A DNA stretch of 64,000 nt from Antedon mediterranea (Eukaryota; Echinodermata; Crinoidea; Comatulida; Antedonidae): assembly GCF_964355755.1 (NCBI RefSeq), contig NC_092675.1, forward strand, positions 22,732,412 through 22,796,411. The letters are read 5' to 3'. A program made the position numbers and the translations under genes. This document shows, piece by piece, positions 1-64,000 of this stretch (its first letter is position 1; every line of letters starts with the position of its first letter). The notes under the pieces were generated by a model. That model saw only the letters and a list, made by a program, of their open reading frames with translations. It had not been told where the DNA came from and did not search any database.

Positions 1-2374
1 ACTATTTAAGAAACCTAAACATGTCCCCCGACAAAATGTCAAAATTATTATAATTACTGACCATCAATCGATGGTGTGTAAATGTCCGTCACTTTACCAC
101 TAAAAATATCATAAACAGTGCGTCAAAATGGGTGCGTCATGGTCACCTAAAGGTAAGTCACATTTTTATTATGGTATTAATAAGGTATGACGCACATCGG
201 AACAAATGGTACACTCTTTGTTTAGTGGGTCATACAATTGACGTGCATTAGTATTCTATACTCAGGGAAAAATTTCATTTTAAAATTTTGTTTAGCAATA
301 TTGCGAATCAAACTGATTTTTTAGTCGAGAATCATAGTTTTCTATCGTATTTTTTGCTACACAATTGTAGAAATGTGTAGCAAGAAGGTTGTTTTGTATA
401 GCTTTTTGCTATGCTACACTGGCGAAATTATTCCCGGATACTGTATATACTATACAGTACTACAGAGTATCACATACACTTTTCTACTCAGTTACAATAT
501 ATATCAGTGATGTAAATCGGTTCTCTTATTGGTGGTGTACTGATAATTACTGTACTTGAAGTTGAATATCAAGAAAACAAAAGAGGTTGTTATTGATTAT
601 AGGATACGTGAGTCGATAAAAACCAGTGAGCTGACAATTATGAATGATAAGGTTGAGATTGTAAAACATCATTATAGGTACAATAATTGATGATAAACTT
701 GAAAACTTTTTAAAACTCATGCGTGAGACTCGCGCATTATGAGTGAGAGTTTTAAGGTATATTATAAGACAATAATGGTATGGTGGTAGCCTAGAATAGG
801 CCTACCTAGGCCTAGGCCCACAAATGTGTGCACGACGTATCCTTTTGCTGCCTGGGCCTGGTCAGTGTGGTTGTTCTGACCACCACCACCTTCACCACCA
901 TCAGGCAACACAACTCTTGTTGTTTAAATTAAATTTGGGCACGCATTAAATCAAACACTTACCGACTGTCATGTCACTTGACAAATATGCCTTTGAAAAA
1001 GTATTCAATTTTATTTAAATTTCACAAATATAGCAAAATAAATCAGCCTTTATCTCACTATCTAGAATGGTCACACCCTTTACCGCCGTTAACTTGTGAG
1101 GAGAAATCAGGATTTATTTAAATGAGATATAGCGCCCTCTCTAAAAATATTCATTGTTTTAGGGCTCATCATATTGATCACATTATTCACACATTTTCTA
1201 ATTGAATACGAATTGGAAAATCTGAAAATTCGTACACTTACAAATGTTCATGTTATTCACATTTCTAATAAATTTATTTGTTTATTTCTAAATAATAAAT
1301 TCTAGAACTTGCTTTTCCTACTGATTCCAATTAGCGAAACCGGCGAGATCAGACTAAAAGGCCTACATGCCTACATTCACTTTCAAAATTAATATTTCAA
1401 CCGTTTATTTGAATCAACCCACCCACATTTAATAGTGTGCTTGTTACTTGTTTGGATATTGATTTATTTTACGATAGTTTAAATGTATTTAAGGGTGAAA
1501 TTGTTAAATCTCTTCAATGTTCCAATCTTTGTTGTTTATGTTATTTTTGCTTATTTGAATTTATTATTATAGTTTATTATGTTTAGATTCGACCTGTTGG
1601 TGGCGGTTTCACCGCTGTTGGTTGTGAACTAAATAAAATATAAAAATAAAATAAAATGAAAGGCCTATATAAATGCGTAGTATACGGCTGATATTTTATT
1701 TTACTTACTTTGGAAGTGTGCCACTGTTTCAAAAGTGTTGCTTCCAAATAAATTATTATTATTATTCGAGCGACACATTATTATGTGGAATATTCATTTA
1801 ATCAAATACCAATTACCCATTACATTATAAGTAAGCAGTTGTAAGTTTGTTAATACGTAGGCCTAGTTTATTCTGTTTTGGATCGTTACCATTATCCGAT
1901 AGGGGTGCTAAACGGATTTTTCCTTTTCGTAATTGTATCCTCTCTTCAAAGAGAGAGGGCTATATTGTCGGTTTATCCAGGTAAGCAGGCACGAAATAGA
2001 CTGTTAATCTTAATATTTGTATTTATTTATTTTGTTTTTAATATCTCAGTCTTTTAGTGGAGGTTTTTTTAAAAATCTATGTTGGCTGATTGAATTATAA
2101 AGAATATTTAAAACCTAAAAACACTCAGAAACGATACCTTCGAAATGCAAAGAAACCAGACAGAATAGATGGTTGAGTGGATTACGTAACTTTAAATCAT
2201 ATTTAAGTTAGTTTATAAGTTCTTATCTCACAGTTTATTAACTGATTGTTTGGAATGTTGTGTTCAGCGAATGAATTATGCATTTGAAAGTTGATTAACT
2301 CAAGTTAATCTTGCATAAAAATTACATTTTGGCATATCTATTCTAGAATAACAATTTTACAGTAGAGCTGTCTT
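1..2374. other. AT-rich region without a recognised gene
   Basis: No ORF or exon series here resembles a known protein. A possible mini-exon lies at 128-152: an ATG with purine at -3, eight codons starting M-G-A-S, then GTAAGT. It has no partner exon that I can find. The stretch around 1400-1640 ends in a short GGCGG/CCGC hairpin followed by A-rich sequence and could be a retroelement tail. AGGCCTA motifs are present near 780-830 and 1860. Confidence 0.4.
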
Positions 2375-2563
2375 TTGGGACCTCAATTCAGAGGAAACCA
2401 TAAAGACACTTTATTGGGGCCCGAAATATATGCACTGATGAAGGGCTGTTTACTTTATCGTTTTGATTTAGCTTTTCGCTTTTTATTTTTGCCACTAATA
2501 CTCACAGCATTGTCATCTTTTTCAGTAATTTGCCTTTGGATTTATATAAATATATATAATTTG

Positions 2564-2730
2564 AAACGATAAAGATGAGGAAATCTGTGAGAATGAGAAA
2601 AAGTCGCCCCAACCGAGACTCGAACTCGGACCGCCTTCTTGATATGCAGATGTCCTAACCATTAGAGAGTTCGAGTCTCGGTTGGGGCGACTTTTTCTCA
2701 TTCTCAAAGATTTCCTCATCTTTATCGTTT
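2564..2730. repeat. Near-perfect palindrome containing a tRNA-like sequence
   Basis: Arms 2564-2627 and 2667-2730 are 64 bp each and reverse complementary with one mismatch, separated by a 39-bp spacer. Read on the minus strand, the spacer and lower arm resemble a tRNA-derived Pol III unit: an A-box-like TAATGGTTAGGAC, a B-box GAGTTCGAGTC, a T stem CCGAG/CTCGG and a T5 run just downstream. The B-box half is therefore present in both orientations. It could be a foldback of a tRNA-type SINE or a small MITE. Confidence 0.8.
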
Positions 2731-2769
2731 AAAATTAATTAATTAAATTTCAGTATATCACCGGGCGGT

Positions 2770-2876
2770 TTAGAATTAATGTTCTTTGCCTGTTGTGTTT
2801 ATATAAATATATATATATATATTTAGAATTAATGTTCTTTGCCTATTGTGTTTATATATATATATATATATATAAA
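2770..2876. repeat. TA-rich microsatellite in a short duplication
   Basis: A segment beginning TTAGAATTAATGTTCTTTGC occurs twice, each copy followed by a (TA)n tract. The tract abuts the 3' end of the LINE fragment on the minus strand and may have grown from its tail. Confidence 0.7.
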
Positions 2877-2879
2877 CTT

Positions 2880-3480
2880 TATTTATTCACGAGACTGTAT
2901 CGACATTGAGACTATTCCATATGATTGCTCCACGATAAGACTGACTTCGTTTTTTAAAATCGGTTTTGGCTTCGGGATGAATAGATGTGTATCACTGTGC
3001 CTTAAATTAGAATAATTTATATCATTGTATGTAAACATATTATTTAGGAAAGGTGGAGCATTACCATACCTTATAAATAGCCATACAACATTTGTATCTA
3101 TCAGATAAAGGTGACCAATTCATTTGTCTTAATGCCTGAGCATTACTAGGTGTGTCCCATGTTAGACCACACACGATTCGAGCTGTTCTGTTTTAGATAG
3201 TCTGAACTCTTTTCATTAGAGAATTCGACTACTATTTCCCACAAGTAATGTTACAGTAGCTCAAGTGAGGTTTTACAATAGAGTTTGCAATATTTTTAAA
3301 TATATGTTTTGTGGAAAATAATATCTACATCGTCTGGGCATACCCAGTCCATTTAGAGCTTTACCACGAATGTATTCCATTTGATTTTTCCATGATAAAT
3401 TTTTGTCTATTATGATACCGAGATGTTTGCAATTCGAATGTGTGGTACAACATCATTATCTATATTAACAGATCTATCTA
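2880..3480 (-). mobile_element. Decayed LINE fragment, reverse transcriptase C-terminal part
   Basis: Minus-strand translation, in more than one frame and with stops, gives the typical end of a non-LTR retrotransposon ORF2: HLGIIIDKNLSWKNQMEYIR, then a segment like ALNGLG, then after frame changes LSYC-type and AARIVCGL-type residues. The order matches the region after the YXDD domain in CR1/Daphne-like elements. The 5' part is missing and there are frameshifts, so it is a dead 3' fragment. The clade is uncertain. Confidence 0.72.
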
Positions 3481-3777
3481 ACTAACAGAACCCCAATAGG
3501 GGTTCAAATGTATTAAAAACAATGCAAAACATTCATGTTTTCTTTTTATTTATTCCAATCAAGAAATACAAAAATATATTATTGTATTAAATACATTAAT
3601 TTTTAAAAATTAAATCATAATTTTGCATATTTTGTAGCATTTATCTCAATTTCTGTACATCTGTGATTGGACCAAATTTTTGCAGAAATTACGGACGTTC
3701 TGTCTCAAGAACCCTGGTAATGTAATGAAGACTTTTCCTTTCAGATGTTTGATTCTTACATTCACAATCGCAACAAT

Positions 3778-6700
3778 CTAAACATAGTGGTTAAGTACAG
3801 ACTCATACTTTTCTTGATGTCCTGAAACGAGCTCCGGTTCTCCATTCTGTTTGACATAGTCCTGTGTGCAGACAAAAATAAACCTTTCTAAATATACACG
3901 ACAGCAGAAAAGCAAGTACAAATCGTTATTTAAAAAAATAGAAGTATCAATATTATTAAAATTTTAGAGAAATAGAGCATTTTTAATAGATAATTGCCTT
4001 TGCCATATGTACATGTACTTAAATAATTGTTCTTTTGTAAAACAGCTACTTGACTATTTAGTTTATTTATTGTTCCCACTTCACTGAGATATGACGAAGC
4101 ATGGGAATAGATACAGTAATTCATGGCTGGTTGCTTCCCCAAATCCCCTACCACAAAACAACACCCTTCCCCACCAAACAATTACTTAGGTTTAAGCTAA
4201 TTTATATGTCATGTGAAAGAGCAGTCAAACCTAATAGTAATAGGAACTTGGTCCTCAGTTTTATAGCCTCCTCCTGTGTGTCATTTTTATTTAATAATTT
4301 GTGATTGTATGTATTTTAGAAGAAATAAATATATTATTATTATTACCTCATCCAAAATACAGTATAATGTGTTCTAGTATTGGAGATTTAAAACCAACTT
4401 ACAACGTACCAATGTACATATTTAATCATCTTTTCTGTATGGATTTTAAATGGATTAGACACATTTCAACTGTTTTAAAGCGACATTAACATTTAGTTTT
4501 TTTGTTTTTATAAATTTAGGCAAAATGCCAAGGATAAACATAAGCGAATTCATTTACTATCCTGTTCACAAGGCAAACATATACACAACATGCTCTACAT
4601 AAACAAAGTCTTATTACAAGTCTTAGGGAGTGGAGGTGTAATTGTCATTAGAAAAAATCCTGACACATAACAGGACTTGAACCCAGGACCCTTGGATTGG
4701 TAGCCAAGCATCATAACCATCAAGACACAACTCCACTAAACATGTTATTGTATAAAATCATTGGGCATAATTACCTCACATTCTTCTAATGAAGAAACAC
4801 CTTTAGCAATTTTGGCTCCTAATCCAGACTCAAAAGAAGCATACCGTTGCTGTTGAATAATATCAAGAATTTTAATTATTAATAATATCAGTTGGATTCA
4901 AATAAATATATATAAATATATTAATAATATTTGAAAAAATAAAATAAATAAACATTAAATAAAAGATCATCAATAAAAATAAGATAATTAAATAAAAGAG
5001 CAACTATTGATTGGGAGGAGATTGCCAGAGTTTTCAGCATTGAGTTAAGCTCTGTTCACACTATCAAACTTCATGTGACAAAAAAATGTGATGTGCCCAT
5101 ATATGGACATGTATTTCACTACCATATTTTGGCACGTCACACTTTGTTTGTCACATAAAGTTTGATACTGCAGACAGAGCTTATGAATGAGCATGAAAAT
5201 TGTGCATAGAACACATACAGTAACTATAATGCATACGCACCTGAACCATGTTTGCTAGAACACCTTCCTCTTTAATTTTGACGGCACTTCGCAACCCTCG
5301 GGCAAAAGAATCCATTGCCCCAATGTGTGCAATAAACATATCATTAAGGTGAGTTGATTCGCGACGAACTTTAGCATCAAAGTTTAATCCACCAGTGGCA
5401 AGACCACCTTGCTCTAATACCGTCTGAAAAACAAAGAGTAATGTAATATAATTCTTTAAAATAATATATATCGTGCATATTGAATAGTGTAAAAAACAAG
5501 TAGGGCTACAGATCCATTTGTTTAAAAGCCAATTAGGCATAGAAAGTTCTTAGATTAAGTTTATTTGGTAATTAAACTTAGTTTTGGAACAAATTAAGCT
5601 CGATTTTTATACTTCATACCTTCATCACCATGGTACAGTTCTTGACATCCATTGGAAACTGATCTGTATCCCAGCCAAGATCAGGTGATCCAGTGTTGGA
5701 ATCAATGGATCCAAGCATATCACATCTATTTAATAATACACATAACATAATATAAGTCATTGAAAAAAGAAACTGTCTTTATCTACAGCACCAGATATTA
5801 TTTACCTTATTCAGGGGACACCACTATTCAAGTACCTAATCAGGGTGATTGACATCCAAATCAGTTTACAACCTTATCAGGGTACATCCATTATACACCC
5901 CTATAATTCAGGGAACACATCTATTTAAAGGACAACACTATTCAGGGGACACATCTATTCAGGGGACGGGACACTACTATTTAGGAGACACACCTACAGT
6001 CAGGGGAAACATCAATTTATTAAGTGACACTACAATTCAGGGGACACCCCTAATCAACTATTATTGGGATACAGTGGGTATCTTTATGAATAGAGGCTCT
6101 ACCGTATTTACTGGGTATATCACAATAATTTACTTTCACACAGTTGATCTGCACGGATTACTACAGTAAATGGTATGCTATACTTACACTGAGGCCATTA
6201 CTACATCATGCTCATAAGGATGTCCAGCTAGTGTGGTGTGGTTTGGTTCAACATTTATCTTAAAATGCTCTTGCAAACCATATGTACGTAAAAATGCTAT
6301 TACAGTCATGGCATCTATGATATAGATAGACAATTTGAATATAAAAATAATATGCGTTGTTATGGTACTGTAGGGTCACGTGTACAAGATAAAATCTAAC
6401 AAAATTCATTTAAAAATAAAAGTCTGGAAACATAGCAAACAGTATATCACAGGAAATAATTGTTTAGATGGTTTTTATTTGTAACATTCAGATATAAAAT
6501 TTAAGTGGAATAGTATCATCATCATTTGCAAACATATAATTGGCAATACCTTTTTATGAAAATATGTGAAGGTAAATTGTTAATAGTTTGTAATTTCAGA
6601 ATTAGTACTAATTAATTATAGGGTTAGAAAATATCCAATCAGTGGCGCATCTACAGTAAGTCTCAGAAGTATTAAATTGTGTATAAGCTAGGGTGCAGGA

Positions 6701-9700
6701 TCATGTTGCAACAGAGACTTTGAAAAATGTTGAGTTCCCTAAAATTGCACCTGTGTACTCAAAATATAGGTATAGTATTTGTTCATAAAGTTTAAAATTG
6801 CAGCTCTGTGTTAACTAGAAGCAAAAATTGCATGCAAAAGGTGCATAAAAAGCATCACACTATCCCCAAATATAGCTCTAATGCATTTAGCACAAGCTTG
6901 GTTCCCACTAGGATGTATGGCAAGGACGTAAACGCAACACAAGCGTGTTGACCAATGACAAGCGACAGTTAGCATAATCCATCATTTGTGATTTGTCAAC
7001 TCCTTGTGTTGCATCTTTAGTGAGAACCAAGCATTAAAGAGAATACTGCATAAATAGAAAACAAAAATGTAATGATAATAAAACCAACCATAGTCATATT
7101 GATGTCTTGCTGGTTCTTTTGGTTTAGGCTCTATCAGCAGCTGGCCTTTAAAACCAATCTTCTCCTTGTATTCTAATAACAAATGAAATTAATTATTTGT
7201 TTTTTTGTTGTTGTTTGTGTGGTTAACATAATTTTAAAAAAATCAGGGTCCTGTTGTCCACAGCAGTGAAGGTGAATAATGGACCACTTAAGATGCAATG
7301 CATGTGGATATTGAAAGATGCAATGCATGTGGACACTGAGCGATGCAATGCATGTGGACACTGAGTGATGCAATGCATGTTGACACTGAGCGATGCAATG
7401 CATGTGGACACTGAGTGATGCAATGCATGTGGACACTGAAAGATGCAATGCATGTGGACACTGAGTGATGCAATGCATGTGGACACTGAGCGATGCAATG
7501 CATGTGGACACTGAGTGATGCAATGCATGTGGACACTGAGTGATGCAATGCATGTGAACACTGAGTGATGCAATGTATGTGGACACTGAGCGATGCAATG
7601 CATGTGAACACTGAGTGATGCAATGCATGTGGACACTGAGCGATGCAATGCATGTGGACACTGAAAGATGCAATGCATGTGGACACTGAAAGATGCAATG
7701 TATGTGGACACTGAGTGATGCAATGCATGTGAACACTGAAAGATGCAATGCATGTGAACACTGAGCGATGCAATGTATGTGGATATTGAAAGATGCAATG
7801 CATGTGGACACTGAGAGATGCAATGCATGTTGACACTGAGCGATGCAATGCATGTGGACACTGAGCGATGCAATGCATGTGGACACTGAAAGATGCAATG
7901 CATGTGAACACTGAAAGATGCAATGCATGTGGACACTGAGCGATGCAATGCATGTGGACACTGAGCGATGCAATGCATGTGGACACTGAGCGATGCAATG
8001 CATGTGGACACTGAAAGATGCAATGCATGTGAACACTGAAAGATGCAATGCATGTGGACACTGAGCGATGCAATGCATGTGGACACTGAGCGATGCAATG
8101 CATGTGGACACTGAGTGATGCAATGCATGTGGACACTGAGCGATGCAATGCATGTGGACACTGAAAGATGCAATGCATGTGGACACTGAAAGATGCAATG
8201 TATGTGGACACTGAGTGATGCAATGCATGTGAACACTGAGCGATGCAATGCATGTGGACACTGAAAGATGCAATGCATGTGGACACTGATGCAATGTATG
8301 TGGACACTTAAAGATGCAATGCATGTGGACACGGAAAGATGCAATGCATGTGGACACTGAGCGATGCAATGCATGTGGACACTGAGCGATGCAATGCATG
8401 TGGACAGTGAGCGATGCAATGCATGTGGACACTGATGCAATGTATGTGGACACTTAAAGATGCAATGCATGTGGACACGGAAAGATGCAATGCATGTGGA
8501 CACTGAGCGATGCAATGCATGTGGACACTGAGCGATGCAATGCATGTGAACACTGAGTGATGCAATGTATGTGGACACTTAAAGATGCAATGCATGTGGA
8601 CACTGAGCGATGCAATGCATGTGGACACTGAGCGATGCAATGCATGTGGACACTGAGCGATGCAATGCATGTGGACACTGAGCGATGCAATGCATGTGGA
8701 CACTGAGTGATGCAATGCATGTGGACACTGAGTGATGCAATGCATGTGAACACTGAGTGATGCAATGTATGTGGACACTTAAAGATGCAATGCATGTGGA
8801 CACTGAGCGATGCAATGCATGTGGACACTGAGCGATGCAATGCATGTGGACACTGAGTGATGCAATGCATGTGGACACTGAGCGATGCAATGCATGTGGA
8901 CACTGAGTGATGCAATGCATGTGGACACTGAGTGATGCAATGCATGTGGACACTGAGTGATGCAATGCATGTGGACACTGAAAGATGCAATGCATGTGAA
9001 CACTGAAAGATGCAATGCATGTGAACACTGAAAGATGCAATGCATGTGAACACTGAAAGATGCAATGCATGTGGACACTGAGCGATGCAATGCATGTGGA
9101 CACTGAGTGATGCAATGCATGTGGACACTGAGTGATGCAATGCATGTGGACACTGAGCGATGCAATGCATGTGGACACTGAGCGATGCAATGCATGTGGA
9201 CACTGAGCGATGCAATGCATGTGGACACTGAGCGATGCAATGCATGTGGACACTGAGCGATGCAATGCATGTGGACACTGAGCGATGCAATGCATGTGGA
9301 CACTGAGTGATGCAATGCATGTGAACACTGAAAGATGCAATGCATGTTGACACTGAGCGATGCAATGCATGTGGACACTGAAAGATGCAATGCATGTGGA
9401 CACTGAAAGATGCAATGCATGTGAACACTGAAAGATGCAATGCATGTGAACACTGAGCGATGCAATGCATGTGGACACTGAAAGATGCAATGCATGTGGA
9501 CACTGAAAGATGCAATGCATGTGGACACTGAAAGATGGAATGCATGTGAACACTGAAAGATGCAATGCATGTGAACACTGAAAGATGCAATGCATGTTGA
9601 CACTGAGCGATGCAATGCATGTGGACACTGAAAGATTCAATGCATGTGGACACTGAAAGATGCAATGCATGTGGACACTGAGCGATGCAATGTATGTGGA

Positions 9701-12700
9701 CACTGAGCGATGCAATGCATGTTGACACTGAGCGATGCAATGCATGTGGACACTGAGTGATGCAATGTATGTGGATATTGAAAGATGCAATGCATGTGAA
9801 CACTGAGCGATGCAATGCATGTGGACACTGAGCGATGCAATGTATGTGGATATTGAAAGATGCAATGCATGTTGACACTGAGCGATGCAATGCATGTGGA
9901 CACTGAGCGATGCAATGCATGTGGACACTGAGCGATGCAATGCATGTGGACACTGAGTGATGCAATGCATGTGGACACTGAAAGATGCAATGCATGTGGA
10001 CACTGAGAGATACAATGCATGTGGACACTGAGAGATGCAATGCATGTTGACACTGAGCGATGCAATGCATGTGGACACTGAGCGATGCAATGCATGTGGA
10101 CACTGAGTGATGCAATGCATGTGAACACTGAAAGATGCAATGCATGTGGACACTGAGCGATGCAATGCATGTGGACACTGAAAGATGCAATTCAAAATAA
10201 ATCAACAATTGATTTATTTTTTATTCATTTATGTTAAAAATACTGATCTGTCAAGAAATCAATCAAGAAAGCCTCTAAAATGTACTGCAGTTTTTCACCT
10301 ACCTACAACCATCTTTAGTATATTAGCCATGTTTTGAAGCTCAGAACGAATATCCGTGTTTAAGATAGTAAAGTAACCTTCTCGTCCACCCCAAAAAACT
10401 ACAGAAAAAAAACATGTTTTTTATTTCATATACAGTATTATTTTTAGAAAAACACAATTATTTCATTTTCTTTTAATATATTATGTGAAAAAGGAAATTG
10501 ATGTGTGCTGATGCTGCCTATTCATTCATGAGTAGTGTACTTCCAATTTAGAAATCAATTTCGGACAATTAGCAGAGGTATGTGTTTAATTTGATCATTA
10601 TTGTACCAAAGTTTTCTGCATTCATCTTCTTGCCTATTTCTAGGCCCTTCTTGATCTGAGCAGCAGCATAAGCAACCACATGCGCATCAGGGTTCGTCAT
10701 AGCACCATTCATATACCTAAAATTGTATAAAAAAACCATGACAATTATAAACAAGTACTAAAAAGGCAGTGTTAGCCAGTGGCAACCTAAACATATGCAG
10801 ATTGATTGGTGTGCAGTATCAGGTGGTTGTAATGTTATATTAATACAGTCAACTCTTCCAATACCAGACACCTTTGGGCTGGCTTAATATGTCTGGATAT
10901 CTGGAAAGTCTGGTCTCGGAATGTAATTTGGGACATTTTAGACCTCAAGAAAAGTCTGGTTTTAGAAGAGTTTCCGGTTTTCAGAGAGTCCGGTATTGAG
11001 AGAGTTGACTGTAACACCTATTATAGTTTTTCCAGTTTACTTCAATAATAGATGGGTAGATAGATTCACATTCAATTTTTATTGTCAAGCCCGAGTTGTA
11101 ACTTTTTCAACTTCACTTCTTAAACCTTAAGCCTTGGATAACATAAGCATGCTAAAATTATATAAAGTAGGTTATCTTTCATGTAAATGGCAAGTTGTTC
11201 CCTGTTGGATGCTAATGAAATTTAAAAAAAAAATCAATGTACACATCAACTTCCATCAACGGTCCATTACAAACATCAATTGTTTTGTTTCTAGTCTGGC
11301 ACAACACAAAGTTTAACATATTTTAGCAAGATTTACCTTGGATTTGCAAATAAATTGCATGTGTTCCATAACAACTTGACTCCAGTCTGTTCCATTAATT
11401 CTAAGGCAAGATCTGTTATCTCATCAAGATTACGATTGGTTTCTTCAAGGGTCTCGCCTTCAGGTGCAACATCTCTAAAAATAATCAACTTTCTTTATAC
11501 CTGGATTTTATGTATGAACAAAACAATATCATTCTTGATGGTAAACAAAACATTACTACAGTAAATTAAGATTTTAAGAGAATGTTTCAGTCCATGTTTT
11601 TTATTTTTTTTTCACCATATTTAATGAGGGTGATCCATCTAGCAATTGCTGATCATTAGGGACTCTCAGAGGTTCAAAAGACAAACAAATACACATGATG
11701 TTCTACATAAACAAAGTCTTATTACAAGTCTTTGAGAGTGAAGTTTGTTCTTAGAAAAAATCATGACATGTGATAGAACTCGAACCCAGTACCCTTGGAG
11801 TGGTAGCCAAGCATCATAATCATATGTTTAGGTTGAGCATTTAAAAAATGTGTGTGTCGTGCAGAACATGTAAATTGTGACGAGTTCAAATCCAGTTTGT
11901 TACCTGTCATGGAATGGGGATCCAGTCAAGTCGCCCCATCGCAAAGTCGCCCCATACAAAGTCGCCCCTTACACAGTCGCCCCATCGCAAAGTCGCCCCA
12001 AAACAAAGTCGCCCCGGCACAGTCGCCCCATCGCAAAGTCGCCCCATTACAAAGTCGCCCCATCGCAAAGTCGCCCCATCGCAAAGTCGCCCCAACGCAA
12101 AGTCGCCCCATTGCAAAGTCGCCCCAAAACGTTAAAAAATAGTTTACAAGTGCGTAAAATGTTGCAATGATACACAAAATAACACAGAACGTGTAGGCAT
12201 AGGAGAAGCCCCGCCATGTAGTCTCAGGTCACACGTTCGGCACGCACCCCCATCAGAGAGGAAGCCCCCGACTAATCACTCCGCGGTCGCACTAACGTGC
12301 TAGCTCACCATGAGAGGGAAACCCCCGTAATTACTCCGCCGTTGCCGTTGTCGCGCTCTACAACGCACCATCTGAAGATGGGGAAACCCCGCCGGAGTTT
12401 TTATCGGTTTTAATCATATTGGGTGCGTTTGATATCGATTGCGTTGTTACTTTGGTCGCGCTAAATGTCGTATACATTATAATGTTTATCCTATTATATA
12501 CATAATTTGTGTTTAAATTTTTATTTTACAGGTTTTAATGGAGTGATGTGCTTTTTAAAAATCATTTAAAAAAATAGTCCCTAAAAAGATTATCCCTGAT
12601 TTATAGTTTCGAAAATGTTAATTTAATATGATTTTAAAATTAGTTACCAGAGCCACAATTACGAATCTTTCTTCAACCTACGCGTGGATACCAGCTAATT

Positions 12701-15700
12701 TTTTAGGATAATATAATAAATGTATAAATGTGTAGTAGGCCTTCGTATAGATTTACAGTAGTTAAAACAATAACAGTGTTGTAAGACAATAAGTGTTATA
12801 GGCTACTTATTGATCATTTTGCATTTATTGACAAGTTATGTGTCTTAATTTTATAATGACTTTTCAAAATGAAGAAAAAAAAAGGGGATTTCATCGCCGA
12901 TGTGATTGTTTTACATGCAGGTATTAGTAAAATTAAAACGCGACATTTTGACCATGGAAAAACCATCGTACAGTATCGTGTGCGTGTTTTTTAAAAAGGG
13001 GAATCCCCGACGGTCAGCAGAAAGACGTAGCAGCTGTGAGGAAACAGATACCAGAAGGCGCAGCTCCGATTGGATTCAGAGAATGTTTCAGATGGCGAGT
13101 CGCCTTTTATTCAACAGCACAATGATCATTTTACTGAAGAAATTCTTTTCAATCCTTTTGGTTATAGAACATTCTAATTATAATGCCTAATAAATATCCT
13201 CTCATATCGGGTGTTTATTTAATTTAATTTTAAATTAAACAAGACAGTGAAGAGGCACGGAATAATACGTACACGGACGTACGACAAATACACACACGCA
13301 CGTTATCATTTACGACATAGTGGTGATATGATGCAATTTTATAATGGATATAATGATGGGATTGCCTTTCCAGGAGTCTTACAATCAATGTTCACTGTAA
13401 TACTATGTATATAATACTTAATAGTAAACTGAATGTTTATAAATAAATTGTTTTACGTAATTTGTTGCATATAAAATAAAAGACACAGACGTAGCCTACG
13501 TTTCCTATAAAATATTTCACATTTAAATAAGTACGTATGTACTGTTAAATGACATTATGCTGGATAATACTATATCTTAAACTATGTTTACAAATTGTCA
13601 TTTTTTAAGCCACACATCTTTCTCATAATACTGACCTGTAAAATAAAATAAAAAATCAATTATTAATATAGGCCTAATAATAATAATAAATATTCATCGA
13701 CCAAAGTAAAAATAATCTAGATCGTATAACATCATTTTATCGCGACCGATTTCGAACGCGACTGATATCATCGTAAAACTCCGGCGGGGTTTCCCCATCT
13801 TCAGATGGTGCGTTGTAGAGTGCGACAAAGGCAACGGCGGAGTAATTACGGGGGTTTCCCTCTCATGGTAAGCTAGCACGTTAGTGCGACCGCGGAGTGC
13901 GACCGCGGAGTGATTAGTCGGGGCTTCCTCTCTGATATGGGGGTGCGTGCCGATCGTGTGACCACCTGAGACTACATGGCGGGGCTTCCCCTTTTATGCC
14001 TACACGTTCTGTGTTATTTTGTGTATCATTGCAACATTTTACGCACTTGTAAACTATTTTTTAACGTTTTGGGGCGACTTTGCGATAGGGCGACTTTGTG
14101 ATGGGGCGACTTTGCGATGGAGCGACTTTGCGTTGGGGCGACTTTGCGATGGGGCGACTTTGCGATAGGGCGACTATGTCGGGGCGACTTTGTTTTGGGG
14201 CGACTTTGCGATGGGGCGACTGTGTAAGGGGCGACTTTGTATGGGGCGACTTTGCGATGGGGCGACTTGACTAGCATCCATGGAATGTCCAGTACTTGAT
14301 CCCTAGTTTGCTGAAGAATTCAAAGGCTGCTCTCAATCGTCGTTTCGCATTTTCCATGCTATCTGAACCTGAAATTAAATAAAACTACTGTTACTACAAG
14401 GAATATATGTAAAAGTGTTTTTGCTTGTCTTGTGGTTGTTCATGTTACATTTATTCTCAGTTTTTACAATATTACTTATCTTTATTTGTCATACATACAT
14501 GCATGAAATGGAATAAAATAAATATCAATACCAAAGTATAAATAAATATAAAAAAAGAAAAAAAATCATAAATAAAACAAAAACAGACTTACCATCATCC
14601 CATGGTCTTTTGATTGTTGGGAATCCAAAAGGATCTGCACCCACTCCTCTAAATGTATGCCAGAAACAAACTGAAAACCGTAACCACTCTGCCATTGTTC
14701 TACCATTTATTACCTAGAGATTAAAACGTTTTATATCTTAATTTCTACCTCACTATTTTGATAAAATTGATTATCATTAATTGTGGACCAGCCCGCTGGT
14801 AACGATAATTGAATGTGTAAAAAGGGAAAGAAACCTTGAATTAAAGGTGTATTGTCCTATTGATTAATTCTAAAAAAATAAAAAAAAAAAGATTTAGAAA
14901 AAAAGTGGGTCATTTTGAAGTATTATAATAGTTATTAATTTTCACAAAAAATTAGTCGAAAAAAAAAATGATTTAACTGAAATATAGACGTTTTTTTGTT
15001 AAAAAAATAACTTTGACTTCCAGTCAAAGTTTTCGATCAAAACATATCTCATAGTGCAACACGCTTGTTTGGTTACCCTGTATGCAAAATCATAAGACTT
15101 CCTTGCGATCTATGTGAAAACACCTTCTCAACCGTGACGAGTTGTAAACAATCCTAATTAGCATCATGCATAATGCATACTCGTGGTTTAAAATCTATGT
15201 TTACTTTCGCTCGATACGGATTTCCAGAAGATATGTAATCGAATAAATTTACCTATTAATTACGTAAACTTGTTGTTTTTGGCTTGAATTTTCATCTTGA
15301 AGTGAATAACTTTAATATTACTTTGATTTAAATTTAGAACATTTTGACCTTGATTTTTTGTGTTTCAAGGGACAATACATCTGGTTATTTATTAATTATT
15401 TATCTGAGAGAAAGTTTTAGCAGGAGAGGAAACATTTTACCTATTATTATAAGGCCTATCACAAATAGTTTGATTTCACGAGGAATGTCATTGCACAATG
15501 CATGATGGGAAGGGTTTGAGTCACGACAATGTGTACAAACAAAACAAATCATTTTGCGTTGTGACATACGTTTGCTCCCAAACCCTTCCCATCATGTGTT
15601 GCGCACCCTATTTTCGATAAACCTTATTATAGGCCTACCTCAGTTGCATTGTAATGTTTAAACACCATTACTTCGTCAGCACCTGCATCTGGTTTATACT

Positions 15701-16660
15701 GGATATTACCAATGCCTATACAAATATATATATATATAATGAAATAAGAACATATAAAAAGATAAAGTTAAAAGGAGTTTTAAAATAGGTACAATAATAT
15801 AGCCTAGCCTATAGACTATTGTTGCAAATAGTGAGTAGCCGATCATTATTCCTCAACCAAGATTAGATAGATGTCTGCTAGCGGCGCGCATTATGGACCC
15901 CTTACATCTATGGTGTCAGATGAAATTGGTCGGCCTTCAAATCGGTCGCGTTAAAATCAACATCCGGTATTTTGTATGGAGCGCCGCTAGATACGTGTTT
16001 CATCATATTAGTTTTGTTTGAAAACATTAGAATAAAAAACAAACACCATTATGAAAGACACAGATCCTTCTCCGATACCTGTAAAATAAAAAATGTAATA
16101 TTATTGATAATAAATATTTACTAACCAAATAAAAAATATCCACATAAATTAAATAATCTAGGCTAGTTCCTAAAAAATATCAATAAAATCTATAAAAACA
16201 TAGAAAAGTATATATCGCTCACATGTATCCCGCTCCATACAAAGTATCACGACTGCAATAAAATGCGACCGATTTCAAACGCGACCGCTAGTATAAAAGA
16301 CCGAAAAAGTTGATTTGATCGCGACCGATATCTTAACTAGGATATATGCCTAACATAGTAACAGCTAGCTAGGCTAGGCCCTAGCCTAGGCCTAGATAAT
16401 TTCAGGGCCTACTACTTAGCTACTAGTACTACTAGCCTAGGCTATTCGACTATGCTAGGCAGCTAGTTAGGCCAGGCCTAGCCTATGCGTTGCTAGTTTT
16501 TATGTTTAGTTGTTCCCGACGCGACATTAGTTAGGCCTACCTAGCCTAGCTAGGCCTAGATGTTAGTAGGCCCACCTTTAAAATAATCTTTCTGGTTTCC
16601 ATTGCTAGAAGCTCCTGTACCCCTAGCTTTCTTGGATTTTGGTGGAGCAAAAGCAGACAT
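3778..16660 (-). CDS. xylA: Xylose isomerase, 13 exons, exon 4 interrupted by a transposon
   Basis: Interconverts D-xylose and D-xylulose. Exons (high to low): 16576-16660, 15639-15715, 14593-14713, 14279-14368 plus 11904-11916 (exon 4, split), 11337-11474, 10607-10716, 10303-10398, 7089-7172, 6188-6314, 5620-5725, 5241-5423, 4775-4849, 3778-3861. Phases agree at every junction and give 459 codons when the insertion and its 9-bp duplicate are removed, typical of class II enzymes. Catalytic and metal residues are all visible: H124 and D127 (FHDRD), E255/K257 (IEPKPKEP), E291/H294 (EPNH), D319 (GSIDSNTG), D330/D332 (GWDTDQ), D362 ([13 protein letters not shown]). ATG 16660 is chosen because it alone joins exon 2 in frame. 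As assembled, translation enters the insertion at residue 125 and stops after two foreign codons, so this haplotype should be null. Introns exclude bacterial contamination. Confidence 0.95.
4565..4740 (-). mobile_element. tRNA-derived SINE, family A copy 1
   Basis: On the minus strand a tRNA-like head with A-box-like TGATGGTTATGATGC and B-box GGTTCAAGTCC is followed by a body ending in a segment that includes AAGACTTTGTTTATGTAGA. The same head and body recur at 11680-11825. It lies in intron 12 of the xylose isomerase gene. Confidence 0.75.
5047..5182. mobile_element. Palindromic MITE, family 1 copy 1
   Basis: Terminal inverted repeats AAGCTCTGTTCACACTATC and its complement near 5155-5182 enclose a short core with the CCATATATGGACATG stretch. 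Related copies are at 41053-41200, 49032-49179 and 52993-53139. It lies in intron 11 of the isomerase gene. Confidence 0.8.
5805..6060. repeat. Degenerate minisatellite, unit about 18-20 bp
   Basis: Repeated variants of ATTCAGGGGACACATCT run through intron 9 of the isomerase gene. Unit spacing is irregular and copies are diverged, so the array looks old. An ORF across it is only a by-product of the repeat. Confidence 0.7.
6894..7032. mobile_element. Palindromic MITE, family 2 copy 1
   Basis: Ends AAGCTTGGTTCCCACTAG and the inverted GTGAGAACCAAGC bracket a core with ACGCAACACAAGCG and TGACCAATGACAAGCG. Copies of the same family lie at 37983-38134, 38228-38393 and 42745-42895. This copy is in intron 8 of the isomerase gene. 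Confidence 0.75.
7290..10192. repeat. Minisatellite of a 25-bp unit, about 115 copies
   Basis: The unit contains GATGCAATGCATGTGGACAC and a variable four-base end (GAGC, GAGT, GAAA, rarely GAGA). The array fills most of intron 7 of the isomerase gene (7173-10302). Because 25 is not a multiple of three and the unit lacks stops on the minus strand, long open frames appear in all three minus frames; they are artefacts. Short interruptions with ACACTTAAAGATG and ACACGGAAAGATG recur at 8308-8340, 8450-8485, 8579 and 8779, showing segmental duplication within the array. Units ending GAGT create TGATGCAAT. Confidence 0.97.
10846..11011. mobile_element. pogo/Tigger-like MITE with TA flanks
   Basis: Begins CAGTCAACTCTTCCAATAC and ends GGTATTGAGAGAGTTGACTG, with TA on both sides. 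Terminal CAGT, TA target duplication and 166-bp length fit a non-autonomous pogo-type element. It lies in intron 5 of the isomerase gene. Confidence 0.78.
11165..11240 (+). mobile_element. SINE tail fragment, family E
   Basis: The stretch ATGGCAAGTTGTTCCCTGTT with the following GGATGCTAATGAAA and A-run matches the 3' tail of the SINE at 45784-46012. Only the tail is seen here, in intron 5 of the isomerase gene. Confidence 0.5.
11680..11825 (-). mobile_element. tRNA-derived SINE, family A copy 2
   Basis: Second copy of the 4565-4740 element with B-box GGTTCGAGTTC and the same body motif AAGACTTTGTTTATGTAGA. The 5' end of the head is truncated. It lies in intron 4 of the isomerase gene, about 80 bp from the split exon 4. 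Confidence 0.72.
11904..11916 (-). other. Downstream piece of xylose isomerase exon 4
   Basis: Minus strand reads CATTCCATGACAG followed by GTAAC. It encodes the end of the active-site FHDR motif and carries the exon's splice donor. The first nine bases duplicate the end of the upstream piece at 14279-14368. Confidence 0.88.
11908..11916. repeat. Left 9-bp target-site duplication
   Basis: CATGGAATG on the plus strand, identical to 14279-14287. It flanks the foldback element and is part of isomerase exon 4. Confidence 0.85.
11931..12132. repeat. Left outer-domain tandem repeats of the foldback element
   Basis: About 13 units starting GTCGCCCC followed by six to eight variable bases (ATCGCAAA, ATACAAA, TTACACA, AAAACAAA and similar). 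The order of variants partly mirrors the right arm, as expected of inverted copies. Confidence 0.9.
14063..14272. repeat. Right outer-domain tandem repeats of the foldback element
   Basis: Inverted counterpart of the left array, units TTTGCGATGGGGCGAC and variants. One unit reads TATGTCGGGGCGAC where the left arm has GGCACAGTCGCCCC complement, so the arms are not identical and have diverged since they formed. Confidence 0.9.
14279..14287. repeat. Right 9-bp target-site duplication
   Basis: CATGGAATG, identical to 11908-11916. Confidence 0.85.
14843..15382. mobile_element. Putative 540-bp DNA element with short inverted ends
   Basis: Left end AAAGGTGTATTGTCC and right end GGGACAATACATCT are inverted versions of each other, next to TTAA on the left. 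A similar end, GGGACAATACATCTTTAAAG, stands alone at 46569-46588. Internal sequence is A-rich with no coding capacity. It lies in intron 2 of the isomerase gene. Confidence 0.55.
15491..15604. repeat. Hairpin-forming inverted repeat
   Basis: Arms 15491-15520 and 15575-15604, sharing ATGATGGGAAGGGTTTG, face each other around a 54-bp spacer in intron 2 of the isomerase gene. Probably a small MITE; no clear target duplication was seen. Confidence 0.7.
15870..16340. mobile_element. Remnant resembling the foldback element's inner region
   Basis: GCTAGCGGCGC near 15878 is inverted at GCGCCGCTAG near 15981. The following AATAAA-rich sequence and CGCGACCGATATC near 16320 resemble 13630-13770 inside the foldback element (GCGACCGATTTCGAACGCGA). 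It may be a related, older insertion in intron 1 of the isomerase gene. Confidence 0.4.
16350..16570. repeat. CTAG/AGGCCT-rich low-complexity tract
   Basis: Dense runs of GCTAG, GGCCTAG and CCTAGGCC in intron 1 of the isomerase gene, close to the first exon. A similar tract sits in intron 1 of ELP3 at 56690-56840. Confidence 0.8.
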
Positions 16661-17154
16661 TATTGTTCTTTTGTTGCTATTTATTTTGCTACAAATAACC
16701 TGTTTTTTTCCAGTAGAAAAGAGGCGTATCACGGTGGTACGACCGACCGATCATCTTCACTGGATCAGTAAACACACTCACAACCAATCAAAATGCTTTC
16801 ATAAATCCCAAGGTACCCCCATAAACGTGACTACCTAGCTACTAGCTAGCTACTGTCACTATTTTCTCGTTTTGAGACTTAAATGTCAACGATTTCATAA
16901 ATTTATCAATATATACGTGTACATTTTTATTATACAATAAACAACATTTTTTTTTCTATAGGAAATTAAATAGAGTGTGTATAATTCATCATAGTTTTAG
17001 GGAGTGTGCTCATTTCATAGAATGGTTATGGGAGCCTAGCTCTCTAGTTCGCTCAGCTCTATGTTGTCTCCATGCTTACGGAACGCCGACATGTTGTTGT
17101 CAAAGCAGCAGTAGTAGTAATTGCTCTGAACCAATTTGAAATGTGTTCTTCACA
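16661..17154. promoter_or_regulatory. Divergent promoter region, isomerase (-) and TIR gene (+)
   Basis: The two start codons lie 494 bp apart on opposite strands. I see no clear TATA box or CpG island; the TATATACGTGTACA stretch near 16908 is the only TATA-like sequence. 5' UTRs of both genes must lie here unless further non-coding exons exist. Shared regulation is an inference from geometry. Confidence 0.45.
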
Positions 17155-20100
17155 ATGGTAGATAATGTGCAAGCAACTGGGAAAAACGGGTATGCTACAT
17201 CAGAATGTGCAGAAACACAAGGACATCCTAAGACTATAACTGCTGTTGCTGGCCGACCAAAAGAAGACCTGAACGTGACACTGACAGGTAAAAACACAGA
17301 TACTGCTGCTGCTGCTGAACATACACCACCAACAACAGGCTCAAGCCCAGCAAACCAGGAAGTACAAGCAGTTTCTCAAGAAGGGATGAATGAACGAGGC
17401 GAAGGTGTTCAAGAGTTCAACAAGGAAGGCAAATTAACAACAATATGCAAAGGTGAAACCAATACAAATTCAGAAAAAATAATCCAGTCAGTTGAAAAAA
17501 AGGAATTGAAATTTGTAATAGATCAGGACTCGACTGCAGCACCAAAGAATCTTTCTAAAAACAAAGTTAATAAACAATCAAAACAGAATACTATGAAAAT
17601 ATCACAAAAGAAAATAAAGAAGGGTATCTTCATTTCATACTCTCCCAATGGTGGCTATGAGGAACGGAAGTTTGTTGCAGATACAGTTAAACAATTTAAA
17701 GAAAATAGTTTAAGTGAAGACATTTGGTTTGACAAAGATGAAAAGAATACAAATAGTCCTGCATGGTTTTCACAGCGCATGGAGGCATCTGAGAGATGCC
17801 GTGCCTCAGTTTGTTTCTTATCTGAAAGTTATTTCCAATGTCCTGTATCGATATATGAAGCAAGATGCCTTTTAGAAAGACGGCGTGGAGATAAACCGCC
17901 AAGAATATTCGCAGTTCTGTTAATAGATTCAATTAGCATTCCAAATGGGTATACTGAACTGATGGTTAATAGCATTAATTTAACAGGGTCTTATGCTAGT
18001 TTGAGTTTAGCCGAGAAATCTTCACTTGTGATTGGTAAATTTATGGAAGATCTTGAAGCTTGTGCTTCTGTATTTGCAGCAAATACCCCAATTACCCCAG
18101 AAATGGACTTTACAGAAGATTACAAACAAAAGAAGCTATGTCGATGGACTGCAAATGACGTACAGAGCTGGTTATACTACCTAGGAATTCGGGAATTTTT
18201 TCAGCAAAGCTTCGCAGAACAGGCAGTTGATGGATTTTTATTGATGTCATTGATAGATTCTGATTTATCTGAACATCTTGCAATAGACAGTCGTGTCGTA
18301 CGAAAAAAACTACTTCAGCAGATTTTTCTCACGCTTGAGAAGGAACAACGTTTGCAAGATAACTGGCATTTACGTTTACGCACACATCGCTCTCGTGCTG
18401 AGATTGTTTATCTCATTTATGATCCAGCTGATGTGAGGCTTGCGCAAAATTTTAAACAAGATCTACAGCGCAAGAATCTACAGGTAATTAATACAGTACA
18501 CATTACGACGTCCGTATTTGTCCGCATAAAATAATTATTTTAATAAAAAAAACAAAAGTTGAGGGTGATTACACTAAAAACAGCTGCTAGTCCATAATTA
18601 TTATAATAGTTCATTCTTATATAGCGCATATAAGCAAGCTCTCAATGCGCTGAAACATTATTACCTCAGTCATTTTTTTGGATCAAACACGTATGGAAAC
18701 ATACTTCCATAATGCATCGAGTAATCAGCGCAAAGTTCTGTCTTGATCTAACCGGGTACCCATTTATACACCTGGGTGGAGAGAGGCAAACGTAAGTAAA
18801 GTATCTCGCCTAAGGATACAAGCAATGCGGCAAGAGTTGGATTCGAACCTCGGTCTCACGATCAGTAGTCCAACACCCTGCGCCACACGCCCTCGCATAA
18901 TAATAACTGATCCTATTATTATATAATAGCTGAGGTGGTGTCTGGGGTAACGGTTGATAGGTTCTAACTGTATTTATTAAATACTTGTACATTTTCGGGT
19001 AGTGGCATGTTGGAATTTATTAAACAAATCTTTTTTTTTAATAACAGTGTGGTCTATACAAATTGAATGAATTCAAATTTCACCACCATAAATGACATGA
19101 CAATGAACTCTTGTTTGTTTAAGTTTGAATGACTTTTTTTAGACAATATGTATACTGCCTTCCACTTTGAAGACTAAATGGGTCAGATTGTATTTTGTGT
19201 ATGCTATTGCTATGGTGTTCAACTATCTAATTCTTTGATAAACAATCATTACAGTGGTTTACACTGTGTACAGTCCATTGCATTTATCTATGCAACAATA
19301 CACAAATGAGGACTAACACTAACAGTACGAATTGTCTCAGGGCCGAATCGTCCTGGAACCTAAACAACCAATACAAAGTAATGTTTTCGTGTTTTGAACA
19401 CTTTACTAGTACTACTTCATTCATTGTATGTTGTACAATAAAACACACAAGTATACAATACACAGAGCATTGTATCATTTTCAGGTTGGGTTTTTCATTG
19501 ATTACTTTGTAGTTAATAATTGCCATCTCATCATCAATTATTCACCAACTGGTTGTTATGTTGTACTGTGGATTAAGAATAACAATTGTAGGCCATAATC
19601 TTTTGTGTATGCACTGACTGTACTGTGACTTACTGTAGATAATAGACCCTATTGTGAGGCACATCAAAGGTGTCTTGGAACTCCAAAGAAACATTCAACC
19701 TCAATGTTAGAATACTGATTACATTGTAAAGACCTACTATTGTTTTAGCTCATGAAGAATATAGACTCGCCTCACAACACAAAAAAATCCAAACATAGTG
19801 CAATCCCCATCCACCATATTACTGATGTTACAGATTAACATTTTGTCAATCAAAATTCTCATGATTTAAAATTTACTCATTGGATCAACTAACTTAAAAC
19901 TAATAGTATTTAATTATAGTTTCACTTCACAAAAGAATTTCCTGAAAATTTACATTGTGCATACAAATTCACAAACAGAACACATTCTGTATGGATTTTT
20001 TTAAATTTCAATCATTATTTACTGAAGTAACTATAAAATCTGCCAGTGCCAGACAATGAATTTTTATTTCAAATTGACCTGTTTATTTTGACTTTTTATA

Positions 20101-22142
20101 AGTGAAATCATTTTTTTTTTCAACGGAAGTGAATAACGTTATTAAAAATGCAGAATAACCTATTCAAAGTTTGATTTTTAATCTCATATTTTTGGGAACA
20201 ATGCATCTTTAATATTAACACTTACTTATTGCAGATTTAATTTAATGTTTTAAACTAAACATTTAATACTTAGGTTTGATTTTACCATTTGTTACTCTTT
20301 CAGGTTTTAACTCACGATAAGTTGGGTCAGTCTAAAGAGGAATTTCTTCAAATCAATGGCCGACTGCTGGCTCAAGCAAAGAACGTTATTGTTCTTCTCA
20401 CAGAAGCATCGGTCTTGTCTCCATTTGTCTTCCATGAAGTGCTCTTTGCTGACTGGCTTGGCAAAACATTAGTTACAGTAATGTTCAAGAATGTATGGAG
20501 TAGAATGCGGCCATCTTTAAAAGCTGTATTAGGTTAGTTTGTATTGAACCCTAGTACTTGAAGTTAGTTTTAATTACTACTTTAATACTACTATACAGTA
20601 CTTTTTATTAATGTACTTTTTGGAAAGAAAATTGCTATTTAAATTAATCATGTGCTAACGCGACTCTACAGCTCACTATGTCAGTCGGTAAACATTACCT
20701 CAAATTTGCGCAGGCGACTGCAGTCATGTATATGGCCTTTTTTTCAAAGATTCTTTAAAGATTCTCTACTGGACTCTGGAAACAAAAACTTCTGTTACTT
20801 TTAGGTTATATTACTGCAGACGCAATTTTAAACTAATAAAAAAAGGGACAATCAAAAACTCAAACTGTATCTTTCCTTCTTATCTTAAAATCCATAGGGG
20901 AATGTTCAGCTATTGACTTTGAGACAAAGATGTATTGCGATGGTATGGACATACTTCACCACCATATCAAACCTTTAAGGAAAGTTCCTGGTGTTGTATT
21001 AGCACAGAGTTACTTGAATAGGATAAGTGAAGGCATAAAACCACTTCAGATTTTAGCAGTATCAACCAGTAAGTATAGTAGAATAATTGACTCCTGTTAC
21101 TATCATTTTGTTGAATTTGTACTTTTATATTGATATTGATTCATAATCATGTCGCATTTATTTGGTATTTGCTGTTCAGCATCATCGATATTGCTGTGTT
21201 ACTGGAATACAATATAAACAGATTTAATCAAACATATGATATACACACAATGAATTGATTTGACATTACTTGTTTCTCTAGGTCAGTAGTCATTGCAAAG
21301 TGAAAGCTCTCTTATGTGAAATGATGCGATATTAATTGACTGCTTGACTTGAACTTAACTCTTATAAGGTCTTCAACAGTACATTTCCCCCAACATATGA
21401 TGACAAAAAATACAGTAAGCTTTCCCAATACTGTAACACACTTGGGCTGAGGTGGCACAATAATTTCTGGTTTTCGGAGTACAATTTTTTGTCTACAGAG
21501 TCTTCTATTATCTGCATTTCTTGGTCTTACTGTAATTGTATTGATTAGCTATACTATTATGTTTTTGCAATCAAGTTTTACCACATACTAAGGGATACTA
21601 TGCTAATTAATTCAAATGGAATAATTTTCTCAGATGATGGCTGGTCAACTGATGCTCCACAGCCAAAGGTGTTCATCAGCTACCAATGGGACATGCAGAA
21701 TAAGGTGCAAGAAATCAAGCGGATTTTAGAAGCCAATGGCATGCCATGCTGGTCTGACATCACTCCAACAATGACACGAGGAAGCAGCAGTATCAGTTCT
21801 AGAAGCAGCTTGATATCATTGGCAACATCTTCTGAATCCCTTCAGAGTCACATTCAGCGCAACATGAAAGCTGCTCAGATTGTTCTCTGCTGTGTCACTC
21901 CACGGTATCTCCAATCAGATAATTGCGCAAAAGATCTTGTTCTTGCAGATCAATTACAAAAACCTATTATACCGGTTTTACTGCGGTTTATTGCATGGCC
22001 CCCCGACACTGGTCCGTCTCAAGTGAAAAAGATTTTATCACAGACAAGTCAGATTGACCTCAGCAATGACAAACTTTACAAACAGAACTTTCATTTACTC
22101 TTAGATCGGATTCGTCGACAACTTACTCAGCAGAAGACATAG
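17155..22142 (+). CDS. TIR-SAM-TIR-TIR protein, 4 exons, 745 aa
   Basis: Exons 17155-18483, 20304-20532, 20898-21068 and 21634-22142 join in phase. ATG 17155 has A at -3 and G at +4; the open frame extends upstream only through a GTG. Residues 1-155 are polar and probably disordered. TIR-like domain 1 is about 157-291 (GIFISYS), SAM about 329-394 (RWTANDVQSWL), TIR 2 about 414-520, split by an intron (AEIVYLIYDPAD), and TIR 3 about 587-722 (KVFISYQWD). The Glu position that is catalytic in NAD-cleaving TIRs appears kept in domain 1 (E235, YEARC) and domain 2 (E488, FHEVLFA), while domain 3 has Asp (D677, AKDLVLA). No signal peptide or membrane segment, so cytosolic. It resembles SARM1 in pairing SAM with TIR but has no ARM repeats and two extra TIRs. 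A role in NAD-based or innate immune signalling is inferred. Confidence 0.88.
18590..18896 (-). mobile_element. tRNA-derived SINE, family B copy 1
   Basis: The minus strand begins GCGAGGGCGTGTGGCGCAGG, with B-box GGTTCGAATCC, a central domain including GATACTTTACTTACGTTTGC, and a tail with GCGCTATATAAG. Both Pol III boxes look intact. It lies in intron 1 of the TIR gene. A second copy in the other orientation is at 44085-44372. Confidence 0.85.
20657..20738. repeat. Dispersed repeat R, copy 1
   Basis: Shares CTACAGCTCACTATGTC, GTCGGTAAA, CGACTGCAG and CATGTATATGGCC with 23775-23852. It lies in intron 2 of the TIR gene. Class unknown. Confidence 0.7.
21412..21536. mobile_element. Possible degenerate pogo-like MITE
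   Basis: Starts CAGTAAGC next to TA and ends GGTCTTACTG followed by TA, with inverted ends over about eight bases. The interior is diverged. It lies in intron 3 of the TIR gene. Confidence 0.35.
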
Positions 22143-22157
22143 AATTGTTATTTTAAT

Positions 22158-22298
22158 AGTCAACTACCTTCTGAGACTCCTCATGGTTATCAACTACCCT
22201 CTTGTGGTTAAGTTTAGGCTAGACTTAGTTAGGTATTTCTTGTAGTGAGGGTAGTTGTGTTAGTAGTCTCATGAGGTGTGGTCCAGGGGCTAGTTGAC
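22158..22298. repeat. Imperfect hairpin in the TIR gene 3' region
   Basis: AGTCAACTACC, GAGACTCCTCATG and AACTACCCTC on the left are matched in inverted order by GAGGGTAGTTG, GTCTCATGAGG and GCTAGTTGAC on the right. It starts only 15 bp after the stop codon, so it probably lies in the transcript. It may be a MITE. Confidence 0.6.
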
Positions 22299-22919
22299 AG
22301 TCCTAGAATAGTTTTTTTACATATAAAAATGCTACATAATTAAATGCTGTTTTGTATGATGTTTGATATTGAATGTCATCTCTTTCAACCAGGGTTGCTT
22401 AGTCAGCAAGAAATTGGTCTTTTCATAGACAAAGGATAAATAATTCAAATCTAAAAAAAAAATGATTTTTAGGAAGAATAGCCATGCATGCCCAGAGAGA
22501 ATGTAAAACTTGGTAATAATCTTGGTGGTGGTCCTCGTGCTTCCATGAATTTGATATATTTTATGTGAAAAATGCAAAAATAATGTTACCAATGAATGAA
22601 TTTAATTAGAATTCATTAACAGTATTATTAAAGGTTTTGAGAATTTATATTTATTAATCTAAATTTGAGTGCTGTTTGCAATACTTCCTTTAAATAATTG
22701 TAATTTTGGAAATTGTGTATACCTTACAAACATTTGATGTAGTGCAGGTTTGATATGAATTATGTTCTAAATCCTAGGAATGCACCATTTTTATTTGATC
22801 AAGGCAAAGTTAATCAGAGTTTAGAAATTGGTAAACAATGATATTGTGATCATATTTTCTTTGTAATCGTTATAAATTGTTTAGCATGATTGAGAAAGAT
22901 ACAAGTTTGTTATATTCCC

Positions 22920-23110
22920 AAAACACTCCCCTCTTCTTTCTCCAGACCCAACAGCTTCTCCAGTCCCAACACCTTTTCACAGCACCAACCTCTTTTCACA
23001 GCACCAACCCGTCTAAAAACATTCTCCAGTCCTACAGCTTCTCCAGTCCCAAGACTTTATCCAGTCTCTCACCTTTTTAAGTCTCTCACCTTTTTAACAC
23101 CCTTTTCTAG
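22920..23110. repeat. Pyrimidine-rich imperfect tandem repeat
   Basis: Repeats of CAGCTTCTCCAGTCCCAA, CTTTTCACAGCACCAAC and GTCTCACCTTTTTAA form a CT-rich block. Open frames over it come from the low complexity. Confidence 0.65.
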
Positions 23111-23774
23111 CCCTAATGTTTTATTTTACTAATATTTATGATTGTAAAATTGTAACTGCATTTCATATAAATGATGTTCTAACAAATGGAACCGAATGTA
23201 GTGCCTTCGTGCAGTCAGCTTTTACCAAAAATATAAATATTTGTACGCAAACAAATAATACATGTTGTCTTTAAACCGTAATAGTATTACGTACTGCAGT
23301 AATTTACGTACTGCAGTAATTTTAAATGTATGATATATGTAAATATGTTGCGTGTATGCCTATAAATAATGTTGTTAAATGACGACTGAAATTTGTATCA
23401 AATAAGTACGATTAGTTTTACGTTTTGCGTTACGATTAGTTTACAGACGTAATTTAATTAGATAGAATAATCTATGTGCCATATCCAATATTCTTAATAT
23501 ATTTTGGTAGCTGTAATTCAGACCACCGTGCAAGTTAAATCAATATTTTGGTTTTGTAACTTGTAAACAAATTAATTATATATATTTGTAATTAAACAGA
23601 GTTGGAATGCCACCTGCTGCATGTTAAGATCATATTTTGTCATTGATTAGGCCCTACACTCATTAAAACTCATTAATATCAATTGAACAACAACCACTGA
23701 ACGACTTCCAAACATTTTAAAATCCAATTTTAACATTTAGCTTCTCCATTAGCCCTACCCTAGACATCTTGTTA

Positions 23775-23852
23775 TTAGTCTACAGCTTACTATGTCGGTC
23801 GGTAAAGACTAACTCAAATTTGAGCACGCGACTGCAGCCATGTATATGGCCT
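23775..23852. repeat. Dispersed repeat R, copy 2
   Basis: Same orientation as the copy at 20657-20738; differs at scattered sites and by small indels. Confidence 0.7.
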
Positions 23853-25134
23853 TGTTAAATTGACTATAACTTTACCAAAGGCTGAGTAACTGACAAGTTA
23901 CAAGTGTGCAGATCTTGAAAAAGAGTAAAGCGACGAATAATTAAAATTGTTGACAACAACTCACTGTAATGTTTTCTACCCTACTGACTCGTGGTCTAGG
24001 GCATTTATTTCAAAAATGCATAGGCCAGAGGCCTAAACTATAACAATATTTTGATAAATACAATAATAAGTTAATAATAGATAATTACGATACTGATTAT
24101 TTTGTTATACGCACAAAGTAGTCATTTCGAAAGTCGTTGTCAGACTTGAAACAAATCATGTATGTTTTTTGCTTTAGTAGGCCTAATTCTTTAGTCTATC
24201 CTAGTTCTTAAAATAACGGTTGTTATTATGTAAAACAGACATAAATTACACATTTTACATATCTGACCCAGTTAGGCCTATTTACGCAATTTTGATGGAC
24301 AACCCTTTCTCTCCCATACCCTGGTGTCTTCACTGTTGCTGAATGCATTGAATATTTATAAGAACCATACGTCAGAGTTCGGAAAAACATCTTTTTATAA
24401 TCGTCAATTGACATTTCATTTCTGAAATACAGTTATACCAAACCAAAGGATTCTTTTTGTGACCTTTAATTTCTGACCTCAAATTCTGTGGATTAAAATG
24501 CATATCAACTCTACCCTCACCTCTAACAGTCAATTTGTTTAAGATTAGGAACTAGGCGTATCGTGCTCTATCACGACAGAGGAACACCGCACATAAAAAT
24601 AAATCTCCCAACTAGGTAAATTAAAGGTAGGAAAAGCTTTTACTGTTACCATTCCAAACCTTAAACGTTTGTGCACATTTTTATATTAATTTGTAGGTAT
24701 GCTTTGTTTGTGTCGTTGAGTTATATCATAGCCTAAATACACTAAATTAATCCCAATCTGAACTTAATCCAGCAACTTAAATGCTTATCCTTAACTTAAG
24801 TGCTTTACCACAGAATCGTCGAGCTGTTATTTCACATTCGTAGGTAGGATAATGTGGAAAGTTCCATCCAGCATTGCAACATCTCGTTTGTTTGCTGTTT
24901 GTCTTTGCAAGTAATCTTAATTAAAAATATAATATTACTTGTTGTTGGACAATCAGTGTGAACAATCATAGATTGGCTTTGATATCTGTATTTCGTTTTA
25001 ACAAAATGAGTTGTACATTTTACAGAAGGATGTTTTCGAATAATTATCATAATATATTGATGATAATAATAATAAGAATGCACAGTTTTTACTAATTTAT
25101 ATTATATGTAATTTTTACTAATTGTCTATCATGG

Positions 25135-26010
25135 TTAAACAAAAAGTGGCAATCCAAGCGATTTGGTTCTAATCTTCTGTAAGAGGTCTTCCGCTGTTGG
25201 TCTCGAATAGCGATCTTCCTCCCAACAGTCCTTCATGAGTTGTCGCAAGGGCGCAGGACAATCTTCTGGTATGGTAGGACGAACACCGTTCACCGCTACT
25301 AACCACATTATCTGGTAGTGATTATCGGCACCTGCATGAGGTATCCCGCCGGTAAACAGTTCCCAGATAACCACACCCAAAGAATAAACGTCTGATTTCT
25401 CTGACGCCAGCCTATCGCGGATCATTTCAGGAGCCATCCACGCCGCACTGCCCTTTTCTTGTGACGTCATTGAAGTACCCTTTTTACTAAACTTAGCAGT
25501 ACCAAAATCGCACAATTTTAATTGATTTTCCGTTATCAAATAATTGGGGCTTTTAATATCTCTATGTGCGATGTGGATTGATCCCAAGTAGCGGACAGCC
25601 TCAGTCGCGTGCTCGGTCCATCGATAAAAGTGTTCAGTCGTCAATCTATCTCCATTCCTACATCTTAGATAGTTATACAGACTACCACCGGCAGCATACT
25701 CCATAATAATGTAGTGATCTGGTGACTGTAAAATTGTTCCATATGTTTCAATAATGTGTTCGTTTTTTAAACGGTCCAGTATTTCGCGCTCGTTTGGTGA
25801 CAACGCCAGTACCTTCTTAGCTGCTACGATTATGCCACGTTCGGTCCATTCTGCCTTATACACGCTGCTAAAGGTACCCTGTCCACATACGTGAAGCATC
25901 TTAAATTCTTTAATTGATGAAATCTCTTCAATATTATTGTTAATTTCAAGTGGTGAGTACGATTTTGAGGGTTGCACTCTACCCTTTATCTTGTCTAATA
26001 ACTTCTTCAT
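25135..26010 (-). CDS. Intronless MLK/ZAK-like protein kinase, 291 aa
   Basis: A complete kinase domain in one open frame. Glycine loop GQGTFSSV (43-50), ATP lysine K65 (VAAKK), C-helix Glu about E76, HRDIKSPN (149-156), DFG (168-170), WMAPE (191-196) and DVYSLGVVIWELFTGG are all present, so it should be catalytically active. KSPN in the catalytic loop and the WMAPE context fit the tyrosine-kinase-like group, nearest by eye to MAP3K20/ZAK and MLKs. It lacks the leucine zipper or SAM that follow the kinase in ZAK. Only about 30 residues precede the domain. A CTGTAG just upstream of the ATG could be a splice acceptor, so a 5' UTR exon is possible. Absence of introns next to intron-rich genes suggests retroposition, but I see no poly(A) tract or target duplication. 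Confidence 0.92.
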   Translation of the reverse strand: MKKLLDKIKGRVQPSKSYSPLEINNNIEEISSIKEFKMLHVCGQGTFSSVYKAEWTERGIIVAAKKVLALSPNEREILDRLKNEHIIETYGTILQSPDHYIIMEYAAGGSLYNYLRCRNGDRLTTEHFYRWTEHATEAVRYLGSIHIAHRDIKSPNYLITENQLKLCDFGTAKFSKKGTSMTSQEKGSAAWMAPEMIRDRLASEKSDVYSLGVVIWELFTGGIPHAGADNHYQIMWLVAVNGVRPTIPEDCPAPLRQLMKDCWEEDRYSRPTAEDLLQKIRTKSLGLPLFV

Positions 26011-27439
26011 GCTTAGGCCTACAGATCAAAATGACAATTCAATGGTTAATGATGATTAATATTGATGACTTCATTCGATAAAGCATATTTTAGAGAATTC
26101 CTTCTTCAACCCGAAAGATACCGATATTGTGTCAAAGCCTTGTCTTTCACTAGCAAATTGGGTTTGCGAACACGGTTTGGTAATAAAGTTGTCAAATGTT
26201 TGCCAATGTAGTAATGTTTTCAGAAGTTAGCCTAGCCCCTTTTTGACAAAATACGTTTGTTTACCCAAGTTTCTGAACTCAGTGAACCAAATAACAGAAT
26301 TTTATTATGTAGTCAGCTGGCAAAATGAAAAATCTAGTTTTGACATACACCTTAATCCTCTCTAAACACTGGCGACCTGCTCGCATTTGCAAAGGAAAGT
26401 TTATTCTGGAGGTTGTTAATCAAGTTTGGTCATTCTCAAATGTGATATTATTTGACAGTGAAAACAGACGTGAGAATTAGACCATGGCCGGTATATGTTA
26501 GTAATAGGTTCAATGATGAACACTCCTGTCCTGTCTTTGTTGTCTATAAAGGCCTAGGCAGCATCTAAGAAGTTTTAAAATTACATAATAATATCAACAT
26601 ACAAACTTAGGCTACCTTACCTTACGATTTCAACATTAGTGATGAAAAGTACAGAGCCCACCTGTTGGATCTGTAGTTTCCTAACACGTATTAATAGAAG
26701 TCTTGTTTAAACATCATGAATTTTGTTTAACCCTATTGTTACCAATAATACTATATTTATATCTGCTTGAATAAGTTACAATAGCTTACTGTAAGTATAG
26801 AATAATGAAGTCATCTTCAGCGAATCAGAAGACAACACTCAACTTGGTCAAATGTCATCCTAAAATTATTCATACCACATAGTTATTTAGGTGTATTTGC
26901 GGCATGACCAAGTTACGTTAGAATTTCGTTTAATAGGTTTGGTTTTAAAATTTATTTAAATCAAAAACCCAAGAATGATTTTCTTCATGACGAATGAAGA
27001 GCTGCTGAACGTATTCTGCCGAAGAAGTTTGTTCCACTTCCTAGCACGTAGCCTATATCCTTTGCTGTAAAGTCAAACATTGTTCAAGAGGAGTCACGCG
27101 TGTTTCAGTGTCGCCCCGACACCCTCCCTCCCACCCCCACTCACTGCTGGTACAATGCTCTAAACAGGGAGTTGTCTGCTCTAAACCATGGTGGTTTCGT
27201 ATAGTTCCACAATGTACACACGCCCTCTCAGTAGCACTTGATAGATTGGAAAAAATCCATGCCTATACGATTCTAATGTATGTTTTATTCAGAAATACAC
27301 ATTGTTCAGCAAACAAACTTTGACTCCAGGCAACAGTTGGAAAGTTACGGATTTTCAGACTTACTTTTAGTTCAGTCCTCAGCGTTATCAAAATGATCCT
27401 ATGAATTATGAGGCAGAAATTGCATATAGGCCTACAATT

Positions 27440-27545
27440 TTAGAGGGAAACTTACCGTATCTGAGGCAGAATGGCATAAATTAGGACATTTTAGGGGAAT
27501 GGTCTTATCTGAGGCAGAAATGGCATAAATTATGATATTTTCAAT
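27440..27545. repeat. Short tandem duplication
   Basis: TATCTGAGGCAGAA-TGGCATAAATTA occurs twice, about 55 bp apart, with a third partial copy at 27408. Confidence 0.65.
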
Positions 27546-27764
27546 AAAATATGTTCAACTGTCCAGAATGTATTGAACGGAGAAGAGATGGATGTTTAGT
27601 GTTTTCTTTACTTTAATTGTAAGTTCGTGGTAACTATCACTATGTGCTCTTTGTATTTTAAATACTGTGATTTTGTTTATACAGTACTTTTCATGGTAGT
27701 GTCATTGATGTAAATGGTAATATTTCTATGACAATACATCCTATTTAATTATTATTAACCTGTA

Positions 27765-28045
27765 ATAAATGAATGCGGTGTTACTGAAACGAATGTAAAT
27801 AGGCCACATCAAATGAAATATGATTGAAATTTGATGTTTTTACACGGTATACCTTTCATGACATTAATCAGTACCTATGTCAGAAATATTATAGTCAGTA
27901 TTACCCTGTAAAAATGCTGTGTTCGTTTTCATTGAAACGAATGTGAACAGTTCACTACTTCAAATGAAATACCAGTACTGCTATAATATGGTATCGACAA
28001 ATGTTAACCGTTAACATTCGTCAATTTCACATTATAGTAGTACGT
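27765..28045. repeat. Diverged duplication with inverted segment
   Basis: TGAAACGAATGTAAATAGG... CAAATGAAATA at 27785 recurs at 27939. CTGCTATAATATGG near 27977 is roughly inverted at CATTATAGTAGTA near 28030. Function unknown. Confidence 0.5.
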
Positions 28046-29454
28046 GAAATGATCTAACAAAAGAAAAAATAAAATAAATACTGAACAAACAGCATTTCGC
28101 ATGTGTTGAAATGCTTGCCGAGTGTTGGTCGTTGTATTCGCTCAGGTAGATGTAGGCCTCAGTTAATTCCTCTGGGATTGTCTGAATGTCAGATGACAAT
28201 CATCACTATCCGTTCTTAATTACTATGTAATACAGACCAAACATGTTTTCCTTCACATTTTAACAAAATCAGGTTGGTGTTTCCTTCCTCCAGATTAAAG
28301 TTATGCAGGTGAAGTTTTGTCTTTGTTCACGTCTTAGGACAGGTTAATGTCTTAAGTTAAACTCCAATCTGAGAATGAAACTACCGCCCGAGAGCACGCG
28401 TATGGGTGCCTTGTTCGATTAGTACATTTAATTTAACTAAAACTGTAATAACGTTAAGCCAAATTACATATAGTTAATTATACGACATATTACTATAAAC
28501 TATATTGCATATTAAATCTGAAAACAATATTCTTCCATTCTCCTAAATTAAATAAAATTATGTTAACTAGGAATAACATGTATTGTATATTTTATATATA
28601 ATATATATTATAAAAAAACAACTTTTTCTAAGAAATCTATATTTAAAAATCTATTTATTATGATATGCCTACCAATGAGTTGATATGGAAAGAGCGATCG
28701 TTTTATGATGTTTATTCTGCAGTAGGCTAAGTGCATAATGATAGTTTCGTGTTCTAAAAACCAGCATTTATAATGATTAATATTGATAAACATAAACGTT
28801 TATCTAAATTACACTCATATTCGAGCACTTTGTTTTTCAGAACCATAATGTGTATCAAAAGTCGTTTTTTTAATGAGATACTGTACGGGTAGGTCTATGG
28901 CATCAATTCCATTGTAAACTCACTTCAATACGGTATTGTTGTTATTTTTATTTTACGGCGTGTTTCTATTTGTGAACAATTCAAAATTATTACTGATAAA
29001 TGAATGTTTTCCTCTTATAAGACTTTTCCAAAAAATATAATTTATTTTTCGCTGTAATAGTCAAACAAACAAATGACGGAAGTTAGGCAGTAAGGTCAAC
29101 TTCATTTTTTCATCCATACTGCCTGAATTGCCAGACGTACCTCTTAAATTATTTTAGAACAAAGATCGACTACGTATCCTAATATTAGGCCTACTGCACG
29201 GAAAGTATCAATTAATATAAAAATACAATTTAGAGCAATTATGAACAGGAACATAAATATATAGCGAAATAAATAACAAAATCCGAACCGATTTTCAGAA
29301 TTTCATATGAAACCACCATCATAAACAATTGAGTAGTACCCGTTTGCTTCGTGTTTTACGCTTTGAAAGGATACAACGGTAAACGGAAAAACATTTTTAA
29401 CTTTTTAAATCATAGAAAAAACTATACTCAGTTTATTTTTTTTTATGTCTTTAT

Positions 29455-29835
29455 AGGCACATGTGGCCAAGGATTACCAATAGTTTTTGCAATCTCCATT
29501 TGTAATAGTTTTTAACAGTATTTTAACATAGGCCTAGGCCTATAAATAGTATTTTAACATAGGCCTAGGCCTATAAATAGTATTTTAACATAGGCCTATA
29601 AATAGTATTTTAACATAGGCCTATAAATAGTATTTTAACATAGGCCTATAAATAGTATTTTAACATAGGCCTATAAATAGTATTTTAACTTTTATGAATG
29701 AATTTCCATTTTAAAAGTGAACCAATAACATTTCTTAAATCTTAATCACTGTATTATCAGATAAGCCTTATGTGGTAATCTCCTTGATGCAGAGGATATT
29801 TTGTGAACCAGTTCACTGGGGTAACCCCCTATTCG
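29455..29835. repeat. Dispersed repeat S interrupted by a tandem repeat
   Basis: ATGTGGCCAAGGATTACCAAT (start) and GTGAACCAGTTCACTGGGGT (end) match a contiguous copy at 44872-44962, where the two parts lie about 60 bp apart. Here they are separated by a 25-bp tandem repeat. Confidence 0.65.
29515..29690. repeat. Tandem repeat of a 25-bp unit, about 7 copies
   Basis: Units of TAGTATTTTAACATAGGCCT followed by ATAAA; the first two carry an extra AGGCCT. Every unit contains the AGGCCTA motif that is common across the window. Confidence 0.92.
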
Positions 29836-32800
29836 TCTCGAATGATGAACTGGGTTCTTTAAAGGTTTATAGTCCTTATCCGAGAAGACTTGTTCCACCA
29901 CATGAACTAGAAGCGAGTCGGCCTCGAACCCTAGCCGATATTGTTGGCTCTTTAGGTACGGTAAACGAAGCTAAATAAAGTAAATACAAATTTTTGATTG
30001 CCTTGTTATAACCAAACTAATATGGGTTATGAATCATCTTCCTATTAGGGTATTTGGGTATTATACAAATTTAATTTTAATTGGTTTTCATTAGTCTAAA
30101 ACAGAATAGTACACACTGTCATTGTGGTGCAAACATACAAAACGAACGAGGAAAATAATGAAAATAAAACATACAAAACAAGAAGAAACAAGTAACTGTA
30201 CCAATTACATGTGTGAATAAAGGAAAAAGAGAGTATAACAAAAATAAAATTACAACAATACAATACATACAGAGTTATTGTTCCCACTAAAAAATTTAAA
30301 TGAGAATGACAACCGGAAGCAATTCTGATGTAACGTGTGGTTTTCTTATAAGCGAAATAATCATTTTATTAGGGATTTTTTTCAAATGGTAAAGCCTAAT
30401 TGTGTAATGGATTCATTATATCTTACGCTATAATATTGTGCCGAGTCAAAACTTGATGACAATGCATTTGTTTGATGTATTTAATCTTTTTTTCATTTCA
30501 TAATTGAAGTTAATGAAATTATACAAAGTAATAAATCATTATGCATTGAATTAAACACAAACTATCGTTTGCAATATATTAGGCAATACAGCTTTTGTTA
30601 ACCACGGAGGAGAAACAACTTACCGGTAATTATCCATGGTTAAATTACCCATAGTACCTAACAATTAACGGTATACCGGGCTACTACCAGTAGTCTTGCA
30701 CCAAATCACACGTGTTAACAAAACATCAAGTTCCATATATTTTAATGATTTTCTATTCGTTATTATTTTTATATATAATTAGTATAGAATTCATGTTTTA
30801 ATAAATAATATTATAAAAGTTTGGTATTTTACCGTATTGTCATTTGACATTAACCAATAGGACTGTATTTAAAATAAGCACAGACGTAATAATAATTAAA
30901 AAACCTCTGCAATATTTAGCAATTAGAAAAGTATCAGACATAGTTGTATAATGCGTATTTTGTATCATGATTGATTAGAATGCAGCATCATAAGTTTAGA
31001 AGGTGATCAAACTTTTAATATCCATCCACATATTTTTATCTTTATTAACTTATTATTTTAATTTTATTGCACAAAACCTATAATATGCAAATTATTCCAA
31101 CTTTTACATTTTAATGGTTGAATAATGTTGATAAGATAATGTAAAACAAACTCTGAAAAAGTGAGACACGCCATTATGATTTTATTCAAACTTTTTGTTC
31201 ATCTTCAGGAAATGGAGATGAACAATATACATTTCGAAATATTAGAATAAATCTATGAGCATTCTTTAACCAACGTTGTATATTTGATTAAGGCAAAGAC
31301 TAACTGACTTACTGAATGAAGCCGTGAATCTACAGAAAAGTACAATTTTTAAAATTTAGTTTAATGTACGTAATTAATCGTAATAATTGTTTCTAACTGC
31401 TATATCCTGTTGTAGTGGGGATTGCGAGAATTTATGAACTCTGCCTGTCTCAGTAAAACCCCAGCCTTTGTCTATACTTTCGTAATGCATCAACGTATAT
31501 TACCACGTTTGATTATTCGTATTGGGTTGATGTACTGTATGTTAGTGAGGTAATTACACTTTAGTTCCTCCCCTCCCTTCGATTCTTTAACAGTTAGCTG
31601 TTTCTACTGGTTCATGTCCAGTCCTTTCCTATAGAACATCATTTCTTATTCATTCAGACCTTTTATGTACTATTTGATTAGGCCTGGTAGTTCGCCATGT
31701 TTCTGATCCAAAATAGTAGCCTACATATTTGAGATGGAAGCATTTGTTCTCATGTAACAATTGCCTTCCACACTTTTGTAATTGAAAGCCGGCACCAGGG
31801 CGTTTCCTTAATATCTTCATCTGTCTCTCCTCCAAACGTCGAGGAATTAGTTTAGATTCCTCCATGAGTACAGTAAGAATAGGCCTATAGTAAAAGGGCT
31901 CCTTCGTGACGTTTGTGATAGAATACATTAATTTAATTCGCTATTTAATGTATACCTTTTTCTTAAAAGTATAAAGTATACATTTTATTATGAACTAGTC
32001 AAATTCGTTACCCGGAGCTTTTAGTTTTGCTTGGTGTAGTAGCGTGATAAGGACTCGTTTAATAGATTATGCATTAACAATAGTTAAATACAGTGGATCT
32101 ACTGAATTGCAATATTTTGATGCGGAACTTAACCTTACATCGTGTGGAGTTAAATCGAGGTCAAAGTTTAGCTTGTTCTGCGTTTGAACGCAAAAAAAAT
32201 ACATCGGTAGTAAATATCATACCCCGGTGCTTATGATGAAGATTATTTTGATTCAAATCAGGTAAGCATGTATAAAACAAGGTGCTAACACAGCTATGCG
32301 TGAAAACAAACCATTCATCCATAAGAAATTGAGAGGTTTAGTAAAATTAAGGGATTTGTAATTTTACCCGCTTCTCGAACTTTTAGTGAGGTAAAGTCTA
32401 ACCATGAGCTATTTTATAGCTCCATGGTCTAACCATGGAAAAATAACAAACTTACTTCTCCATCATGGTCTAACTAACTAATGCAAGTCATCTAGCTAGA
32501 TATAGCTGACAAACATTTACGTAAGCCATCAACTGTAATTTTAGGATAAAATAAACAATAACAGTATACATAGTTGCCCAGATTGGCATTGCTGATGGAG
32601 GCCGTCGGACCCGACCCCGTGGATGTAAGTCTGCGGTGGGACTACTCAGTTAAGATACGATAAACTTGTTCGTCTGGTTCCCGGTGAATTAAATAGAAAA
32701 TTGAATACTATATATCTTGTTTTTAGAATAATATAACCTATAAGCCAATACTGAAAGATATCGTGTATTAAAAGTATTTAATACAGGTATGCTAATTTCT

Positions 32801-35800
32801 AAATGACTTGCGAGTCGGTTAGGCTCTACCTACTGACAGCTGCATTGAGAAATAGTTTAGACCTATATAATATTATTCTACTAAATAATAAAAGTTTAAC
32901 AGGATATGCTTAGCTTTCCTATTGGTATTAATGTTAATACTTTGTTTTTAAAACCATAATGCTTTTATATATCGTTTTTGTCGGCCTTGTTTGACTTTAC
33001 CTTGAGTAAACAAAGCACAGCAAATATGTATAACGGTAATATAATATTTATAACTATACATTCAATTGATGGTGTATAGAATAATCTATATTGACCCTAA
33101 ATTGACATGATTCATGATACATTTATGTAAATAATCATTAAGCAAATATCATTAAACTACTTATAACTTTTCTATTACTTTGAAGTGTATAGTTTTTGTT
33201 AAAACTACATGTCATAGTATAGGTTATCTACCTATCTGTAACATGTCATGTATAAGGAATCATTCACTCCACCTGCGTAACGTGCTTTCTCATTATAGGT
33301 ACCATAATAAAGAAATAATTAATTGTACTCGCTTAGTCAGTCAGAGTGAGGATTATTATTTTTTGTTTTTTTTCAATACTTGATTTATACTTTTTTTTTT
33401 TGCACTTCAACGTTTGTGCTCTGCTTATTCTATTTATTTGATTTACATTTTATTCATACAAGTACTGTGTGCGTCAGCCTATTTTAAAAATTTTTTTTAG
33501 GTAGGCCTATTAGTGTTTTTTATGTTTTGTATTCGTTAATTCAATTGTTTTATTTTGGTTGCATAACTAATGAAAATGTCCGCCTGTGATAATGGTGATG
33601 ACTGTTAGGGCCTGAATTATAAAGATATTCAACGTCATCTTTTATTCTAAATGTCACCATAGCAGTCGGAATAGGGTTATGAACAGCGCTTGTAGACTGA
33701 ACATTACTCGTCATAAATATAATGAAATAAAAACAAAGTTTGTTGAAGTTTAAGAGTTCACAAACAATTTCAATATTTCAATTTTTTTTTTTGCGGTAGT
33801 TACATCCTAAGTATAGGTAGATCGATATTATTTGCTTCATTGGAGGACTATATTAATTTACCGTTGTGCCGCAACCATTTCATACTTATTAAAATCAATC
33901 CGCCAGTAAGGTAGTATCACTTAATTTTCATTTCGAAATCAACGATTCCGGTTCCTTAGACTTAGTCCTGACGGTACTTTTTGACAGGAGTTAACAATGG
34001 CTTCTTTAAAATGTAGGCCTACTGAGCTAATTTATATTTGATCAAGGCAGACAATACAAAAAACGGTCAATACAATATTGAACAGACGACTTCAATATTG
34101 TTTACTTCACAATACCTGTGTATTGCACGATTATTTTTTAACCAATCCGTTTGGTGCCTGGAGATCTAACTTGCGCAGAAGTCACTTATTAAACGAGTGT
34201 ATATTATTGGTAGGAATACTGACGTTCATGCAGACCTGCTGGAGGTCATTACCACAGTAGCAGCTGGAATAGGAATGACAGGACGGTATGCAACAACAAA
34301 TGCTAGGCTACAATAAGTTGACAGTGTATACCGTGTTCTAAGCTAATTAGACTAATTATGCGAATGGATAATACGGATTTTACTTCTTCTAATGCTGTAC
34401 TGAAATAACGGTAAGAGTTAATCAGTGTTTTTAGGAGTTTTTAGGCAAGTCAAGTCAAATCAAACCGAATTGCGTATTTCGATATACATGTACAGAAGCT
34501 AGCATATAATGTGATGGCTATAAATATAATGTAAACAAATATCACTTCGAATTACAGGAGTCTTATGTGAATAGGCCTATTGAGAATACCAACGTTTTAA
34601 ATCTATTTATAATTTTAATGAAGTATGTGTTTGTCAATGGTGAAACAATCTAGAAAGATTATGTTTCACATACAAATGCAAATACGAAAACAAAACAATA
34701 ATATAAATAGCCACTTATTGTCTGGCCGTTTTACTGTACCATATCGTTGTGGTTACTTTTAATTATATTATTTGTACTGTAGGTCTATACCACTAAGATC
34801 CAACCAATCAATATCAAATGAAGGAATGTAACATATATCATATTAAGCCATTATTTAGTACATTCTAATATAAAGAAAACTATTGAACGATTTTTTTAAA
34901 TAAAGGATAGGCCTAATTAGATTCAATAAACCTACAAACACTTTTCATAGTGTCTACAATTCTGTTGTTGTTGTTGCATGTTTTAGTAGGCATCTATCAT
35001 TCACACGGTACTTTAATATAGATCTTAAAAATGACGCATCCTTTGGATCAATATTTAGTCTTTATCAATTGATTCCGTCTTTTTGGAATATGCTATTCAC
35101 TTTATAGGCCTATGTATTAAAAAAAATTATTATTCGGCCTATCTACCTACGTAAAATTTAATGGAAAGTTGTTGAATTAGATTTTCGTGTGGAAATTGTG
35201 TAGGCCTTTAAATAAAGTAATGTATAGCAACATCTAAAGGTCCGTTTATACTCTCTATAATTATGTATGCATACTAATCAAAAGCATATCCGAATAACGG
35301 TACAACCGGCGTAAATAGAGTATACTCATGTGATCATTAACTATCTTATACTTATGTGGTTACCTCCGATAGTTCATGTGCACGTTACGTAAAGCGATAA
35401 CGTCTTTCCATCGGAGTATATTATGATGGAGTATATATTCTGATTAGTTTTGTTTGCGTTTGAACGCAGTATTGCAAACTAAACCGCAAAGGGTGACTGT
35501 ATTTAACTCCGATAGAAAAGAGAGCGTGAAAACATCTCCAATTATTATATATTTTGGGAAATGAACTTTTGAATTAGCTTACATTAATATATATTTATTA
35601 TTTAATTTTTGTTGAAAACAGTTATATTTTGTTTTCGTTCTGTGCTATTTGTTATTTGTTTTTTTATGGCAATACTGTAACGTGCGGTGAGGTGAGAGTC
35701 AATAAAGAATTGCGTATATTTACCAAAACTACATAAAACATCATAAATAAGTATCACTGTGATGTCATAGATGTACTTCAATGTCTGTTTGCAGATTAGA

Positions 35801-35864
35801 TAACACTACAATAATGTATTGCTGTATCACTGTATACCAATTATTCATTTTGTAGGCTTGCAAC

Positions 35865-38800
35865 ATGGAATCGTTGACCAAGAAAGAAGAAGCAGAGCTG
35901 CCACATATATCGCATGGTTTCCTTAAACGTATTCATGAACATTGGGGCTGGGTTGTTACAATAGGCGTTTCAGTGGTTTGGTTTTTAATCATCGGATCTC
36001 ATTATGTATATGCACTTACTTTTATTTCACTTCAAAACGATTTCGATGCATCTGCAACCCTGATAGGTAAGTCAAAACTATAATGTAGACAATAGAAGTT
36101 TCCCAAAATCACCAGATATTATCAACGTCATAAAACTACGCCGATACAAGTGCATTTTAACTATCAAATTTCAAAAGCCTTTCAACTAAAATTTATATAG
36201 GCCTACAGATGACCTATTTGTATCCACAATGACTTTGCAGTATCGCTAGATTGGAATAACTGTAATAATAGGCATTGGTCCAAACTATGTCTTAGGAGAG
36301 GAAAAAAAAATCACTTGCAATATTTGCAATATGCTCTACACGGGTAATGCAGAAACGATTTTGCTAATTGGGGAGATCTAAGCCTAATTATCAAGTGCAA
36401 ACACCGACAAAAAAATCAGAAATACATAACTAACAATAGTGCTTGCTGTCTCACAACTCCATATGGTTTTAAAAAATCAAATCAACAAAGTATTGTATTT
36501 AAAAAGATATACCGTAACTTTTTAATGTATGCTAATATAATTATAGTGTTGTTTTATTTTAGGTGGTAGGCCTATTATCAGAGAGGGCAGTTTTTTCGCA
36601 ACTTGTGGTTGCTGAAACATTATATCTGAGAACGTCCGATATAGCCCTACTAGTCTATCAATATTATAGATGTCATTTCTTGTCTTTGTAGGTTTAATTG
36701 GTTCCGTGTACCTATCTCTCGGCTGTTGCTTATCCCCTGTAACGTCATGGCTACAGCGACATTACTCTCACCGTACTATATCCATATTGGCCATCCTCAT
36801 CACCACCGTTTCATACGTCGTGTCATCATTTATGCAATCATTAGTCATTCTCGTTTTTACATTCGGTGTGTTAAGTGGTATTGCATATAACTTTGTATAC
36901 ACATCTCTACATCATATTCTGGTATGCTATTTCCCATCAAAAAGATGTCGTGCACCAATAGCGATTGCTAACGTTGGGCCAACAATAGGTTAGTAGTATA
37001 TTAAATTAAGCCAATACATTCCGAAATAAATGCAAATCTCGACGTTTTGTTGGAAATGTTGTTCAAGAAGTAATTTTATAGGTAATAGATAAGTACCTAT
37101 GATGATGATATTTCATTTTATTTACGAAAAATTCCTTCTGAAAACAGAGAGAACAAACAAATTACAAAAAAAAAAATAGCAAAGGTAGATGGAAACAAGT
37201 AAACGTCTCAGATAATCTATGTGTTTTTTTTGTTTTTTTTTACATTTATATCTGTATTTTATGTCTCATAGCAAACATAATTTCTATGTATAGGCCTATA
37301 TTTTTTATTGTATATGCAAATGACAAAAAAAGGAAATGATGATTTCCACTAATGAATGAATGAATGAATGAATGACCGTTATGCACGACGACGATGATAA
37401 TGACGATGACGACGACGATGATGATGACGATGACGCCGACGACGATGATGACGATGACGCCGACGACGATGATGACGACGTGATTATATTGGTGATGGCT
37501 GAAATCATGTGAAAAACTTTGGCATCAAAACAATATGTCCCCTTGTTCGTTTCAGAGGCTAATATGAGTGTCCCAAAGGACTACCGGTATTGTAAATGCT
37601 AAATGGAAATAGTTTAATAATATATTGTATCTTTTTATTTAAAAATTTAGCCATGCTATGCCTTAGCCCAATTATAGAGAAATTACTATCGTTGTATGGA
37701 TGGAGATGGACTCTTCGCATTCAAGGATTAGTCATCTGTGTTTTTGGACTGCTAGCCTGTACGGTGTTTAAGAAACCTCCAGTATGGAAGAAGTCAGAAA
37801 AACAAGAAGAAAAGAAGAGCCACGGCCATAGCGGCTACTTGACGGCGGTATTGAAGCTACCAGAAACATGGATATTTAGCCTGGCAACGTTTCTAACTGG
37901 AGTTGCATCGACCTTCTTATACGTTTACATTGTAAGTTTTTTTTATTTTGATTTAAAAAAAAAATTCTGGTAACGTTTGTTTGCTTGGTTTGTGAACACA
38001 TATCTATTTTTACGAAACACGACGTAAGAGCAACGCAAGTGAGCTACTGGCAGTTCGGATGATCCATCGCGTCGTGATTGGTCAGTTGTGTTGCGCTTTG
38101 TCGTCTTGCTTCGTGTTCTAGTCGGAACCAAGCTTTAAAGCTCAGCATCTTTGAAATAATAATGCCCTATTGCACTTTACCACGGACACATAGCTTTCTT
38201 CTTATTTCTATTCAATGTAATGTTTGGTAAAGCGTGGTTCCCACTAGCAACGCAACACAAGTGAATTGACCAATCACAAGCGATGGCTTATTCGCTTGTG
38301 ATTGCTGACCGTCTATAACTTCGCTTGTCCTTGGTTAAAAAGCTTGCGTTGCGTTTACGTCCTTGCGTTACGTTCTAGTGGGAACCAAGCTTTAAGGGCC
38401 CTGATCCTGCCGCAATGTTTTAGTAAACTTCATCTGACCTCAATTCACGCATTATGTTTCTGAATAAAAATATGTTCATCTTTTGTATTAATGCACGACT
38501 TCCTATTCACCTTTTTTTAAATACAATAACCACATCCGTTGAATAAGGCTTAAATTAAAGTACAAAAACAAAGTGAGAAGCGATACATTCGCTCAATATA
38601 ACGTTTTCAAATAATTTTCTTGATTGTCTTGGAGTTTGTGACGTGCACAGTATATATAATGAAAATCATTAACTATAATGCTGCTTTCTAGATATTAAAT
38701 CAATTAATACTGTTTTGAAAGCTTAGTTTGCACATGAAATTAATGTAAAACTCTATAATTATTGTAAGCCGTTCAGTTTTGTTGAAGGATTATGGTGCAC

Positions 38801-41561
38801 AGGGAAAATAAGGACTGCAGAAATAGTTAATCACTACTAACACAGGAATAACTCAGTTTTGAACAGGAACATACTGCGAATGCAACATAATGTTCATACA
38901 TTATCAAAATAATTTAGGCCTACTGTATGCTTAAGCCTATTGTCAATAGGTCTCTTTAAAGCTCAGGTACAGGCATGCATTTTAAATATAATATCAGGTT
39001 AATAGTACATAAATAAAATATTTGTAACAGAAATCAAGACAAAAAAACATGAATTTCCCTTAATATGGTCAAATACAAATTTGGCAAAATTCTGCCATAA
39101 GTAAGACTTTTTTTCAGTAGTTAGTTTAACCTAATGTAATAACATGTCTGGTGACTCCCTAGAAGGTGAAAAGAGATGGTGGATATTCGGTGGATAATTT
39201 TTGCTATAGCATGAAAATAAAAATCTGAAGTTGAATAAAAATACAAAAAAAAATGTAAAATTCAAGTTATATTACCTATATTTAGTCATCTGGTAACATT
39301 TTTTACCACACCGTTTATTTTTCATAGCTTTTTAAAATGCCTCTATATTACAAAATGTGTGTACAAAAGAATAGAGATTTTACTGTGAACTATCCCCCCA
39401 CTGATAAGAAAGGGCTTATTTTCAACAAGCTCGTGTAACACAAATAAAATCCCAAAAATTATGAAACAACTATAGAGCGATAATTATTGGAATGTATGAT
39501 CAATAGACATTTTTTGCCCGTACCTGGCCTTTAAAGTTTATGTTTATTCTCACGAAATAGAAATACTGTAGGCGTATACTGGTAACAACTTGAATTGCTT
39601 TTAAATTAATAATTGACATTGACAATACAGTAAGAGTTAAGTGGATTTTAAAAAAAATATTTAATGATGAATAAATAATGAAATCCTATTCGTATTGGTA
39701 TGCGTATTATTATCTATTGCACCAACACAACAATTGGTTTTTATTGCTTTCTTTGTGACGAGAAAAATTTAATATCATATCATAGAGAGGTCATGGTCAA
39801 ATTATTGGTTAAAACCATGCTTCACGTGTTTTATAGTTTATCAGACAACCTATTCATAAATTGTTGTCTATACTATATCTGTCTACGATTAAAATAATCT
39901 GGCAGCCCTGCTGTAATATACTATTTCTGTCTATGTTTACATTATATCTTGCTTGCTTTCCTTTAAAAGAAATGGAAATATCCATAAAAGGTACAAATGA
40001 AATTCTTTTACACCGGCCACAAGGCATCAATTCAAATTCTTTATAAAGAGCGTTCTTCCCAAAATGATAAGTTTGCTACGTATACGTTGCTTTTGGAACT
40101 TAAATTACCATTTTCTTGCAAACAGCAAGCAGCAAATGCCTGAGGATATTTCATTTGAAAGTTCTTGAGATCAGACCTGTTCTCTCTTATGCAAAGTTCG
40201 TTACGAAATTTGACGATAAGTTTTCAGAAAATTGAAACAAAATCTGCTAAAATAAGTGTCCCATTTTAGTCTAATGTTTGTCTAAAATGAAATTATTAAA
40301 AATTTCTGGAGCTTCATTTTCAACCAGTTTATTCGTCGTAGGCTTACAATTGAAAGAATTCAATGTTTATTTGAATTGAAAATAATTGTTTATTGAGGCC
40401 CATCCAAATCCACATAAACACCAATGAATGCTTTCTTTCAGGGAAGTTATATCGTTAGTAAAGGATTAACAGAAGAGCAGAGCAGCCTCGGAATGACAGC
40501 ATGTGGTTGCGGCAGTCTAGTTGCGTGTTTTATCGGCGCTGTTGTCATCGATAGAACTTCCTTTCCGACGATTTATCTCCTGCCAGTTCTCAGCGTGTTA
40601 ACATCTCTTACATTCATTATCTTGATATGGGTTCATACGCTCGTGCCTGTTATCACAATGTGCATAGGTATGTGCTTTACAGATGTATAGGGCCTATTCG
40701 CATACATAACACCCAAGTCTTAACATGCCCTAATCTGACAGGAGATTACACCACGAATATTCCATAAAGGCACGGTACCATTAAGAGCAATTTTGATAGA
40801 AAATAATGCGCAATTACGTATTTTGTTACATTGTGAGGATAAAGATGTTTAAAAAAATGTTATATTCATAATATTATCTTATCTAAATAGTTGTTGGATT
40901 GCTCCGGACTGGATACAACATACTGATTCTACCACCGGCAGTGGAGTTACTTGGAACGGCTAGGGCACTTGAGGCTGGAACCCTGTCAATATCAAGTCTA
41001 GGAGCTGGCTATATTGTTGGCTCTTACATATCAGGTAGTTAGACCTATCTTAAAGCTGTGTCTACACTATCAAACTAGTGTGATGTACCCAAATATGGTA
41101 GTTATATGCTCAAATATCGTAGTCATATGCCCAAATATGGTAGTGATATGACATCATCATGTCCATTTATATGGGCACATCACAATTCGTGATGGAATGT
41201 TTTCATGAGCCATGATCAATAGCATTGTTTCTGTCCGAACATAATTGATTTCTGAACTTTGTTTCAAAGTCTGGAAAATAAAGAAAGTTCTTTTATTTAT
41301 TAACAAATACCAATTTCATGTTATTTTCTAGGTAAAATGTTTGACGCATTTGGATCGTACGACATCGCACTCTACATATGCTCAGGAATATACTTAGCAG
41401 CGGCAATGTTAGCTCTGATGGCCCCAATTTATCAACGTATCTTTGCACGTGATAGGTACATGGTTGACAGGAAATTTACAGATTTACAAAATACAGAAAA
41501 TTTACAGGTGCCAAATGTCCAATACGAATATTTATTAATCGAGCGAGAGAGTGTGATTTAA
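35865..41561 (+). CDS. Monocarboxylate-transporter-like MFS protein, 6 coding exons, 459 aa
   Basis: Exons 35865-36066, 36692-36988, 37651-37931, 40442-40667, 40891-41034 and 41332-41561 join in phase and end at a stop. The protein has the layout of SLC16: a short cytosolic N-terminus, HEHWGWVV at the TM1 entry where MCTs have a GGWGWVV-type motif, about six TMs, a charged loop (KKSEKQEEKKSHGHS), then a second set of TMs ending GKMFDAFGSYDIALYICSG, as in the MCT C-terminal half. LPPAVELLG before TM11 is also MCT-like. The altered TM1 motif (EHWGW) means the substrate cannot be assigned. Exon 1 starts at an acceptor (TTTGTAG, 35854), so the 5' UTR continues upstream. A likely poly(A) signal is at 42103. 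Confidence 0.9.
37352..37482. repeat. GAAT tetranucleotide and GAC/GAT triplet repeats
   Basis: (GAAT)n at about 37352-37376 followed by an imperfect GAC/GAT tract to 37482, in intron 2 of the SLC16-like gene. The minus-strand poly-Ser ORF is a by-product. Confidence 0.92.
37983..38134. mobile_element. Palindromic MITE, family 2 copy 2
   Basis: GCTTGGTTTGTGAACAC at the left and GTCGGAACCAAGC at the right, core with GCAACGCAAGTGAG and GTGATTGGTCAGTTGTG. It begins 52 bp inside intron 3 of the SLC16-like gene. Confidence 0.7.
38228..38393. mobile_element. Palindromic MITE, family 2 copy 3
   Basis: Best-preserved member: AAAGCGTGGTTCCCACTAG at the left and CTAGTGGGAACCAAGCTTT at the right; core GACCAATCACAAGCGATGG with its inverted partner. 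It lies 93 bp from copy 2. Confidence 0.85.
41053..41200. mobile_element. Palindromic MITE, family 1 copy 2 (3' end decayed)
   Basis: Left end AAGCTGTGTCTACACTATC is clear. The interior repeats CCCAAATATGGTAGT three times with variation. The right inverted end is lost after CACATCACAATTCG. It starts 18 bp after exon 5 of the SLC16-like gene. Confidence 0.7.
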
Positions 41562-42102
41562 TCTGCTGAGTTTCTTGATCAGGAGGGATTACTTAAAGAA
41601 TTTGAAAGTTGAAATGTAAACAGACATTGATATTCGCAGTTTGAATCATTATGCCCCTAGCTATATGAAAATGCCACGAGAAAAAATATCGACTGCTGAC
41701 TTGTTGTACCACGGTGGATTCTCCACCAAGGATCAGAGTGACATTCACTCTTCCCTGATTCTACTCTGATTTGTTTTAGAGGAATGAGTGTTACTTTCAC
41801 GATTATTAATATGCCATATTCAGAAGCATACAAACTGTCTTTCATGAAACCTCTCTGCTATTGAGAATTATATTAGGGGAAACTTTCATCGTTACTGATA
41901 CCTACATCCTGGATCAAGGATACCCACGTTACTATAAAGAGAACACGAGTATATTGTAAATAGGCCTAAGAGAAACTATAGAGTCAGAAGTCAGAAATAA
42001 GTGCAATTGAAATAAGGGGATTCAGTAGTTGCTAAGGAGTTACGGAACTAATTATGTCTGTCACAACCTGTGATGGTTTAATGGCAGTCACTAAATATTG
42101 TT

Positions 42103-42108
42103 AATAAA
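42103..42108 (+). terminator. Candidate poly(A) signal of the SLC16-like gene
   Basis: AATAAA about 540 bp after the stop codon at 41561, followed by T-rich sequence. Placement is plausible but unconfirmed. Confidence 0.4.
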
Positions 42109-42469
42109 TATTTCTGAGTATATTTACTTGATTTTTCTTCTTTTAAAAAAAAAATGCCGCGGCGCACCGTGCGTTATACCTCAGCAGAGTAAATAATACA
42201 TCTTAATTATTTTTACCATGTCTTCATTGATAGTTAAATAGGCCTATATTTCGTTTCAAACAAATTCAGAAATTCCAGCAAGGCCGCGTAAAGCGTGAAT
42301 ACTTTCACAAATTAAAGGTATGGCTTGCAATATCCTAAAATCAATTCTATTGTGAAAATCAGAAACGTAATTTGAAAAACATGTTTATTTCATAAGAATC
42401 CTATCTGAATTCTGTATTTATCCTCGGATTGAAGTCCTTTCAACCGGCAAGTTGTATTCTCTGAACAAT

Positions 42470-42640
42470 GGAGTAAATTGCACGCACGCATCGAATATAA
42501 TTTTCTTTAAAAGGTACTAGTACTGCATAATGGGCATGTCAACTGCATGCATGCATCAAATGGAATTTTTTTTTAATAGTTTAAAAAAATTGGGTCAATT
42601 GCACGCATGCATCTATTGGAAAATAAATATTTTTTTTAAA
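42470..42640. repeat. Three-copy degenerate tandem repeat
   Basis: Variants of CAATTGCACGCATGCATC followed by AT-rich spacer at 42475, 42538 and 42595, period about 60 bp. Confidence 0.65.
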
Positions 42641-42744
42641 ATCAAGGTACTGTATTATCATTTCATAACTAAAACAACGGTCGGAGATTATATTTGCTAC
42701 AATTTGTAGTAGTAATACTTACTAACGCATATAGCTAAGTGTGC

Positions 42745-42895
42745 GGATTGCTGGTGAAGCTCAATTCCCGAGGACGCAACAACGCAAGCGCCACTTAAGT
42801 GATTTCACCAATTACAGGCGATGGATCATCACAAATGTCGCCTGTGATTGGTCAACTCACATCTTTGCGTTACGTCTACGAGGAACACAGTTTGG
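42745..42895. mobile_element. Palindromic MITE, family 2 copy 4 (diverged)
   Basis: Core CACCAATTACAGGCGATGG and inverted GTCGCCTGTGATTGGTCAA match family 2; outer ends are eroded. Confidence 0.6.
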
Positions 42896-44084
42896 AACTC
42901 CATCGAGGCATGTGGCTCCCCCACAACGTTGTCCATTGTTTCGTTTGTGTGTGGTTGTACAAGCCGTCGGGCATCTACTATCGATTTTTATGCATCATAA
43001 AATTACTGATCTCCATCGAAGCATACCGTTTACAAAAGAAAGACGTGGTACACAAAGAAACAATTGTATTGTTGTATGGGTGTGTTGGTTCTAATGAACT
43101 TTAAACCTAGTCCGGAAAATTATTAAAGTTCGTCTTGGCATAATACGATAATACGGAAGTTGAATATTGATCATACGGAATTTATACATTGGCTATTTCT
43201 ACAGTATAAGATTATTAATTTCGCAACTACTGTGTTTGTTTAACAGGAAAGTGTTTAGTGAATTGCCATTTAGCCCAACATTTACAAGACAACCGACAGA
43301 TATGGCTATACAAAAATAAGTCTATACTGCACAACATATATTCTATGTATGAAAACCAATGATAAATTATTATAAGTGGTGTTGAAGTATTATCATGGTA
43401 TTATACAATTAATGTTAGATTAAAATAAGATCAGCTTAGATTCATAACTTTATCGACATATTTCTCTGTAATAGAATTTGAAGCGCTTTTATATATGTTT
43501 TTCAACTTATGCCTGATGCAATTTAAGATCAAAGTATTATTAAAGAGGCACTAATATCAGAATAATGCTTATTAGATGTATGCCATGATTGGTTAACAGC
43601 CCTAATTTAAAAAAATGTCTCTGGTTGGTCAATGGTCTTTAATTATTCAATACAATATAGGCCTATACAAATTAAGAGAGCTTTCTCAAATTACGAAATG
43701 ACAGGTTCCCATCCATACCAACTTAATGTTAATCAAAACAAGTTTTTCATCCGTTAAAATATCATTGTTCTTACTAAATCAGGATGTTATTTTGCGTGTG
43801 GAGCAGTGTGTGCTCGGTCAACTCACGTGAGTGCTCGTAGTGGAAGATTGCGATCCGCGGCTGCTGACACAAACCGATATCTTTTCTCCTTTCTGCCCAC
43901 ATGTATCAGGAGACATCAGCGACATTCATCCAGATGAGCACCATGAAATAATATGTAATAATATGTTCTTGTGAGTTTTTAATATTGGTATTGTTGTATT
44001 GTCATGTTATTTTATATATTGTAATTATGATGTATTTGAAGACGAGCAATGTAATTTTCTCCTTGTGGGAACGAATAAAGATTA

Positions 44085-44372
44085 TACTTGTTGGACTACT
44101 GATCGTGAGATTGAGGTTCGAATCCAACTCTCGCTGCATTGCTTGTATTCTTTGGCAAGATACTTTACTTACGTTTGCCTCTCTCCACCCAGGTGTATAC
44201 ATGGGTACCCGGTTAGATCAAGACACAACTTTGCGCTGATTACTTGCTGCATTATGGGAGTACGTTTCCATACGCGTTTGATAAAAAAAATGACTGGGGT
44301 AATAATGTTCAGTGCTTAGAGGTTTCACAACATTAGGCGCTACATAAATACAGGATATTATATTATTATTAT
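44085..44372 (+). mobile_element. tRNA-derived SINE, family B copy 2 (5' truncated)
   Basis: Begins inside the tRNA-like head at TTGTTGGACTACTGATCGTG, retains B-box GGTTCGAATCC and the central domain, and ends in GGCGCTACATAAATAC plus an ATT tail. About 20 bp of the head, including the A box, are missing. Confidence 0.83.
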
Positions 44373-44871
44373 TTGATTGGACTTGTGGAAATCAAAGAAA
44401 GCATAAATGGTTATCATAGTTGTACGATGAAAATGTTTTTGGTTTCCGAAAAAAAAATGCATACTTATCTACTTATCATCGATCGTTAACGACTTAGTAT
44501 GAATGGGTCTTTCCTGTTTTGACAATGGCTGACGAGACTATGAGATTTAAAACTGTGCTGTTGATGTTCACATAGGTAGTTAGAATAATACGAAAAAGTG
44601 AAGTATGCGCTCTATGTGGTATATAAACAACCCACATAGTTGACATTGGTTTTATTGAGACTGCAAATATTAGCTGTGATTTTGAAACTAGACAATACAC
44701 TTTATAACACACTTAAGTATGTTTGATAGATGTGTATCATGTTGCGTTGGTTGCTTAGTTACATTGAACAATAAAGTTAAAATGGATAAAAGTTGAAAAC
44801 GAATAATGAATGTCTTAAATTTGCTAAATGGTGGAATATATTCATTTTTCCCACTGAAATGGTTTAGGCAA

Positions 44872-44965
44872 TGTGGCCAAGGATTACAAATAGTGAATTA
44901 ATCACTGTCCTGTCAGATACAGGGGCTATTTTGTGAACCAGTTTTCTGGGGTAACCCCCTACTCT
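44872..44965. repeat. Dispersed repeat S, contiguous copy
   Basis: ATGTGGCCAAGGATTACAAA to GTGAACCAGTTTTCTGGGGT; homologous to the split copy at 29455-29835. Confidence 0.65.
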
Positions 44966-45498
44966 ACTCTTCTTCCTTTTCCTTTTCATTTTCATATATT
45001 TGTATAACATTGTAAAAAACATTGTAAATATAAGCATCATTAAAAAAAAAATATTCTCGAAGCGCTGTGGAAAAAAAGATAAGGGAAAAGGACGAATATT
45101 AATAAAGTTGAAAAAAAAAATCTTTTATCCCATTCAATTCATAAACTTTATTATTTAGATATACCGTGTCTCATGATAGTGTATAAATCCCAAACAACTT
45201 TGAATCATAAAACCCTGCGCCTCAACCCACTCCAAATGTTTTAATTACATAATAGCCTAGTAAAATATGCGAACGTGATTAGTTAGAAATGGCATCAAGA
45301 CTACTGATTCAAAGATCAAATCTACCTGGGCAATATAATTATGTCCTGTAAACTCCTGGAAAATGTGCAAATTCTAAGAAATCCTAGATTCTATAAATTC
45401 CAGGGCAATCCTGCAAATTCCAGTTGAATCCTTCAAACTTCCATACATTTGTATTGTGTTGCATTTAAAGTTGTTTATGTTATAAATAATAATCAACA

Positions 45499-56939
<11,441 letters not shown>

Positions 56940-57145
56940 TCTTACGGTTAACTATTGAATAAAATAATAGGCATATGATTTTTTAAAATGCATGTGTTTT
57001 CCTGTGTTTACATCATCTTTGACGTTAAATAGCGCCCCCTCCTATCGTACTCTGTTATGTGAAAAAATTGTGAACGATTTGTTGTTGTTGATGATGATCC
57101 TTCGTCAAACCCTATTTATTTCACCTTTTGATAATTTTAAACATG
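56940..57145 (-). promoter_or_regulatory. ELP3 upstream region, bounded by the tRNA array
   Basis: Only 206 bp separate the ELP3 start codon from the first tRNA-Pro remnant, so the ELP3 promoter must lie here or overlap the array. No TATA box is obvious; AGCGCCCCCTCC at 57030 is the only GC-rich block. Confidence 0.4.
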
Positions 57146-57217
57146 TGGCTCGTCCGGGAATTGAACTCGGGGCCTCTGGCACCCAAAGCGAGTATCATGC
57201 CAGTAGACCAACGAGCC
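57146..57217 (-). pseudogene. tRNA-Pro remnant, array unit 1
   Basis: Mismatches in the anticodon stem (CTCGC/GCCAG) and T stem (CCGAG/CCCGG), altered discriminator and no clean T-run. The UGG anticodon is kept. Nearest unit to ELP3. Confidence 0.75.
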
Positions 57218-57369
57218 AATATATTATAAAGCGAAAGGATATGGAAATTACTGGTCTGTGCAGAGTTTAATACATTAGAATATACTGTGTTATCAATGCT
57301 CATTCGTCAAACGTTATTTAGGCCTATTTCACTTTTTTGGTTAATTAATTATAAAATCACGTAAACAAC

Positions 57370-57431
57370 GGGAATTGAACACGGGGCCTCTTGCACCAAA
57401 AGCGAGAATCATGCCACTAGACAAACGAGCC
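57370..57431 (-). pseudogene. tRNA-Pro remnant, array unit 2
   Basis: Lacks the 3' acceptor strand (about eight bases deleted) and has a changed anticodon stem. Confidence 0.8.
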
Positions 57432-57535
57432 GATCTATCAGAATTAAAAAGGATATGGGAATTACTGGTCTGTGCCGAGTTTAATACATGTAGAATAAAT
57501 ACGTTTTTCAATTCTAATTCGTCAAACGTTACTTA

Positions 57536-57610
57536 CCTCTCGCACCCAAAGCGATGAACCCGGGGCCTCTCGCACCCAAAGCGAGAATCAAGCCACTAGA
57601 CCAACGAGCC
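57536..57610 (-). pseudogene. tRNA-Pro remnant, array unit 3
   Basis: A 5' half joined to a second copy of the anticodon-arm segment; the T stem 3' side and acceptor are missing. Confidence 0.8.
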
Positions 57611-57760
57611 GATCTATCAGACTAAAAAAAGATATGGAAATTACTGGTCTGTGCCGAGTTGTTTAATACATGTCGAATAAATACGTTGTTCAATGCTCAT
57701 TCGTAAATCCTTACTTATTTAACTTTTTTGGTAAATTATTTAAAGATCACGTAAAAAACG

Positions 57761-57832
57761 GGGCTCGTCCGGGAATTGAACCCGGGGCCTCTCGCACCCA
57801 AAGCGAGAATCATGCCACTAGACCAACGAGCC
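57761..57832 (-). tRNA. tRNA-Pro(UGG), unit 4
   Basis: First intact copy. Acceptor GGCTCGT/ACGAGCC, anticodon loop TTTGGGT, B-box GGTTCAATTCC, discriminator C, T6 terminator. The intact copies below share this sequence unless noted. Confidence 0.93.
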
Positions 57833-57985
57833 GATCTATCAGAACCAAAAAGGATATGGAAATTACTGGTCTGTGCCGAGTTTAATACATGTAGAATAAA
57901 TACGTTGTTCAATGCTAATTCTTCAAACGTAACTTACGGTAATTCACTTTTTTTGGTAAATTATCTAAAAATCACGTAAAAATCA

Positions 57986-58057
57986 GGGCTCGTCCGGGAA
58001 TTGAACCCGGGGCCTCTCGCACCCAAAGCGAGAATCATGCCACTAGACCAACGAGCC
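57986..58057 (-). tRNA. tRNA-Pro(UGG), unit 5
   Basis: Identical body; terminator is T5 preceded by TGA. The 5' flank begins GATGG instead of GATC. Confidence 0.92.
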
Positions 58058-58204
58058 CATCTATCCGAATCAAAAAGGATATGGAAATTACTGGTCTGTG
58101 CCGAGTTTAATACATGTAGAATAAATACGTTGTTCAATGCTAATTCGTCAAACATCACTTATTTCACTTTTTTGATAAATTATCTAAAAATCACGTAAAA
58201 AACG

Positions 58205-58276
58205 GGGCTCGTCCGGGAATTGAACCCGGGGCCTCTCACACCCAAAGCGAGAATCATGCCACTAGACCAACGAGCC
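58205..58276 (-). tRNA. tRNA-Pro(UGG), unit 6
   Basis: One change gives a G-U pair in the anticodon stem; otherwise canonical. T6 terminator. Confidence 0.88.
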
Positions 58277-58428
58277 GACCTTATCAGAATCAAAATAGGA
58301 TATAGAAATTACTGGTCTGTGCCGAGTTGTTTAATACATGTCGAATAAATACGTTGTTCAATGCTCATTCGTAAAACCTTACTTATTTCAGTTTTTTGGT
58401 AAATTATTGAAAAATCACTTAAAAAAAG

Positions 58429-58500
58429 GGGCTCGTCCGGGAATTAAATCCGGGGCCTCTCGCACCCAAAGCGAGAATCATGCCACTAGACCAACGAGCC
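58429..58500 (-). pseudogene. tRNA-Pro with broken B-box, unit 7
   Basis: B-box reads GATTTAATTCC: G53 and C56 are changed, the latter nearly invariant, so TFIIIC binding should be lost. Same lesions in unit 14. Confidence 0.75.
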
Positions 58501-58648
58501 AATATATTACAAAACGAAAGGATATGGACATTACTGGTCTGTGCCGAGTTTAATACATGTAGAATAAATACGTTTTTCAATGCTAATTCGTCAAACGTTA
58601 CTTATTTCACTTTTTTTGGTAAATTATCTAAAAAGCACGTAAAAGACG

Positions 58649-58715
58649 GGGCTGGGAATTGAACCCTGGGCCTCTCGCACCCGAAGCGAGAATCATGCCA
58701 CTAGACCAACGAGCC
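58649..58715 (-). pseudogene. tRNA-Pro(CGG)-type remnant, unit 8
   Basis: Five bases deleted at the acceptor/T-stem junction. The loop TTCGGGT would give anticodon CGG. Confidence 0.78.
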
Positions 58716-58864
58716 GATCTATCAGAAGCAAAAAGGATATGGAAATTACTGGTCTGTGCCGAGTTTAATACATGTAGAATAAATACGTTGTTCAATGCTA
58801 AACCGTCAAACATTACTTATTTCACTTTTTTTTGGTAAATTATCTAAAAATCACGTAAAAAACG

Positions 58865-58966
58865 GGGCTCGTCCAAGAATTGAACGCGGGGCTTCTCGCA
58901 CCCAAAGCGATGAACCCGGGGCCTCTCGCACCCAAAGTGAGAATCAAGCCACTAGACCAACGAGCC
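58865..58966 (-). pseudogene. tRNA-Pro with 30-bp internal duplication, unit 9
   Basis: 102 bp; the anticodon/T-arm segment is present twice and several stem bases are changed. Confidence 0.82.
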
Positions 58967-59118
58967 GATCTATCAGAATCAAAAAGGATATGGAAATTAC
59001 CGTGGTCTGTGCCGAGTTGTTTAATACATGTCGAATAAATACGTTGTTCAATGCTCATTCGAAAATCCTTACTTATTTAACTTTTTTGGTAAATTATTGA
59101 AAAATCACTTAAAAAAAT

Positions 59119-59190
59119 GGGCTCGTCCGGGAATTGAACCCGGGGCCTCTCGCACCCAAAGCGAGAATCATGCCACTAGACCAACGAGCC
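59119..59190 (-). tRNA. tRNA-Pro(UGG), unit 10
   Basis: Intact; T7 terminator; 5' flank of the AATATATT class. Confidence 0.92.
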
Positions 59191-59338
59191 AATATATTAC
59201 AAAGCGAAAGGATATGGAAATTACTGGTCTGTGCCGAGCTTAATACATGTAGAATAAATACGTTGTTCAATGCTAATTCGTCAAACGTTACTTATTTCAC
59301 TTTTTTTGGTAAATTATCTAAAAATCACTTATAAAACG

Positions 59339-59410
59339 GGGCTCGTCCGGGAATTGAACCCGGGGCCTCTCGCACCCAAAGCGAGAATCATGCCATTAGA
59401 CCAACGAGCC
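59339..59410 (-). tRNA. tRNA-Pro(UGG), unit 11
   Basis: One D-arm change (TCTAATGG in place of TCTAGTGG) and a weaker T4 terminator. Confidence 0.85.
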
Positions 59411-59558
59411 GATCTATCAGAATCAAAAAGGATATGGAAATTACTGGTCTGTGCCGAGTTTAATACATGTAGAATAAATACGTTGTTCAATGCTAATTCG
59501 TCAAACATTACTTATTTCACTTTTTTTGGTAAATTATCTAAAAATCACGTAAAAAACG

Positions 59559-59630
59559 GGGCTCGTCCGGGAATTGAACCCGGGGCCTCTCGCACCCAAA
59601 GCGAGAATCATGCCACTAGACCAACGAGCC
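59559..59630 (-). tRNA. tRNA-Pro(UGG), unit 12
   Basis: Intact; T6 terminator; AATATATT-class flank. Unit 17 is its near-identical copy 1131 bp away. Confidence 0.93.
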
Positions 59631-59778
59631 AATATATTACAAAGGGAAAGGATATGGACATTACTGGTCTGTGCCGAGTTTAATACATGTAGAATAAATA
59701 CGTTGTTCGATGCTAATTCGTCAAACGTTACTTATTTCACTTTTTTTGGTAAATTATCTAAAAATCACGTAAAAATCG

Positions 59779-59850
59779 GGGCTCATCCGGGAATTGAACC
59801 CGGGGCCTCTCGCACCCAAAGCGAGAATCATGCCACTAGACCAACGAGCC
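59779..59850 (-). tRNA. tRNA-Pro(UGG), unit 13
   Basis: One acceptor pair becomes G-U; T5 terminator. Confidence 0.86.
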
Positions 59851-60003
59851 GATCTATCAGAATCAAAAAGGATATGGAAATTACCGTGGTCTGTGCCGCA
59901 GTTGTTTAATACATGTCGAATAAATACGTTGTTCAATGCTCATTCGTAAAACCTTACTTATTTCAGTTTTTTGGTAAATTATTGAAAAATCACTTAAAAA
60001 AAG

Positions 60004-60075
60004 GGGCTCGTCCGGGAATTAAATCCGGGGCCTCTCGCACCCAAAGCGAGAATCATGCCACTAGACCAACGAGCC
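60004..60075 (-). pseudogene. tRNA-Pro with broken B-box, unit 14
   Basis: Copy of unit 7 with the same B-box lesions, 1575 bp away. Confidence 0.75.
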
Positions 60076-60223
60076 AATATATTACAAAGCGAAAGGATAT
60101 GGACATTACTGGTCTGTGCCGAGTTTAATACATGTAGAATAAATACGTTTTTCAATGCTAATTCGTCAAACGTTACTTATTTCACTTTTTTTGGTAAATT
60201 ATCTAAAAAGCACGTAAAAGACG

Positions 60224-60290
60224 GGGCTGGGAATTGAACCCTGGACCTCTCGCACACGAAGCGAGAATCATGCCACTAGACCAACGAGCC
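60224..60290 (-). pseudogene. tRNA-Pro remnant, unit 15
   Basis: Copy of unit 8 with the same 5-base deletion and a further change that would make the anticodon CGU. Confidence 0.78.
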
Positions 60291-60439
60291 GATCTATCAG
60301 AAGCAAAAAGGATATGGAAATTACTGGTCTGTGCCGAGTTTAATACATGTAGAATAAATACGTTGTTCAATGCTAAACCGTCAAACATTACTTATTTCAC
60401 TTTTTTTTGGTAAATTATCTAAAAATCACGTAAAAAACG

Positions 60440-60541
60440 GGGCTCGTCCAAGAATTGAACGCGGGGCTTCTCGCAACCAAAGCGATGAAACCGGGGCCTC
60501 TCGCACCCAAAGCGAGAATCAAGCCACTAGACCAACGAGCC
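60440..60541 (-). pseudogene. tRNA-Pro with internal duplication, unit 16
   Basis: Copy of unit 9 with the same 102-bp structure. Confidence 0.82.
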
Positions 60542-60689
60542 GATCTATCAGAATCAAAAAGGATATGGAAATTAGTGGTCTGTGCCGAGTTTAATACATG
60601 TAGAATAAATACGTTGTTCAATGCTAATTCGTCAAACATTACTTATTTCACTTTTTTTGGTAAATTATCTAAAAATCACGTAAAAAACG

Positions 60690-60761
60690 GGGCTCGTCCG
60701 GGAATTGAACCCGGGGCCTCTCGCACCCAAAGCGAGAATCATGCCACTAGACCAACGAGCC
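60690..60761 (-). tRNA. tRNA-Pro(UGG), unit 17
   Basis: Intact; T6 terminator; AATATATT-class flank. Confidence 0.93.
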
Positions 60762-60909
60762 AATATATTACAAAGGGAAAGGATATGGACATTACTGGTC
60801 TGTGCCGAGTTTAATACATGTAGAATAAATACGTTGTTCAATGCTAATTCGTCAAACATTACTTATTTCACTTTTTTTGGTAAATTATCTAAAAATCACG
60901 TAAAAAACG

Positions 60910-60981
60910 GGGCTCGTCCGGGAATTGAACCCGGGGCCTCTCGCACCCAAAGCGAGAATCATGCCACTAGACCAACGAGCC
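60910..60981 (-). tRNA. tRNA-Pro(UGG), unit 18
   Basis: Intact; T6 terminator; GATAGATC-class flank. Confidence 0.93.
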
Positions 60982-61133
60982 GATCTATCAGAATCAAAAA
61001 GGATATGGAAATTACCGTGGTCTGTGCCGAGTTGTTTAATACATGTCGAATAAATACGTTGTTCAATGCTCATTCGTAAATCCTTACTTATTTCACTTTT
61101 TTGGTAAATTATTATAAAATCACTTAAAAAAAG

Positions 61134-61205
61134 AGGCTCGTCCGGGAATTGAACCCGGGGCCTCTCGCAACCAAAGCGAGAATCAGGCCACTAGACCAAC
61201 GAGCC
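61134..61205 (-). tRNA. tRNA-Pro(UGG), unit 19, doubtful
   Basis: Anticodon UGG kept, but position 37 is U rather than G, one D-loop base is changed and the discriminator is U. G37 is the usual methylation site in tRNA-Pro, so function is uncertain. Confidence 0.5.
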
Positions 61206-61353
61206 AATATATTACAAAGCGAAAGGATATGGAAATTACTGGTCTGTGCCGAGCTTAATACATGTAGAATAAATACGTTGTTCAATGCTAATTCGTCAAA
61301 CGTTACTTATTTCACTTTTTTTGGTAAATTATCTAAAAATCACTTAAAAAACG

Positions 61354-61425
61354 GGGCTCGTCCGGGAATTGAACCCGGGGCCTCTCGCACCCAAAGCGAG
61401 AATCATGCCACTAGACCAACGAGCC
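61354..61425 (-). tRNA. tRNA-Pro(UGG), unit 20
   Basis: Intact; T6 terminator. First unit of the 884-bp higher-order block. Confidence 0.93.
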
Positions 61426-61573
61426 GATCTATCAGAATCAAAAAGGATATGGAAATTACTGGTCTGTGCCGAGTTTAATACATGTAGAATAAATACGTTG
61501 TTCAATGCTAATTCATCAAACATTACTTATTTCAGTTTTTTTGGTAAATTATCTAAAAATCACGTAAAAAATG

Positions 61574-61645
61574 GGGCTCGTCCGGGAATTGAACCCGGGG
61601 CCTCTCGCACCCAAAGCGAGAATCATGCCACTAGACCAACGAGCC
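61574..61645 (-). tRNA. tRNA-Pro(UGG), unit 21
   Basis: Intact; T6 terminator preceded by CA. Confidence 0.93.
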
Positions 61646-61793
61646 GATCTATCAGAATCAAAAAGGATATGGAAATTACTGGTCTGTGCCGAGTTTAATA
61701 CATGTAGAATAAATACGTTGTTCAATGCTAATTCGTCAAACATTACTTATTTCACTTTTTTTGGTAAATTATCTAAAAATCACGTAAAAAATG

Positions 61794-61865
61794 GGGCTCG
61801 TCCGGGAATTGAACCCGGGGCCTCTCGCAACCAAAGCGAGAATCATGCCACTAGACCAACGAGAC
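61794..61865 (-). pseudogene. tRNA-Pro with acceptor mismatch and U37, unit 22
   Basis: The 5' end reads GTCTCGT, which mispairs at position 2; the loop is TTTGGTT (U37). Confidence 0.65.
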
Positions 61866-62017
61866 GATCTATCAGAATCAAAAAGGATATGGAAATTACC
61901 GTGGTCTGTGCCGAGTTGTTTAATACATGTCGAATAAATACGTTGTTCAATGCTTATTCGTAAATCCTTACTTATTTCACTTTTTTGGTAAATTATTGAA
62001 AAATCACTTAAAAAATG

Positions 62018-62089
62018 GGGCTCGTCCGGGAATTGAACCCGGGGCCTCTCGCACCCTAAGCGAGAATCATGCCACTAGACCAACGAGCC
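62018..62089 (-). tRNA. tRNA-Pro(AGG), unit 23
   Basis: Loop TTAGGGT gives anticodon AGG, a normal eukaryotic Pro anticodon (A34 becomes inosine). All stems intact; T6 terminator. Confidence 0.9.
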
Positions 62090-62237
62090 AATATATTACA
62101 AAGCGAAAGGATATGGAAATTACTGGTCTGTGCCGAGCTTAATACATGTAGAATAAATACGTTGTTCAATGCTAATTCGTCAAACGTTACTTATTTCACT
62201 TTTTTTGGTAAATTATCTAAAAATCACTTAAAAAACG

Positions 62238-62309
62238 GGGCTCGTCCGGGAATTGAACCCGGGGCCTCTCGCACCCAAAGCGAGAATCATGCCACTAGAC
62301 CAACGAGCC
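62238..62309 (-). tRNA. tRNA-Pro(UGG), unit 24
   Basis: Intact; copy of unit 20 at +884 bp. Confidence 0.93.
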
Positions 62310-62457
62310 GATCTATCAGAATCAAAAAGGATATGGAAATTACTGGTCTGTGCCGAGTTTAATACATGTAGAATAAATACGTTGTTCAATGCTAATTCAT
62401 CAAACATTACTTATTTCAGTTTTTTTGGTAAATTATCTAAAAATCACGTAAAAAACG

Positions 62458-62529
62458 GGGCTCGTCCGGGAATTGAACCCGGGGCCTCTCGCACCCAAAG
62501 CGAGAATCATGCCACTAGACCAACGAGCC
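62458..62529 (-). tRNA. tRNA-Pro(UGG), unit 25
   Basis: Intact; copy of unit 21 at +884 bp. Confidence 0.93.
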
Positions 62530-62677
62530 GATCTATCAGAATCAAAAAGGATATGGAAATTACTGGTCTGTGCCGAGTTTAATACATGTAGAATAAATAC
62601 GTTGTTCAATGCTAATTCGTCAAACATTACTTATTTCACTTTTTTTGGTAAATTATCTAAAAATCACGTAAAAAATG

Positions 62678-62749
62678 GGGCTCGTCCGGGAATTGAACCC
62701 GGGGCCTCTCGCAACAAAAGCGAGAATCATGCCACTAGACCAACGAGAC
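62678..62749 (-). pseudogene. tRNA-Pro body with UUG anticodon, unit 26
   Basis: Copy of unit 22 with a further G35 to U change: loop TTTTGTT, anticodon UUG (Gln). The acceptor mismatch at position 2 remains. Confidence 0.65.
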
Positions 62750-62901
62750 GATCTATCAGAATCAAAAAGGATATGGAAATTACCGTGGTCTGTGCCGAGT
62801 TGTTTAATACATGTCGAATAAATACGTTGTTCAATGCTTATTCGTAAATCCTTACTTATTTCACTTTTTTGGTAAATTATTGAAAAATCACTTAAAAAAT
62901 G

Positions 62902-62973
62902 GGGCTCGTCCGGGAATTGAACCCGGGGCCTCTCGCACCCTAAGCGAGAATCATGCCACTAGACCAACGAGCC
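62902..62973 (-). tRNA. tRNA-Pro(AGG), unit 27
   Basis: Copy of unit 23; anticodon AGG, stems intact, T6 terminator. Confidence 0.9.
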
Positions 62974-63117
62974 AATATATTACAAAGCGAAAGGATATGG
63001 AAATTAGTGGTCTGTGCCGAGTTTAATACATGTAGCATAACGTTGTTCAATGCTCATTCGTAAATCCTTACTTATTTCACTTTTTTGGTAAATTATTATA
63101 AAATCACTTAAAAAAAG

Positions 63118-63189
63118 AGGCTCGTCCGGGAATTGAACCCGGGGCCTCTCGCACCCAAAGCGAGAATCATGCCACTAGACCAACGAGCC
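63118..63189 (-). tRNA. tRNA-Pro(UGG), unit 28
   Basis: Body intact; discriminator is U instead of C; T7 terminator. The linker on its left to unit 27 is shortened to 144 bp. Confidence 0.82.
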
Positions 63190-63337
63190 AATATATTACA
63201 AAGCGAAAGGATATGGAAATTACTGGTCTGTGCCGAGCTTAATACATGTAGAATAAATACGTTGTTCAATGCTAATTCGTCAAACGTTACTTATTTCACT
63301 TTTTTTGGTAAATTATCTAAAAATCACTTAAAAAACG

Positions 63338-63409
63338 GGGCTCGTCCGGGAATTGAACCCGGGGCCTCTCGCACCCAAAGCGAGAATCATGCCACTAGAC
63401 CAACGAGCC
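63338..63409 (-). tRNA. tRNA-Pro(UGG), unit 29
   Basis: Intact; T6 terminator. Confidence 0.93.
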
Positions 63410-63557
63410 GATCTATCAGAATCAAAAAGGATATGGAAATTAGTGGTCTGTGCCGAGCTTAATACATGTAGAATAAAAACGTTGTTCAATGCTAATTCGT
63501 CAAACGTTACTTATTTCACTTTTTTTGGTAAATTATCTAAAAATCACTTAAAAAACA

Positions 63558-63629
63558 GGGCTCGTTCGGAAATTGAACCCGGGGCCTCTCGCACCCAAAG
63601 CGAGAATCATGCCACTAGACCAACGAGCC
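63558..63629 (-). pseudogene. tRNA-Pro with weakened T stem, unit 30
   Basis: The T-stem 3' side reads TCCGA, giving one mismatch and one G-U pair; B-box last bases TTTCC. Anticodon UGG kept. Could still be weakly functional. Confidence 0.55.
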
Positions 63630-63781
63630 GATCCATCAGAATCAAAAAGGATATGGAAATTACCGTGGTCTGTGCCGAGTTGTTTAATACATGTCGAATA
63701 AATACGTTGTTCAATGCTCATTCGTAAATCCTTACTTATTTCACTTTTTTGGTAAATTATTGAAAAATCACTTAATAAAAG

Positions 63782-63853
63782 GGGCTCGTCCGGGAATTGA
63801 ACCCGGGGCCTCTCGCACCCAAAGCGAGAATCATGCCACTAGACCAACGAGCC
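63782..63853 (-). tRNA. tRNA-Pro(UGG), unit 31
   Basis: Intact body; short T4 terminator. Last complete unit in the window. Confidence 0.91.
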
Positions 63854-64000
63854 AATATATTACAAAGCGAAAGAATATGGAAATTACTGGTCTGTGCCGA
63901 GCTTAATACATGTAGAATAAAGACGTTGTTCAATGCTAATTCGTCAAACGTTACTTATTTCACTTTTTTTGGTAAATTATCTAAAAATCACTTAAAAAAC

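Follow-up and report, generated by a model that had tools for sequence, protein, structure and literature searches.

Foldback Elements and Transposons in Exons

Foldback transposons have been described in echinoderms, nematodes and flies. TU elements of sea urchin are echinoderm foldbacks with tandem repeats of about 15 bp in the outer arms and an 8-bp target-site duplication. Galileo, a foldback of the P superfamily, duplicates 7 bp. Introner-type insertions carry a target-site duplication inside an exon, and SOS splicing, by which transposons can be removed from mRNAs, requires paired inverted repeats in the transcript. A 1983 report on the TU elements is cited in the paper on Tetris of Drosophila virilis, which places the majority of foldbacks, as it seems and with exceptions, in Mutator (PMC4079207). 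Tm1 is a Mutator/foldback family of root-knot nematodes: its duplications are mostly 9 bp (8-10 bp for 45 of the 53 elements), the 7-bp ends are asymmetric and lie outside the inverted repeat, tandem repeats are of 13-15 bp, and there are non-coding members; the Tm1 paper also names Galileo, as a foldback whose transposase is of P type (PMC3169594).

A Xylose Isomerase Gene Interrupted in Exon 4

The stretch of DNA analysed here, 64,000 nucleotides (64 kb) from the crinoid Antedon mediterranea and called the window below, contains a xylose isomerase gene that runs along its minus strand, from 16660 to 3778. It consists of 13 exons with start and stop codons present: exon 1 with the start codon (16576..16660), exon 2 (15639..15715), exon 3 (14593..14713), exon 4 in two parts described below, exon 5 (11337..11474), exon 6 (10607..10716), exon 7 (10303..10398), exon 8 (7089..7172), exon 9 (6188..6314), exon 10 (5620..5725), exon 11 (5241..5423), exon 12 (4775..4849), and exon 13 with the stop codon (3778..3861). 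AG precedes each of exons 2-13, and GT follows each of exons 1-12. Exon 4 is split by a 2,362-bp insert at 11917-14278. Its upstream 90 nt, at 14279..14368, end in the target-site duplication, and its last 4 nt, at 11904..11907, lie past the second duplicate and are followed by the donor GTAACA. A perfect 9-bp duplication (9/9 bases), CATGGAATG on the forward strand, directly abuts both ends of the insert, at 11908..11916 and 14279..14287. This 9-mer occurs twice on the forward strand and not at all on the reverse strand across the 64 kb, so the duplication reported in an earlier note on this DNA is right to the base and has no other copies in the window.

The same note had claimed that removal of the element and one duplicate gives back a 94-nt exon 4, and indeed both the phase and the WTFHDRD motif are exactly restored. 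With exon 4 joined at the duplicate, the coding sequence is an open reading frame of 1,380 nt, namely 459 codons and a stop, for a protein of 459 aa. Since inverted arms and the 9-bp duplication are both observed, the insert can be called a foldback transposon inside a coding exon, as had been proposed. The apparent insert might come from misassembly of a long palindrome, but this leaves the duplication and the restored frame unaccounted for.

The restored protein is a xylose isomerase of full length: over residues 26-459 it reaches 652.4 bits with the model TIGR02630 (xylose isomerase A; curated cutoff 533.25), and its best relative of solved structure is 1a0d (E 1.6e-152). Among the best 120 of 8000 scored candidates, the top match is isoform X2 of another crinoid, Anneissia japonica (P0001; Crinoidea, Comatulida), which is 88-89% identical over the shared part. 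That isoform, of 414 aa, has a different N-terminus and no equivalent of exons 1-2; it is uninterrupted at the insertion point, unlike the insert allele, and shows the same WTFHDRD motif as the restored protein. In an alignment of 11 sequences the other echinoderms are 68-75% identical to the restored protein, so that the protein by itself points to a crinoid as the very probable host, and WTFHDRD or WSFHDRD runs uninterrupted in 10 of 10 aligned relatives. That all catalytic residues are kept, as the first reading of the locus held, agrees with what is seen when conserved columns, not single catalytic residues, are scored over the stretch in common with the Anneissia protein: the consensus residue is present in 93 of the 93 columns that are invariant across the 119 other homologues. 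Of the columns conserved at 95%, the restored protein deviates at 3 of 164 and Anneissia at 1 of 163. When each of the 120 homologues is left out in turn and counted likewise, 106 have as many deviations as the restored protein or fewer, although the comparators, being the closest matches (best 120 of 8000), favour slow-evolving sequences and bias the count against the query. One change in the restored protein, P356T, is unusual. On these counts, constraint on the gene may be slightly relaxed.

Anatomy and Coding Content of the Element

The element (11917..14278), which is apparently non-autonomous, has the structure of a foldback: long inverted repeats with internal tandem repeats are arranged round a loop, and the whole is bordered by the target-site duplication. 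The left arm, 478 bp at 11924..12401 on the forward strand, has 16-bp tandem repeats of GTCGCCCC at 11928-12126 (12.7 copies) and then an inner arm. The loop of 1,373 bp (12402..13774) has no coding recognised in the Pfam scan of element ORFs. The right arm, 498 bp at 13775..14272 on the minus strand, consists of an inner arm followed by 16-bp tandem repeats at 14070-14268 (12.7 copies). The outermost 6-7 bases of the element are not inverted: in the arm alignment, the left terminus is GGGATCC at 11917..11923 on the forward strand, and the right terminus, at 14273..14278 on the minus strand, is GATGCT when read inwards from the element end. Segment 11924-12201 is 96% complementary to 13995-14272, and segment 12277-12401 is 98% complementary to 13775-13899, with the outermost 93 arm bases identical between the two arms. 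Aligned without the termini, the arms match at 461 of 477 aligned bases and differ by 16 substitutions, and the alignment opens 5 gaps; the mismatch count becomes 20/483 if the non-inverted termini are taken in. These differences are uneven, with 11 substitutions per 203 aligned bases in the tandem part and 5 per 274, plus the 5 gap openings, in the inner part. Because of this unevenness, and because the two arms of one Tm1 element average 93.15% identity in the published account (PMC3169594), arm identity was dropped as a clock for the insertion.

Over the whole element there are 31 ORFs of at least 40 aa. None of the 30 that were scanned against Pfam (all but a 42-aa ORF at 14174-14302) reaches the cutoff. 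The sub-threshold matches, namely CoV_S1_C (E 0.04; 14.5 bits, cutoff 27.1), Extensin_1, matched by five ORFs that derive from the repeats (E 0.00019 at best; 21.7 bits, cutoff 105), LRRNT, DUF6643, BKRF4 and GST_C_4, were dismissed as real coding and read as low complexity or chance. No Rfam family reaches threshold over 11000-15000, and no further copy of the element is found within the window. Exact element patterns gave 0 matches in viral_contigs and genome_contigs, from which little was to be expected since they hold viral and prokaryotic records. With peptides read from the tandem repeats, one search matched a single protein, P0121 (96 aa; 54 bits, E 9.2e-9), and another matched none. 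P0121 comes from a 1,214-bp metagenome contig, and its periodicity is similar by eye, as judged on the protein alone; we note it as a lead only.

Reading Frame, Splicing and Age of the Break

What would a transcript of the interrupted gene encode? The earlier note expected the frame to stop two codons past the junction, and the product of the insert-bearing frame is indeed 126 aa long and ends in ...WTFHGC. Skipping of exon 4 shifts the frame, as was also expected, and gives a product of 113 aa. Early stops are reached too when exons 3 and 4 or exons 4 and 5 are dropped together (58 and 96 aa). The scope of the search for splice rescue was the junctions that restore the empty site (n=10) and donors of exon 4 joined to exon 5. 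None of the 10 restoring offsets is bordered by GT-AG, GC-AG or AT-AC. Exon 4, read as far as the new stop, has nine GT or GC dinucleotides, of which two are in phase with exon 5: joining from CTA/GTCAAG creates a stop, and joining from CAA/GTACTG loses YWTFHDR. As YWTFHDR includes what we take to be the catalytic histidine, cryptic-donor products should be inactive. The claim that no suitable splice sites flank the element stands for these dinucleotides, but the RNA route is not thereby closed, for SOS splicing has been described (PMC13247085). On the insert haplotype codon 126 is the last of the frame, which breaks off within FHDRD, the motif of the active site, and the allele would therefore most likely be null.

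It was further held that the 12 other exons are open and that the break is recent. The 1,380 coding bases show no further lesion, nor do the 12 pairs of splice sites, and this absence supports a probably recent insertion, as an upper bound on divergence only. Under neutral decay, zero lesions correspond to a divergence since loss of at most 0.012-0.019 per site (1.2-1.9%) at the 5% level, by a simple Poisson count with assumed indel-to-substitution ratios of 0.05-0.15; the bound presumes neutrality and is uninformative should the allele persist in heterozygotes.

Fate of the Interrupted Allele

Probably, the locus is best understood as follows. A transposase encoded elsewhere, which we infer to be of Mutator type, would move the foldback element in trans; the element would have entered a functional xylose isomerase gene of crinoid type, at exon 4, duplicating 9 bp, and the resulting allele would most likely be null. 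We hold this account with good confidence. Within it, an insertion that segregates, as the earlier note proposed, is plausible and likelier than one that is fixed. Fixed loss of the enzyme, or takeover by an intact paralogue, is a sub-case that overlaps with this account, and we consider it a minority possibility: the window has only one xylose isomerase locus, but the gene bears no other disabling change, and any loss would therefore be recent.

More doubtful, and absent from the earlier note, is the idea that the hairpin is removed from the mRNA by SOS splicing, that is, by excision and ligation by RTCB, so that the allele still makes enzyme. According to a 2026 review, SOS splicing removes transposons from metazoan mRNAs, with RTCB as the ligase (PMC13247085); the primary paper that it cites is PMC12779559. 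At this locus, the RNA of exon 4 plus the element has a predicted folding energy of -1274.5 kcal/mol, far more stable than five mononucleotide shuffles (-597 to -636). In the predicted fold the two end regions are joined by 516 pairs, of which a few involve exon bases, and an unbroken 95-bp helix begins 4-5 nt inside the element ends. One inner arm folded alone shows no excess stability (z 0.64; 147 of 200 shuffles equal or exceed its stability). Pairing inverted repeats, as a substrate of SOS splicing should have, are seen in silico only, and a predicted hairpin, however extreme, is no evidence that SOS splicing occurs at the locus; besides, splicing at exon 4 must give an exact junction to keep the coding frame. 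We would put a little lower still the fuller proposition that the allele may be functional through spliceosome-independent removal marked by the hairpin, with echinoderms using SOS splicing in nature.

Somewhat less probable again, and likewise absent from that note, is that the insert is reversible in the soma or germ line, the matching 9-bp ends permitting precise DNA excision and mosaic tissues. Muta1, a Mutator-like element with 8-9-bp duplications, left about 90% of yeast revertants without the element and one duplicate, and therefore alleles with such duplications can revert (PMC5225508). However, Muta1 is a different element studied in a heterologous assay, and no transposase is found in the insert. 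That the element is, or is becoming, an ordinarily spliced, introner-like intron is very improbable, since its target-site duplication within an exon is of the introner type but the restoring offsets all lack splice-site dinucleotides and the usable in-phase cryptic donor would delete the active-site segment.

In the preferred reading, of a foldback insertion that most likely makes a null allele, the locus is a clean, base-exact interruption by a transposon of a deeply conserved metabolic gene in assembled sequence. It is to be noted that where a gene is called lost on the strength of one haplotype, a single insertion allele can be the cause. Are hairpin transposons in animal exons null alleles, or are they repaired at the RNA or DNA level? 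The locus offers a natural test of this question, and its extreme predicted hairpin makes it a good one for SOS splicing. If the SOS-splicing reading were true, foldback transposons would be tolerated in exons of conserved genes at little cost.

Comparison with Known Foldback Systems

In the partial library of literature at hand, whose silence is no proof of absence, no crinoid element of foldback or Mutator type is named in a title, and papers containing both xylose isomerase and echinoderm were three, on octopus ink, marine enzymes and microplastic-degrading bacteria; the other searches on the enzyme brought up only papers in which xylose isomerase does not occur. The P superfamily of Galileo was set aside, as the duplication is 9 bp and not 7 bp and no transposase domain appears in 30 ORFs, although a missing domain by itself would not exclude a non-autonomous member. 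For Mutator, a duplication of 8-10 bp is the mark, and the present one, 9 bp in a single insertion, falls within it; no MULE transposase is seen in the element, as 0 of the 30 scanned ORFs (31 total) reach a Pfam cutoff. The element is thus a putative member of the superfamily, by the duplication length and the sub-terminal inverted repeats only.

With the TU elements, the present element shares an echinoderm host and tandem repeats in the outer arms. Tetris of Drosophila virilis lives in another host and has arms of up to 1,735 bp, but by description it is likewise a long-armed foldback with internal tandem repeats, 8-10-bp duplications and no conserved ORFs (PMC4079207). As compared with Tm1, whose repeats of 13-15 bp are of other sequence than the 16-bp repeats here, and some of whose members carry a MULE transposase whereas none is found in the scanned ORFs of the element, the likeness extends to the 9-bp duplication, the short non-inverted ends, the tandem-repeat arms, the imperfect identity of the arms and the non-coding state (PMC3169594). 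By analogy, then, the element appears to resemble most the Mutator-type foldbacks such as Tm1, and its insertion, a foldback breaking a conserved gene, is genuine, ordinary in kind and in a good state of preservation.

Repeats and Neighboring Genes around the Xylose Isomerase Gene

The xylose isomerase gene, which runs on the minus strand from 16660 to 3778, is adjoined by an ORF with TIR and SAM domains (17140-18531), and a second ORF with a TIR domain lies nearby (21549-22139), both on the opposite strand. Intron 7 of the gene is mostly taken up by a minisatellite at 7292-10191, whose 25-bp unit is repeated in 116.3 copies with 92% matches. Another tandem array, a satellite with a unit of 220/440 bp, starts at 57555 and continues past the window end at 64000; its units translate as peptides, and the single ORF scanned in it gave no Pfam match. 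By eye, a palindromic stretch that also contains AGTCGCCCC is seen at 2590-2730 and is perhaps tRNA-related. Also seen by eye is a SINE-like pair, at 4590-4740 and 11700-11840, whose copies are related to each other and one of which lies in the intron adjoining the foldback insertion (11917-14278, in exon 4).

Short and imperfect inverted repeats in intron 1 (15928-16329) possibly represent a small element. A 23-bp motif in the same intron (16263-16285) resembles, with three mismatches, positions 13740-13762 in the loop between the inverted arms of the foldback element, and such a match was found in none of 100 shuffles. As for the 16-bp tandem repeats in those arms (12.7 copies per arm), the peptide that they encode is similar to P0121, a metagenome protein of 96 aa (E = 9.2e-9), and this similarity may perhaps be a sign of a related element elsewhere.
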